A stretch of DNA of 54,202 bases from Eggerthellaceae bacterium (GTDB lineage Bacteria; Actinomycetota; Coriobacteriia; Coriobacteriales; Eggerthellaceae). Position 1 is the stretch's first letter. Each line of letters starts with the position of its first letter. Under the pieces are notes generated by a model that was not told the origin of the DNA, ran no database searches, and saw only the letters and a list, made by a program, of their open reading frames with translations. Where the stretch lies: positions 1 to 54,202 of the forward strand of contig JAFSHA010000095.1 of assembly GCA_017440565.1 (NCBI GenBank), read 5' to 3'. A program made the position numbers and the translations under genes. Of the stretch, positions 1 through 54,202 are shown one piece after another.

Positions 1-1
1 C

Positions 2-853
2 CAGCCCTTCCGCGTCTGGGAGCTCTTCGTGTACTCGAACCTGAGCTCGCCCCTCATGTGGGACATCATCGTGCTCATGACCTACCTCGTCCTGTCCGTC
101 GTCTACCTCTGGGCGCAGCTTCGCGCCGAGGCCGGCAAGGTGAGCCAGGTGGCGCTTCGCGTCATCAGCGCGATAGCGCTCGTCTGCGCCGTCATGGTGC
201 ACACCGTGACCGCCTGGATCTTCGGCCTGCAGCAGTCCCACGAGCTCTGGCACACCGCTCTCCTCGGCCCCTGGTTCGTGTCCTCCGCGCTCGTCTGCGG
301 CACCGCGCTCGTCATCGTGGTCGTCATCGCCATTCGCAAGGTGGGCTACCTCGAGCTCGACCAGAGGTACCTGGTGAAGCTCGCCAAGATGCTCGGCGCC
401 TTCTGCGTGGTCGACCTCTACTTCTTCGGCTGCGACCTGCTGACCGCGGGCTTCCCCGGAGGCTCCGGCGCCGAGGTCGTCGAGATGCTCGTCGTAGGCC
501 CGCTGGCCCCGTTCTTCTGGGCCGAGGTCGTCGGCACCGCCCTCGCCGCGGCCATCTGCTTCGTGCCCGCCGCTAGGGGTAACGGCATGCTGGTCGTGGC
601 CAGCCTGCTCGCTATCGTCGCCATCCTCTGCAAGCGCGTGCAGCTGCTCTTCGGAGGCTTCCAGATCCCCAACCTGGAGATGCCCTTCGCCATGACCCCC
701 ATGGCCGCCGTCGACTGGCAGGGCGGCTTCGCGAACGCCTATGAGGGCCTCGTCTACATGCCCACCGCGCTGGAATTCGGCGTGTGCCTCGGCGTCGTCG
801 CCCTGGGCGCGCTGCTGCTCTTCCTCGGCCTGAAGAAGCTCCCGCTCAAGTAG
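2..853 (+). CDS. NrfD-like polysulfide reductase-type membrane subunit (5' end outside window)
   Basis: The reading frame is open from base 2, so the start lies left of the window; 283 residues are visible. They form about eight hydrophobic segments with short loops, as in the NrfD/PsrC/DmsC family, which anchors Moco/Fe-S complexes and exchanges electrons with the quinone pool. A fragment reading QPFRVWELF precedes the first visible GTG (29), in a position where the NrfD family is normally continuous, so that GTG is probably not the start. The gene ends with a lysine-rich LKKLPLK tail and is followed by a strong hairpin, so it is probably the last gene of an oxidoreductase operon. Substrate and partners are off the window. 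Assignment rests on topology and sequence style; an unrelated polytopic protein is possible but less likely. Confidence 0.7.
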   Translation, partial: QPFRVWELFVYSNLSSPLMWDIIVLMTYLVLSVVYLWAQLRAEAGKVSQVALRVISAIALVCAVMVHTVTAWIFGLQQSHELWHTALLGPWFVSSALVCGTALVIVVVIAIRKVGYLELDQRYLVKLAKMLGAFCVVDLYFFGCDLLTAGFPGGSGAEVVEMLVVGPLAPFFWAEVVGTALAAAICFVPAARGNGMLVVASLLAIVAILCKRVQLLFGGFQIPNLEMPFAMTPMAAVDWQGGFANAYEGLVYMPTALEFGVCLGVVALGALLLFLGLKKLPLK

Positions 854-905
854 GCCGAGAAGCAACGACTTTGGAACAGGGCTACGACCCCCGTTCCAAT
901 TTCCG

Positions 906-938
906 AGGCCCCGTCGATCGCGCGATCGGCGGGGCCTT
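906..938 (+). terminator. Terminator after the NrfD-like gene
   Basis: GGCCCCG (907-913) pairs with CGGGGCC (930-936), and the inner CGATCG repeats extend the stem. A short T-containing tail follows. It is the first strong hairpin after the stop at 853. Confidence 0.6.
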
Positions 939-949
939 TGCTCGCTTCG

Positions 950-1333
950 GCGGAAACCGACGGTTCGTATCGATTCGCCTCGCTCATGGCGGAAACCAAC
1001 GGTTCCTCCTAGCCTGTTCGTCCCCGTATCCGAAAACGCACGATTTGTCATGCTGCGGAGGCTTCTCGGGTCCACCTCCATCCGAAAGCGCACGGTCTGT
1101 CAGGCTTGAGAGGCCTTCTGAGTCCACTTTTATCCGAAAACATGCGACCTGTCATGACAACTCGTGTCTTTTCGGATGGGGATGGCTCAAAACGACGGTT
1201 TGTCCGTGACAAGTCGTGCGTTTTCGGATAGAGCGCCGCGCAAACGGCTCCTTCCTCGTGACAAGTCGTTTGCTTTCGGATAGAGCTCGCTAGAAAGAGG
1301 CGAAAAGCGTGACAAGACATGCGTTTTCGAATG
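950..1333. repeat. Degenerate intergenic repeat array, about 52-bp period, with orientation switch
   Basis: Seven copies of a roughly 24-bp motif, consensus TATCCGAAAACGCACGACTT followed by GTCA, lie at 1027-1050, 1080-1102 and 1131-1154 on the plus strand, and at 1154-1176, 1207-1230, 1259-1282 and 1310-1332 on the minus strand. Copies recur every 50-54 bp, and copies 3 and 4 meet head to head over a GTCATGAC palindrome. The intervening 27-30 bp are also related to each other in the first half (both contain a GGTCCAC/AGTCCAC block), so this is a diverged tandem repeat. Two shorter look-alikes (GGCGGAAACCGACGGTTC near 950, GGCGGAAACCAACGGTTC near 989) may be further relatives. No gene was found in 854-1458. 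Confidence 0.75.
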
Positions 1334-1458
1334 GGCAGCTCAAAACGATCGTATCAGCAGCCTTGGTTTAGCCGAGGCCGATTTTGCTCGCAGCGAAAGA
1401 GACAAGCCTCAAGTCAACTTCCGGCCAAGAGAAGTGGTACAGATCTGAATCATGGAAA

Positions 1459-1532
1459 TGGCTGGGGTACTAGGATTCGAACCTAGGTAGCTGGTACCAA
1501 AAACCAGAGTCCTGCCGTTGGACGATACCCCA
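1459..1532 (-). tRNA. tRNA-Gln (anticodon TTG)
   Basis: On the minus strand the acceptor arms TGGGGTA and TACCCCA pair. The anticodon stem CTGGT/ACCAG encloses the loop TTTTGGT, giving anticodon TTG. The T arm contains GGTTCGAATCC. Discriminator G and an encoded CCA are at 1459-1462. Length is 74 nt including CCA. It lies downstream of tRNA-Lys and is probably co-transcribed from the promoter at 1686-1714. Confidence 0.95.
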
Positions 1533-1588
1533 GCGTGAGAATTGCGCCGAAAGACGTGGCGCCAGCTTGCCGAGAATCGGCGTGCGCG

Positions 1589-1664
1589 TGGTGGGCCATG
1601 AGGGAATCGAACCCGCGACCTTGGGATTAAAAGTCCCCTGCTCTGCCAGCTGAGCTAATGGCCC
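1589..1664 (-). tRNA. tRNA-Lys (anticodon TTT)
   Basis: On the minus strand the acceptor arms GGGCCAT and ATGGCCC pair. The D arm is TAGCTCAGCTGGCAGAGC, the anticodon loop CTTTTAA gives TTT, and the T arm contains GGTTCGATTCC. CCA is encoded (1589-1591). Length is 76 nt. Confidence 0.96.
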
Positions 1665-1685
1665 ATTCCTAACACGCGAAAGTAC

Positions 1686-1714
1686 ATTCTATCCCTCAAT
1701 TGGAAATCGGTCAA
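1686..1714 (-). promoter_or_regulatory. Sigma-70-type promoter for the tRNA pair
   Basis: On the minus strand, -35 TTGACC (1709-1714) and -10 TAGAAT (1686-1691) are separated by exactly 17 bp, and transcription would begin about 15 nt before tRNA-Lys. The rest of 1715-1940 holds no gene that I can support. Confidence 0.8.
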
Positions 1715-1942
1715 TCGAAAATACCCCTTGCGTAAAATGATGCGCAGCGTTAAGATTTTCAATCGGCCGACAAGGCGGCCGCGCCCGACACGTTCGAAGG
1801 CGCAAGTACCTGGCGGCTTTCCGCCCGCAAAAGGGCGCATCTTCAAGGAAAGCTGCGCGGCATCTAGACCGCGCGCCTGGCAAGCAGGCAATGAGCAAAC
1901 GGGCAGTTTGTTAAGAATTTGTGCGCCCGTTCTATTTTTTTG

Positions 1943-1971
1943 TTCCCATACCGAAATAATTCTGCTATCAT
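1943..1971 (+). promoter_or_regulatory. Candidate promoter of the infA-rplQ operon
   Basis: An extended -10, TGCTATCAT (TATCAT at 1966-1971), lies about 45 bp before the infA start. The hexamer at 17-bp spacing, TTCCCA (1943-1948), is a poor -35, as is common with an extended -10. The tract before it is T-rich. Confidence 0.5.
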
Positions 1972-2016
1972 CTACGATTGCTGTTTTGTGACAAGGTTTG
2001 CTTTGAAGGAGCAATT

Positions 2017-2235
2017 TTGGCTAAAGAAGACGTAATCGAGCTTGAAGGTACCGTCCTTGAGGCATTGCCCAATGCCATGTTCAAGGTCGAGCTTGAGAAC
2101 GGGCACAAGATCCTGGCCCACATTTCCGGCAAGATGCGCATGCACTACATCAAGATCCTGCCGGGCGACAAGGTCACTGTCGAGCTGTCCGTGTACGACC
2201 TCAACCGCGGTCGCATCACGTACCGTTTCAAGTAA
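2017..2235 (+). CDS. infA: Translation initiation factor IF-1
   Basis: This encodes the 72-residue OB-fold factor that binds the A site of the 30S subunit during initiation. The sequence [20 protein letters not shown], then the conserved [13 protein letters not shown] and [11 protein letters not shown] blocks and terminal RGRITYRFK, is canonical. I place the start at TTG 2017, preceded by AAGGAG at 2006-2011, because this gives exactly the usual 72 aa; an upstream ATG in frame at 1978 would add 13 residues unlike the family. It opens the alpha-operon cluster infA-rpmJ-rpsM-rpsK-rpsD-rpoA-rplQ, but is separated from rpmJ by an unusually long 185-bp gap. Confidence 0.97.
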
Positions 2236-2420
2236 GGCTCGTCGATCGCGCAAGCCTTGGACTTACGCGGCGACACGGGTGCTTCCCCCTTGGGAAGGCC
2301 CTTTTCCTGTGCCTAACGCCGTTTGGGCCGCCAAGCGGGGCGCGGGGTAGTAGTAGAAAGCAATCGCCTGCGGCTGGGCGTGAAGTATAGAACGATCCGC
2401 ATAACCGAAAGGAAAATGAT

Positions 2421-2534
2421 ATGAAGGTACGTCCTTCGGTCAAGAGAATGTGCGACAAGTGCAAAGTCATCCGACGCCACGGTAAGGTCCTCGTTATCTG
2501 CGAGAATCCGCGCCACAAGCAGCGTCAGGGCTAG
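2421..2534 (+). CDS. rpmJ: 50S ribosomal protein L36
   Basis: A 37-residue ORF beginning [20 protein letters not shown]. It keeps the zinc-binding set C11, C14, C27 and H32, so it is the zinc-containing (C+) form of L36. It is preceded by AAAGGAAAATGAT, with a GGA-type ribosome binding site, and followed 22 bp later by rpsM. It has the standard length for the family and sits in the expected operon position. Confidence 0.96.
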
Positions 2535-2556
2535 GAAGAAAGAAGGGATTTAACCT

Positions 2557-2928
2557 ATGGCACGTCTTTTTGGTGTCGACCTTCCTCGCGATAAGCGCAT
2601 TGAAGTCGGCTTGACCTACATCTATGGCATTGGCCTCACCACCTCTAAGAAGATCCTCGCCGCCACCGGCGTCGATCCCGATGTCCGCGTCCGCGACCTC
2701 ACCGAAGAGGACCAGACGAAGATCCGCGACTACATCCAGGACAACTTCACCGTCGAGGGCGACCTGCGTCGTGAGAACACCCAGAACGTCAAGCGCCTCA
2801 TGGAGATCGGTTGCTACCGTGGCCTGCGTCACCGCAAGGGTCTGCCCGTTCGCGGTCAGCGCACCCACACGAATGCTCGTACCCGCACGGGTCCCAAAAA
2901 GCAAATCGGCGGCAAGAAGAAGAAGTAG
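2557..2928 (+). CDS. rpsM: 30S ribosomal protein S13
   Basis: A 123-residue protein with the S13 signature: [20 protein letters not shown], the [13 protein letters not shown] helix-hairpin segment, and a basic tail [17 protein letters not shown] that reaches the P-site tRNA. It contributes to inter-subunit bridges at the head of the small subunit. It is flanked by rpmJ and rpsK with 22-bp and 12-bp gaps, consistent with a single transcript. Confidence 0.98.
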
Positions 2929-2940
2929 TGAGGAAGCATC

Positions 2941-3336
2941 ATGGCTAAGAAAAACGTACGTACGCGCATCAAGCGCTCCGAGCGTAAGAACATTGCCGTG
3001 GGCGCTGCTCACATCAAGTCTACGTTCAACAACACCATCGTCAGCATCACCGATCCTCAGGGCAACGTGATCTCCTGGCAGTCCGCTGGCACCGTCGGCT
3101 TCAAGGGCTCCCGTAAGTCCACGCCGTTCGCTGCTCAGATGGCCGCCGAGGCTGCTGCCAAGACCGCTATGGAGCACGGCCTCAAGAAGGTCGCCGTGTT
3201 CGTCAAGGGTCCGGGTTCCGGCCGCGAGACCGCTATCCGCTCCCTGCAGGCTGCCGGCCTGGAGATCTCCAGCATTCAGGATTGCACCCCCATCCCGCAC
3301 AACGGTTGCCGTCCGTGCAAGCGTCGTCGCGTGTAA
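2941..3336 (+). CDS. rpsK: 30S ribosomal protein S11
   Basis: A 131-residue S11. The body [20 protein letters not shown] and the C-terminal [18 protein letters not shown] are diagnostic. S11 lies on the platform of the small subunit near the mRNA exit. An AGGAAG ribosome binding site precedes ATG 2941. The gene is tightly linked to rpsM and rpsD in the standard order. Confidence 0.98.
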
Positions 3337-3355
3337 TTGAAAGGATCGATGAAAC

Positions 3356-3952
3356 ATGGCAATTAACAGGACCCCGGTTCTGAAGCGCTGCCGCCAGCTC
3401 GGTATTGATCCGGTCGTGCTCGGCTACAGCAGCTCTAAGACCTCCAATCGCCAGCCCAAGCAGCGCCGCAAGGAAAGCGAGTACGGTGCTCAGCTGCGCG
3501 AGAAGCAGAAGGTCAAGTTCATCTATGGCGTTCTCGAGAAGCAGTTCCGCGGCTATTACAAGAAGGCCAAGGCCATGCCCGGCGTTACCGGCGAGAACCT
3601 GATGCGCATTCTCGAGTCCCGTCTCGACAACGTCATCTTCCGCCTGGGCTTTGCCCGCACCCGCAAGGAGGCCCGTCAGATCGTGACCCACGGCCACATC
3701 ACCGTGAACGGCCGTCGCGTTGACATCCCCTCCTACCGCGTTTCCGCTGGCGACCTCGTCGCCGTGGCCCCGAAGTCCAAGGACCTGCTGGTCATCAAGA
3801 GCGCGCTCGTGCGCAACGAGGGCTTCATGGTTCCGGCTTGGCTCGAGGTTGACATCGAGAAGCTCCAGGGCAGCGTTCTCGCCCTTCCCGAGCGTGACCA
3901 GATCGATCTGGATATTCGCGAACAGCTCATCGTCGAACTTTACTCGAAGTAA
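3356..3952 (+). CDS. rpsD: 30S ribosomal protein S4
   Basis: A 198-residue S4, the primary 16S-binding protein of the body of the small subunit. The N-terminal arm carries only one cysteine (C12), so it is the zinc-free form. The S4 RNA-binding domain is in the second half ([40 protein letters not shown]). In many bacteria S4 autoregulates this operon; I see no defined target here. Confidence 0.98.
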
Positions 3953-3983
3953 TCGCGGCATTTAGTAAGGAGGCTTTATACGC

Positions 3984-4934
3984 ATGACGGAGTTCATGAG
4001 GCCTACTGTTACAACGGAAGAAGTCAACGACACGGTAGCTCGCTACATCGTCGAACCGCTTGAGCGAGGCTATGGCAATACGCTGGGCAACAGCATGCGC
4101 CGCGTGTTGCTGTCCTCCTTGGATGGCGCGAAGGCAACTGCCATCCAGATCGAGGGCGTTCAGCACGAGTTCACGACCGCCGAAGGCGTCATCGAGGACA
4201 TCACCGATATCGTGCTCAACGTCAAGGGTCTGGTCTTCTCTCCTCTGACTGAGGACGTGGAAGAGGCTACCGCCCATATTTCGGCTGAGGGCCCCTGCAC
4301 CATTACTGGTGCCGACCTTCAGGTTCCGACGGAGTTCACCCTTATCAACCCGGAGCATGTCATCGCTACGGTTGCCGACGGCGGCCAGCTTGACATGACC
4401 ATCCGTATCGGCATCGGCCGTGGCTACGTTTCGGCCGAGCGCAACAAGCGCACCGAGGACCCGATCGGCATCATCCATGTCGACTCGCTGTTCTCTCCCG
4501 TGCGCCGTTGTACGATGAACGTGACCGACACCCGCGTCGGCCAGCGTACTGACTACGACAAGCTGGTTCTCGAGGTTGAGACCGACGGCAGCATCACGCC
4601 CACCGAGGCTGTCTGCCGCGCGGCCAACATCATCAACCAGTACATGGGGGCGTTTTTGAGCCTGTCCGACTCCGCCGACGAGGAAGAGGGCGAGACTCCC
4701 TCCATCTTCGCGCCGGAGGGCCAGGAGTCCAATGCTGAGCTTGACAAGCAGATCGAGGATCTGGACCTTTCCGTCCGCTCCTACAACTGCCTGAAGCGTG
4801 CTGGCATCCACTCGGTGCGCCAGCTCGTCGAGTTCTCTGAAAACGACCTGCTGAATATTCGAAACTTTGGCGCGAAGTCCATCGAGGAAGTGAAGGATAA
4901 GCTCATTTCCATGGACCTCAATTTGAAGCTTTAG
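3984..4934 (+). CDS. rpoA: DNA-directed RNA polymerase subunit alpha
   Basis: A 316-residue alpha subunit. The N-terminal dimerisation domain contains EPLERGYGNTLGNSMRRVLL, and the C-terminal domain, after an acidic linker (residues about 230-250, DEEEGETPS), contains SVRSYNCLKRAGIHSVRQLV and NFGAKSIEEVKDKL, the DNA- and regulator-binding fold. The ribosome binding site AAGGAGG (3967-3973) precedes ATG 3984. Operon context with S4 upstream and L17 downstream is standard. Confidence 0.98.
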   Translation: MTEFMRPTVTTEEVNDTVARYIVEPLERGYGNTLGNSMRRVLLSSLDGAKATAIQIEGVQHEFTTAEGVIEDITDIVLNVKGLVFSPLTEDVEEATAHISAEGPCTITGADLQVPTEFTLINPEHVIATVADGGQLDMTIRIGIGRGYVSAERNKRTEDPIGIIHVDSLFSPVRRCTMNVTDTRVGQRTDYDKLVLEVETDGSITPTEAVCRAANIINQYMGAFLSLSDSADEEEGETPSIFAPEGQESNAELDKQIEDLDLSVRSYNCLKRAGIHSVRQLVEFSENDLLNIRNFGAKSIEEVKDKLISMDLNLKL

Positions 4935-4946
4935 GAGATCTGGATC

Positions 4947-5495
4947 ATGAGACACAACATGAAGGGTCGCAAGCTTGGCACCGACTATAGCCACACTAAG
5001 GCTATGAAGCGCAGCCTCGTTGGCGCACTGTTCCTGAACGACCGCATCAAGACCGTCGAGGCCCGCGCGAAGGAGATTCGCGGCGACGTCGACAAGGTCA
5101 TCACCTGGGCTAAGAAGGGCGACCTGCATTCTCGCCGTCTGGCCATCGCCTACCTCAACGACAAGGAGCTTGTCCGCGAGATCTTCGAGAAGGCCGCTCA
5201 GGGCCTGTGGGCTGACCGCCAGGGCGGTTACACCCGCATCATGAAGCTCGGTAACCGTAAGGGCGACAACGCTCCCATGGTTATCATGGAGCTCGTGACC
5301 GAGCCGGTCGCCAAGAAGGCTGCCAAGGCTGAGCCCGTGAAGGCCGCCCCGGTTGCCGTCGAGGAGCCCGAGGTTGTCGAGGCCGAGGAAGTTGCCGAGG
5401 AGGCCGTCGAGGCCGAGGCTGAGGTCGTCGAGGAGGCTGCTGAGGAAGCTGCCGCCGAGGCCGAGGCTGCCGAGGAGAAGAAGGACGAGGAGTAA
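4947..5495 (+). CDS. rplQ: 50S ribosomal protein L17 with long acidic Ala/Glu tail
   Basis: The first 120 residues are ordinary L17 (MRHNMKGRKLGTDYSHTKAM, then VRELFEKAA-like and GGYTRIMKLGNRKGDNAPM). The remaining 60 or so form a low-complexity Lys/Ala then Glu/Ala/Val tail. Long L17 tails are known in Actinobacteria; the tail is probably disordered and surface exposed. The gene ends the operon; a hairpin terminator follows at 5590-5625. Confidence 0.97.
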   Translation: MRHNMKGRKLGTDYSHTKAMKRSLVGALFLNDRIKTVEARAKEIRGDVDKVITWAKKGDLHSRRLAIAYLNDKELVREIFEKAAQGLWADRQGGYTRIMKLGNRKGDNAPMVIMELVTEPVAKKAAKAEPVKAAPVAVEEPEVVEAEEVAEEAVEAEAEVVEEAAEEAAAEAEAAEEKKDEE

Positions 5496-5589
5496 ATCCC
5501 GTCTTTCCTTTCGAGCGGAAGGCGTGTTGCGCGAAGCCGATTTGCGGCCAGCGCGCCGTGAAGCGCAACCGCTGACATCGTTCTATACA

Positions 5590-5625
5590 GGGGTCGCTCG
5601 CATTTTGCGTGGCGGCCCCTTTTTG
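5590..5625 (+). terminator. Rho-independent terminator of the ribosomal protein operon
   Basis: GGGGTCGC (5590-5597) and GCGGCCCC (5612-5619) form the stem, followed by TTTTT at 5620-5624. A smaller hairpin (GTTGCGC...GCGCAAC) lies between the stop of rplQ and this site. Confidence 0.75.
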
Positions 5626-5685
5626 TGCGTCTATTAAGTTGCTCCCTCTTGGGAAATCTCGCATCTTTCGGAATGCTTCGTCTCG

Positions 5686-5691
5686 TATACT
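5686..5691 (+). promoter_or_regulatory. -10 element placing transcription start at the ecfT ATG
   Basis: TATACT ends 8 bp before ATG 5700, so transcription would start at or next to the A of the start codon. That suggests a leaderless mRNA. The -35 region is poor (ATCTTT at 17-bp spacing). Confidence 0.4.
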
Positions 5692-5699
5692 TCAAGGCT

Positions 5700-6509
5700 A
5701 TGCTCATTGCTTCAGAACATATCAACCAGCAGGTTGCCGGGGTGCGCGGAAGTGGCTGGCGCGCAGACGTACGTGTGCTTATCGTGCTTTACATCGCGTA
5801 CGCCGTGACGCTGTTTCTCGTGAGCTCTTGGCTCGGCATGCTGCTGGCGGCGCTCGCGTTTGCGCTGGTCTTTGCCGTAAGCAGGGTATCGGTGCGGCGC
5901 GTCTTCGCCCTCGCGGCGCCTGTGTATCTGCTCGTGGGCTTCATGCTTTTGGGGAGCTCTTTCGTAATCGCGCAGCCCGACGCCTTGGGTCTTGTCCAGG
6001 TTGCCGGCGTTTTGAGTTTCTCGCCTGCGGGGTTTGCGCGTTCCTGCCTTTTCGGCGTGCGCGTGCTGCTGCTCGTGTGGATGAGCCTGACAATAGGTTT
6101 TTCCCTTACCGCAACCGAGGTGTCTAATGCGGTTGTATCGTTTTTGAACCCTCTGCGAAGACTTGGCCTTAACGTCGATGACGTCTCGGCGATGATCTCC
6201 GTCGCCATCCGATTCGTGCCTCTTATGGCCGAGGAGTTTCAGCGTGTGCGCAAGGCCCAGTGGTCACGTGGCGGGCTAAGCGCAAGCGGGGGAGCGGTAG
6301 CCCGGGTGAAAGAATGGGCGGCGGTGCTTGCCCCCGTGGTGGCTGGGCTGTTTCGTCGCTCCGATGTCCTGGGTGAAGCAATGGAGGCGCGCTGCTACGG
6401 AGCCGCGAAGCGACGCACGTCCCTGCATGATACGCGCATGTCTGCGAAATCTTGGCTGGTGCTGGGAGCCGGGCTGCTGTTTTGCATGCTTCTGGCGGCG
6501 CTGTTCTAG
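5700..6509 (+). CDS. ECF transporter transmembrane component (EcfT), orphan
   Basis: A 269-residue membrane protein with four to five hydrophobic segments. Its second half has the EcfT coupling region: LNPLRRLGLNVDDVSAMISVAIRFVPL followed by the ATPase-contacting element EAMEARCYGAAKRRT. EcfT links substrate-specific S components to two ATPases for uptake of vitamins and metal ions. In many bacteria it sits after rplQ together with ecfA1, ecfA2 and truA; here none of those is present, so it must use ATPases encoded elsewhere. I start it at ATG 5700 because the in-frame bases upstream overlap the terminator tail. The substrate cannot be told from sequence. Confidence 0.8.
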   Translation: MLIASEHINQQVAGVRGSGWRADVRVLIVLYIAYAVTLFLVSSWLGMLLAALAFALVFAVSRVSVRRVFALAAPVYLLVGFMLLGSSFVIAQPDALGLVQVAGVLSFSPAGFARSCLFGVRVLLLVWMSLTIGFSLTATEVSNAVVSFLNPLRRLGLNVDDVSAMISVAIRFVPLMAEEFQRVRKAQWSRGGLSASGGAVARVKEWAAVLAPVVAGLFRRSDVLGEAMEARCYGAAKRRTSLHDTRMSAKSWLVLGAGLLFCMLLAALF

Positions 6510-6573
6510 CGTTGCGTTGGCGCTGTTTACAACGGCGGTTTTGTTGCGCGCAAAGCGCCGCTGGGCGCAAGCC

Positions 6574-7527
6574 CTACTGGGCCGACGCCTCCTCGTCGCT
6601 GGCGTTTTCCGCCGCCTCGAGCTTGGCCTTCTTGCCCGCGCGCATCGTTTCGATGCTTACGAGCGCAAGGCCCGACCAAATGCAGCCAAAGCACACCGCA
6701 TGGGCGGGGGTGAAGGGCTCGCCGAACGCGAAGACACCCAGCAGAAGCGCGATGGTGGGACTGACGTACTGGATGAATCCCAGCAGGGAAAGCGGCATGG
6801 AGTTCGCGGCTTGTGCGAACAGCACGAGCGGGATGGCGGTGACAGGTCCCGCCCCGATGACGAGTAGCGTGAGAACCCATCCGTCGACGGTGGAGACATC
6901 GCCCATGAAGGCGTGCGAGCCGGTTATGTAGGCGGTTGCCACGCAAACGCCTATGGCAAGCGGTAGGGCGAGCGTGCTTTCGACGGCGAGTGCGGGAACG
7001 GCCGGATAGCTGCCCTTTTTCTTCACGGCGCCGTACGCGCCGAAGGAAAGCGCGAGGACGAGCGTGATCCAGGGAAACTCGCCGTAGTCGAACAGGAAGT
7101 ACAAAACGCCTGCCATGCACAGACCTACGGCCGCTTTCTGCATGTTCGTAAGCTTTTCCTTGAAGAACACGACGCCGAAGAGGATGGAGACCAGCGGGTT
7201 GCAGTAGTAGCCCATGGCCGTGTGGACCACGCGGTCGGTGGCGACAGCGTAAATGTAGACGCCCCAGTTGATGCTGATGAGGATGGCGGCAGGGCCCAGA
7301 TAGGCTAGGGCGCGCTTGTCTTTCAGCAGGTCCAGGAAATTGATGCGCATGGCGGCGCAGATGATGACCATGAGGACGAAGCACCAGATGATGCGCTGTC
7401 CGATGATCTCGAAGGAGTTGACGTCGTCGAGAAGCTTCCAATACAAAGGGGCCAGGCCCCAGAACACGTAGCACAAAATTGCCGCTAAAGAACCTTTCAG
7501 CTCTTGTGTACGTTGCTCGGAATCCAT
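6574..7527 (-). CDS. rarD: EamA/RarD-family transporter
   Basis: A 317-residue protein with ten predicted hydrophobic helices in two EamA halves. The start matches the RarD subgroup: a short hydrophilic leader, then KGSLAAILCYVFWGLAPLYWK; other typical blocks are SINWGVYIYAV, GYYCNPLVSILFGVV and GFIQYVSPTIALLLGV. RarD-like proteins are drug/metabolite exporters of poorly defined substrate. ATG at 7527 is preceded by AAGGAGCGGC, so I discard a longer in-frame reading. It is convergent with ecfT and divergent from the phosphate permease. A TATAAT -10 lies on the minus strand at 7591-7596. Confidence 0.88.
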   Translation of the reverse strand: MDSEQRTQELKGSLAAILCYVFWGLAPLYWKLLDDVNSFEIIGQRIIWCFVLMVIICAAMRINFLDLLKDKRALAYLGPAAILISINWGVYIYAVATDRVVHTAMGYYCNPLVSILFGVVFFKEKLTNMQKAAVGLCMAGVLYFLFDYGEFPWITLVLALSFGAYGAVKKKGSYPAVPALAVESTLALPLAIGVCVATAYITGSHAFMGDVSTVDGWVLTLLVIGAGPVTAIPLVLFAQAANSMPLSLLGFIQYVSPTIALLLGVFAFGEPFTPAHAVCFGCIWSGLALVSIETMRAGKKAKLEAAENASDEEASAQ

Positions 7528-7590
7528 CGTGCCGCTCCTTTGAAATAACGCCCTTCTGGTGGGCTTTCGCCGATTCCCGTTACCAATCGG

Positions 7591-7596
7591 ATTATA
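7591..7596 (-). promoter_or_regulatory. -10 element for the EamA transporter gene
   Basis: On the minus strand TATAAT lies 64 bp before the start codon. No good -35 is visible at 16-18 bp. The same bases include TATAGT in the plus direction (7593-7598), so this may be a divergent promoter also serving the phosphate permease. Confidence 0.4.
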
Positions 7597-7678
7597 GTTT
7601 GCTAGGTATGGCCCAATTCGGGCTGATTGTGAAAGCGCGCGCCTGCTCGGCAAGCGCTTAGTGCAAGGGGAGAAATCG

Positions 7679-8731
7679 ATGGACCTCGATTTTACGACGT
7701 TTCTGCAGGCCCTCGTCAATGACCCGATTCTGGGTTTGATCGTGCTTCTTTGCCTGGGCGGCACCTTCGTCAACGGCGCAACCGATGCGCCCAATGCCAT
7801 CGCAACGGTGGTGGGCACCAAGGCCATGAAGCCCGGTCCCGCCGTCATCATGGCGGCTATCTGCAACTTCGTCGGCCTGTTCGGCATCACCATGGTTTCC
7901 TCGGCGGTTGCCAAGACCATCTTCAACATGGTCGATTTCGGCGGCGACTACCACGCGGCGCTGGTGGCGCTGGCGGCGGCTATGGTGGCCATCATCGTAT
8001 GGGGTGCCACGGCGTGGTACTTCGGAATTCCCACCTCGCAAAGCCATTCGCTCATCGCAGGCATCACGGGCGCGGCCATCGCGCTGCAGGGAGGCCTCGC
8101 GGGCGTGAACCCGCATGAGTGGATGAAGGTTATCTACGGTTTGGTCATTTCGACGGGCTTGGGCTTCGGCTGCGGATACCTGTTCACGCGCATCATACGT
8201 TTGACGTGCGGGCGTTTGAACCGCATGAAGGCTACGCGCGGCTTCCGCTATGCGCAAATTGTCGGCGGTGCGGGTGTGGCGCTTCTGCATGGCGCGCAGG
8301 ACGGCCAGAAGTTCCTCTCCATGGTTATGCTGGGCGTCATGATCGGCATTTACGGATCGGGCGAGGGCGATGCGACCTTCCCCCTGTGGATGATCGCGCT
8401 GGTGTCGTTCACCATGGCGCTGGGCACGGCGCTTGGCGGCAAGAAGATCATCAAGTCCGTTGGCGTCGACATGGTGAACATGGAAAGCTGGCAGGGTTTT
8501 GCCGCGTGCCTGTCCTCCTGCTTCTGCATCGGCCTGGCCACCTTCACCGGCATGCCGGTTTCCACCACCCATACCAACACCACCGCCATCATGGGCGTCG
8601 GCGCCGAGAAGCGCCTGAAGAACGTGAAATGGAACCTTGCGGGCAACATGGTGCTCACGTGGATCCTCACGTTCCCCGGCTGCGGCCTTCTGGCCTTTGC
8701 GTTTACCCATCTATTCTTGATGTTCATGTAA
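7679..8731 (+). CDS. pit: PiT-family inorganic phosphate transporter
   Basis: A 350-residue polytopic permease. The two inverted PiT signatures are present: NGATDAPNAIATVVGTKAM near the N-terminus and GMPVSTTHTNTTAIMGVG near the C-terminus, with GIPTSQSHSLIAGITGAA between them. It imports phosphate with protons or cations. ATG 7679 follows AAGGGGAG (7665-7672); an in-frame ATG 18 bases upstream lacks a ribosome binding site. No phoU-like gene adjoins it. Enolase starts only 30 bp downstream, so the two may be co-transcribed. Confidence 0.9.
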   Translation: MDLDFTTFLQALVNDPILGLIVLLCLGGTFVNGATDAPNAIATVVGTKAMKPGPAVIMAAICNFVGLFGITMVSSAVAKTIFNMVDFGGDYHAALVALAAAMVAIIVWGATAWYFGIPTSQSHSLIAGITGAAIALQGGLAGVNPHEWMKVIYGLVISTGLGFGCGYLFTRIIRLTCGRLNRMKATRGFRYAQIVGGAGVALLHGAQDGQKFLSMVMLGVMIGIYGSGEGDATFPLWMIALVSFTMALGTALGGKKIIKSVGVDMVNMESWQGFAACLSSCFCIGLATFTGMPVSTTHTNTTAIMGVGAEKRLKNVKWNLAGNMVLTWILTFPGCGLLAFAFTHLFLMFM

Positions 8732-10054
<1,323 letters not shown>

Positions 10055-10096
10055 CTAGTTCCGACGGCCCGACGGCCGTTGCCCCCTGACTTACGC

Positions 10097-10244
10097 TTCT
10101 GTGCAAAAACAGCCTCGAGATGAGGCAAGCAAAGAGAAACAGCTCCGGATCGAACGGCGATCCGGAGCTGTTTTGCTTGCGAGGGGTGACAAACCGTCGA
10201 TTCCTGCCTGTGCAACCTCATCTCGAGGCCGTTTTCGCACAGAA
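10097..10244. repeat. Nested inverted-repeat (fold-back) element A
   Basis: The outer arms 10097-10125 and 10216-10244 are 29 bp and match in 27 positions as inverted repeats; they begin TTCTGTGCAAAAACAGCCTC. Inside them is a second stem, AAACAGCTCCGGATC (10137-10151) with GATCCGGAGCTGTTT (10159-10173), which ends in TTTT and can serve as the enolase terminator. Each outer arm carries a small CCTC...GAGG hairpin at its inner end. The terminal motif recurs in element B at 46283-46480. Confidence 0.8.
10137..10174 (+). terminator. Terminator hairpin downstream of eno
   Basis: A 15-bp perfect stem around a short loop is followed by TTTT. It is embedded in fold-back element A and is symmetric enough to act for the convergent GNAT gene too. 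Confidence 0.7.
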
Positions 10245-10280
10245 TTCGATACGGCCTCTCGCTCATCCAGTCGCTGCCCG

Positions 10281-10799
10281 CTAGGCCAGCTTCTTCTCCA
10301 TGATGAAGTCGTCCATGATGAAGCCTTCGCCGATGTCGGTTTCCACCGAGTCGATGGTCTCGAAGCCCTTGCCCAGATAGGCGCGGATGGCCAGTTCGTT
10401 GTGCTTGTTCACCGTGAGGTACATGGCGCTAAGGCCACGATCGGCGCACAGCTGCTCGTAATGGCGGATGGTCTTGCTGGCGAAGCCGTTGCCGCGCTCG
10501 TGAGCGAGCAGGTAGATCTTCGAGATGAAGAAGCGGTTGGTCTCGGGCTCCACATGGCCGCCGGTGTAGCCGGCGATGCGCGTCTTTCCGTCTTCCTCCA
10601 CCTCGATGAACCAGTACTCGTAAGCGTGCTCGGCGATGTCGCGCTCGATGGCTTCGAGGCTTTGGAAGTTGGCCACCATGTAGTCAACCTGAGCCTGCCC
10701 GATAAGCGGCGGCCAGTACTCGTTCCAGATCTCGTAGGCCATGTCGGCAAGCTTGCGCCGATCTTCGGCGGTGGTGATGGGGGTGAAGGAAACGTTCAT
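10281..10799 (-). CDS. GNAT-family N-acetyltransferase
   Basis: A 172-residue acetyltransferase fold. The acetyl-CoA binding segment, AHERGNGFASKTIRHYEQLC, has the R/Q-x-x-G-x-G/A pattern, and is followed by the usual LTVNKHNELAIRAYLGKGFE motif. The gene starts at ATG 10799 behind AAGGAG; an in-frame ATG 30 bases upstream has no ribosome binding site. The acceptor (protein, antibiotic, polyamine or other amine) cannot be deduced. The C-terminal IMDDFIMEKKL is typical of small GNATs acting on small molecules, which is only an inference. Confidence 0.85.
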   Translation of the reverse strand: MNVSFTPITTAEDRRKLADMAYEIWNEYWPPLIGQAQVDYMVANFQSLEAIERDIAEHAYEYWFIEVEEDGKTRIAGYTGGHVEPETNRFFISKIYLLAHERGNGFASKTIRHYEQLCADRGLSAMYLTVNKHNELAIRAYLGKGFETIDSVETDIGEGFIMDDFIMEKKLA

Positions 10800-11047
10800 G
10801 AATGCTCCTTGGTGCGTGGTACTTTGCAACCCCTAAGGATACCGCAAGTGCACGCTCGCGGTCGATGCGAAGCGTGCGGCTTGCAGGCGATGAGCGCAAG
10901 CGTGCGCGAAGCATGAAACGCGAGCGCTGCGAACGAAGATGCGACAGAAGTCGTGGAATTTCGCGCGAGTGAAGATTCGCGATGTGCGGCGGCCGCTTTT
11001 TGGTTATGCTAAAAGGTACGAAGTTTTTCAACCCGTGGAAGGCAGCT

Positions 11048-13162
11048 GTGAATAGGTTCATTTGGGGAATAATCAACCATCGTAAGGCGGTTGTGGCGTT
11101 GTTCGTCGCCGTGGCCGTCATTTGCACCTGCATGATTCCCTTCGTCAAAACCAACTACGACATGGTGGAATACCTGCCGCCCGATGCGCAGTCGACGCAT
11201 GCCGTCGAGATCATGAACGAGGATTTCTCGCAGGGCATGCCCAACGCTAGCGTGTTGGTCAACGACGTGCCCATCGCAACGGCGCTTTCCGTCAAAGATG
11301 AGATTGCCGCTATCGATGGCGTCGAGATGGTCATGTGGCTCGATGATGTGACGGATCTTACGGTGCCGCTTGCGACTGTCGATGAGGATCTGGTCGAGCA
11401 GTACTACCGCGACGGCAATGCCTTGTTCCAAGTGGCCATCGCCGACGGCGAGGAGGGCGACGTCGTGCCCGCCATCCGCGATCTCGTTGACGCATACGGC
11501 GAAGGAAACGCGGTTGCCGGCGAGGCGGCCGACAATCAGGCCATGATGGAGGGCACCGTCACGCAGGTTGCCCTTGCCGTGGTGCTCGTCGTCCCCATCA
11601 TCACGCTGCTGCTCATTCTGGCTACCATGTCGTGGATCGAGCCGCTGCTGTTCTTCGCGGCCATTGGCGTGTCCATCCTCATCAACATGGGGACGAATAT
11701 ATTCCTGGGCGGTGTGTCGTTCATAACGTACGCGGTAAGCCCCATCTTGCAGTTGGCTGTGTCGCTCGACTACGCCATCTTCCTGTTGCATGCCTTTGCG
11801 GCCGAGCGCAAGTTGGGCGGTACCATCGAGGAGGCTATGGCGCGCGCCATGCGCAAGTCGGCCTCGACTATCGCGGCAAGCGCCGTCACCACGCTGTTCG
11901 GCTTCATGGCGCTTTCTCTCATGCAGTTCCAGATTGGCGCCGACCTGGGCCTTAACCTGGTGAAGGGCGTCGCGCTTTCCTTCGTGACCGTCATCGTGCT
12001 GCTGCCCGCGCTTACGCTTCTGTGCGCGAAGGCCATCGACAAGACCACGCATCGTCGCCTTATGCCCAACTTCGAGAATGTGGGGCGTCCTCTCGCCAAG
12101 ATTCGCGTTCCCGCGCTTATCCTGGGCTTTGTGCTCATGGTGCCCGCTTTCCTGGGGCAATCCAACGTCGCGTTCACGTACCTTACCAGCGAGCCCGACC
12201 CCGAGCTGCGCTACGGTGCCGACTACTATGCCGTCGAGGATTCTTTCGGCGTTCAGAACGCCGCGGTGCTTTTGGTTCCGCGGGGCGACGTGGCGGCCGA
12301 GGCGGCCCTTGCTGCGCAAATCGAGGATCTTGAATACGTATCATCCGTCATGTCGTACGCCTCTACGGTGGGTGCGGCCATTCCCAGCGATTTCCTGGAC
12401 GATTCGGTGACCGAGCAGTTCTATTCGCAGGATTGGGCGCGCATCATCTGCTACATCGATGCCGATGTCGAAAGCGACGAGGCCTTTGGGACTATTGCGG
12501 CTATTCAAGACCTCGCCAGCGGCTATTACGACGAAAGCTACATGGCAGGACAGTCGGCCAACCTCTACGACATGGCTCAGATCATCAAGGTCGACAACGT
12601 GGTCGTGAGCATGGCGGCTATCGTGGCTATCTTCTTGGTGGTGGCGTTGACGTTCCGCTCGCTTATGCTTCCGGTGTGCCTGGTGCTGGCCATCGAGACG
12701 GGCATCTGGATTAACCTCTGCATCCCGTATTATGCGGGCGACACGCTCAACTTCATCGGGTACCTCATCATCAACACGGTGCAGCTGGGCGCCACCATCG
12801 ACTACGGCATCCTGCTTACAACCCATTACCTGCGCTGGCGCAAGAAGGCGCCCGCGCGCGAGGCCGTTTACAAGGCGCTCGGCGAAACCGTGCCTTCGCT
12901 CATCGTGTCGGCGGGCATTCTCGCCTCCGCCGGAATTGCGCTCGGCGTCACCTCGTCTATCTCGGTCGTCTCGCTGCTGGGCTTCTTGCTCGCGCGCGGC
13001 GCCATTATCTCGCTTGTCATGGTCACGTGCTTCCTTCCCGCGTTGCTCGTGGTCTTTGACGGCCCCATCCGCATCACCACGTGGAAGTCGGGCTTCCTCC
13101 GTGAGGGGAAGGCCCTGCCGGCTTCTGCCGAGGAAGGAGAGTCTCCGTGTCCGGAAGCATGA
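11048..13162 (+). CDS. MMPL/RND-family membrane transporter
   Basis: A protein of about 704 residues with two homologous halves, each one helix, a large extracytoplasmic loop and five helices. The functional Asp-Tyr pairs sit in VSLDYAIFLLHAF (first half) and GATIDYGILLTTHYLRWR (second half), as in MMPL/HpnN-type exporters of lipids or hydrophobic compounds. I prefer GTG 11048 because GGAAGG lies 5 bp upstream and the result, MNRFIWGIINHRK, is a normal N-terminus; ATG 11006 or 10982 would add 14 or 22 residues. It overlaps the next gene by 16 bp, so the two are translationally coupled and probably form one system. Confidence 0.85.
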   Translation: MNRFIWGIINHRKAVVALFVAVAVICTCMIPFVKTNYDMVEYLPPDAQSTHAVEIMNEDFSQGMPNASVLVNDVPIATALSVKDEIAAIDGVEMVMWLDDVTDLTVPLATVDEDLVEQYYRDGNALFQVAIADGEEGDVVPAIRDLVDAYGEGNAVAGEAADNQAMMEGTVTQVALAVVLVVPIITLLLILATMSWIEPLLFFAAIGVSILINMGTNIFLGGVSFITYAVSPILQLAVSLDYAIFLLHAFAAERKLGGTIEEAMARAMRKSASTIAASAVTTLFGFMALSLMQFQIGADLGLNLVKGVALSFVTVIVLLPALTLLCAKAIDKTTHRRLMPNFENVGRPLAKIRVPALILGFVLMVPAFLGQSNVAFTYLTSEPDPELRYGADYYAVEDSFGVQNAAVLLVPRGDVAAEAALAAQIEDLEYVSSVMSYASTVGAAIPSDFLDDSVTEQFYSQDWARIICYIDADVESDEAFGTIAAIQDLASGYYDESYMAGQSANLYDMAQIIKVDNVVVSMAAIVAIFLVVALTFRSLMLPVCLVLAIETGIWINLCIPYYAGDTLNFIGYLIINTVQLGATIDYGILLTTHYLRWRKKAPAREAVYKALGETVPSLIVSAGILASAGIALGVTSSISVVSLLGFLLARGAIISLVMVTCFLPALLVVFDGPIRITTWKSGFLREGKALPASAEEGESPCPEA

Positions 13163-15069
13163 TGAAAACTCCCGTTGCGACGAAATTGGTGGCAGCTGCT
13201 GTAGCTGGCTTGGCCGCCGTTTCGCTGTCGTTTGCCTGCATGCCCGTTGTGGCTGCCTACTCGGAGGGTCTTTCCGCTGGCGCGGCGCCCGAGCTTACCG
13301 GAACGCCTGCAACGTATGAGAAGACCGAGGTGGTGTACGCCTCGCTGGCTGCTGACGGTCAGGTTGAGGCGGCCTATGTGGTCAACCAGTTCGACGTTGA
13401 GTCTGCCGGCGATGTGGAAGACTTCGGCAACTACGAGAAGATCGCGAACCTTACCGACGAGGGTGCTCTTGCGCATGAGGGTGATGCGGTCAGCTTCGTG
13501 GCGGACGAGGGCGTTTTCTACTATCAGGGCGACATGGCCAAGGCGCAGCTGCCTTGGGACGTGTCCTTGAGCTACGAACTTGACGGAAGGGAAGTTTCCG
13601 CTGAGGAAATCGCCGGTGCGACGGGCGCGCTTGCCATGCACCTGACCACGAAGGCTGTCGAGGACGTTGACGCGTCATTCGCGGAAAGCTACATGCTTCA
13701 GGTGACCTTCACCCTAAATGGCGACACCACGTCTGATATCGAGGCCGAAGGCGCCACGGTGGCCTCTTCCGGGCGCAACCGCACGGTGGCCTTCACCGCG
13801 CTGCCGGGGGAGAACGCCGATTGCCTGCTTACGGCGCAGGTTCGTGACTTCGAGATGACCGGCGTTCAGATTGCAGCCCTGCCGTATTCCATGAACATGG
13901 ATATGCCTGATACCGACGGCATGATGGATGACATGACCAAGCTCTCCGATGCCATTGCCCAGCTCGACGATGGTGCCGAGGCCCTCGCAGCTGGCGTTGA
14001 TGAGCTGGCGGGCGGCGCCAAGCAGTTCGCGGCGGGCGCTGCGGCTTTCGGTGACGGCCTCGAGGCGCTCGGGGGCTCGTCTTCGCAGCTGGTGGAAGGA
14101 TCGGCCCAGATAAAGGCCGGCATCGATGCTATCGTAGGCGGCATGGCGGGCGCAAGCCAGGGGCAGATCGATCTGTCGGGCTTGGCGCAGCTGGGGCAGC
14201 TTTCCGGCGGCCTGCGTTCTTTGGCGAGCGCCTTCGACGGGCTCTCGGCCCAGACGGCCCAGCTTCAAGCTGGATTTGACGCCGCTCACGCTAACCTGGC
14301 GGCTGCCATTGCGGCCATTCCCGCACCGACTTTGGGCGAGGCCGAGATCGGTGCGCTGATGGAGGTTACGGGTGCGTCTGACGCGGCGAACGGCACTTCG
14401 GTTACGGGTACGGCGAACACGCTGGTTCAGACCTATCAGGCTGCCCAGGTGGTGAAGGGCACGTATGAGTCTGCCGAGTTCCAGCAGGTGGTGGGCGGCA
14501 CCAGCGCGCTGCTTTCCGCTCTTGGCGCCGACGCTGCGACGCAGGGTTCCTTCGCCTACTTCAGCGCGATGCTCACCCAGATGGCCGACGGCATCGACAA
14601 CGCCCCGGGCGCAGAGTCGCTGGCGCAGCTGGGGCAGCTGGCCGAGGGCTTGGGGCAGCTTGCGCAAAGCTACGGCGAGTTCCACGCGGGCCTCGAGCAG
14701 TACGCCGCGGGCGTGGGCGAGCTTTCCGCGGGTTTTGCGGGCCTTGAAGAGGGTGCCTCCGAGCTTGGCAGCGGCGCTTCGCAGCTTGCCTCTGGAGCCG
14801 ACGCCCTTGCCGACGGCACGGGCGAGCTTGCCAGCGAGACGGCCGGCATGCCCGATACCATGCAAGAGGAGATCGACGCCATGATGGCCGAGTACGACTT
14901 CCCTGACTGGAAGCCCGTCTCCTTCACCTCTGGCGAAAACGAGCACACCGTCGCGGTGCAGTTCGTCATGACCACGGCCGCCATCGAGATTCCCGAGGAA
15001 CCCGAGGCGGAAGAAGAGCCCGAGGAGGAGCTCGACATTGTCGACAGGTTCTTCGCCCTGTTCAAATAA
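13147..15069 (+). CDS. Secreted YhgE/Pip-like helical protein, partner of MMPL transporter
   Basis: A 640-residue protein with an N-terminal signal peptide (hydrophobic segment TKLVAAAVAGLAAVSLSFAC ending near residue 36). It has an extracytoplasmic domain of roughly 200 residues, then a long region of repeats of the type L-x-x-G-A-x-x-L-x-x-G, as in YhgE/Pip proteins. The end is acidic (EEPEAEEEPEEELDIVDRFF). YhgE/Pip proteins usually carry C-terminal transmembrane helices; this one does not, so it may act as an extracellular coiled partner for the MMPL pump with which it overlaps by 16 bp. AAGGAG precedes GTG 13147. Function is not known. Confidence 0.7.
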   Translation: MSGSMMKTPVATKLVAAAVAGLAAVSLSFACMPVVAAYSEGLSAGAAPELTGTPATYEKTEVVYASLAADGQVEAAYVVNQFDVESAGDVEDFGNYEKIANLTDEGALAHEGDAVSFVADEGVFYYQGDMAKAQLPWDVSLSYELDGREVSAEEIAGATGALAMHLTTKAVEDVDASFAESYMLQVTFTLNGDTTSDIEAEGATVASSGRNRTVAFTALPGENADCLLTAQVRDFEMTGVQIAALPYSMNMDMPDTDGMMDDMTKLSDAIAQLDDGAEALAAGVDELAGGAKQFAAGAAAFGDGLEALGGSSSQLVEGSAQIKAGIDAIVGGMAGASQGQIDLSGLAQLGQLSGGLRSLASAFDGLSAQTAQLQAGFDAAHANLAAAIAAIPAPTLGEAEIGALMEVTGASDAANGTSVTGTANTLVQTYQAAQVVKGTYESAEFQQVVGGTSALLSALGADAATQGSFAYFSAMLTQMADGIDNAPGAESLAQLGQLAEGLGQLAQSYGEFHAGLEQYAAGVGELSAGFAGLEEGASELGSGASQLASGADALADGTGELASETAGMPDTMQEEIDAMMAEYDFPDWKPVSFTSGENEHTVAVQFVMTTAAIEIPEEPEAEEEPEEELDIVDRFFALFK

Positions 15070-15105
15070 CCTGTCTTCGTTTAATTTCGGAAAAGGATTC
15101 GAATC

Positions 15106-15363
15106 ATGTCAATGCACACCTACAAACCCAAAGGCGTTTGCAGCCAGCTTATCGGCGTCGAGCTCGAAGACGACGGTGCCACCATCAAGGAAGTGCGCTT
15201 CATGGGCGGTTGCGATGGCAACTTGAAGGCCATCGCGAAATTGGTCGCCGGCAAGAAGGTCGACGAGATCGTGCCCCTTCTTGAGGGTAACACCTGCGGT
15301 CGTCGCTCCACGTCCTGCGCCGATCAGCTGACGAAGGCCTTGCTCGAAGCCCAGCAGGCCTAA
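15106..15363 (+). CDS. TSCPD domain-containing protein
   Basis: An 85-residue protein with conserved cysteines in the order GVCSQ, GGCDGN, NTCGRRSTSCADQL; the RSTSCADQL end is the TSCPD motif. TSCPD domains occur alone or at the C-terminus of class II ribonucleotide reductases and are thought to bind a metal or redox partner. ATG 15106 has a GGAAAAGGATT leader. It sits 36 bp after the MMPL partner gene and 12 bp before the spermidine synthase-like gene. Molecular role unproven. Confidence 0.8.
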   Translation: MSMHTYKPKGVCSQLIGVELEDDGATIKEVRFMGGCDGNLKAIAKLVAGKKVDEIVPLLEGNTCGRRSTSCADQLTKALLEAQQA

Positions 15364-15375
15364 GGCTCATCGAGG

Positions 15376-16152
15376 ATGAGTTCGCAGAACTGCGCGGGGC
15401 TCGATGCGGATCCGCTGCTTGAGGAGTTTCAATATCCCACTATGTTCGGCGAGGCCGAGGTTTTCGCTCTCGAGACCGACGAGGGCGTGCCCGTGCGCGT
15501 GCTGTACGTTGCGGGAGGCTTTCAGTCCGCCACGTTTCTGGGCGAGCGTCGATTCGATCCCGTATTCGAGTATTACCGCGCTATCGACTGCGTCTTTGAC
15601 GCAAGGCCCTCCGCGCGCCGCCTTCTCATGATCGGCGGCGGTGCGTTTTCGTATCCGAAGCACTTGCTGATGAGCGAGGAAGAGCGCCTTGAAGGCGCAA
15701 GCATAGATGTGGTGGAGATAGACCCCGCCATCGTCGACATCGCGCGGGCGCATTTCTTTCTCGACGAGGTCGAGCGTGCGCACGGACCTGAGGGTTCGGG
15801 CCGACTGAGCGTTGTCGTGGGCGATGGCGCCGAGGTGCTGCGTTGCGCGCAGGCCGGCCGCTACGACGTGATCGTCAACGACTCCTTCAGCGGCACCGAC
15901 CCAACCGACGGGCTTCTTTCGGCAGAACTGCTAGATGCAGCGAGAAGCGTTTTGACGCCGGGCGGCTTGTACGTGGTCAATGCCGTAGCGGAGACGCTCG
16001 AGGAGGCCGAGCCCTTTGCGTGCTCGCTTCGCCGAGCGTTCGCCCGCGTGTACCTGCTGCCTTGCCCCGACGAGGAGTTCGACGGCTCGAGCAACAACCT
16101 ACTTCTAGCCTCGGATGAACCCATCGAGCTGCCTGGTTTGACGAAGCTGTAA
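15376..16152 (+). CDS. Spermidine synthase-like (aminopropyltransferase-fold) protein
   Basis: A 258-residue Rossmann-fold protein. The SAM-type pocket shows in MIGGGAFSYPKHLL, VVEIDPAIVDIAR and VGDGAEVL, followed by the catalytic-position DVIVNDSFSGTDPTDGLLSAEL. The last motif resembles polyamine synthases but the usual DxYD is replaced by NDSFSG, as in a large actinobacterial subgroup annotated as fused spermidine synthase-like proteins. Whether it makes polyamines is unclear. No other polyamine gene adjoins. Confidence 0.7.
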   Translation: MSSQNCAGLDADPLLEEFQYPTMFGEAEVFALETDEGVPVRVLYVAGGFQSATFLGERRFDPVFEYYRAIDCVFDARPSARRLLMIGGGAFSYPKHLLMSEEERLEGASIDVVEIDPAIVDIARAHFFLDEVERAHGPEGSGRLSVVVGDGAEVLRCAQAGRYDVIVNDSFSGTDPTDGLLSAELLDAARSVLTPGGLYVVNAVAETLEEAEPFACSLRRAFARVYLLPCPDEEFDGSSNNLLLASDEPIELPGLTKL

Positions 16153-16191
16153 TGAGGAAAAAATCACCAGTTCAATAGGTGAATGGTGTGA

Positions 16192-16197
16192 TACACT
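16192..16197 (+). promoter_or_regulatory. Candidate -10 for rpsA
   Basis: TACACT lies about 160 bp before the rpsA start; the best upstream hexamer, TTCAAT (16171-16176), is at 15-bp spacing. An inverted TCACC/GGTGA overlaps the spacer. Confidence 0.35.
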
Positions 16198-16320
16198 AGG
16201 CAAGCTTGCGAAAAATCGCGCAGGTAGGTGTATTTGTAGGCCCCCGAGACATGTTTTGTTGTACAGCTAATGAGCAAGCTTCTGCAAGCAACATGGTAAG
16301 TATCAATTAATCATGACGAA

Positions 16321-16350
16321 GGGTCCCCGAAAGAATTGTTCGAAAGGGGT
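16321..16350 (+). promoter_or_regulatory. Hairpin that can cover the rpsA ribosome binding site
   Basis: GGTCCCCGAAA and CGAAAGGGGTCC can pair through GGnCCCC/GGGGnCC around AATTGTT. The AAAGGGG strand, which is also the only purine-rich site before TTG 16356, would be in the stem. This is compatible with S1 autoregulation, which is known in other bacteria. Confidence 0.4.
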
Positions 16351-16355
16351 CCGTT

Positions 16356-17576
16356 TTGACCGAAATCAAGAACACGTCCATTATCGACTTCTCCGATTTC
16401 TCTGACGAGCAGATGAACGAGATGATCGACGGTACGCTGACCAACTTCGACGAGGGCGACCTTGTCGACGGCGTTGTCGTGAAGCTCGAGCATGACGAGG
16501 TGCTCGTTGACATCGGCTTCAAGTCCGAGGGCGTTATCCCGTCCCGTGAGCTCTCCATCCGCAAGGATGCAGACCCGGCCGACATCGTGAGCCTTGGCGA
16601 GAAGATCGAGGCTCTGGTTCTCCAGAAGGAGGACAAGGACGGCCGTCTGATCCTGTCCAAGAAGCGTGCTGAGTACGAGCGCGCTTGGATCAGCGTCGAG
16701 GAGAAGTTCAAGGCTGGCGAGGTTGTCGTGGGCGAGGTCATCGAGGTTGTCAAGGGCGGCCTTATCCTCGACATCGGTCTGCGCGGCTTCCTTCCGGCTT
16801 CCCTCGTGGATCTTCGCCGTGTGAAGGATCTCGACATGTACATGGGCACCGAGATCGAGGCTCGTGTCATCGAGATGGATCGCAACCGCAACAACGTTGT
16901 CCTTTCCCGCCGCGTGCTGCTGGAGGAGGGCCGCAAGAACGAGCGCGCCGAGATCCTCTCCAAGCTCACCAAGGGCATGCGCCTCAAGGGTGCCGTCTCC
17001 TCCATCGTGGACTTCGGCGCCTTCGTCGACCTGGGTGGCATCGACGGTCTGGTTCACATCTCCGAGCTTTCTTGGAACCATGTCAACCATCCGTCCGAGG
17101 TTGTCAAGGTTGGCGACGAGGTCGAGGTCGAGGTTCTCGACGTCGATCTGAACCGCGAGCGCATCTCCCTCGGCCTCAAGCAGACCACCGAGGATCCGTG
17201 GGTGAAGCTCGTCGAGTCCTACCCGGTTGGCACCATCGTTGACGGCAAGGTCACCAAGATCGTTCCGTTCGGTGCTTTCATCGAGCTGGGCAGCTCCATC
17301 GAGGGCCTGGTGCACATCTCCGAGATGGCTGGCCGCCACATCGACACCCCTGCTCAGGTTGTCAAGGCTGGCGCCGAGGTCAAGGTCAAGGTCATGGAGA
17401 TCAACGCCGAGCGTCGTCGCATCTCCCTGTCCATGAAGGCTGCTGCTGAGGAACTGGGCTTCGAGATCGAGGTCGACGAGTCTATCCAGGCTGAGGAGAA
17501 GCCGGCGAAGCGCAAGAAGGCCGACAAGGCCGAGAAGCCTGCCGAGGCCGCCGAGGCTGAGGTTGCTGCCGAGTAA
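16356..17576 (+). CDS. rpsA: 30S ribosomal protein S1
   Basis: A 406-residue protein with four S1 OB-fold repeats (beginning near residues 30, 120, 205 and 292), recognised by [47 protein letters not shown] and [23 protein letters not shown]1 unwinds and docks mRNA on the 30S subunit. The four-domain form is typical of Gram-positives. A Lys/Ala/Glu tail ends the protein. The start is TTG 16356; the first residues [19 protein letters not shown] look like a native N-terminus. A strong terminator follows. Confidence 0.95.
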
Positions 17577-17599
17577 GCATGCGCTTATAGGGCATTCTG

Positions 17600-17630
17600 A
17601 AGCGGGGTCCTTTGGGACCCCGCTTTTTTT
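17600..17630 (+). terminator. Rho-independent terminator of rpsA
   Basis: AAGCGGGGTCC (17600-17610) and GGGACCCCGCTT pair around a TTT loop, followed by seven T. Confidence 0.92.
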
Positions 17631-17706
17631 GTACAATGATGCGAACAGCGTCCGCCGGACGTGCGGGTGATGCGACTGCGGTGGGTTTGACGTTGCGTAT
17701 CTAGCG

Positions 17707-18768
17707 ATGGGGTTTCTTTTGAAAGACGGCGAAAAGCGCATAGCATTGGGGATGAGCGGGGGAGTGGACAGCTCGGTGGCGGCTGCCCTGCTGCAGCGTG
17801 CTGGTTGGGAAGTCGTTGGCGTGACCTGCGTATTCACTTCCGATGGCTGGACAGCGGTCGATGATGCGCGCCTTGCTTGCGAGCGTTTGGGCATCGAGCA
17901 CGTTGTTCGTGACTGTCGGGTTGAGTTTGAAGAGCTTGTCGTGGCACCCTTCGTCAGGGCATACGTTTCCGGTTTGACACCAAGTCCGTGCGTGGCTTGC
18001 AATGCGCAGGTCAAAGTTCCTTCTCTGATGCGAGCGGCTGACGAGTTGGGCTGCGCTTATGTGGCAACGGGCCATTACGCGCGCGTGGCACGTTCGGATG
18101 AGGATCGTTGGACTGTGGTTTGCGCGGAAGATGCCGCGAAGGATCAAAGCTACATGCTTGCCATGCTCGCGCAAGATCAGCTTGCGCGGTTGGTGCTGCC
18201 GCTTGGCGGTGCCACGAAGGAGCAGGTGCGCGCTCTTGCGGCAGAGCTGGGCATGCCCGAGCTTGCCGAGAAGCCTGAAAGCCAGGATATCTGCTTTGCC
18301 CCGAGTGGCTACCGCGCCCTTTTGGCCGAGCGAGGGGCTTCGTTTGCGTCGGGTCCCATCATGCTTGACGGGAGGGAAGTCGGCCGGCATACGGGTTTGG
18401 CCGATTACACGGTCGGTCAGCGCAAGGGCATTGGCGTGGCGGGCCCCGAGCCTTATTACGTTACGGGGAAGAACGCCGCGCTCAACCAGCTTCTCATCGG
18501 CACGGGCGAGCAGGCGCGCATCGAGCGGGTGGTTGTGGGTAGCTTGAATTGGCAGGCTGTTGCCGACTTGGCGCAACCCTTGGAAGCTACGGTCAAACTG
18601 AGATACCGATCGTGCGCGTGTCCGTGTATCATAGTTCCCGGCGAAAATTCGCGTGTGTTTGTCCGGCTTGCCGAGTCGCAGCCGACTACGGCACCGGGGC
18701 AATACGCTGTATTCTATAGGGATTCCACCGTGCTGGGTGGCGGCATGATCGAGGAGGTCTGTTCATGA
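17707..18768 (+). CDS. mnmA: tRNA-specific 2-thiouridylase MnmA
   Basis: A 353-residue enzyme that adenylates and thiolates U34 of tRNAs for Lys, Glu and Gln. The PP-loop GMSGGVDSSVAAALL is near residue 16, the first catalytic cysteine lies in SPCVACNAQVKVP, and the second in ESQDICFAP. The central ATGHYARV and the C-terminal beta-barrel with YTVGQRKGIGV are also present. Notably tRNA-Lys(TTT) and tRNA-Gln(TTG), both substrates of this modification, are in the same window. The stop overlaps the start of coaE by 4 bp. Confidence 0.94.
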   Translation: MGFLLKDGEKRIALGMSGGVDSSVAAALLQRAGWEVVGVTCVFTSDGWTAVDDARLACERLGIEHVVRDCRVEFEELVVAPFVRAYVSGLTPSPCVACNAQVKVPSLMRAADELGCAYVATGHYARVARSDEDRWTVVCAEDAAKDQSYMLAMLAQDQLARLVLPLGGATKEQVRALAAELGMPELAEKPESQDICFAPSGYRALLAERGASFASGPIMLDGREVGRHTGLADYTVGQRKGIGVAGPEPYYVTGKNAALNQLLIGTGEQARIERVVVGSLNWQAVADLAQPLEATVKLRYRSCACPCIIVPGENSRVFVRLAESQPTTAPGQYAVFYRDSTVLGGGMIEEVCS

Positions 18769-19367
18769 AAACGCTGTTTGTCGTTGGCGGAATGGGAGCT
18801 GGCAAGTCTACTGCAAGCAAGGTTTTGCTCGAACAGGGTCTTCCCCTAATCGATCTCGATAAGGTTGGTCACGATATCCACAACTGGGAAACCGTGAAGG
18901 AAGAAATTCGCGAGACCTTTGGCGATGACGTGTACGACGAGAACGGCAACATCATCCGTTCTGCGCTGGCCGCGAAGGCCTTCGTCTCGCCTGCCGAAAC
19001 GCGCAAGCTCAACCGTATCACCATGCCCCGCATCGAAGATGCCTATCACGACCGTATCGCCGAGCTGAAGGCCGAGGGTCACAAGGCCGTCGTCGTGGAG
19101 TATTCGGTGTTCAAGAATCGTTCCGGCTCTTTGGCTTACTCCGCCGACGTGGTCATCGCCGTTCTGGCACCGCTTGAGAAGCGCATCGAGCGTGCGGTTC
19201 TGTCGGGCTTCGACGAGGCCGACGTGCGCCGTCGCATCGCTCAGCAGATCACCGATGCCGAGCGCATCGAGCAGGCCGACGTGGTGTTCAACAATGACGG
19301 CACGCCCGAAGAGCTGCGCAACGCCGTGCTCTCCTGGTGGCTTGATTACGAGGCCAACAACTTGTAG
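18765..19367 (+). CDS. coaE: Dephospho-CoA kinase
   Basis: A 200-residue P-loop kinase catalysing the last step of coenzyme A synthesis. The Walker A motif is GGMGAGKSTASKVL, followed by the substrate-binding LIDLDKVGHDI, then VVVEYSVFKNRSG and the lid region DVRRRIAQQ. The start overlaps the end of mnmA (ATGA), which implies translational coupling. A terminator follows at 19391-19421. Confidence 0.92.
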   Translation: MKTLFVVGGMGAGKSTASKVLLEQGLPLIDLDKVGHDIHNWETVKEEIRETFGDDVYDENGNIIRSALAAKAFVSPAETRKLNRITMPRIEDAYHDRIAELKAEGHKAVVVEYSVFKNRSGSLAYSADVVIAVLAPLEKRIERAVLSGFDEADVRRRIAQQITDAERIEQADVVFNNDGTPEELRNAVLSWWLDYEANNL

Positions 19368-19390
19368 GTCGCTATACGTTTGACGGATAG

Positions 19391-19421
19391 GGAAGGCGCT
19401 TCGCGGCGCCTTCCGTTTTGT
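19391..19421 (+). terminator. Terminator of mnmA-coaE
   Basis: GGAAGGCGC (19391-19399) and GCGCCTTCC (19406-19414) form a perfect 9-bp stem, followed by GTTTTGTTT. Confidence 0.85.
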
Positions 19422-19451
19422 TTGGGTTAGATGAGGGAAAGGCACGTGTCC

Positions 19452-20087
19452 ATGAAGGTTTTGCTGGTAAACGGAAGCCCGCATAAGAAGGGCTGCACTA
19501 ATCGCGCACTTGAGGAAGTGGCTGGAGAGCTTCGGGCTGAGGGCATTGAAGCTGAGATTTTCTGGATTGGCAACGTGCCCGTGGGCGGTTGCACCGCCTG
19601 CATGGGTTGCGCCGAGGATGGTGTGTGCGTGTTCGGGGGCAGTGTTGCTGAGTTCCAGCAGAAGGCGCGCGAGGCGGACGGGTTCGTGTTTGGCACCCCC
19701 GTGCACTACGCTAGCGCTTCGGGAAATATGACGGCGTTTATGGACCGCCTGTTCTATTCTGAATCGCGCGCTAAGGGCGGTTCGACCTTCCGGTTGAAGC
19801 CGGGTGCGGTGGTGTGCTCGGCGCGCCGTGGCGGCACGACGTCGACATTTGACCAGATGAACAAATGGCTCACTATCTCTGAGATGATCGTCGTCGGATC
19901 GCGTTACTGGAACATGGTGCATGGGAGCAACGCCGAGCAGGTGGAACAGGATGAGGAAGGCCTTTGGACCATGCGCGTCCTTGGGCGCAACATGGCCTAC
20001 GTTCTCAAGTGTCAGGAGGCGGCTAAGGCTGCCGGCATCGCCCTCCCCGAGCGCGAGCCCGGCGTGTCTACTAACTTCATCCGCTAG
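19452..20087 (+). CDS. NADPH-dependent FMN reductase-like flavoprotein
   Basis: A 211-residue flavodoxin-fold protein. MKVLLVNGSPHKKGCTNRAL is the phosphate-binding loop of the iron-sulfur flavoprotein/FMN reductase family; GCTACMGCAEDGVC supplies a cysteine group like that of Isf-type proteins, and FGTPVHYASASGNMTAFMDR is the isoalloxazine-contact region. It probably passes electrons from NAD(P)H to a small acceptor. I chose ATG 19452 because family members begin MKVLLVNGSP; in-frame starts upstream at 19431 and 19446 are possible. It is an isolated gene, with a decayed MFS fragment behind it. Confidence 0.85.
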   Translation: MKVLLVNGSPHKKGCTNRALEEVAGELRAEGIEAEIFWIGNVPVGGCTACMGCAEDGVCVFGGSVAEFQQKAREADGFVFGTPVHYASASGNMTAFMDRLFYSESRAKGGSTFRLKPGAVVCSARRGGTTSTFDQMNKWLTISEMIVVGSRYWNMVHGSNAEQVEQDEEGLWTMRVLGRNMAYVLKCQEAAKAAGIALPEREPGVSTNFIR

Positions 20088-20303
20088 CCAGCGAAGGTGA
20101 TGGCGTTGGGGCCTTCGTCGTTCTGCTTTGCTCGGTGGAGCGCTTATTGTCGCCGCGTCGTCTCTTAGCGTTTATCGGGCGCTACCTGCATGTGGGCATT
20201 CTTCCCATGACGTCGGTTGTCGTTCCGCTTATGTTTTGCTACTCGGGATTGCTTTCGTTCATGACGGCGTTTGCCGACGAGCGCGGCCTGACTGAGGCGG
20301 CTG
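20087..20303 (+). pseudogene. Decayed fragment of an MFS transporter
   Basis: In the frame beginning at 20087 the translation ERLLSPRRLLAFIGRYLHVG, then ILPMTSVVVPLMFCYSGLLS and [15 protein letters not shown], reads like the central transmembrane 7-8 region of a major facilitator permease. It has no start region, and downstream it runs into sequence with no similarity and into the uvrB promoter. The rest of the transporter is absent, so this looks like a deletion remnant. Based on pattern only. Confidence 0.45.
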
Positions 20304-20312
20304 TGCTATGCT
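20304..20312 (+). promoter_or_regulatory. Extended -10 for uvrB
   Basis: TGCTATGCT lies 41 bp before the chosen uvrB start. No clear -35 at 17 bp. Its position fits a short leader with GGGAGG at 20339-20344. Confidence 0.4.
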
Positions 20313-20352
20313 CATGGGGTCGGTTTCGTGCGTCATTCGGGAGGCTTTGCGT

Positions 20353-22506
20353 ATGTCAACCCATCTTTCGAACATCGAGGGCATCGCCATGGAGGGCAAG
20401 CTTCCCGAGGTACGCCTTTCGAACACGCCGTTCAAGGTGGTTTCCCCCTACGAGCCAGCGGGCGACCAGCCCCAAGCCATCGAGAAGCTGGCGGCTGGCA
20501 TTGAGGAGGGTCTGCGCTACCAGACGCTTCTGGGCGTTACGGGTTCGGGTAAGACCTTCACCATGGCTAAAACCATCGAGGCTGTGCAGAAGCCCACGCT
20601 GGTCATGGCGCCGAACAAGACGCTTGCCGCGCAGCTTGCCAGCGAGCTGAAGGAGTTTTTCCCCGACAACTCGGTCGTGTATTTCGTGAGCTATTACGAC
20701 TACTACCAGCCCGAGGCATATGTGCCCTCGTCCGACACATTCATCGAGAAGGACGCCTCCATCAACGAAGAGGTGGAGAAGCTGCGGCATGCGGCTACCT
20801 CGGCTTTGCTCTCGCGGCGCGACTGCATTGTGGTGGCCTCTGTAAGTTGCATTTACGGCATTGGCAGCCCGCTTGACTACGCGGGCATGGCCGTGTTCGT
20901 GGACAAACAAGTGCCTTACGACCGCGACGACGTGATCCACGACCTCATTGACATCCAGTACGATCGCAACGACTACGAGCTTTCTCGCGGCACTTTCCGT
21001 GTGCGCGGCGATGCGCTTGACGTGTTCCCGCCGTACGCCGACCATCCCATTCGCATCGAGTTCTGGGGGGATGAGATCGAGCTTATCGCGGAAGTCGACA
21101 ACGTTACCGGCGAGGTGCGTGGCGAATACGAGGCGCTGCCCATCTGGCCCGCGTCGCACTACGTAACGGCGCGCCCGAAGATGGACCATGCCATCGGCAC
21201 CATTCGCGACGAGCTGCGCGACCGCCTGCGGCAGTTCCGCGAGGAGGGCAAGCTGCTCGAGGCCCAGCGTCTGGAGATGCGTACGAACTACGATCTCGAG
21301 ATGCTCGAGACCATGGGCTTTTGCTCTGGCATTGAGAACTATTCACGTCATCTGGACAACCGCGAGCCGGGCGAGCCGCCCTATACGCTCATCGACTACT
21401 TCCCGCGCGATTTCCTGTGCATCATCGACGAGAGCCATGTGACGGTGCCGCAGATCCGCGGCATGCACGAGGGCGACCGCAGCCGCAAAGTCACGCTGGC
21501 CGAGCACGGCTTCCGCCTGCCCAGCTGCCTGGACAACCGCCCGCTGCGCTTCGATGAATTCGAGGGCCGCGTGCCGCAGTTCGTCTACGTCTCGGCGACG
21601 CCGGGCGACTACGAGGAGCGCGTGAGCCAAGCCACCGTCGAGCAGATCATCCGTCCCACGGGCCTGCTCGATCCCGAGATCATCGTGCGCAAAAGCATCA
21701 ACCAGATCCACGACATCATTGACGAGGCGAAGGAGCGTGCTGCGCGTGACGAGCGCGTGCTCATCACCACGCTGACGAAGAAGATGGCCGAAGACTTGAC
21801 CGATCACCTGCTTGATCAGGGCGTTCGTGCACGCTACATGCACTCCGACATCGGTACGCTCGAGCGCGTGGAGATCCTCACGGCGCTGAGGCGTGGCGAG
21901 TTCGACGTGCTGGTGGGCATCAACTTGCTGCGCGAGGGCCTCGACCTTCCCGAGGTGAGCCTGGTGGCCATCCTCGACGCCGACAAAGAGGGCTTCTTGC
22001 GCAACCACCGCTCGCTCATCCAGACCATCGGCCGTGCCGCGCGAAACGTGAGCGGCCAGGTCATCATGTACGCCGACAAGATAACCGACTCCATGCAGCG
22101 CGCCATCGACGAGACGCGCAGGCGCCGCGAGATCCAGATGGCCTTCAACGAGGAGCACGGCATCGAGCCGAAGACCATCCGCAAGGCCATCAACGACATC
22201 ATGGGCTACGTGACCGACGAGGCGGGCTCGAAGACGGCCGAGCAGGTGAACAAGGAGCTTGCCGAGCTTTCGCGTGAGGAGGTGCTGCGCATCATCTCGT
22301 CTATGGAAGACGACATGGCCGCGGCTAGCCGCGATATGAACTTCGAGGAGGCGGCGCGTCTGCGCGACCAGGTGGTCAAGCTGCGTGCAAGCGTGGAGGG
22401 CTCAAGCGAAGAGGACGTGCTGAAAGAGCTGAAGAAAACTGCGCGCAAGGGAAGCGCCTTCGGCAATCGCAAGAACTCGGCTTACGGCGGCAGCCGCCGC
22501 TCGTAG
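20353..22506 (+). CDS. uvrB: UvrABC system protein B
   Basis: A 717-residue helicase-like damage verification subunit of nucleotide excision repair. The Walker A motif [12 protein letters not shown] is near residue 58, and the beta-hairpin inserted between DNA strands is [26 protein letters not shown] is motif [18 protein letters not shown] is motif VI, and the C-terminal UVR domain [14 protein letters not shown] contacts UvrC. I start it at ATG 20353 behind GGGAGG; an internal ATG ([10 protein letters not shown]) 12 codons later is an alternative. Confidence 0.97.
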
Positions 22507-22520
22507 GCATCGTGGGACGG

Positions 22521-22586
22521 TGGGACGCAGATCCCGGCTCCCTGTCCCACGCTTCGGTGGGGCAGGGAGCCGGGATCTGCGTCCCA
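22521..22586. repeat. Near-perfect 29-bp stem hairpin after uvrB
   Basis: The arms 22521-22549 and 22558-22586 are inverted copies matching in 28 of 29 positions, with an 8-nt loop (CGCTTCGG). It begins TGGGACGCAGATCCCGGCTC. No T tract follows directly, so it may be a processing or attenuating structure as well as a terminator. Hairpins with the same GGGACnCAGA/GGCTC words follow pheT (39498-39526); a looser relative follows the MBL gene (41291-41325). Confidence 0.8.
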
Positions 22587-22673
22587 TCGCCTTGCCCCTG
22601 TTGTGCGCACCGCGCGATCTCCGTCCCGTTGTTCTGCTACCATCTCCCTGTGAGGTAAACGAAAGGGCTTTGC

Positions 22674-23120
22674 ATGAGGGCTTTGATACAGCGCGTCTCC
22701 AGGGCGCAGGTTGACGTTGACGGCGCAACGGTCGGAAGCATCGGGCGTGGCTTTCTGGTGCTTCTGGGCGTAGGCCAGGGTGACGGCGAGGCGCAGGTCG
22801 AGCGGCTTTGGGGCAAGATCTCCAAGATGCGCATCTTCGAGGACGGCAACGGCAAGACCAACCTCTCGCTTGCCGATGTGGGCGGCGAGCTCTTGGTGGT
22901 TTCGCAGTTCACGCTGTATGCCGATTGCAAGAAAGGAAATAGGCCCTCGTTTACGCAGGCGGGCGCTCCCGATGAGGCGAATCGCCTCTACGAGCTGTTC
23001 GTCGAACGCGCGCGGCAAGACGTCTTGCGCGTGGAGACGGGCGTGTTCGGCGCTATGATGGACGTGTCTTTGGTGAACGACGGGCCGTTTACCATTTGGC
23101 TTGACACCGATACGCTGTAG
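22674..23120 (+). CDS. dtd: D-aminoacyl-tRNA deacylase
   Basis: A 148-residue DTD that hydrolyses D-amino acids, and glycine, from mischarged tRNAs. Family motifs are [37 protein letters not shown] (the SQFTL catalytic motif) and the C-terminal [19 protein letters not shown], containing the GAxM and NxGP(F/V)T motifs. The start ATG follows GAAAGGGC. It is followed 27 bp later by recN; the pair are probably co-transcribed. Confidence 0.96.
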
Positions 23121-23147
23121 GCGCAGGCAGTAAGGCGAGGAGCGGCG

Positions 23148-24764
23148 ATGATCGACGAAATCAGAGTGAGGAATCTGGCTCTTATCCGCGAGGCGGAGAT
23201 GGTACCCGCGACGGGGTTGACTGTGCTTTCAGGTGAGACGGGCGCGGGTAAGACGGCGCTCATTTCGGCGCTCAAGCTGCTCATGGGCGAGAGGGCCGAC
23301 AAGTCGGCCGTACGCGAGGGCGCCGAATCGGCGCAGGTCGACGGGCGCTTCCTTTTCGGAGAAGACGAACTCGTGGTTACCCGGCGTGTTGGCGCCGATG
23401 GGCGCAGCCGTGCCGTCATGAACGGCGACATGATTAGCATGGGGGAGCTTTCCTCGCTTATTTCCCCGAGCATCGATTTGTGCGGGCAGCACGAGCATCA
23501 GGCGCTTATGAAGCCGGCCAACCACGTGCGCATGCTTGACGCGTGGGCCGCCGAGGCGGTTTCCCGGGCGCTGGAGGTGTACTCGATGACGTTCGAGGAG
23601 GCGCTTGCGGCGAATCGGGAATACGAGCGCGTGCTCGCGGCCAGCGCGTCTTCAAACGCGCAGCTCGACGAGGCCCGCTTCGTGCTGGGAAAGATCGATT
23701 CCGTGGGCCCTGTTGAGGGGGAATACGAAGAGCTTTCCGCTCAGGTGGCGCGCTTCGAGCACGCCGAGTCGCTTGCGCGCGCAGCGAACGCAGCCTATGA
23801 GGCGCTTTCCGGCGAGGGAGGCGCTTTGGACGGGTTGAACGCGGCTGCGCAAGCTCTTTCCGAGGCGGCGCGTTACGATGCCGGCCTTGCGGACTACGCA
23901 ACCTCTCTTCGCGAGGTGGGCTACGTGATAGAGGATGTGGCGCGCGATGCGCTTTCCTACCGCGATGACGTGGATCTTGACCCCGAGGAGCTTGCCTTCA
24001 AGCAGGAGCGCTTAGCGGCTCTTCAGGGGCTCATGCGAGCGTACGGGCCGCGCATGGAAGACGTGCTGGCGCGACGCGCGGCTGCTTGGGATGTGGTGTC
24101 GCTGGTCGATGACGCCGAGCTGCGGGAACGCGAGGCGAAGCGCGCGCTTGACGCAGCCGAGGAAAGGCTTGCGCAGGCGGCGGACGTTCTCCACAAGGCG
24201 CGCGTGGCTTCGGCGCCTGTGTTCGCGGCGCAGGTGAGCGCGGTCATGGAGCGTTTGAGCATGGGAACGGCTCGTCTTGAGTGCGCGGTTTCCCTGCAAC
24301 CGCGTGCCGCGTGGACGAAGGCCGGTCCTTCGGCGGTCGAGTTCCTCTTCTGCCCAGGTGCCAACCTGTCGGCGCGCCCTCTGGCCAAGATCGCTTCGGG
24401 CGGCGAGATCAGCCGCGTCATGTTGGCGGTGAAAGCGGTCATGGGAGAGCGCGACGGCGTGTCAACGCTTGTGTTCGACGAGGTCGATGCCGGCGTGGGC
24501 GGCGCGACGGCACTTGCCTTAGCGCAGGTCATCGCCGACCTAGCGCATTCGCATCAGGTAATTGTGATCACGCATCTGGCGCAGTTGGCCGTTGCGGCCG
24601 ACGTGCATTACGTGGTCGAGAAGTCGGCAGACGATGCGCCCGTAACCAGCTTGCGCGAGGTTTCCGGGGAAGATCGCGAGCGCGAGATCGCGCGCATGCT
24701 TTCCGGCGAAGTCACCGAAAGCTCGCTCGCCCACGCCCGCGAGCTCCTAGCCGCCTGGGCGTAG
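23148..24764 (+). CDS. recN: DNA repair protein RecN
   Basis: A 538-residue SMC-like ATPase that gathers DNA ends in double-strand break repair. The N-terminal Walker A is GETGAGKTALISAL; the C-terminal signature ASGGEISRVMLAVKAVMG, Walker B LVFDEVDAGVGG and THLAQLAV are intact. The middle is an Ala/Glu-rich coiled coil. ATG 23148 has GAGGAGCGGCG upstream. It is the last core gene before the accessory island. Confidence 0.95.
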   Translation: MIDEIRVRNLALIREAEMVPATGLTVLSGETGAGKTALISALKLLMGERADKSAVREGAESAQVDGRFLFGEDELVVTRRVGADGRSRAVMNGDMISMGELSSLISPSIDLCGQHEHQALMKPANHVRMLDAWAAEAVSRALEVYSMTFEEALAANREYERVLAASASSNAQLDEARFVLGKIDSVGPVEGEYEELSAQVARFEHAESLARAANAAYEALSGEGGALDGLNAAAQALSEAARYDAGLADYATSLREVGYVIEDVARDALSYRDDVDLDPEELAFKQERLAALQGLMRAYGPRMEDVLARRAAAWDVVSLVDDAELREREAKRALDAAEERLAQAADVLHKARVASAPVFAAQVSAVMERLSMGTARLECAVSLQPRAAWTKAGPSAVEFLFCPGANLSARPLAKIASGGEISRVMLAVKAVMGERDGVSTLVFDEVDAGVGGATALALAQVIADLAHSHQVIVITHLAQLAVAADVHYVVEKSADDAPVTSLREVSGEDREREIARMLSGEVTESSLAHARELLAAWA

Positions 24765-24808
24765 CGCCACGGTTTGCATGGGCGGATAGCGAATGGGTCA
24801 ATGAGCCA

Positions 24809-26128
24809 ATGAAGAATGAACGGGTCTTTCAAATATCACTTAACCCAACTCTTCACGAAGACTTCAACAAGGTTGTTTTGAAGCATAGCAATTTTGTCGT
24901 TCGCAAACTGCACAGTGAGGAGGCATTCAAAGGCAAGCTGCGAGAAATGAATGCTTGGGACTGCGTATGCGCCTGCATGGACAGAATGCGCGCAACCGTT
25001 GAGTATCTAAATGACCTCGAGATAGGCTCTATGAAAGGCTATAAGAACGCCTTTGATTTTGCGGATTTCATCAACAACGCTTCGGTGATAATCGATTGTG
25101 TGGACATGCTTGCAAAAATCTACGACATTGGCTTGAGCGAAGAAGATAGCGAGTGCCGGATATTCAACAAGCCTGGTAGCGATGGGGAGGGCTCCGATAA
25201 AAAATACTTCGAGTTTATTCGATCCTTGTGCGTAGTTCATCCGGTGGAGACGAATAGGCATGGGCGCTACCACAATTCAAAACTTGCGATATGTCCGTAC
25301 GTTCTTTGGAGGGGCAACCCGAGGATTCCTCGTTTCGATGAGGAGTATGATCTCTACGCAAAGGTCTACGAAAGCCAAGATAGTGGCTATGGCAGCGAGG
25401 TATTGATACGGGTATCGGAAGTGTTCGACTATGTGACTTACCGATATGAGCTACTGGGTAAAGTTGCTAAAGGGGTAAGGGACTACCACTCGTCTGAGAT
25501 AGACGAGCTTCGGCACCGGCCAATACCTGCGCGGGGCGATCAAGAGTCGGAGAAAGATTACGTCTTAAGACTCAGGGATGAAGATATCGAGCGTTTCGGC
25601 GGGTCTGGCGAATATGTTTACGATTTCGCCATTCGTGCGCTAGAGTTTTCGCCTTCCAACTGTGAGAACATAGATGCATCAGAGCGTTATAAAAATGCCT
25701 GGAGATTGGCGATTGAATTTGAGCGCAAAGCGCTTCAAAGCATGTCTCGCGAGGGATGCGAAAACTCCGGAATGGGGGACGATGCTAATGGCTGGACGCT
25801 TTTTTCGGAATTGGAACATTGTCGTTGCGATAATCGTTTGTTTTACGAATTCGGTTACGAACTCAGCAAATTAGGTTGCCTTGATGGAAGCTGCGGGCGG
25901 CACGACTCGATTATGGGAAGGGGGGCGCTTCGGGCGCTCAAACCCCCTCTTGAGCAGTATGTTGCTTACGAAGGCGCGCGAAGTGACGGGGAGTTGTATA
26001 TGCTCTCGTCTATTGCGCTGTACGAATTGGCTTTGGATTATCCTGGAAAGGTCAATGAGAGCATCCCTCATGATTTGCGCTACAGAAGCGCACACAATTT
26101 GAAAAATACGGAGCCGATAAGTGTCTGA
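24809..26128 (+). CDS. Uncharacterised protein with HEPN-like R-x5-H motif; candidate defence protein
   Basis: A 439-residue soluble protein I cannot assign. It is clearly AT-richer than recN and hsdM and uses rarer codons, pointing to horizontal acquisition. The N-terminal half is helical. After the segment DFADFINNASVIIDCVDMLA comes FEFIRSLCVVHPVETNRH, in which R138-x5-H144 fits the R-x4-6-H catalytic motif of HEPN RNases found in toxin and abortive infection systems. The rest (residues about 200-439) is charged, with no recognisable motif. I start it at ATG 24809; a longer in-frame reading overlaps recN out of frame. It stands immediately before the type I restriction operon, a usual place for accessory defence genes. 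HEPN membership is an inference from one motif. Confidence 0.6.
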   Translation: MKNERVFQISLNPTLHEDFNKVVLKHSNFVVRKLHSEEAFKGKLREMNAWDCVCACMDRMRATVEYLNDLEIGSMKGYKNAFDFADFINNASVIIDCVDMLAKIYDIGLSEEDSECRIFNKPGSDGEGSDKKYFEFIRSLCVVHPVETNRHGRYHNSKLAICPYVLWRGNPRIPRFDEEYDLYAKVYESQDSGYGSEVLIRVSEVFDYVTYRYELLGKVAKGVRDYHSSEIDELRHRPIPARGDQESEKDYVLRLRDEDIERFGGSGEYVYDFAIRALEFSPSNCENIDASERYKNAWRLAIEFERKALQSMSREGCENSGMGDDANGWTLFSELEHCRCDNRLFYEFGYELSKLGCLDGSCGRHDSIMGRGALRALKPPLEQYVAYEGARSDGELYMLSSIALYELALDYPGKVNESIPHDLRYRSAHNLKNTEPISV

Positions 26129-26275
26129 GTTGCAGCGTTTGCTGAAGTGATGGTGCACGATGCTGCTTGGTTCCCGCCGCACGCTTCTCGGGTGGCGCCT
26201 AAATAATGCAAGGTGCAACCTTTGGTAGAATGAGTGTTTGATTATATTGCGCATGCGGTGAAAGGCTTAACGGCT

Positions 26276-28036
26276 ATGAACCATTCGGAAATCTCAAGCT
26301 TCATCTGGGGGACGGCCGATCTTCTTCGCTCCAGCTTTAAGCAGCACGAGTACGGCGACATTATCTTGCCGTTTACGGTCATGCGCAGACTTGACGTCGT
26401 CCTGGAACCGACCAAGCAGGAGGTTCTCGAAGTGGCGACAAGGCCCTTTTCCGGGCCGCTTCGAGATACGATGCTCAAGCAGGCTTCCGGCGTCGACTTC
26501 TACAACACGAGCGAGTTCACGATGCGCAGCCTCCTCTCCGATGCCGACGGCATACGCGAGAACCTGACCAAGTACGTCACGTCCTTCTCGCCCGATATAG
26601 CCGACATCTTCGACAAGTTTAAGATCTTCGACGTGATCAAGGACCTCGACGATAACGACTTGCTCTTCCTGGTGGTCGAGCGCTTTTGCAACCCGCGCAT
26701 CGACCTCAGCCCAGCAAGCGTAAGCAACGCCGACATGGGCGACATCTACGAAGAGCTCATCCGAAGGTTCTCTGAAGTCTCGAACGAAACGGCCGGCGAG
26801 CACTTCTCCCCGCGAGACGGCTTGCGTTTGGCGGCGGAGCTGCTGGTGGTCGGCGAGATGGACGACCTCACGCAGCCGAACCGCATCGTGAAGGTATGCG
26901 ACCCGTGTGCTGGAACTGGCGGCGCCCTCACGGTTTTCGCCGATCGAGTGGCGGAGATCAATCCGCAGGCGACGGTAGTCACCTACGCGCAGGAGATTAA
27001 CGGCCAGTCCTACGCCATTTGCAAGAGCGACACCATTCTCAAGGGCGGCAACGTCGCCAACGTGCACTTGGGCGACACGCTTGCCGACGACCAGATGCCC
27101 GGCGAGACCTTCGGATACCAGATCTCGAACCCGCCCTATGGCGTGGACTGGAAGAAGTCGCAGGCGGCGGTGAAGAAGGAGCACGAGCAGCTCGGCTTCG
27201 CAGGCCGTTTCGGTGCGGGGCTGCCGCGCATCTCCGACGGGCAGCTGCTCTTCGTGCAACACATGGTGGCCAAGATGCGAGCGCCCGAGGACGGCGGCGG
27301 GCGCATCGCCGTGTTCCTGAACGGCAGCCCACTCTTCACAGGTGCCGCGGGCTCGGGCGAGAGCGAGGTGCGCCGCTACTTGCTGCAGCATGACCTTGTG
27401 GACGCCATCGTGGCCATGCCCAACGACTTCTTCTTCAACACGGGCATCGCCACCTACATTTGGGTGCTCGACAACACCAAGGAGCAGCGCCGCAAGGGCA
27501 AGGTGCAGCTCATCAACGCCAACGGCATCTTCAGCAAGATGCGTAAGAGCCTCGGGAGCAAGCGCAACGAGTTCAGCGACGAGCAGATCGCGCAGATCAT
27601 AGGGCTTTACAGCGACTTCGAGGACGCTGACCCGAAGCTTTCCAAGGTGTTCGTAAACGACGATTTCGGCTACATCACTGTTGACGTGCGCCGCCCGCAG
27701 CTCGACGAGACGGGCGAGATCGTGCTCGACAAGAGGGGTCGTCCGGTAGCCGACAAGGACCTCAACGACACTGAGAACATCCCGCTGGCGGAGAGCGTCG
27801 ACGAGTACATGGCGCGCGAGGTGCTGCCCTACGCGCCTAGCGCCTGGCTAGAGCCGCGCAAACAGAAGAGGGGCCAGCTGCTGGAGCTGCGCGACGGCGG
27901 CACGGTGGGTTACGAGATTCCCTTCACGCGCCACTTCTACGAGTACACTCCGCTGCGCCCCAGCGCAGAGATCCTCGCCGAGATCCGCGAGCTCGAGGCC
28001 AGCATCGCCACCAAGCTGGAAGGGGTGCTGCGATGA
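26276..28036 (+). CDS. hsdM: Type I restriction-modification system, methyltransferase subunit
   Basis: A 586-residue N6-adenine methyltransferase. The N-terminal helical domain is typical of HsdM (ISSFIWGTADLLRSSFKQHEYGDIILPFTVMRRLD); motif I is DPCAGTGG (residues 209-216) and catalytic motif IV is NPPYG (from residue 285). It works with HsdS to methylate one adenine in each half-site and with HsdR to cleave unmodified DNA. I start at ATG 26276, the usual HsdM N-terminus; an in-frame ATG 42 bp upstream is less likely. The stop overlaps the start of the YhcG-like gene by 4 bp. Confidence 0.95.
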   Translation: MNHSEISSFIWGTADLLRSSFKQHEYGDIILPFTVMRRLDVVLEPTKQEVLEVATRPFSGPLRDTMLKQASGVDFYNTSEFTMRSLLSDADGIRENLTKYVTSFSPDIADIFDKFKIFDVIKDLDDNDLLFLVVERFCNPRIDLSPASVSNADMGDIYEELIRRFSEVSNETAGEHFSPRDGLRLAAELLVVGEMDDLTQPNRIVKVCDPCAGTGGALTVFADRVAEINPQATVVTYAQEINGQSYAICKSDTILKGGNVANVHLGDTLADDQMPGETFGYQISNPPYGVDWKKSQAAVKKEHEQLGFAGRFGAGLPRISDGQLLFVQHMVAKMRAPEDGGGRIAVFLNGSPLFTGAAGSGESEVRRYLLQHDLVDAIVAMPNDFFFNTGIATYIWVLDNTKEQRRKGKVQLINANGIFSKMRKSLGSKRNEFSDEQIAQIIGLYSDFEDADPKLSKVFVNDDFGYITVDVRRPQLDETGEIVLDKRGRPVADKDLNDTENIPLAESVDEYMAREVLPYAPSAWLEPRKQKRGQLLELRDGGTVGYEIPFTRHFYEYTPLRPSAEILAEIRELEASIATKLEGVLR

Positions 28037-29163
28037 TCGACCACGCCGACTACAACGACGCCGTCCAGACAATCAAGCAAGCCATTCTGCAGAGTCAGTA
28101 CCAGGCGGCAAAGGGCAGCAACGCCGTCCAGCTGCGCTTGTATTATGCCGTGGGGGAATATGTCGCCGCGAATTCGCGTGAAGGGCATTGGGGCCAAGGC
28201 GCGCTCAGGGCGATAAGCGAGAGGCTTCAGCGAGAGCTGCCGGGCCTGCGGGGGTTTTCCGAGCGAAACCTCAAGTACATGCGAACGTTCTTTGAGGAAT
28301 GGTCGCCGATCCTGCTCGGCTCCAATTCGGCAGAAGCTTCTGCCGAATTGGAATCGCCGGCCCCAGGCGTAATTCGGCAGTTGCGTCTGCCGAATTACGA
28401 TCGCGTGCCCGTAGAGGGCTTTCTGTCCATCGGATTCTCCCACCATTGCCTGATCCTCTCCTCGGTCAAGGATGCCGAGGAGCGCGTCTACTACGTAAAG
28501 CGGTGCGCTCAAGAGCGCATGAGCGTTGATACTCTTAAGCAGGCAATCAAACAAGACGCCTATCGCCATCAAGGCGCGCTCCCCAACAACTTCACGCAAA
28601 CGCTCAGCACGCCTCAGCAGGCGCTACGGGCCATCGACATGTTCAAGGACGAATATCTGCTCGATTTCATAAACGTCGAGGAGCTGGGTGTGCGCGACGC
28701 GGCCGACGTAGACGAGCGCGTGGTGGAGCAGGCGATCGTCCATAACGTGAAGAACTTCATCATGGCGTTCGGACGTGCTTTCACGTTTGTGAGCAACCAG
28801 TATCATCTGGATGCGTTCGGCGTGGACCAGTACATCGACCTGCTGTTCTTCAACCGCGACCTGAACTGCCTAGTGGCGGTCGAGCTCAAAAGCGGGCCTT
28901 TCAAGACCGCGTATCTTGGCCAATTGAGCGGCTACTTGAGTGTCCTTAACGGCTTCGAGCGCAAAGAGCACGAGAATCCGCCCATCGGAATCATTCTCTG
29001 CAAGGATATGGACAAGGCTTTCGTGGACTACATGGTGCAAGACTACAAGCAGCCGCTCGGCGTGGCGACTTACAAGACATCGAAGGACATGTCCGAAGAG
29101 CTGCTGCGAGCGCTGCCCCCCATCGAGGACTTGGAGCGCTTGCTCGAAAGCGCAGGCGAGTAA
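28033..29163 (+). CDS. YhcG/DUF1016 family PD-(D/E)xK nuclease domain protein
   Basis: A 376-residue protein. The N-terminal DUF1016 region contains LRLYYAVGEYVAAN and GFSERNLKYMRTFFEEW. The C-terminal PD-(D/E)xK fold shows Asp269 in DQYIDLLFFNR, then VELKSG with Glu284 and Lys286, and GQLSGYL. Such proteins are often found next to type I restriction genes; a DNA-processing or end-binding role is suspected but not settled. It overlaps hsdM by 4 bp (ATGA) and ends 2 bp before hsdS, so it is an integral part of the operon. Between the two domains the gene contains two palindromes (28321-28352, 28368-28399). Confidence 0.9.
   Translation: MIDHADYNDAVQTIKQAILQSQYQAAKGSNAVQLRLYYAVGEYVAANSREGHWGQGALRAISERLQRELPGLRGFSERNLKYMRTFFEEWSPILLGSNSAEASAELESPAPGVIRQLRLPNYDRVPVEGFLSIGFSHHCLILSSVKDAEERVYYVKRCAQERMSVDTLKQAIKQDAYRHQGALPNNFTQTLSTPQQALRAIDMFKDEYLLDFINVEELGVRDAADVDERVVEQAIVHNVKNFIMAFGRAFTFVSNQYHLDAFGVDQYIDLLFFNRDLNCLVAVELKSGPFKTAYLGQLSGYLSVLNGFERKEHENPPIGIILCKDMDKAFVDYMVQDYKQPLGVATYKTSKDMSEELLRALPPIEDLERLLESAGE
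28321..28399. repeat. Pair of palindromes inside the YhcG/DUF1016 gene
   Basis: 28321-28352 is a perfect 32-bp palindrome (arm TCCAATTCGGCAGAAG). 28368-28380 and 28387-28399 are perfect 13-bp arms (CGTAATTCGGCAG) around a 6-nt loop. Both contain AATTCGGCAG/CTGCCGAATT, so they are copies of one element. The reading frame stays open through both. Confidence 0.85.
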
Positions 29164-29165
29164 CC

Positions 29166-30503
29166 GTGGAGCGGTACGAGGCTTACAAGGATTCGGGCGT
29201 CGAGTGGATTGGGGAGATACCCGAGGAGTGGAAGCTGAAACGATTGAGGCTTCTTGGTGCCACGCGCTCAGGTATGGGAAACAAGAAGCCGGATGATTTT
29301 GGGACAGGAAAGCCGTTCCTTAGCTACAAGGACGTCTATTCCAGAGAATCATTCTGCGATGCTACGGGATTGGTCGAAAGCACCGAAGACGATCGGAGCA
29401 AGTTTTCCGTTGAACGCGGAGACGCTTTCTTTACTGGTTCATCTGAGACCATAGAAGAGCTCGGATTCTCCTCCGTGTGCCTTTCGACGGTACCCGACGC
29501 AACATTCAATGGCTTCACAATTCGATTCAGGCCAATAGGAGAGGATATTTGGCCTGAGTATGCGGCGTATCTATTCAGGAGCGATGTGTTTCGAGGGTAT
29601 TTGCGCCAACGAGATAATTCAATCACCAGGGCTAATCTGTCGCAGCAAGTTCTTGGCGACGCGGTTGCCGTGCTTCCGCCGGTTTATGAACAGCAAGCCA
29701 TCGCTGACTACCTTGACGCCAAGACCGCAGAGATTGATGCGCTTGTCGCGGATTGCGAGCGGGAGGTCGAGCTACTGCAGGAGTACCGCAAGGTGGTCAT
29801 CTCCGAAGCCGTCACCAAGGGCCTCGACCCCGAAGCCCCCATGAAGGACTCCGGTATCGAGTGGATCGGCGAGATACCCGAGGAATGGGACACTATTCGA
29901 CTCGGCGAAATCTCCTATATCCGTGCCCGCTTAGGATGGCGTGCACTTAAAGCCGACGAGTATGTCGACGAAGGGTACCCGATGTACTCAGCATTCAATA
30001 TTGTTAATGAGAAATTCGTGACAGAACCCGTCAACTACATAACCGAATTCCGGTATATGGAATCACCCGAAATCATGATGGCTGTTGGTGACATCATGCT
30101 TGTTAAAGACGGAGCGGGTGTAGGAAAGTGCGCCGTTGTTCGTGAACTCGATGGTCCCTGCACTGTAAACGGATCAATAGCACTCATAACGCCAGAAGAA
30201 ACACAGGACAGTCGTTACCTGTATTACTTTTTTGAAAGTAACGCATTCCAGCATTTCTCTCGGATGCTTATGGGCGGAATGGGTGTTCCCCATCTATTCC
30301 AGCGAGATATCAAACTTATGCGCGTTATACAACCAGATCTGAATACGCAAACATTGATTGCTGACTACCTCGACGTCAAGACTGCCGAAATCGACGTGCT
30401 AATCGACGCCAAACAGCAGATGGCCGACAAGCTGTGGGAATACCGTCGCTCGCTCATATCCGAGGTCGTTACCGGCAAGTTCAAGGTTCCGGGGGTGAAT
30501 TAG
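29166..30503 (+). CDS. hsdS: Type I restriction-modification system, specificity subunit
   Basis: A 445-residue HsdS with two target recognition domains (TRDs; about residues 20-150 and 240-390), each followed by a helical spacer (YLDAKTAEIDALVADCEREV and YLDVKTAEIDVLIDAKQQMA). The two halves begin with nearly the same words, KDSGVEWIGEIPEEW and KDSGIEWIGEIPEEW, at about residues 8 and 228. TRD DNA is AT-richer than the flanks. The two domains recognise the two halves of an interrupted DNA site. The start is GTG 29166. It abuts hsdR directly. Confidence 0.93.
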   Translation: MERYEAYKDSGVEWIGEIPEEWKLKRLRLLGATRSGMGNKKPDDFGTGKPFLSYKDVYSRESFCDATGLVESTEDDRSKFSVERGDAFFTGSSETIEELGFSSVCLSTVPDATFNGFTIRFRPIGEDIWPEYAAYLFRSDVFRGYLRQRDNSITRANLSQQVLGDAVAVLPPVYEQQAIADYLDAKTAEIDALVADCEREVELLQEYRKVVISEAVTKGLDPEAPMKDSGIEWIGEIPEEWDTIRLGEISYIRARLGWRALKADEYVDEGYPMYSAFNIVNEKFVTEPVNYITEFRYMESPEIMMAVGDIMLVKDGAGVGKCAVVRELDGPCTVNGSIALITPEETQDSRYLYYFFESNAFQHFSRMLMGGMGVPHLFQRDIKLMRVIQPDLNTQTLIADYLDVKTAEIDVLIDAKQQMADKLWEYRRSLISEVVTGKFKVPGVN

Positions 30504-33500
30504 ATGATTGGCGAACCTATCGACTCCAGGCTCGTGAACGCGCTCGAAGACGGCGACGTCCTGATTGACGGGGACGAGTTCTACGAGTACAAAAAGCTCG
30601 GCAAGACGACGGAGCGCAACTTCGAGGATGATGTCGAGGCCATGCTCGGCGCCGCCGGGTGGAGGACGTTCGGCGGCAATGCTGAGGCGCAGGTCGACTA
30701 CGACCGCAAGCTCGCCCTCAAGGTTGACTCGCTTATAGGCTTCGTTCGGGAGACCCAGCCCGAGGAATGGGCGAAGATCGAGGGGCTGTACGGCGCGCAT
30801 GCTCGCGAGCGGTTCCTGAAGCGCCTGTGCGATGAGCTGGAGCCCCATGACGAGCGCGGCGGCGTGGTGAACGTGCTGCGCCACGGCATACGCATGGCGC
30901 CGGGAGCCCAGTTCCGCCTGTGCTACTTCCGCCCTGCGACGGAGAAGAACCCCGATGCGTTGGCACGCTACCGCGCCAACCGTTTCGAGGTGGTTCGGCA
31001 ACTGCGCTACGGCACACTGCCGGACGACATGAGCAACTCGGTCGACGTGGTGCTGTTCCTGAACGGCATCCCCGTGGCGACCATGGAGCTCAAGAACAAC
31101 CTCACGGGTCAGCGCACCGAGCACGCCGTGAAACAGTACAAGTACAACCGCAGCCCGAAGGAGCTGCTGTTCAAGGCGAACCGGCGCGCCGTCGTGCACT
31201 TCGCGCTCGACTCCGAGACCGTCGAGATGTGCACGTGGCTCGCGAACGAGAAGTCGTTCTTCCTGCCGTTCAACAAGGGCAACGGGAAGAACGGCGCGGG
31301 CAACCCGCTCAATCCGCGCGGCTACCGCACCGAGTATCTGTATCGCGAGATCCTAGCGCCCGACAGCCTGCTCGACATCATCCAGAGGTTCGTGCGCGTG
31401 GAGTGTGATTCCAGCACGCACTCGATGAAGAAGATAATCTTTCCGCGCTTCCACCAGCTCGATGCGGTGCGCAAGCTTGTGGCGGACGCGAAGGCGAACG
31501 GTGCTGGCAAGAGCTATCTCATCCAGCACTCGGCGGGCAGCGGCAAGTCGAACTCGATCGCGTGGCTGGCGCACCACCTGCAGTCGCTTCACGATGCCGA
31601 CGACAACCCCGTCTTCGACACCGTGATCATCCTGACCGACCGGCAAAACCTTGACGCGCAGCTCTCCGAGACCATCGACTCGGTGGAGCACAAGCGCGGG
31701 GTGGTGGTGCGCATTCGCGAGGAGGACGGAAGCGCTGGGCTTCGCGAAGCGCTGAACTCCGGAGCGCAGATAATCACCTCGACCATCCAGAAGTTCCCCT
31801 ACATCTGCTCCGAGACGAGGGTGAGCGGCCGGAAGTTCGCCGTCATCATTGACGAGGCGCACAGCTCGCAGAGCGGCAAGGCGAATGCCAAGATGAAGAT
31901 GGCGCTCATCGATCGCGACTTGGACCCGGACGAGCCGTGGGACGACGAGGACGAGCTCGCCAGGGAGATGAGGGCCCAGGGCACGATACCGAACATCAGC
32001 TTCTTCGCGTTCACCGCGACTCCCAAGGCTGCCACTCTTGAGGTCTTCGGCACGCGCGACGATCGGTGCAAACGGGATGAGAACGGCATGCGCATTCCGC
32101 GCCCCTTCCACCTGTACAGCATGAAGCAGGCCATCGACGAGGGCTTCATCCTGGACGTGCTGGAGAACTACACCTGCTTCGAGAGCTACTTCAAGCTGGT
32201 GAAGACCATCGCCGATGACCCGAAGTACAAGGAGATGAAGGCCAACCGCGCCCTCATGGGGATCGTCGACTGGAACCCTGCGATGATCGGGAGCAAGGCG
32301 CGAATCATCGTCGAGCACTTCATGAACGACGTGGAGGGTGTGCTTGGCGGCAAGTCCAAGGCCATGGTCGTCACTTGGAGCCGCCCGATGGCGTACCGCC
32401 TCTATCTGGCCATGACCGACTATATCAGGCAGCAGCGATACGCCTGCGAGGTGATGGTGGCGTTTTCCGGCAAGCTCGAAGTGGATGGCGAGGAGGTTAC
32501 CGAGGCGAAGGTCAACGGCGTGCCCGAAACGCGTACCGCCGAGCTCTTCGATACGGACGCAAAGCGCATCATCGTGTGCGCGAACAAGTTCCAGACGGGC
32601 TTCGACCAGCCCAAGCTCTGCGCGATGTACGTGGACAAGATGCTCACGGGCGTGGCCGCCGTGCAGACGCTCTCCCGCCTGAACCGCACGTGTTCCATCC
32701 CCGGCAAGCGCACCTTCGTGCTCGATTTCGCCAACACATGGGACACCATACGGGCGAGCTTCTCGGACTACTACGAGGCCACGCAACTCGACGCCGCGAC
32801 GGACCCCGACGTTATATACAACCTGCAGGAGCGCCTTGACGGCTACCGCGTCTACGACGCTACCGAGGTCGAGGCCGTTGCGTCCGCGTACTTTGACGAA
32901 CCCGACCCGAGTGCCGTGCTGCGCAAGATTGAGCCCAAGCTGCAGCCTGCTGTAGATAAGTGGTGTGCCCTCGACGACACGCCCAAGCGTGAGTTCAAGG
33001 CGCTGCTGCGCAAGTTCCTGCGTTCGTACTCGTTCATCACGCAGATGATCAGCCTGGGAGACGAGGACCTGCACCGCCTCTTCGTGTACGCGGGCTTCCT
33101 GGTAAAGAAGCTCTTCCTGCCCACGGGCAGCACGCCCGACCTGCGCGACAAGGTTGAGCTGGAGTACCTGCGCATAGAGGACAAGGGCACCCAGGCCATC
33201 AAGCTCGAAAGCACCGAGCTGCACAACGGCGGCGCCAACGCGGGCGTGGCTAAGGAGGAGGAAGAGGAGCGACTGAGCGTGCTCATCGACCACCTGAACG
33301 AGGCGTTCGGGGCCGAGTGGACCGAGGCCGACAAGATCATAAAGGCGTGCGCCGACAAGATCTGCGAAGACGAGGAGTTCGTGGCCAAGGCGCGCACCAA
33401 CAGTATGGGCGATCTTCGTGCCATCTTCGGTGACGTGATGATGCGGGCGCTCGCGGCCATCCTCTCCGACAGCCAGGACATGTACGAGAAGTTCAACGAG

Positions 33501-33581
33501 AACCCCGACGCCTACATAAGCATCATGAACAGCGACCTGCTGCCCATCGTGTACCGGCGCTGCAACTCGGAAGATCGATAA
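30504..33581 (+). CDS. hsdR: Type I restriction-modification system, restriction subunit
   Basis: A 1025-residue translocase-nuclease. The N-terminal nuclease has Asp181 in SVDVVLFLNG and Glu195-x-Lys197 in MELKN. The SF2 motor has Walker A GSGKS with Lys348, DEAH at 450-453, and motif III FTATPK. The C-terminal helical region contacts the HsdM2S core. Length and motif order are normal. ATG 30504 follows the hsdS stop with no gap. It ends the island; 33582-33707 shows no gene. Confidence 0.95.
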   Translation: MIGEPIDSRLVNALEDGDVLIDGDEFYEYKKLGKTTERNFEDDVEAMLGAAGWRTFGGNAEAQVDYDRKLALKVDSLIGFVRETQPEEWAKIEGLYGAHARERFLKRLCDELEPHDERGGVVNVLRHGIRMAPGAQFRLCYFRPATEKNPDALARYRANRFEVVRQLRYGTLPDDMSNSVDVVLFLNGIPVATMELKNNLTGQRTEHAVKQYKYNRSPKELLFKANRRAVVHFALDSETVEMCTWLANEKSFFLPFNKGNGKNGAGNPLNPRGYRTEYLYREILAPDSLLDIIQRFVRVECDSSTHSMKKIIFPRFHQLDAVRKLVADAKANGAGKSYLIQHSAGSGKSNSIAWLAHHLQSLHDADDNPVFDTVIILTDRQNLDAQLSETIDSVEHKRGVVVRIREEDGSAGLREALNSGAQIITSTIQKFPYICSETRVSGRKFAVIIDEAHSSQSGKANAKMKMALIDRDLDPDEPWDDEDELAREMRAQGTIPNISFFAFTATPKAATLEVFGTRDDRCKRDENGMRIPRPFHLYSMKQAIDEGFILDVLENYTCFESYFKLVKTIADDPKYKEMKANRALMGIVDWNPAMIGSKARIIVEHFMNDVEGVLGGKSKAMVVTWSRPMAYRLYLAMTDYIRQQRYACEVMVAFSGKLEVDGEEVTEAKVNGVPETRTAELFDTDAKRIIVCANKFQTGFDQPKLCAMYVDKMLTGVAAVQTLSRLNRTCSIPGKRTFVLDFANTWDTIRASFSDYYEATQLDAATDPDVIYNLQERLDGYRVYDATEVEAVASAYFDEPDPSAVLRKIEPKLQPAVDKWCALDDTPKREFKALLRKFLRSYSFITQMISLGDEDLHRLFVYAGFLVKKLFLPTGSTPDLRDKVELEYLRIEDKGTQAIKLESTELHNGGANAGVAKEEEEERLSVLIDHLNEAFGAEWTEADKIIKACADKICEDEEFVAKARTNSMGDLRAIFGDVMMRALAAILSDSQDMYEKFNENPDAYISIMNSDLLPIVYRRCNSEDR

Positions 33582-33707
33582 GTTGTTTCATTGGCGAACC
33601 GACGATTCTCCTTCTCTGTCTCGCCTTGGGTCTGCGGGTGTACATCGCCGCGACTTGGCGTATTGCCCATTTAGTGACGGGTGGTGCTTTCCCAACCCTT
33701 GAGGCGG

Positions 33708-33713
33708 TATAAT
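33708..33713 (+). promoter_or_regulatory. -10 element of the polysaccharide deacetylase gene
   Basis: TATAAT lies 47 bp before the start codon; TGCTTT (33684-33689) at 18-bp spacing is a weak -35. A GGAGG ribosome binding site is at 33748-33752. Confidence 0.6.
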
Positions 33714-33760
33714 GGCCTGCTAACGACGGGAAGACGCAACTTACACGGAGGAATCTCGCC

Positions 33761-35404
33761 ATGTCCGATCAGAGCTACTCAAGCGGATCATCGCCGCGAG
33801 GCGGTCGCCGAACGTATCAGCCCTATGAAGAGCGTTACAGCTACAGCACGCGGGAAAGCTCGTCGTACGCGGGATCGGCCGATGCCTATTCCGGTCAGCC
33901 CGCACGCAACAACCCGCGCGAGGCGCGCGTTTCAGCTAACAATCCGCGCAATGCCGCCAACGGCGGCCGCGTGCGCGTCGAGCACGGCAACACTCGATCG
34001 AACAACCCCCGCACGCGCGCCGCGTCGCAGGGAAGCGGCGCCTACGCGCCCGTTTCGCCGGCTGACGGGACCCGCAGTCCGCGCGCTGCCAGACCCTCTT
34101 CCGCAGAATACGGCGCATCGCGCACCCGTACGCCCCGTTCCGGGGGAGCGCGTCCCGCCGCGAACGCGACGGTGAACCCCATTGGAGTTTCGGGCGCATC
34201 GGGACGCTATGGCGGCAGTCGCTATTCCTCGCAGCGCAACCGCAACCCCATTAGCAAGGTGCTCGTGGCCATGGTGGTCATCGCGCTTTTGGGGGCTGGT
34301 TTCGGCATTTACAACATTGTGAACCCTGCTCAGTTTGAGGTGAGCGTCAACGGAATGACGCGCACGCTCGAACGCGGAACCACCATCGATGACATCATTG
34401 CCGAAGGCATCGTCTCGCCGGTGGCGGGCGACCTTATCGCCGTTGACGACAGCGTCATCACCGAAGGCGCGGGCGATCGCTTCAGCGCCATGCTCAACGA
34501 CGTCGAGACCAACGACGGAACCACGCGCCTGCACAAGGATGACGTCATCCAGGTAAGCGATGGCAAGGACATCATGGAGGAGTATTCCGTCGAGGAGGTT
34601 ACCGTTGAGCCCGGCCAGGCTGTCGACGGCATTGGCAGCATCCACCACTACGTGAAGGGCGTGCAGGGAAAAACCGAGGTGCGCACGGGTGCTACGTCGG
34701 GGCTTACCGTCGAGACGGTCATTACGCCCGTGAGCGATGCCATGTACAAGAGCTACAACGCCGATGTGGGCGCCGACAAGGCGATCGCGCTCACGTTCGA
34801 CGACGGCCCGTGGCCCGAAACCACCGATCAGGTGCTCGACATCCTGAAGGAGCATGGCGCGAAGGCCACCTTCTTCACCATTGGTCAGCAGATTGACGAC
34901 TACCCTGAGGCCACTAAGCGCATCGTGGACGAGGGTCATCAGCTGTGCACGCACACATGGGATCACGCCGACGGCAGCGGGCAGGGCGTGAACCTCACCT
35001 ACATGACCGCTGAGGAGCAGGTCGCCGAGATCACGAAGGGCTACGATGCCATCAAGGCCATCACGGGCCAGGAGGCGAGCCGCGTCATTCGCGCCCCGGG
35101 CGGCAACTACTCGGGCGATATCATTTGGACGCTTGAGCCTTATGTCGATGCGGAAATCGGATGGAACGTGGATACGCAGGACTGGGCTCGACCCGGTGCC
35201 GATGCTATCGCGGCGGCCATTCTCTCCGCCGAGCCGGGTGACGTGATCCTCATGCACGATGGCGGCGGCGATCGCAGCCAGACCGTTGCGGCCCTGCGCA
35301 TCGCGCTGCCGCAGCTTGTGGAGCGTGGTTATAAGTTCGTCACCATGGATGAGCTCATTGCCTACAATGATCCTGCCAGCATGGAGCCTGGCACCTGGAA
35401 CTAG
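33761..35404 (+). CDS. Membrane-anchored polysaccharide deacetylase (NodB domain)
   Basis: A 547-residue envelope protein. Residues 1-155 are low-complexity, rich in Ser, Arg, Asn and Tyr, and probably cytoplasmic. A single transmembrane helix follows at about 166-186 (VLVAMVVIALLGAGFGIYNI). Residues 190-320 form an all-beta-like region, FEVSVNGMTRTLERGTTIDD, perhaps a cell-wall or ubiquitin-like-fold domain. The NodB catalytic domain has LTFDDGPWPET (D347, D348), the metal ligands H398 and H402 (THTWDH), RAPGGNYS, and the final ILMHDGGGD. It is likely to deacetylate peptidoglycan or another wall glycan. Confidence 0.88.
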   Translation: MSDQSYSSGSSPRGGRRTYQPYEERYSYSTRESSSYAGSADAYSGQPARNNPREARVSANNPRNAANGGRVRVEHGNTRSNNPRTRAASQGSGAYAPVSPADGTRSPRAARPSSAEYGASRTRTPRSGGARPAANATVNPIGVSGASGRYGGSRYSSQRNRNPISKVLVAMVVIALLGAGFGIYNIVNPAQFEVSVNGMTRTLERGTTIDDIIAEGIVSPVAGDLIAVDDSVITEGAGDRFSAMLNDVETNDGTTRLHKDDVIQVSDGKDIMEEYSVEEVTVEPGQAVDGIGSIHHYVKGVQGKTEVRTGATSGLTVETVITPVSDAMYKSYNADVGADKAIALTFDDGPWPETTDQVLDILKEHGAKATFFTIGQQIDDYPEATKRIVDEGHQLCTHTWDHADGSGQGVNLTYMTAEEQVAEITKGYDAIKAITGQEASRVIRAPGGNYSGDIIWTLEPYVDAEIGWNVDTQDWARPGADAIAAAILSAEPGDVILMHDGGGDRSQTVAALRIALPQLVERGYKFVTMDELIAYNDPASMEPGTWN

Positions 35405-35429
35405 ACGCAGATCCAAAGGCAAACGAAGA

Positions 35430-35463
35430 AGCGCGCGGTTGGGCTTGGCCTGGGCCGCGCGCT
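35430..35463 (+). terminator. Terminator of the deacetylase gene
   Basis: AAGCGCGCGG and CCGCGCGCTT pair around a 16-nt loop, followed by TTG. Confidence 0.7.
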
Positions 35464-35505
35464 TTGCTGTTCGTCGGGTTCGGGAGGCGCACTGGCACGA
35501 AATGT

Positions 35506-35534
35506 TTGCCCCGCCGCGGGAATTGCGCTAGACT
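35506..35534 (+). promoter_or_regulatory. Promoter of the pheST T-box leader
   Basis: TTGCCC (-35, 35506-35511) and TAGACT (-10, 35529-35534) are separated by exactly 17 bp, immediately before the leader RNA. Confidence 0.65.
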
Positions 35535-35544
35535 TAGCGGTTAC

Positions 35545-35863
35545 ATGCGCTGACGAAGACAGTGGCTTGCAGGGCGTTAACCCACCAGAGAAGAAACCCT
35601 TGGCTGGAAGGTTTCGGGTGGACGCGCAGGCCAATTCCCTTCCGAGCAGCGTGCCTGAAAGCGGACGCGCGGGCTTTGCCCGATGCGCGAGACGCCAAGT
35701 AGGGCGCGACGGCCAAGCCCCCGTCATCGGGCGAAATGAGCGGGCGCGCGCAGCTTGCCTTCGGACGGTGTGCGTGGCGTCAACCAGGGTGGTACCGCGA
35801 GAGCCTTCTCTCGTCCTTGGATCGGAATCGCGTTTCCGTCCAGGGACGCGAGAGGGCTCTTTT
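35545..35863 (+). promoter_or_regulatory. T-box riboswitch, tRNA-Phe responsive
   Basis: The T-box core GGGTGGTACCGCG is at 35787-35799; its TGGT pairs with the acceptor end of uncharged tRNA-Phe. Stem I is visible: AGAGA at 35588-35592 and GGCTGGAAGG at 35602-35611 form the distal part, and TGGCTTGC (35562-35569) pairs with GCAGGCCA (35626-35633). The specifier loop after that helix contains TTC (35635-35637), the phenylalanine codon. A terminator stem, GAGAGCC... with ...GGGCTCTTTTT, runs from about 35798 to 35863. Uncharged tRNA-Phe should favour the antiterminator and switch on pheST. Confidence 0.93.
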
Positions 35864-35941
35864 TCGTTTTGGCCCCGCGAAAGCGCGGGGCGGCGCGGCG
35901 CCTTTCGACGCCGTGCCTTGAGGAAAGAAAGGCAGGGTGAC

Positions 35942-37003
35942 ATGGCGATCACCGAGGAACTGCTGGGTTTGCGCGAGCAAACGCTGGCAGCCATCGAGGC
36001 GGCGGAAACGTCTGCCGCGCTCGAGCAGGTTCGCGTGGCGGTGCTGGGCAAGGCCGGCTCGCTCACGGGCTATCTTCGTTCCATGGGGCAGATCCCCAAG
36101 GAGGAGCGTGCGGAAGTGGGCAAGGCCGTCAACGAAGCGCGCGTTGCCGTCGAGGAGGCGCTTGCCGCTCGCAAGGCCGTGCTCGACGCCGCCGAGCTCG
36201 AGGCGGCCATCGACGCGGCGGCCGTTGACGTGACGCTTCCCGGCCGCGCCCAGCAGATGGGCACGCGCCATCTCATCAACCGCATGATCGACGAGATCTC
36301 CGAGATCTTCCTCGGCCTTGGCTACACCGTGGCCACCGGCCCCGAGGTCGAGACCGACTACTACAACTTCACGGCGCTGAACGCCCCGGCCGACCATCCC
36401 AGCCGCTCGATGCAGGACACCTTCTACGTGCACGACCTGTCGGGTGACAGCTCGCGCGTACGCGGCGAGTCCGACGTGCTTCTGCGCACGCAGACCTCCG
36501 GCGTGCAGGTGCACGTGATGGAGGACCAAGATCTTCCCATCTACATCATCTCGCCGGGCAAGGTGTACCGCCGCGACGTTGCCGACCCCACGCACCTTCC
36601 GCAGTTCCATCAGGTTGAGGGCCTGGTCATCGATGAGGGAATCACCTTCGGTGACTTGAAGGGCACGCTTGACTACGTGTGCAAGCAGATTTTCGGCCCC
36701 GATCGCAAGACGCGTTTCCGCGCGCACTTCTTCCCGTTCACCGAGCCTTCCGCCGAAGCCGACGTGAGCTGCGGCGTGTGCGGTGGCGAGGGCTGCCGTG
36801 TGTGCAAGGGCACGGGCTGGATCGAGATCCTCGGCTGCGGCATGGTTGACCCCAACGTGCTTGCCATGTCGGGCATCGACCCCGAGAAGTATTCCGGCTT
36901 CGCCTTCGGCTTCGGCGTCGAGCGCGTTGCCTGCCTGAAGTACAACGTTCCCGACCTGCGCATGCTCCTCGAGGGTGACATGCGCTTCCTTCGTCAGTTC
37001 TAG
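35942..37003 (+). CDS. pheS: Phenylalanyl-tRNA synthetase subunit alpha
   Basis: A 353-residue class II synthetase catalytic subunit. The N-terminal coiled coil (residues 1-90) is followed by HLINRMIDEISEIFLGLGYT, motif 2 (GKVYRRDVADPTHLPQFHQVEG) and motif 3 (FAFGFGVERVACLKY). CGVCGGEGCRVCKGTGW is a cysteine cluster found in one PheS subgroup. ATG 35942 (MAITEELLGLREQ) is the natural start; a longer in-frame reading runs back into the T-box. It lies 9 bp from pheT. Confidence 0.97.
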   Translation: MAITEELLGLREQTLAAIEAAETSAALEQVRVAVLGKAGSLTGYLRSMGQIPKEERAEVGKAVNEARVAVEEALAARKAVLDAAELEAAIDAAAVDVTLPGRAQQMGTRHLINRMIDEISEIFLGLGYTVATGPEVETDYYNFTALNAPADHPSRSMQDTFYVHDLSGDSSRVRGESDVLLRTQTSGVQVHVMEDQDLPIYIISPGKVYRRDVADPTHLPQFHQVEGLVIDEGITFGDLKGTLDYVCKQIFGPDRKTRFRAHFFPFTEPSAEADVSCGVCGGEGCRVCKGTGWIEILGCGMVDPNVLAMSGIDPEKYSGFAFGFGVERVACLKYNVPDLRMLLEGDMRFLRQF

Positions 37004-37012
37004 GGGGTTGTG

Positions 37013-39475
37013 ATGAAGATCTCTCTGAAATGGCTGAGCGACTACATCGACGTGCCGGTCGATGTGAAGGCTCTGTGCGATAGGCTCGATCTGACCGGCA
37101 CGGGCGTCGAGGGCGTGGAGACGCTCGGCGGCGCGTTTGACGGCGTGGTGGTTGGCTATGTGGAGGAGTGCGAGGTGCACCCCGATAGCGACCACATGCA
37201 CGTGGTGAAGGTGAACGTGGGCGCGGAAGAGCCCGTGCAGATCGTGTGCGGCGCGCCGAACATCGCCGCAGGCATCAAGCTGCCCGTTGCCACCATCGGC
37301 GCGGTGCTTCCCGGCGACTTCAAGATCAAGAAGAGCAAGCTGCGCGGCGTGACCAGCTGCGGCATGTGCTGCTCGCAGCGCGAGCTGGGCATGGGAAACA
37401 ACCATGACGGCATCTGGATTCTGCCCGACGACGCGCCGGTGGGCATGCCCATCGCCGAGTACCTGAAGATGACCGACACGGTCCTCGACCTCGAGATCAC
37501 CCCGAACCGCCCCGACTGCCTTTCCGTGACGGGCTTTGCCCGCGAGGTGGGCGCTATGTATCAGCTGGATTGGAACAATCCGCTTGAGGCCATGGCGGCG
37601 AAGATGGAGCTTGACGAAAACGCTGCGCCCGTTGACTCTGAGGTGTCCGTAACCATCGACGACGCGAAGCGCTGCCCGCGCTACACGGCGCGCATCATTC
37701 GCGATTGCAAGATCGGCCCGAGCCCCGACTGGCTCGTCGAGCGCCTGACGGCCATCGGCCAGCGCCCGATCAACAACATCGTCGACGTGACGAACTACAT
37801 CCTGTTCTTGTTCGGCCAGCCCCTCCACGCCTTCGACCTCGACAAGCTCAAGAACGCCGAGGGCAAGGCCAACGTGGTGGTTCGCGCCGCCTACGAGGGC
37901 GAGAAGCTGGTCACCCTCGATGGCGAGGAGCGCGCCCTCACGCCCGATATGACCGTCATCGCCACGCCCGAGCTGGGCGCAGTTGCCCTCGCCGGCGTCA
38001 TGGGCGGCCTCGACACCGAGGTCACCGACGCGACCACGAGCATCTTGCTCGAAGCGGCGACGTTCGAGGCCGGCCGCACCAGCCGCACCAGCCGCAACCT
38101 CGGTCTTATCTCCGAAAGCTCCATGCGCTACGAGCGCGGCGTTGACGACCACGGCATCGAGCTGCGCTCGGCCGCCGCGGCGGCGCTCATGGTCGAGGTG
38201 GCTGGCGGCACGGTCAGCTACGCCGAGGTCAACGCCGAGGGTATCGTGGACGAGTGGCCTGTCGTTTCCGAGCCTCGAAGCCTGAGCTTCCGCATCGACC
38301 GCTTCTGCGCCATGATGGGCGCCGACATTCCGAGCGACTACATTACCGACGTGCTCGTGCGCCTTGGCTGCCAGGTGTCTGCTGGCGAGGGGGACAACGT
38401 CTTGAGCATCGTCGCGCCCACGTTCCGCCCCGACCTCGAGCGTGAGATCGACCTGTACGAGGAAGTGCTGCGCCTGTGGGGCATGGACCGCATCCCCTCG
38501 ACGCTGCCCGGCGGCCGCATGCGCGTGGGCGCGCGCTCGACCGAGGAGCTGGTGGCCGACAAGATCAACGCGACGCTGCGCGCGTGCGGCCTCAACGAGA
38601 CCATGACTTACTCGTTTGCCGAGCCGAGCGACATCGAGCGTTTGCGCATGAACGTCGAAGGCCTGGCCGTCGAGCTCATGAACCCGCTTAACGCCGATCA
38701 GTCGGTTATGCGTCAGAGCATCATCCCCGGCCTTCTGCGATCGGTGGCGTACAACCAGGCGCGCGGCGTGCGAAACGTGCAGCTTTATGAGATCGGCATG
38801 GTCTTCAGCACCGCCGAGGGCCGTAAGAAGCCCAAGGAGCGCCGCAAGGTCGCCGGTGTCATGGCGGGTGCCATGAACGGTGCGGCGTGGAACCAGGCAT
38901 CCGTGCCGTTCGACTTCTTCGACGGCAAGGGCGTACTCGAGAGCCTCGCGCGCGAGCTTGCGCTTCCGAAGGTGCGCTTCAAGGCCCTTTCCGCCGACGA
39001 GGCACCGCATCTGCAGCCTGGTCGTGCGGCTGAGATGCTTGCCGGGGGCACTGTGATCGGCTGGGTGGGCGAGGTCCATCCGCTGGCGGCCGACGCCTTC
39101 GAGGCCTCTGCGCCCGTGGTGGCTTTCGAGCTCGACGTGGCCGCGCTCGTGAAGTCGGCTCAGGCATCTCGTCCCTACGTGGACGTGCCCACGTTCCCGG
39201 CCGTTTCCGTTGACGCCGCTTTCGTGGTTTCCGAGGACGTGACGCACGAGAAGATGCTGCAGTGCATGAAGTCGGCCGGCGGCAAGCTACTCGAGGACGT
39301 GCAGCTGTTCGACGTGTACCGCGACGAGGCCCGCGTTGGCGCTGGCAAGAAGTCGATGGCCTACGCGCTTACCTACCGTGCGCCCGACCGCACTCTCACG
39401 AGCGAAGAGGTCGAGAAGGCCCATGCCCGTCTGGTGCAGAAGGTTTCTGCCGCTACCGGCGCCGAGCTTCGCTAG
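37013..39475 (+). CDS. pheT: Phenylalanyl-tRNA synthetase subunit beta
   Basis: An 820-residue subunit. MKISLKWLSDYIDVPVDVKA opens it; the tRNA-binding EMAP-like domain is at about residues 40-150 (VVGYVEECEVHPDSDHMHVV), followed by the B3/B4 editing domain, the B5 domain, the class II-like core, and the anticodon-binding FDX-ACB domain at the end. ATG 37013 is preceded by AGGGGG; a GTG 3 bp upstream is equivalent. It forms the heterotetramer with PheS. Confidence 0.97.
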   Translation: MKISLKWLSDYIDVPVDVKALCDRLDLTGTGVEGVETLGGAFDGVVVGYVEECEVHPDSDHMHVVKVNVGAEEPVQIVCGAPNIAAGIKLPVATIGAVLPGDFKIKKSKLRGVTSCGMCCSQRELGMGNNHDGIWILPDDAPVGMPIAEYLKMTDTVLDLEITPNRPDCLSVTGFAREVGAMYQLDWNNPLEAMAAKMELDENAAPVDSEVSVTIDDAKRCPRYTARIIRDCKIGPSPDWLVERLTAIGQRPINNIVDVTNYILFLFGQPLHAFDLDKLKNAEGKANVVVRAAYEGEKLVTLDGEERALTPDMTVIATPELGAVALAGVMGGLDTEVTDATTSILLEAATFEAGRTSRTSRNLGLISESSMRYERGVDDHGIELRSAAAAALMVEVAGGTVSYAEVNAEGIVDEWPVVSEPRSLSFRIDRFCAMMGADIPSDYITDVLVRLGCQVSAGEGDNVLSIVAPTFRPDLEREIDLYEEVLRLWGMDRIPSTLPGGRMRVGARSTEELVADKINATLRACGLNETMTYSFAEPSDIERLRMNVEGLAVELMNPLNADQSVMRQSIIPGLLRSVAYNQARGVRNVQLYEIGMVFSTAEGRKKPKERRKVAGVMAGAMNGAAWNQASVPFDFFDGKGVLESLARELALPKVRFKALSADEAPHLQPGRAAEMLAGGTVIGWVGEVHPLAADAFEASAPVVAFELDVAALVKSAQASRPYVDVPTFPAVSVDAAFVVSEDVTHEKMLQCMKSAGGKLLEDVQLFDVYRDEARVGAGKKSMAYALTYRAPDRTLTSEEVEKAHARLVQKVSAATGAELR

Positions 39476-39497
39476 CAGCCAAAACGAAACAGGGGAG

Positions 39498-39532
39498 TGG
39501 GACACAGAGCCAGGCTCTGTGTCCCATTTTTT
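39498..39532 (+). terminator. Terminator of pheST
   Basis: TGGGACACAGAGCC (39498-39511) pairs perfectly with 39513-39526, followed by six T. The T run contains the stop codon of the convergent nfo gene. Confidence 0.92.
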
Positions 39533-40364
39533 ATTCAGAAGCGGCTTTGAGCCGCGCTATCTCATCGGCGTAACCGTCAAGCGTGTCATGGGGCGTTTCC
39601 AGGTAGAAGGGAAGCTTGCGAAGGAGCGGGTGGCACGTCACGGCCGAGAGGGCCTTAAAGCCGATGCAGCCTTCGCCGATGGGTGCATGGCGGTCCTTGC
39701 GGGCGCCGAGGGGGTTCTTCGAATCATTGAGGTGAACGGCCTTGAGCCTGCTCAGGCCGATGATGCGGTCGAATTCCTCGAGCACGCCATCGAGGTTTCC
39801 GACTATATCGTACCCGGCATCCCATACGTGGCAGGTGTCAAGGCATACGCCGACTTTCTCCGACAGCTCGATCCTCTCGATGATAGCCGCCAGCTCCTCA
39901 AACGTGCGCCCGACCTCGGTTCCTTTGCCGGCCATCGTTTCGAGCAGGAAGGTGGTGGAGTGTTCGGGGCGCAGCACCCGGTTGAGCATGCCGGCGATAC
40001 GCTCCACGGCTTCGTCGACGCTTTGCCCGACAGCGCTTCCCGGATGCATGTTGTAAAGCTGTCCGGGCGTGTTCTCCATGCGCGCAAGGTCCTCGGAAAG
40101 CGCGGTGAACGCGAAATCGGCCGTCTTGTCGACGGGCGAGGCGGGGTTGATGGTGTAAGGCGCATGCGCGAGGATGACCTCGATGCCCGCCTCTTTCGCC
40201 AGACTCCGGAACGCGGTTATGTCGGCCTCGTCGATCGCCTTCGCCTTGCCGCCACGCGGGTTGCGCGTGAAGAACTGGAATGTCGTTGCGTCGATTGAGA
40301 TGGCCTCGCGTGCCATGTTGGCAAAACCCTTCGCCACCGACAGATGGCATCCGATGTTGATCAT
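39531..40364 (-). CDS. nfo: Endonuclease IV
   Basis: A 277-residue AP endonuclease of base excision repair. MINIGCHLSVAKGFANMARE, then FFTRNPRGGKAK, and the Zn-ligand segments ILAHAPYTINPAS, CLDTCHVWDAGYDI, HLNDSKNPLGARKDRHAPIGEG and ETP near the end follow the family. I start at ATG 40364; an in-frame reading upstream lacks a ribosome binding site and family similarity. Three zinc ions are expected in the active site. It is divergent from the metallo-hydrolase gene. Confidence 0.95.
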   Translation of the reverse strand: MINIGCHLSVAKGFANMAREAISIDATTFQFFTRNPRGGKAKAIDEADITAFRSLAKEAGIEVILAHAPYTINPASPVDKTADFAFTALSEDLARMENTPGQLYNMHPGSAVGQSVDEAVERIAGMLNRVLRPEHSTTFLLETMAGKGTEVGRTFEELAAIIERIELSEKVGVCLDTCHVWDAGYDIVGNLDGVLEEFDRIIGLSRLKAVHLNDSKNPLGARKDRHAPIGEGCIGFKALSAVTCHPLLRKLPFYLETPHDTLDGYADEIARLKAASE

Positions 40365-40399
40365 AAGCTCTCTTTCGGGTCTCACAAATTGTTTGCAGA

Positions 40400-40405
40400 T
40401 ATAAT
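40400..40405 (+). promoter_or_regulatory. -10 element between nfo and the MBL hydrolase gene
   Basis: TATAAT on the plus strand, 73 bp before the hydrolase start, with no good -35. A TATTAT on the minus strand overlaps it, so the site may serve both divergent genes. Confidence 0.35.
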
Positions 40406-40477
40406 ACCGAGCGGTTATTCGAAGAATGTGTTGCATTTGCGCTATCAGCGCAAAGCGACGTGCAAGGGAGGTCTTTC

Positions 40478-41266
40478 ATGGCGCATTCCTTTACCTTCAT
40501 GGGCACGGCTGCGGGTTGTGGCGTCCCTTCGTTTTTCTGTGACTGTCCAGCTTGCACCGAAGCGCGCGAGAACCCCGCGGTGCGTCGCGGTGACTGCGGC
40601 GTGATGATTCGCGGCGAGAAAACGCTTGTCATCGACACGCCGCCCGATGCTCGTCACCAGCTGATGCGCGAGGGCATTCGCAGCGTTGACGAGATCCTGT
40701 TCACGCACGCGCATTACGATCACATCGGGGGTCTTGGCGAGTACGAGTACCTCGTGCAGCTGGTCCACAAGCGCCCCATGCCCACGTATGGAAGTGAAGC
40801 GGCGCTTCAGGGCATTCTCGCCGAGTTCCACTACATGGATTATTGCCTGGACACGCACGTGCTTGCGCCGTTTGACACGCATGAGTTCGATGGTGTGCGC
40901 TACACGGCGCTTCCCGTCACGCATGCGCCCGGAACGTTCGGCTACCTTATCGAGACGCCGAATACGCGCCTGTTCTACGCTTCCGACACGGGTAAGCTTC
41001 CGCCCGAGACGGCCGAGCGCGTGTGCGGCTGCGACGTTTTGGCCATGGACGCCACCTTCTGGAAGCGCAACTGGTCGCCTGATGCCCACCACAGCGTGCA
41101 GGAATGCATAGAGGAAGGCTTGGCGCTTGACGCGAAGACCGTCTACCTTACGCATCTGTGCATGCATTACGACGAGCCGATTACCGTGGTTGAGCTCGAG
41201 GAATATTTGAAGCAGTATGAAGGGCGCGTGCGCCTGGCTTTCGATGGCCTTACGTTTGAGATCTAG
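40478..41266 (+). CDS. PhnP-like metallo-beta-lactamase-fold phosphodiesterase
   Basis: A 262-residue MBL-fold hydrolase. The metal motif THAHYDHIGGL is near residue 74, with further ligands in LPVTHAPGTFGYLIET and ASDTG, and a final LTHLCMHYD. The N-terminal GTAAGCGVPSFFCDCPACTEA, with its cysteines, is characteristic of PhnP, a cyclic ribose phosphodiesterase of phosphonate breakdown; no other phn gene is present here, so the true substrate is open. Start ATG 40478 follows GGGAGG. Confidence 0.85.
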   Translation: MAHSFTFMGTAAGCGVPSFFCDCPACTEARENPAVRRGDCGVMIRGEKTLVIDTPPDARHQLMREGIRSVDEILFTHAHYDHIGGLGEYEYLVQLVHKRPMPTYGSEAALQGILAEFHYMDYCLDTHVLAPFDTHEFDGVRYTALPVTHAPGTFGYLIETPNTRLFYASDTGKLPPETAERVCGCDVLAMDATFWKRNWSPDAHHSVQECIEEGLALDAKTVYLTHLCMHYDEPITVVELEEYLKQYEGRVRLAFDGLTFEI

Positions 41267-41290
41267 CGTTTGACGAATCGTTTTGCCATT

Positions 41291-41330
41291 CAATGGGGCG
41301 GGGAGCCGGGCTCTCTGCCCCATTGTCTTT
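41291..41330 (+). terminator. Terminator after the MBL hydrolase gene
   Basis: CAATGGGGC (41291-41299) and GCCCCATTG (41317-41325) form the outer stem, with an inner GGAGC/GGCTC pair, followed by TCTTTT. Confidence 0.85.
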
Positions 41331-41445
41331 TCGGGTGGGAAGATGGGGCCGAGCGGCCTTTTGCGCCTCATGCACGCTGCCAAGTATGGTGCGCCGATCG
41401 TCGGAATAAGACTATTAGACGCTAGCTACTATTGAACCTAATCTG

Positions 41446-41451
41446 TATAAT
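41446..41451 (+). promoter_or_regulatory. -10 element of the Moco oxidoreductase operon
   Basis: TATAAT lies 276 bp before ATG 41727; no convincing -35 at 17 bp. It would give a long leader, described in the next entry. Confidence 0.55.
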
Positions 41452-41726
41452 CGCGATGGTTTGGCCTAGCTGTATCCACACGTCAGGAGAGGGCGTCTGG
41501 ATGCGGTTGGTCAAGGCGCCGAAGGCGCGTAGGGCCCGTTTGCCAATTAGTACCGCGAGGATTAGCCGCCAGGCTCAATTCCAACTGATGGTGCGATGAA
41601 GCAAAAGGGTGCTTTTCGTATGCTTTTGGCGTTTCGCAACACGTGAGAGCGCTTCGCTTTCGCGGAGCGCTTGCGAACTGCATAAGAGAAGTATAGGAAA
41701 GAGACGACGAGAAGAGGGGAAGGTAC
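41452..41726 (+). other. Long untranslated leader of the Moco oxidoreductase operon
   Basis: About 275 nt without a gene. Hairpins are visible: TCCACACG (41475-41482) with CGTCTGGA (41494-41501), and AGCGCTTCGC (41648-41657) with GCGGAGCGCT (41662-41671). Neither has a T tract. A structured leader could be a cofactor or redox-responsive element, but I cannot match it to a known riboswitch class. 41331-41445 shows nothing else. Confidence 0.45.
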
Positions 41727-44621
41727 ATGGAGATTTCCAAGACGTCCACCGGTCTCAAGGACATCGTTTGTCCCGACACCGAGTCGACTGAGGTCGACAT
41801 CCACGCCGAGGGCGTCGAAGTAGTCAAATCGCTTTGCTACTTCTGCCACGCCAACTGCGGCGTTCTTGCCTACGTCAAAGATGGTGACGTAATCAAGATC
41901 GAGGGCGATCCCAACTATTCCAACCAGGGTGGTCTGTGCTGCCGCGGTACCAGCGCGCTTTTGCACGTGAACCATCCCGCCCGTGTGAACCACGCGCTCA
42001 AGCGCGTCGGCGAAAAGGGCGAGGGCAAGTGGGAGCAGATCCCGTACGACCAGGCAATTCAGGAAGTTGCCGACAAGCTCAACCAGATCAAGGCCGAAAG
42101 CGGCGCCGAGGCAGTGGCCTCCGCCGGCGGCACCACCCGCACCGACGACTTCGCACGTCGTCGCTTCCTCAACCAGTTCGGCACCCCGAACGGCTTCCAC
42201 AACGCGCTTCTGTGCTGGATCCCCACGTTCATGGCCGAGACCTGCGTTGCCGGTTGGTCCCCGTTCGAGACTGACCTGGGCGCTGCCAAGTGCCTCATCA
42301 TGTGGGGCTTCAACCCGGGTGCCTCCACGCTGCCCGGCAACCGCGGCTACCTCGATCTGCAGAAGGCTGGTCTGAAGGTCATCGTGGTTGACCCGCGTTA
42401 TTCCGAGTCCGCCTCCAAGGCCGACCTCTGGCTGCCGCTTCGCCCCGGTACCGACGCTGCTTTGGCCCTTGCCATGCTGCACACCATCATCTACGAGTTC
42501 ATGTATGACTTCGAGTTCGTCGATCAGTGGTGCGACGGCTTTGACGAGCTGCGCGACCATGTGGCCGAGTACACCCCCGAGTGGGCTTCCGAGATCACCT
42601 GGCTCGAGCCTGAGCTCATCCGCACCGCTGCCCGTATGTACGCCACCAACAAGCCCGGCTGCATCCAGTGGGGCTGCACGTGGGACCAGATCGGCCGTGC
42701 CTCCACGACCGGCTCCCATGCGCTCGCGCTCATCCGCGCGGTCTGCGGCAACCTTGACGTGCCCGGCGGCGACGGCATGCCCGGCCCGGCTATCAACTAC
42801 CTCACCGACGAGGAGCTCGAGCTCAACGAGCTGCTTCCCGAGGAGATGAAGGCCAAGCAGATCGGCTCCAACAAGTTCAAGCTCACTTCCTGGCCCGGCT
42901 ATCAGCTCATCTCCGACAACGCCAAGCGCACCTGGGGCAAGACCCTGCCCTCCGAGTGGTTCTGCGAGGCTCACGGCCCGAGCGTCTTCAAGGCCATCAT
43001 CACCGGCGATCCGTATCAGGTTCGTGCGCTCATCTGCAACGCCACCAACCCGATCAACTCCTACGGCGACGCGAAGATGACCATCGAGGCCCTGAAGAAG
43101 GTTGAGTTCCTGGTTGTCGTCGACTACTGGATGACCCCGACCGCCCTGTTCGCCGACTACATCTTCCCGGCTGCCGGCGCTCTCGAGCGTCCCATCATCG
43201 TGACGCATTACGGCGCCACCGACTCCGTCATGGGCGGCCGCCGCGCCATCCAGCCGAAGTACGATCGTCATGACGACTTCACCTTCTGGCGCAAGCTCGG
43301 CCTTGCCTGCGGTCAGGATCCGGCCAACTGGCAGTGGGAGACCATCGAGGACGCCTACTACGAGATCATCAAGCCCCTCGGCCTTCCCGTCACCTGCTGG
43401 GACGACTTCGTCGAGTACTTCCGCATGTACTATCCGCCGCTGCATCAGAACAAGTTCAAGCACGGTGGCTTCTGGACCCCGTCCCGCAAGGTCGAGTGCA
43501 ACTCCACCATCCTGCGCGAGCTGGGTTACGTGGGCATGCCCACCTACGTCGGCTGCTGCGAGAACGAGATCGACACCCCCGAGATCGCCGAAGAGTACCC
43601 GATCGTGCTCACCACGGGCGGCGGCTTCATGCCCTACCACCACTCCGAGCACTTCAACATGCCCGGCATCCGCTTCCTGTATCCGGATCCGTACTTCTCC
43701 ATCAACCCGGTGCTCGCCGAGAAGCTCGGCATCGCCTATGGCGATTGGTGCTGGCTTGAGACTCGTCGTGGCCGCATCAAGATGCGCGCCAACGTCGAGG
43801 CCGAGGTTCACCCGAACGTGGTCTTCGCGCCGCGCGGCTGGTGGTTCCCCGAGCGCGACGGCTCTGCCGACCTGGACAACCCGTTCGGCTGCCTGGAGTC
43901 CAACGTCAACGTGCTTACCTCCGTCGACGACTGGGATTGCGATCCCATGGGCGGCTCCTGGGCCAACCGTGGCCTCATGTGCAAGGTGTACAAGTGCACC
44001 GAGCTCGACCATGACTTCACCGCCAAGGACGCCGTCTGGTCCATCCCCGGCTCCAGCAACATCCCCGGCGTGACCGTCATGCCTTCCGACCAGCATCTCG
44101 ATCGCGAGAAGATCCCGTTCGAGAAGCCGCAGCCTGACTTTGAGGTTCCCGAGGGTTACTACTGGGTGTGGCAGGACAACAACCTGTACCAGAAGGGCAC
44201 CCACTTCCGTCTGGATGCCTCTGGCTGGCTCATCAACCCGCGTACCAAGGGTTACCATGACGCCTACACTGGCTGGCGCTACGACGGCAACGGCAACTGC
44301 CTGGTCGACGATGCCACCGGCAAGAAGTACACCATGGAGCGCGAGGAGATCGTCGAGATCTGCGGCGTGCGCTGCTACCCCGGCGCCGAGGCTGCCCCGT
44401 ACGAGTTCCCGGCCAACCTGACTTGGGACGTCGAGCTTGGTTACGCCCGCCTGGGTGACAAGCCCTACATCTACGACCCGAACAGCGGTTGGATGTTCGA
44501 TCCGGCCACCTGCGCCTACCATGACGCCAACTACGGCTACATGTACGATGGCTCTCAGGGCTGCCTGGTCGACCTCGAGTCGGGCAAGCGTTACAGCATG
44601 TCCTATGAGCCCATGGACTAA
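41727..44621 (+). CDS. Molybdopterin oxidoreductase catalytic subunit with duplicated C-terminal tail
   Basis: A 964-residue bis-MGD enzyme of the DMSO reductase family. The Fe-S cluster cysteines are C37, C40, C44 (CYFCHANC) and C71 or C72. C163 (LLCWIP) is in the position of the Mo-ligating cysteine in related enzymes. Central MWGFNPGAST, VVDPRYSESASKADLWLPLRPGTD and the C-terminal cofactor-binding domain are typical. There is no twin-arginine signal, so it should be cytoplasmic. After about residue 810 an extra aromatic-rich region occurs twice. It is followed by a ferredoxin-like and an NrfD subunit, giving a Psr/Dms-type ABC layout. The substrate is not known; the family in this group includes thiosulfate/polysulfide reductases, acetylene hydratase-like enzymes and catechol dehydroxylases. 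Confidence 0.9.
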   Translation: MEISKTSTGLKDIVCPDTESTEVDIHAEGVEVVKSLCYFCHANCGVLAYVKDGDVIKIEGDPNYSNQGGLCCRGTSALLHVNHPARVNHALKRVGEKGEGKWEQIPYDQAIQEVADKLNQIKAESGAEAVASAGGTTRTDDFARRRFLNQFGTPNGFHNALLCWIPTFMAETCVAGWSPFETDLGAAKCLIMWGFNPGASTLPGNRGYLDLQKAGLKVIVVDPRYSESASKADLWLPLRPGTDAALALAMLHTIIYEFMYDFEFVDQWCDGFDELRDHVAEYTPEWASEITWLEPELIRTAARMYATNKPGCIQWGCTWDQIGRASTTGSHALALIRAVCGNLDVPGGDGMPGPAINYLTDEELELNELLPEEMKAKQIGSNKFKLTSWPGYQLISDNAKRTWGKTLPSEWFCEAHGPSVFKAIITGDPYQVRALICNATNPINSYGDAKMTIEALKKVEFLVVVDYWMTPTALFADYIFPAAGALERPIIVTHYGATDSVMGGRRAIQPKYDRHDDFTFWRKLGLACGQDPANWQWETIEDAYYEIIKPLGLPVTCWDDFVEYFRMYYPPLHQNKFKHGGFWTPSRKVECNSTILRELGYVGMPTYVGCCENEIDTPEIAEEYPIVLTTGGGFMPYHHSEHFNMPGIRFLYPDPYFSINPVLAEKLGIAYGDWCWLETRRGRIKMRANVEAEVHPNVVFAPRGWWFPERDGSADLDNPFGCLESNVNVLTSVDDWDCDPMGGSWANRGLMCKVYKCTELDHDFTAKDAVWSIPGSSNIPGVTVMPSDQHLDREKIPFEKPQPDFEVPEGYYWVWQDNNLYQKGTHFRLDASGWLINPRTKGYHDAYTGWRYDGNGNCLVDDATGKKYTMEREEIVEICGVRCYPGAEAAPYEFPANLTWDVELGYARLGDKPYIYDPNSGWMFDPATCAYHDANYGYMYDGSQGCLVDLESGKRYSMSYEPMD

Positions 44622-44648
44622 CGGCACGCGAGTAGGAAAGGAAGTAAA

Positions 44649-45227
44649 ATGACTCGTTACGTAATGGTCATCGACCAGCGTCGTTGCATCGGTTGCCATT
44701 CCTGCACGGTTGCATGCCGTACGTGGAACAAGCTCCCGCTTGACATCGTCTACAACCCCGTTTTATCCGAGGGTGCCCAGGGCGAGTGGCCCAACGTCCA
44801 CAAGTACTGGACCCCGATGCTTTGCCAGCATTGCGCCAACCCCGAGTGCGTGCCCTGCTGCCCGACTGGCGCCAGCCAGCAGGATGCCGACGGCACCGTT
44901 TGGGTTGACCCCAAGAAGTGCATGTCCTGCAAGGTTTGCGTCAACGCCTGCCCCTATGGCATGCGCGACGCCTCTCACATCGAGAGCCGCCTGCATCGCT
45001 TCGTGCGCAAGTGCACCTTCTGCCGTGATGCCCGCGAGATGGATCCCTCCGCGCAGCCGTACTGCGTGAAGACCTGCCATCAGAAGGCTCGTATCTTCGG
45101 CGATCTCGACGATCCCAACAGTGAGGTCTCGAAGATCATCGGCTCCGTTCGCACCGAGCGCCTCTTCGAGGAGCTTGGCACCGAGCCTCAGATCTACTAC
45201 ATTCCGGATTTGGGAGGTAAGGCATAA
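44649..45227 (+). CDS. 4Fe-4S ferredoxin-like electron transfer subunit
   Basis: A 192-residue subunit of the DmsB/PsrB/NrfC type with four cysteine groups: CIGCHSCTVACRTWN, CQHCANPECVPCCPTGA, CMSCKVCVNACPYGM, and CTFC with CVKTCHQKARIFGD. It would pass electrons between the NrfD subunit and the Moco subunit. AGGAAAGGAAG precedes the ATG. Its stop overlaps the start of the NrfD gene by 1 bp (TAATG). Confidence 0.93.
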   Translation: MTRYVMVIDQRRCIGCHSCTVACRTWNKLPLDIVYNPVLSEGAQGEWPNVHKYWTPMLCQHCANPECVPCCPTGASQQDADGTVWVDPKKCMSCKVCVNACPYGMRDASHIESRLHRFVRKCTFCRDAREMDPSAQPYCVKTCHQKARIFGDLDDPNSEVSKIIGSVRTERLFEELGTEPQIYYIPDLGGKA

Positions 45228-46207
45228 TGAAGCATCATTATTGGGAACCGCCTATCGCCCTGTACCTGTTCTTGGGCGGTTTGGCTGGCGGCATTATGTT
45301 CCTGTCCGCCATCTTCGACAGCTTCGTGATCCCCGGTCACACCGACATCTTCGCGCTGCCTGTCCTCATCGCGTTTATCGCCATCTGCATCGGCTTGGTG
45401 TTCCTGCTGGTCGACCTTGGTCAGCCGGGCGTGTTCTGGCGCGTGTTCCGCACCGCTAAGTCCATCATCAAGTGGGGTGCCGTGTTCCTGGTCATCGACA
45501 CCATCGTCTCGATGCTGTTCATCGTTGCCTTCCTGGGCGACTCCCTGACCTTCATGGCTCCGCTGTCCAACCTGATCAAGCCCATCGCGAGCCCCATGCT
45601 GCTCGTGGGCGGCTTCTTCGGCCTGTGCATCATGATGTACACCGGCATCATGCTCTCCACCCTGAAGGCTCATGTCTTCTGGGCCACCCCGGCTCTGCCC
45701 GTGCTGTTCACCGTCTCCGCCATCTCCACCGGCTGCGCGGCCATCGTGCTGTCCATTGGTGGCTGGCCGGCCGTTGTGAGCCTTGAGAGCCTCGAGGCTG
45801 CCGCCGAGGTCAACCACATCCTGCACACCGTCGACATCGTGCTGGTCGTGGCCGAGATCATCATCCTGCTGACCATGGTGCTTTCCTTCCTGGGTGCTGG
45901 CAACATCACCGCCAAGAAGGCTGCCAAGCGCTGGGTCTGCGGCTCCTATGCTCCGCTGTTCTGGGGCGGCATGGTGTTCGCCGGCCTGCTCATCCCGCTG
46001 GCGCTCTACGTCGCCGGCTCCGGCGTGGCCTCTGCTGTGGTTGCCCCGGTGCTCGTGCTGTGCGGCGGCTGCCTGCTGCGCTTCCTGGTCGTCAACACCG
46101 ACGACCGTGCTCCGCTGCCTGGTGAGGAGCGTTACATGGGTCGCATCGCTACCCACAAGAACGCCTTCGTCAAGAGGTGGAACTACGACGGCGAGAACGA
46201 GTTCTAA
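45227..46207 (+). CDS. NrfD-family membrane subunit of the Moco complex
   Basis: A 326-residue protein with eight or more transmembrane helices, starting MKHHYWEPPIALYLFLGGLAGG, a typical NrfD opening. It contains the quinone-site type segment LVDLGQPGVFWRVFRTAKS. It should exchange electrons with menaquinone and hold the two soluble subunits at the cytoplasmic side. It ends the operon; a hairpin (46247-46277) follows. Confidence 0.92.
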   Translation: MKHHYWEPPIALYLFLGGLAGGIMFLSAIFDSFVIPGHTDIFALPVLIAFIAICIGLVFLLVDLGQPGVFWRVFRTAKSIIKWGAVFLVIDTIVSMLFIVAFLGDSLTFMAPLSNLIKPIASPMLLVGGFFGLCIMMYTGIMLSTLKAHVFWATPALPVLFTVSAISTGCAAIVLSIGGWPAVVSLESLEAAAEVNHILHTVDIVLVVAEIIILLTMVLSFLGAGNITAKKAAKRWVCGSYAPLFWGGMVFAGLLIPLALYVAGSGVASAVVAPVLVLCGGCLLRFLVVNTDDRAPLPGEERYMGRIATHKNAFVKRWNYDGENEF

Positions 46208-46246
46208 GACCGCTTGGGCTTAGGGCTTCGGTTCTAGCTGAAACCT

Positions 46247-46277
46247 CCGAGGGGCCTGATTCAAGTCGGGCCCCTCG
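46247..46277 (+). terminator. Hairpin after the NrfD-family gene
   Basis: CGAGGGGCC (46247-46255) and GGCCCCTCG (46269-46277) form a 9-bp stem. The T tail is weak. It ends 6 bp before fold-back element B. Confidence 0.6.
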
Positions 46278-46282
46278 TACGT

Positions 46283-46480
46283 TATGTGCAAAATCGGCCT
46301 CGCGTGCGAGAGAATCTGCATCGCGACCTTGGGCGAGATGCCCGACATCGCGGTCGGGACGGGTTTCGGGCCCGGGAGGTGCCTATTCTGGTTCGTAACG
46401 CGTCCCGACTGCGGTGTTTGGGCGTCTCGCCTGGGGTCGCAACACGAAACTTCCCGCACGGGAGGCCTATTTTGCACGCA
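46283..46480. repeat. Long fold-back element B (about 198 bp)
   Basis: The ends 46283-46314 and 46451-46480 are imperfect inverted repeats beginning TATGTGCAAAATCGGCCTCG and, on the other strand, TGCGTGCAAAATAGGCCTCC. The inside continues as an inverted repeat: GCGACC.GGGCGAGA.GCCC and GTCGGGACG on the left match GCGACCCC..GGCGAGACGCCC and GTCGGGACG on the reverse strand of the right half. Only about 40 bp in the middle are unpaired. The end motif GTGCAAAA-(A/T)-n-(A/G)GCCTC is shared with element A. No gene is seen in 46208-46517. Confidence 0.8.
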
Positions 46481-46517
46481 ACGTTGGAAAAACTGCTATC
46501 GAAAGGCGGACGGTCCC

Positions 46518-47444
46518 ATGGATTACCGGTTTAAGGATGCGTTGACGGGCTCGACCATCGAGTGCGACTACCCCATGCTCGACGCGCGCGTGGTGAAGGG
46601 GGAGCGTGAGAGGTGCACGTCTCTCTTCTTCCCGGGATGCTCGCTTATCAACTATGCGCTTCCGCTCGTCTCGGCGGTGTATGACACGCTTGCGGGTCAT
46701 GGTCGCGTCGACGGCATCTCGTTTCTGTGCTGTGGAAAGATTCTCGCCTACGAGCCGGATGGCGGCGAGAGGCGCGCGAGCTTCGAGGCCGAGCTGGTGG
46801 AGCGTCTGCTGGAAACCGATGTCGAGCGCATCATCTGCGTGTGCCCGAACTGCGTGAAGGCGCTGCGCGAGGCCTTCGCCGCAGACGAGCGCATGGCTGA
46901 TCGCGCTATAGAAATCGTGTGCCTCCCCGCCGAGTTGGCGGAGCTGGGGTATCGCATCGATGCCAGCGTGGCAGCGGGGCTTGTGAAGGGCAATGCGGAA
47001 GAGCCCGTGAAGCTGTGCACGCACGACTCGTGCCCCGATCGCGACTTCGGCGAGTTCGCCGATGGCCTGCGTGGGCTTCTGCCCGAGGGCCTGTGGGTTG
47101 ACCCGGCGCATACGCGTTCCCGCTCGCTTTGCTGCGGTTCCCTTCCGCGTGCGGCGGGTAAGTTCGAGGCGGCTGACAAGCTGGCGCATCGAAACGGCGA
47201 GGAAGCGGTTGCGGTGGGTGCCGACGCCCTGGTGACCGCGTGCATTTCCTGCGCCTTCCAGCTTACGTTCTGCCAGCCTTACGTTCCGGCGCTCAACTAT
47301 TTGGAGCTTCTGTACAACTGGCGCATCGACTGGTCGCTTACGGGCGGGCTCATGAAGCTGAGGTTTTTGTTCGACGAAAACCTCGGGGCCGAAGAGGTCG
47401 AGTCGAGCGGACGCGCCTTTGTGGGACTCGAACCCGCCGAGTAG
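46518..47444 (+). CDS. CCG-domain Fe-S oxidoreductase (HdrB/GlpC-like)
   Basis: A 308-residue protein with two cysteine-rich CCG-type domains: SLFFPGCSLINYALPLVSAV with FLCCGKILAYE and CPNCVKAL in the first, and CTHDSCPDRDFGEF with SLCCGSLPRAAGKFEAAD and ACISCAFQLTF in the second. CCG domains bind unusual iron-sulfur clusters in heterodisulfide reductase, lactate and glycerol-3-phosphate oxidases. Start ATG 46518; upstream in-frame codons run through element B. It stands 75 bp before a Moco enzyme gene and is likely its redox partner. Confidence 0.85.
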   Translation: MDYRFKDALTGSTIECDYPMLDARVVKGERERCTSLFFPGCSLINYALPLVSAVYDTLAGHGRVDGISFLCCGKILAYEPDGGERRASFEAELVERLLETDVERIICVCPNCVKALREAFAADERMADRAIEIVCLPAELAELGYRIDASVAAGLVKGNAEEPVKLCTHDSCPDRDFGEFADGLRGLLPEGLWVDPAHTRSRSLCCGSLPRAAGKFEAADKLAHRNGEEAVAVGADALVTACISCAFQLTFCQPYVPALNYLELLYNWRIDWSLTGGLMKLRFLFDENLGAEEVESSGRAFVGLEPAE

Positions 47445-47519
47445 GGACGGGGGCGCAGCTGCTGTCTGCGCCTGCCAAGCGGCGCTTGCGTGCGCCCAGA
47501 GGAAGAGACGAGGGATATC

Positions 47520-49769
47520 TTGCAGGAGAAGAAGCCTACCAACTGCCATTACTGCGGGTACTGCTGTGCGTTTATCGCCACGGTTGAAGACGGGCGCGTC
47601 GTCGATCTGGAGCCAGATCCGACGCGTTACCCCTATGACCCGAAGATTCTCGCGGGCTGTCGTCGCTGGCGCATGAACCTTGACGCCCTCGACGGGGCCG
47701 ATCGCGTGAATTATCCCCTTAAGCGAGTGGGGGAGCGCGGAAGCGGTCAGTGGCAGCGCGTAAGCTGGGACGATGCGCTCGACGAGATCGCAAGCCGCCT
47801 TTCCGCCCTTGCCGAAGAGCATGGCCGTGGCGTGGTTGCCTCCATGATCGGCGGTCCGCATGCCTCCTTCTGGCCGCTGCACAGGTTCATGACGCTTTTC
47901 GGGTCGCCCAACAATATGGGCATCGGTCAGATATGCTGGAATCCGCGCATCTGGATGGATGTGCTCACGTTCGGCTGGACGGTCGAGATCGACATTTCGT
48001 CCGATACCGAGTGCCTGTTCGTATGGGGAACTAATCCCGCCGAGTCGGACAATTCGGCGTTTTGGCAGGCCATTCGATCCATGGGCGCTTCCCCTGTTCC
48101 CGTGGTGGTCATCGACCCGCGTTTCACGCGCACGGCGGGTGTGGCCGACCTGTGGATAGCGCCGAAGCCTGGCACCGACTGCACGCTTGCCCTCGGGTTC
48201 ATGAACGTGATCATCGAGGAGGGCTTGGTCGACCAGGCCTTCGTGGACGAATGGTGCCATGGCTTCGACGAGCTTGCCGAGCACGTGCGCGCCTATACGC
48301 CCGAACGTGTTTCCGAGGTGTGCGACGTGCCTGTCGAAAGCATCGTGCAGGCTGCGCGATGGTTTGGCTCGGCGAAGGCGGCGGCGCTTATATCGGGACG
48401 CGGAATTGACCAGGTGGGCGCCTCGGTTGCTCCGACGCATCGCGCCATCTGCTGCCTGCGGGCCATCACGGGAAACGTGGATAAGCCGGGAGCGTGCGTG
48501 ATCGCCGAGGGAAGCGACTTCGTCCCCGAGGTCGATCTGGAGCTTACCCTCGAGCATTTCGACGAGCTGGCGGCGCTCTGCCTCAACACGCCCTACACGC
48601 CCCTGCAATGCTATGACGGCTACCGCAAAGCGGCGGCGTTGACCGAGCGCTTGGGGCGCAGGCTTCCAGCGCGCTACCTCACGTCGGCGCACCCCGATCT
48701 GGCGCTGCGTGCCATGGAGACGGGCGAGCCGTACCCCATTCGGGCGCTTATCGTGCAGGCAACCAACCCGCTGCTCACCTATGCCGACACGCATCGCGTG
48801 TTCAAGGCGCTCATGGGCCTTGACCTTATCGTGGTTCTCGACTACTACCTCACCTCGACGGCCTCCATCGCCGATTTCGTGCTTCCTTCGGCTGGCGCCA
48901 TCGAGCGCCCGCTGTTCCAGGCTCATGGCGGCGTGGCTAACATCGCCTATGGTGGGCCGAAGGCCGTTGAGCCGTACTATGAGCGCAAGTGCGATTACGA
49001 CATCTTCCGCGAGCTGGGCCTGCGCCTTGGCCAGGCTGAGGAGTGGCCCGACGAGACCTTCGAGGACGCCATCGCCAGCACGCTTGCCCCATGCGGCATG
49101 GATTGGGAGACGTACTGCCTGCTGGGCCTGTGCCATCAGCCGTACGGGTACTACAAGCACCTGAAGCCGGGATCTGACGGCAAGCCGCAGGGCTTTGCCA
49201 CCTCGACGGGCAAGATCGAGCTGGCAAGCGAGACGCTCTTTGCGCTTGGCGGGCCGCGCCTGCCGAAGCAGGGCGAGCCGCGCAGGCTTTGCGGCCCCGA
49301 CTTTGTCGAGGAGGCTCGTCGCGCGGGTGCGGCGTACCTGCCGCTTATCACCGGCCCGCGCAAGCAGCCGTATAACGCTTCCATGTACTTCAACAACGAG
49401 TCGTTCCGCGAAAAAGTAAGCTACCCCGTGGTTGAGGTAAGCCCCGAAACGGCGGCTGATTTGGGTTTGCAGAAGGGCGATTACGTGGAAATTGCGACCG
49501 AAAAGGGCTCGGCTCGCTTCATTCTCGACACTGCAACTATGAGATATGGTCTAATATGTGCTGACTACGGATGGTGGCATCCCGAGTGGAAGCCCGGGGC
49601 GCCTCATTTCGGCGGCATGTGGGAGTCGAACGTGAACTGCCTGACCTCGTGCAGCATCGAGGAGGGCGAGCCGATGATCGGCACGTGGTCCTACAACGAC
49701 ATCGACTGCGTGATTCGCAAGGTCGACGGCCCGCTTTCGTGGCAGAAGGGTTTCTCGCCCGAACCGTAA
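47520..49769 (+). CDS. Molybdopterin oxidoreductase, second catalytic subunit
   Basis: A 749-residue DMSO reductase-family protein. CHYCGYCC (C9-C16) and LAGCRRW supply the Fe-S ligands; C139 (GQICWNP) is in the metal-ligand position; VWGTNPAESDNSAFW, VVIDPRFTRTAGVADLWIAPKPGTD and the terminal cofactor domain (GPRKQPYNASMYFNNE; MWESNVNCLTSC) are typical. There is no signal peptide and no NrfD or ferredoxin subunit beside it, so it is probably soluble and works with the preceding CCG protein. TTG 47520 has GAGGG 6 bp upstream; GTG 47490 would add 10 residues and has no ribosome binding site. Substrate not known. Confidence 0.88.
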   Translation: MQEKKPTNCHYCGYCCAFIATVEDGRVVDLEPDPTRYPYDPKILAGCRRWRMNLDALDGADRVNYPLKRVGERGSGQWQRVSWDDALDEIASRLSALAEEHGRGVVASMIGGPHASFWPLHRFMTLFGSPNNMGIGQICWNPRIWMDVLTFGWTVEIDISSDTECLFVWGTNPAESDNSAFWQAIRSMGASPVPVVVIDPRFTRTAGVADLWIAPKPGTDCTLALGFMNVIIEEGLVDQAFVDEWCHGFDELAEHVRAYTPERVSEVCDVPVESIVQAARWFGSAKAAALISGRGIDQVGASVAPTHRAICCLRAITGNVDKPGACVIAEGSDFVPEVDLELTLEHFDELAALCLNTPYTPLQCYDGYRKAAALTERLGRRLPARYLTSAHPDLALRAMETGEPYPIRALIVQATNPLLTYADTHRVFKALMGLDLIVVLDYYLTSTASIADFVLPSAGAIERPLFQAHGGVANIAYGGPKAVEPYYERKCDYDIFRELGLRLGQAEEWPDETFEDAIASTLAPCGMDWETYCLLGLCHQPYGYYKHLKPGSDGKPQGFATSTGKIELASETLFALGGPRLPKQGEPRRLCGPDFVEEARRAGAAYLPLITGPRKQPYNASMYFNNESFREKVSYPVVEVSPETAADLGLQKGDYVEIATEKGSARFILDTATMRYGLICADYGWWHPEWKPGAPHFGGMWESNVNCLTSCSIEEGEPMIGTWSYNDIDCVIRKVDGPLSWQKGFSPEP

Positions 49770-49840
49770 GCGTTCGCGGCTTTATGGGTAAGGAGAGGCG
49801 CGGCGGCCTTGAGCTGCGCGCCTAACGGAAGGGAGATGCA

Positions 49841-50704
49841 ATGGCAGAGAAGAAGCAGGCGTTGCTGGTGTTCAGCAAGCCGCCTATTCCGGGAATGGTG
49901 AAGACGCGCCTGACCACCGAGTTCGGCGGTTTTCTGACCCCCGAGCAGGCGGCGGAGTTTTTCAAGCGCAGTCTTTACGACGTGTGCGAGGCGTGCATGC
50001 ACGCGCTCTATGAGCTGAAGTGGGCCAATGAGGCGAAGGTGGCCGAAAACCCCGATGCCGATGTGATCACCTACGATTTCTTCGTTTCCACCACGCCGGC
50101 TTCGAACGTCGAGCTTATGAAGCAGACCTTCGACGCCATCGGCCCGTGGCCCATGGAGATCCACTACATCACCGATGCGGGCGCGACGTTCGACGATCAC
50201 TTCGACGATGCGTTCAAGCAGATCTTCGACATGGGCTACGAGCACATCGTGTCCGTGGGAGGCGACATTCCCACCATGCCGAAGTCTCATATCACGCAGG
50301 CGTTCCAGTGGCTTGACTACTTCCAGGCTCAGGGTACGCCCGGCTTCGTGCAGGCGCCTTGCCAGGAGTGCGGCACCTCCTTGGTCGGCTTCAGCTACAA
50401 CACGCCCATGAACCACCAGGGCGTGTACTACAACCTCGACGGCAAGCCGGCGCTTGACGCCTACGTCGAGAAGATCGACGCCGAGAACATTCCGTGCGCC
50501 TACTTCTCGCCCATTGCCGACATCGACGAGAAGACCGACCTCGCCCACGCCATCTCCTGCATGCGCGCTATCGAACGTGCGGCCAAGTACCAGCCCGAGC
50601 TGTTCGTTCCGCGTCGCGTGCTCGACTGGGTCGACTACATGGGTATCGTGGTGTCCACCCCGCCCAACGAGGAGCATGACCCGCGCCAATACATTGATGA
50701 GTAA
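49841..50704 (+). CDS. DUF2064/GT-A-like glycosyltransferase family protein
   Basis: A 287-residue protein with the start LLVFSKPPIPGMVKTRLTTE of the DUF2064/TIGR04282 family, a nucleotidyl/glycosyltransferase-like GT-A fold. The central SVGGDIPTMPKSHITQAFQ corresponds to the family's D-x-P metal/nucleotide loop, and GFVQAPCQECGTSLVGFSYN to the acceptor side. Family members have been linked to arsenosugar or other modified sugar synthesis. No partner gene of that kind is next to it; the context suggests co-function with the Moco/radical SAM genes, which is inference. AAGGGAGATG precedes the start. Confidence 0.7.
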   Translation: MAEKKQALLVFSKPPIPGMVKTRLTTEFGGFLTPEQAAEFFKRSLYDVCEACMHALYELKWANEAKVAENPDADVITYDFFVSTTPASNVELMKQTFDAIGPWPMEIHYITDAGATFDDHFDDAFKQIFDMGYEHIVSVGGDIPTMPKSHITQAFQWLDYFQAQGTPGFVQAPCQECGTSLVGFSYNTPMNHQGVYYNLDGKPALDAYVEKIDAENIPCAYFSPIADIDEKTDLAHAISCMRAIERAAKYQPELFVPRRVLDWVDYMGIVVSTPPNEEHDPRQYIDE

Positions 50705-50708
50705 TTGG

Positions 50709-50838
50709 TCCCGCCCGCCTGACGGCGGTCGGACCCCTCGACGCTGCGCGGGTCCGTGGCACCCACCCTTGCCGTTTTCTTGCTTTCCCTCGCGTACTTA
50801 GTACGCTCGGCCGCAAGACACGGCAATGGCGGGCACCA
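50709..50838. repeat. Large imperfect cruciform in the DUF2064-radical SAM gap
   Basis: TGGCACCCACCCTTGCCGTT (50757 on) pairs with the inverse of 50813-50838, and GCGTAC (50792-50797) with GTACGC (50801-50806) at the centre. A separate hairpin, GTCCCGCCCGCC with GGCGGTCGGAC, precedes it at 50709-50733. It could end transcription but has no T tract. Confidence 0.6.
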
Positions 50839-50870
50839 CAGCCCCGCTCGCTGACTTCCTTGGGCGATTC

Positions 50871-50902
50871 TGTGACTAATTCAACCTGTGATTAATTCAA
50901 CC
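50871..50902 (+). repeat. Tandem 16-bp direct repeat before the radical SAM gene
   Basis: TGTGACTAATTCAACC (50871-50886) is followed at once by TGTGATTAATTCAACC (50887-50902), differing in one base, and then by TGTGAGG, which carries the ribosome binding site. Paired sites of this kind suggest a regulator binding site, or replication slippage. Confidence 0.65.
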
Positions 50903-50917
50903 TGTGAGGTTTGATTG

Positions 50918-52246
50918 ATGGAAATTCGAGAACTGCATAAGACGGGGGCTTTGTGCCCGACGTGTTTGAAGGAGCTGCCGGCGCAGGTGTATGCCGATGG
51001 GGAGGGCGTGGTTTGGATGACCCGCACGTGCCCCGAGCACGGCCAGCTTGACACGCGCATGTGGCCCGACGCCGAGCATTACGAGTGGCTGCGTTCCGAG
51101 GCTTTCCCCAAAACGCGTCCGGTTAACACCACTCCTGTCGTGGGGCCGTGCCCGCATGGGTGTGGAACGTGCGGACGCCATGAGCGTCGAGGAACGCTGC
51201 TTGAGATCGAGGTTACGCGAAACTGCAACCTGCGATGCCCTGTGTGCTTCGCCAGCTCCACGGGCGGCGAGGACGACCCCACGCTGCAGGAGATCAGCGA
51301 CATGTACGACGTCATCGCCAACGCTGTCGGCACCGACGGCGCCGTCCAGATCACCGGCGGCGAGCCGACCTGTCGCAAGGACTTGCTCGATATCATCTAC
51401 ATGGGCAGGCAGAAGGGCTTCTGGGGCATCGAGATCAACACGAACGGTCTCGTTATCGCCGCTCGTGACGGGTATCTTGAGAGCCTGGTGGGTGCGGGCC
51501 TTACGGGCGTGTACCTTTCCTTCGACGGCTTGACGGGCGATGTCTACGAGGCTACGTGTGGACGCGACATCCTGGACATCAAGCTCAAGGTCATCGAGCG
51601 CTGCCGTGAGGTGGGCATCCAGTGCGTGCTCTCCGTCGCGGTTGTGTCGGGTGTTAATGATACGCAGTTGGGTGACTTGCTGCGTTTCGCGCTCGAGAAC
51701 TCTGACGTCGTGGCGGGTCTTGCCCTGCAGCCGGCATTCACGTCGGGCCGATTCGACGCGCATCGCGTGATCCCCATGTCTTCGGGAGATGTCATCTTCG
51801 CGTTGGCTGAGCAGTCCGATGGATTGCTCGAGGTGGGGGATATCTGGCCTCTGGGCTGCTCAAACCCCCTGTGCGATACGGGCGTGTTCTTGGTGAAGAG
51901 CGAAGATGCCGAGCATGCAAGCGGCTTCTACCCGGCTACGCGTCGCATGACCATGGAGGAGTACGCCGCCGGCTACAGCCCCGATAGCCCGCAGGGTTCG
52001 GTGTTCCTCGACATCCTGTACAAGAAGGGCATCGAGGTTAAGACGGGCCTTTCGGTCATCATCATGAACTACATGGACGCCTACAGCATGGACACGCAGC
52101 GTTTGCGCGAGTGCTCCATGATGGTGACGGTGCCCGATGGGCGCGCCATTCCGTTCTGCTCGTACCACCTGACGGATGCGTGTGGCAAACGCGTGTATCC
52201 GCCGTGGGGCAAGGAAGAGCTGCGCGGTGTTGGCGACAGGCATTAA
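50918..52246 (+). CDS. Radical SAM protein with N-terminal cysteine-rich domain (TrsS/Tes-like)
   Basis: A 442-residue radical SAM enzyme. The SAM-cluster motif C-x3-C-x2-C is C103, C107, C110 (NCNLRCPVCFA), with GGEPT and INTNGLV as usual. The N-terminus LCPTCLKELPA... TCPEHGQ and CPHGCGTCGRH is a cysteine-rich region found in the MJ0619/Tes/TrsS branch, and further cysteines near the C-terminus (GCSNPLCDTG, FCSYHLTDACG) may hold auxiliary clusters. TrsS members usually carry a CC or UC before the motif; here that position reads GTLLEIEV. GAGG precedes ATG 50918. It is followed 10 bp later by the ferredoxin-DUF169 gene. Substrate not known. Confidence 0.85.
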   Translation: MEIRELHKTGALCPTCLKELPAQVYADGEGVVWMTRTCPEHGQLDTRMWPDAEHYEWLRSEAFPKTRPVNTTPVVGPCPHGCGTCGRHERRGTLLEIEVTRNCNLRCPVCFASSTGGEDDPTLQEISDMYDVIANAVGTDGAVQITGGEPTCRKDLLDIIYMGRQKGFWGIEINTNGLVIAARDGYLESLVGAGLTGVYLSFDGLTGDVYEATCGRDILDIKLKVIERCREVGIQCVLSVAVVSGVNDTQLGDLLRFALENSDVVAGLALQPAFTSGRFDAHRVIPMSSGDVIFALAEQSDGLLEVGDIWPLGCSNPLCDTGVFLVKSEDAEHASGFYPATRRMTMEEYAAGYSPDSPQGSVFLDILYKKGIEVKTGLSVIIMNYMDAYSMDTQRLRECSMMVTVPDGRAIPFCSYHLTDACGKRVYPPWGKEELRGVGDRH

Positions 52247-52256
52247 GGAAACGAAT

Positions 52257-53231
52257 ATGGCTGACTATCAGGTTACGAACGATCCGAAGCGCTGCGTACA
52301 GTGCGAGCTGTGCGTGGCGTTCTGCCCGTGTGACGTACTCGAGCTCGACGAGAACGGCTATCCGTACGCCGCCAACATCGATGCATGCGTAGGTTGCACC
52401 ACCTGTTCGGGAAATTGCCCGAAGCGAGCGCTGCTGGTCGAGGCTATCGGCGATGCAACGTACGATCCTTTCGCCGACGAGCCGCGTGCCGAGCCCATTT
52501 CCAAGGAGAAGGGCAAGCAGTACGCCGAATGGCAGCGAATCATCATGGAGAAGCTGGGTCTGCGTTGGCAGCCAGTGGCGGTAAGCCTCATCGACAAGGA
52601 CGAGCTTCTGCCCGACGTGCCTATGCCCCCTGAGAACCTGCGCTTCTGTCAGGCAATGATGGCCGCACGTCGCGGGGCGAGCATCCTCATGCCGCCGTTC
52701 AAGCATTCCTGCCCTGATGGCACGTCCATTTTCGGTATGACGGGCGTGCCCGAGAAGCTGGCCACCGGCGAGATTTACGTCCTGTTCCACAAATTGGTGA
52801 ATGCGGAGGCGGCGGCGCGTATGGTTGCCGAGCGGCCGACGCTGCCTGAGAAGAGCCGCCGCGCTACGTATGTCGCCCCGCTTGCCGCAACGGTGCGTGA
52901 GCCGGAAGTGGTGGTGTTTACTGGCACTCCCGAGCAGATGATGTGGCTGTGCATGTCCATGAGCTACTACACGGGGCATCGCTTCGATTTCCATGCGAGC
53001 GGTTACAACTCCATGTGCGTCGAGGCCGTCCTGTATCCCATGATGGAGCAGGAACCTAATATCACCTTCGGCTGCTATGGGTGCCGCGCGGCAAGCGACA
53101 TCGGCGAGGACATGATGTTCATGGGAGTGCCTACCGATAAGCTGCCCATCGTGGTGCAGGGTTTGACGGAGCTGTCTGTGAAGGCCATTCCCGACTCCCG
53201 CATGAAGATTTACGTTCCGCCTATCATGTAG
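52257..53231 (+). CDS. Ferredoxin-DUF169 fusion protein
   Basis: A 324-residue protein. Residues 1-70 are a two-cluster ferredoxin (CVQCELCVAFCPCDVLEL and CVGCTTCSGNCPKRALLV). Residues 85-324 are a DUF169 domain (LRWQPVAVSLIDKD, GYNSMCVEAVLYPMMEQEPN, FGCYGCRAASDIGEDMMFMG). DUF169 proteins are of unknown function and often occur with Fe-S and anaerobic metabolism genes. ATG 52257 follows AAGGAAACGAAT. Its close spacing to the radical SAM gene suggests it delivers electrons for that enzyme. Confidence 0.88.
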   Translation: MADYQVTNDPKRCVQCELCVAFCPCDVLELDENGYPYAANIDACVGCTTCSGNCPKRALLVEAIGDATYDPFADEPRAEPISKEKGKQYAEWQRIIMEKLGLRWQPVAVSLIDKDELLPDVPMPPENLRFCQAMMAARRGASILMPPFKHSCPDGTSIFGMTGVPEKLATGEIYVLFHKLVNAEAAARMVAERPTLPEKSRRATYVAPLAATVREPEVVVFTGTPEQMMWLCMSMSYYTGHRFDFHASGYNSMCVEAVLYPMMEQEPNITFGCYGCRAASDIGEDMMFMGVPTDKLPIVVQGLTELSVKAIPDSRMKIYVPPIM

Positions 53232-53264
53232 AGAAAACGGCCGCAAGGCCGTTTTCTCTACATG
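53225..53264 (+). terminator. Perfect 18-bp hairpin overlapping the stop codon of the ferredoxin-DUF169 gene
   Basis: CATGTAGAGAAAACGGCC (53225-53242) pairs perfectly with 53247-53264 around GCAA, a GNRA tetraloop. The stem contains the stop codon TAG (53229-53231). No long T run follows. 53265-53431 shows nothing else that I can support. Confidence 0.75.
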
Positions 53265-53431
53265 TGGCAAGAACGGCAGGTCATATGCCATACAAGATTA
53301 CAGTCGATTTGATTTGAGGTTGCCTCTACGCTAGATGAATCGATTTGACGAACCCGCCGTATTCGCTGTTTCGGATGTCGGTAAGATTTGCCTATTACAA
53401 GAAACAGGCAATTGGGGTTCGAGGGATTGGG

Positions 53432-54202
53432 TTACAGTGCGTGTTTTGTCGAACTCAAGGAGGCCTCTTCGACGATGCGCCAAGCGTGCGTGTAAACGTT
53501 GAAGCGATCGGCCTTTGCAAAGCCGATGACGGTCACCCCGCGTTCCTCGGCTAGGTCGAGCGACTGGTTGGTAGGCGCGCCACAGGCAATCACCGCAGCG
53601 CAGCCGATGGCGACGGCCTTCTCCATGATCTCGAGCGGCAGGCGGCCGGAAAACACCATCACAGCGTCGGAGGCGTCGATGCCGTTCAGAAAACACCAGC
53701 CCGCGAGCTTGTCCACCGCGTTGTGCCGTCCCATGTCGACGAAGTAGGCGAGCATCTTGCCGTCGCGAGCGAGCGCCGCCCCGTGAACGCCGCCCGTGCG
53801 GTGAAAGAGCTCGCTGGCGGCCTCGAGCTGCATGGACAGACGCGAAACCTCCGCAGGCTCCAGGAGGGCGGGTTCTGAAGGGGAGTGCTGGAGCGGGGAG
53901 GCGTTATCTTGCAAGGTGGGGAAGGCGCTCTTTTCCAGACGTTCCTCCGTGCGAACGTTGACCACCTGGCGCTTCTCGTCGATGTCCACTCCGATCACGG
54001 CGCTTCCCGCAAGCAGGCCCTCGCAGAAAAGCCTGCCAACCACCAGCTCCTCGACGCTCCAAGGAGAGCAGGTGATCTCGCAGTAATCACGTCCGTTCAG
54101 CTGGAGGGCGAGCCTCTCCTCGTCAACCACTTGGTCTACCTCGAGAGAGAGCCGACCCGAGCGGTACTTCGTCACGAGGCGCGGGGCGTGATCGTCGTCT
54201 GC
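53432..54202 (-). CDS. fdhD: FdhD-like formate dehydrogenase accessory protein, CxxC-less (5' end outside window)
   Basis: At least 256 residues; the frame stays open to the right edge, so the start is off the window. The first visible in-frame start, GTG 54175, is too near the conserved RLSLEVDQVVDEERLALQLN to be certain. FdhD moves sulfur from IscS to the molybdenum cofactor of formate dehydrogenase and related enzymes. Conserved blocks are LVVGRLFCEGLL, HRTGGVHGAALA, DMGRHNAVDKLAGW, FSGRLPLEIMEKAVAIG and GFAKADRFNVYT. The region between VNVRTEERLEKSAF and the RTGG block normally carries the CGxCG motif; here it is PTLQDNASPLQHSPSEPALL, with no cysteine. Confidence 0.85.
   Translation of the reverse strand, partial: ADDDHAPRLVTKYRSGRLSLEVDQVVDEERLALQLNGRDYCEITCSPWSVEELVVGRLFCEGLLAGSAVIGVDIDEKRQVVNVRTEERLEKSAFPTLQDNASPLQHSPSEPALLEPAEVSRLSMQLEAASELFHRTGGVHGAALARDGKMLAYFVDMGRHNAVDKLAGWCFLNGIDASDAVMVFSGRLPLEIMEKAVAIGCAAVIACGAPTNQSLDLAEERGVTVIGFAKADRFNVYTHAWRIVEEASLSSTKHAL

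Follow-up and report, generated by a model that had tools for sequence, protein, structure and literature searches.

The OCRE domain is small and rich in tyrosine, and is known from work on eukaryotic (human) splicing factors, in which it takes hold of proline-rich tails. In RBM5, a polyproline-II peptide is contacted by residues Y470, Y479, Y486, Y488 and Y495, and the N-terminal extension of the domain packs onto one of its faces (PMC5127646). Our literature search returned no paper combining OCRE with molybdopterin or a molybdoenzyme, and database auto-annotation may already tag the proteins discussed here as OCRE. As for the enzymes, the closest described systems are the acetylene hydratase of Pelobacter (PDB 2e7z) and the catechol dehydroxylases Dadh, Hcdh, Cadh and Dodh. 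The catechol dehydroxylases of Eggerthella and Gordonibacter are also most like acetylene hydratase (PMC7028382).

The stretch of DNA analysed here, 54,202 nucleotides from an Eggerthellaceae bacterium (hereafter, the window), encodes a molybdoenzyme whose C-terminal tail consists of two domains that are very probably of the OCRE type. A bacterial, tandem and copy-variable OCRE on a gut molybdoenzyme similar to acetylene hydratase would extend aromatic-ladder polyproline recognition to bacterial redox enzymes. In particular, the pair suggests that the same grip is used inside gut actinobacteria to dock or to fold a redox enzyme, and the tail offers a handle by which a new partner of this so far uncharacterised enzyme system of the gut could be traced.

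The enzyme and its gene cluster

Between positions 41727 and 53231 the window holds an eight-gene cluster that is conserved in Eggerthellaceae and is composed as follows.

41727..44621, forward strand: bis-MGD (Moco) catalytic subunit with a C-terminal pair of OCRE-type modules; 964 aa, no signal or TAT peptide
41817..43997, forward strand: Moco core of this subunit, residues 31-757; Fe4S4, molybdopterin and dinucleotide-binding domains (Pfam)
44649..45227, forward strand: Fe-S electron-transfer subunit of the four-cluster type, NrfC/TtrB-like (Pfam; conserved next gene)
45227..46207, forward strand: NrfD-type membrane subunit (Pfam; conserved order)
46284..47444, forward strand: CCG cysteine-rich protein, whose homologs begin near residue 80
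47490..49769, forward strand: second Moco subunit (MOCO2), without OCRE (Pfam; conserved order)
49841..53231, forward strand: the remaining conserved genes, namely a DUF2064/TIGR04282-like transferase, a TrsS/Tes-like radical SAM protein and a ferredoxin-DUF169 protein

Given where its homologs begin, the true start of the CCG gene probably lies downstream of 46284. The order Moco, Fe-S, NrfD, CCG and second Moco is retained at most loci, and the DUF2064, radical SAM and DUF169 genes come next downstream, both in Eggerthellaceae and in at least one further family. An fdhD gene lies at 53432-54175 on the strand opposite to the cluster, and genes for type I restriction specificity and R subunits are found upstream, at 29166-33581.

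In the core of the enzyme, PF04879, PF00384 and PF01568 each exceed their cut-offs, which is the domain set of the bis-MGD enzymes (DMSO reductase superfamily). The closest solved structure by sequence in the PDB is acetylene hydratase 2e7z, which aligns with residues 36-757 (E 5e-111), that is, with the Moco core from end to end, including a cysteine in the Mo-ligand region; the Mo ligand is predicted to be Cys163. That said, acetylene hydratase has neither the tail nor accessory subunits of this kind, and the Asp of its CxxCD motif is a His in ORF 41727-44621. Dadh, Hcdh, Cadh and Dodh belong to the same broad Ahy-like bis-MGD group and come from the same bacterial family as this ORF. Dadh, Hcdh and Cadh likewise come with partner genes for Fe-S and membrane proteins, but they carry TAT signals, which the ORF does not, and the OCRE tail and the second Moco gene belong to the present system. 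The tail-bearing enzyme appears to be related to acetylene hydratase and, by their common likeness to it, to the catechol dehydroxylases.

In the N-termini of 88 homologous frames, no TAT signal was found in the ORF or its orthologs; the one odd match, in L079, falls in an upstream extension of the frame. From these N-termini, the tail would most likely sit inside the cell. A cell-wall-binding role for the tail was rejected, since the enzyme and the Fe-S subunit both begin without export signals.

The repeated tail and its likeness to OCRE

The Moco core ends at residue 757, and the parts that follow it are these.

44082..44144, forward strand: conserved proline-rich linker, residues 786-806, PSDQ..RE.IPFEKPQP..E (conserved alignment columns)
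44136..44354, forward strand: OCRE-type module 1, residues 804-876, with the VPEG N-terminal extension motif at its start (AF2 strands)
44355..44396, forward strand: inter-module linker, residues 877-890
44397..44609, forward strand: OCRE-type module 2, residues 891-961 (Pfam OCRE match; RBM5/RBM10 OCRE match)

An initial annotation of this DNA had noticed a duplicated motif with tryptophans 834 and 922, had considered it foreign to enzymes of the DMSO reductase family, and had called its resemblance to OCRE superficial. The duplication was fully borne out. Namely, the two copies, at about residues 832-870 and 920-958, align without gaps over 39 residues (SGWLINPRTKGYHDAYTGWRYDGNGNCLVDDATGKKYTM and SGWMFDPATCAYHDANYGYMYDGSQGCLVDLESGKRYSM), W834 and W922 being exactly 88 residues apart, and their BLOSUM62 score of 123 lies 19 SD above the mean of shuffled sequences (26.6 +/- 5.1; 3000 shuffles, maximum 51). 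The aromatic residues of the tail follow an octamer spacing, with an excess at lags of 8 (p ~0.01) and 16 (p ~0.001) residues. What is more, the true repeat unit is longer than first described, starting with [FY]xVP(E) and continuing through approximately eight strands, to give residues 804-876 and 891-961, with the proline-rich linker 786-806 forming part of the same conserved tail, N-terminal to module 1. The tail is indeed no part of the core typical of the DMSO reductase family.

The Pfam OCRE family (PF17780; cut-off 24.7 bits) scores 52.9 bits on the tail and 45.5 bits on the whole protein, while nine composition-matched shuffled tails gave no Pfam matches at all. Scanned alone, module 2 scores 40.1 bits, over the cut-off, and module 1 scores 20.1 bits, under it; against the module HMM, module 1 reaches 98.9 bits. 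A match of module 1 to RHS_repeat was weak, likewise under its cut-off, and was discarded. In the reciprocal direction, a profile built from 33 bacterial tails matched three entries in the PDB, all of them OCRE domains of RBM5 or RBM10, with E values from 2.3e-4 to 1.2e-3.

Modelled on its own, the tail is predicted by AF2 to be folded (pLDDT 91), with strands at a pitch of 7-9 residues, about eight per module, behind an [FY]xVP lead-in. When 980 chains were re-aligned with VIA-align, the top two were the OCRE NMR structures 2mxw (Z 3.7 over 47 residues) and 5mf9 (Z 3.2 over 49 residues), and one other chain had Z of at least 2, namely 2.2. A Foldseek search of the tail model against the PDB gave nothing significant, low-probability Rhs/YD-repeat shells ranking first, and a search of a viral structure library with the tail gave no significant match either. 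With Z-scores this low, the modelled fold is supportive only of an OCRE assignment, and because Foldseek alone is non-significant as well, it is the sequence evidence that carries the assignment. The full-length AF2 model (mean pLDDT 58.9, poor in the core, from a shallow alignment) is too poor to show where the tail lies with respect to the active site.

Like the OCRE domains of RBM5 and RBM10 (PDB 5mf9 and 2mxw), the bacterial modules have YDPxSG turns and a VP[DE] lead-in, and are predicted to form antiparallel strands at octamer pitch. The differences are that those domains belong to splicing factors, whereas the bacterial ones occur as tandem copies on a cytoplasmic metalloenzyme, and that they have six strands as opposed to approximately eight in the models; in the bacterial octamers, aromatic triplets are mostly cut to one or two aromatics. 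Could the tail then be a convergent aromatic octamer repeat, with no kinship to OCRE and no ligand? The shortness of the repeat, its reduced triplets and the low structural scores would all fit such a reading, but a Pfam score far over the cut-off, the reciprocal profile match and the common VP[DE] lead-in speak against it, and we regard it as highly improbable. In other words, the likeness to OCRE stood up and the word superficial did not, given the Pfam score, the reciprocal matches, the empty shuffles and the identity of the best structural matches. Common descent of the bacterial modules with eukaryotic OCRE is nonetheless not proved, as a short octamer repeat could converge.

The aromatic ladder and its candidate ligands

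In the profile alignment with RBM5, Y470 corresponds to W834 and W922, Y479 to Y843 and Y931, Y486 to W850 and Y938, Y488 to Y852 and Y940, and Y495 to L859 and L947, so that an aromatic ladder would occupy the polyproline-contact positions, with Trp in place of Y470 and Leu in place of Y495. Across 33 sequences and both modules (264 cells), the first four of these positions are aromatic with two exceptions, and the fifth is an invariant Leu. On the other face, the equivalents of Y471, Y480 and Y487 are variable and mostly not Tyr, Trp or Phe, and this retention of the ladder on one face only is a further argument against convergence. Because the bacterial module has one extra hairpin, its register relative to RBM5 is uncertain by one hairpin, and the alignment could be shifted by two strands with the faces kept.

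The picture we propose is that of tandem bacterial OCRE domains fused to a molybdoenzyme that would be cytoplasmic, associated with the membrane and part of the acetylene hydratase/catechol dehydroxylase group. Every module would form a small antiparallel sheet of octamer hairpins behind its [FY]xVP(E) lead-in, with a W-Y-(W/Y)-Y ladder on one face, at the positions that hold the polyproline-II peptide in RBM5. This putative peptide-binding face would take up an extended, proline-containing peptide, and the bound peptide would dock the enzyme to a partner that is neither its own Fe-S nor its own NrfD subunit. The best explanation overall, which we would accept about as readily as we would doubt it, is that the OCRE tandem is a peptide-binding docking module; that its main role is docking in trans we hold a shade less firmly, somewhat short of an even chance.

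Which peptide would be bound? When the Fe-S, NrfD, CCG and second Moco subunits were searched, no proline-rich run turned out to be conserved; in the core subunits, the one proline-rich stretch found to be conserved is the tail's own linker. One candidate ligand is the IPFExPQP segment ahead of module 1, bound in cis or in trans; because the operon subunits have no such run, a protein from outside the operon is another candidate. Were the modules to bind linker 786-806 and the inter-module proline segments in cis, they would form a compact cap, lending the enzyme stability or covering an entrance, with no external partner. This reading ranks close behind docking in trans, even if we consider it rather unlikely. 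It would account for a proline-rich stretch confined to the tail and for the linker (IPFExPQP..EVPEG) being conserved and missing together with OCRE in both tail-less orthologs, and in RBM5, too, one face of the OCRE has the N-terminal extension packed against it (PMC5127646). However, later modules are preceded by the [FY]xVP motif only, with no proline-rich run, and the variable copy number and Ala-rich spacers described below fit multivalent docking better than a fixed cap.

Polyphenols can stack on aromatic platforms. One might therefore suppose that a small aromatic or polyphenol substrate is bound by the ladder and so enriched near the active site, especially as the core is close to acetylene hydratase and the catechol dehydroxylases (PMC7028382). 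That said, the accounts consulted of experimentally studied catechol dehydroxylases mention no such tail; of the alternatives weighed here we find this one the least probable.

Distribution of the tail and its possible partners

Within the order, OCRE is found in 57 of 299 genomes, mostly in frames that are 870-1260 residues long and match the Moco core; across the family as a whole, OCRE matches at E 0.01 occur in 60 of 138 genomes, and 54 exceed the cut-off, which in a sample of the phylum was passed only by family members. A scan of contigs from 84,980 species with two tail peptides gave confirmed relatives only in records named Coriobacteriia or Eggerthellaceae or in unclassified MAGs, and plasmid and phage collections contained no tail relative. 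Named carriers include Gordonibacter, Paraeggerthella, Raoultibacter, Adlercreutzia, Slackia, Ellagibacter and Aphodovivens, among others.

In a tree of the core, the ortholog group comprises 55 rows, 53 of which have the module, and a neighbouring group consists of four paralogs, 57-58% identical, without it. Within Eggerthellaceae and allied families, the tail is a marker of one ortholog group, a most likely cytoplasmic molybdoenzyme, in which it is constant, and the literature searched held no described Moco subfamily with such a tail. The two tail-less orthologs come from one genus (G085 and G137; L160 4323-6653 and L161 3019-5340); both proteins have also lost the proline-rich linker and terminate in a short stretch of charged residues. 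The idea that the tail tracks MOCO2 was rejected, as MOCO2 homologs are also present in both of these genomes; in-frame stops in two MOCO2 homologs were simply normal terminal stop codons.

The number of modules varies: among the 54 proteins counted, L064 included, 19 have one, 30 have two, three have three and two have four. An ortholog at L042 (1944-5327, forward strand) has at least four modules joined by Ala/Glu-rich spacers; two adjacent ones are almost the same in sequence, and the array would represent a recent expansion.

The initial annotation had suggested docking to the Fe-S or membrane subunit. Docking to a protein is plausible, and in nearly every genome the tail-bearing gene lies immediately upstream of both these genes, as would suit the Fe-S or NrfD subunit of the same complex as the target. 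We find that target improbable, because the tail-less relatives, namely the paralogs and the two orthologs, retain the same Fe-S and NrfD neighbours; neither subunit has a proline-rich motif specific to tail-bearing genomes; and the neighbour of the OCRE-bearing gene at L064 is a ferredoxin-like gene of 111 aa, while within 20 kb no match to an NrfD homolog was seen.

The gene at L064 (4976-7672, reverse strand), which has the ferredoxin-like gene downstream, encodes a further Moco enzyme that is divergent, sharing 32% identity with ORF 41727-44621, and has a single OCRE module. This module is most similar (60% identical) to module 2 of the main enzyme that the genome also encodes, and G643 and G644, further species of the genus, have similar matches in frames of approximately 900 residues. 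In one genus, then, a second molybdoenzyme has acquired one module, and the module is therefore portable. Docking in trans, our preferred reading, could then be taken a step further, although we think the step doubtful: in gut actinobacteria, an intracellular polyproline-reading module, of the kind found in a eukaryotic spliceosomal adaptor, may serve as a portable tag through which molybdoenzymes are brought to a common partner, and may be starting to spread among the Moco enzymes within a genome. Separately, a borderline OCRE match was seen in an unrelated frame of 2447 residues in an Eggerthellaceae genome (G621:C9:196430-196486).
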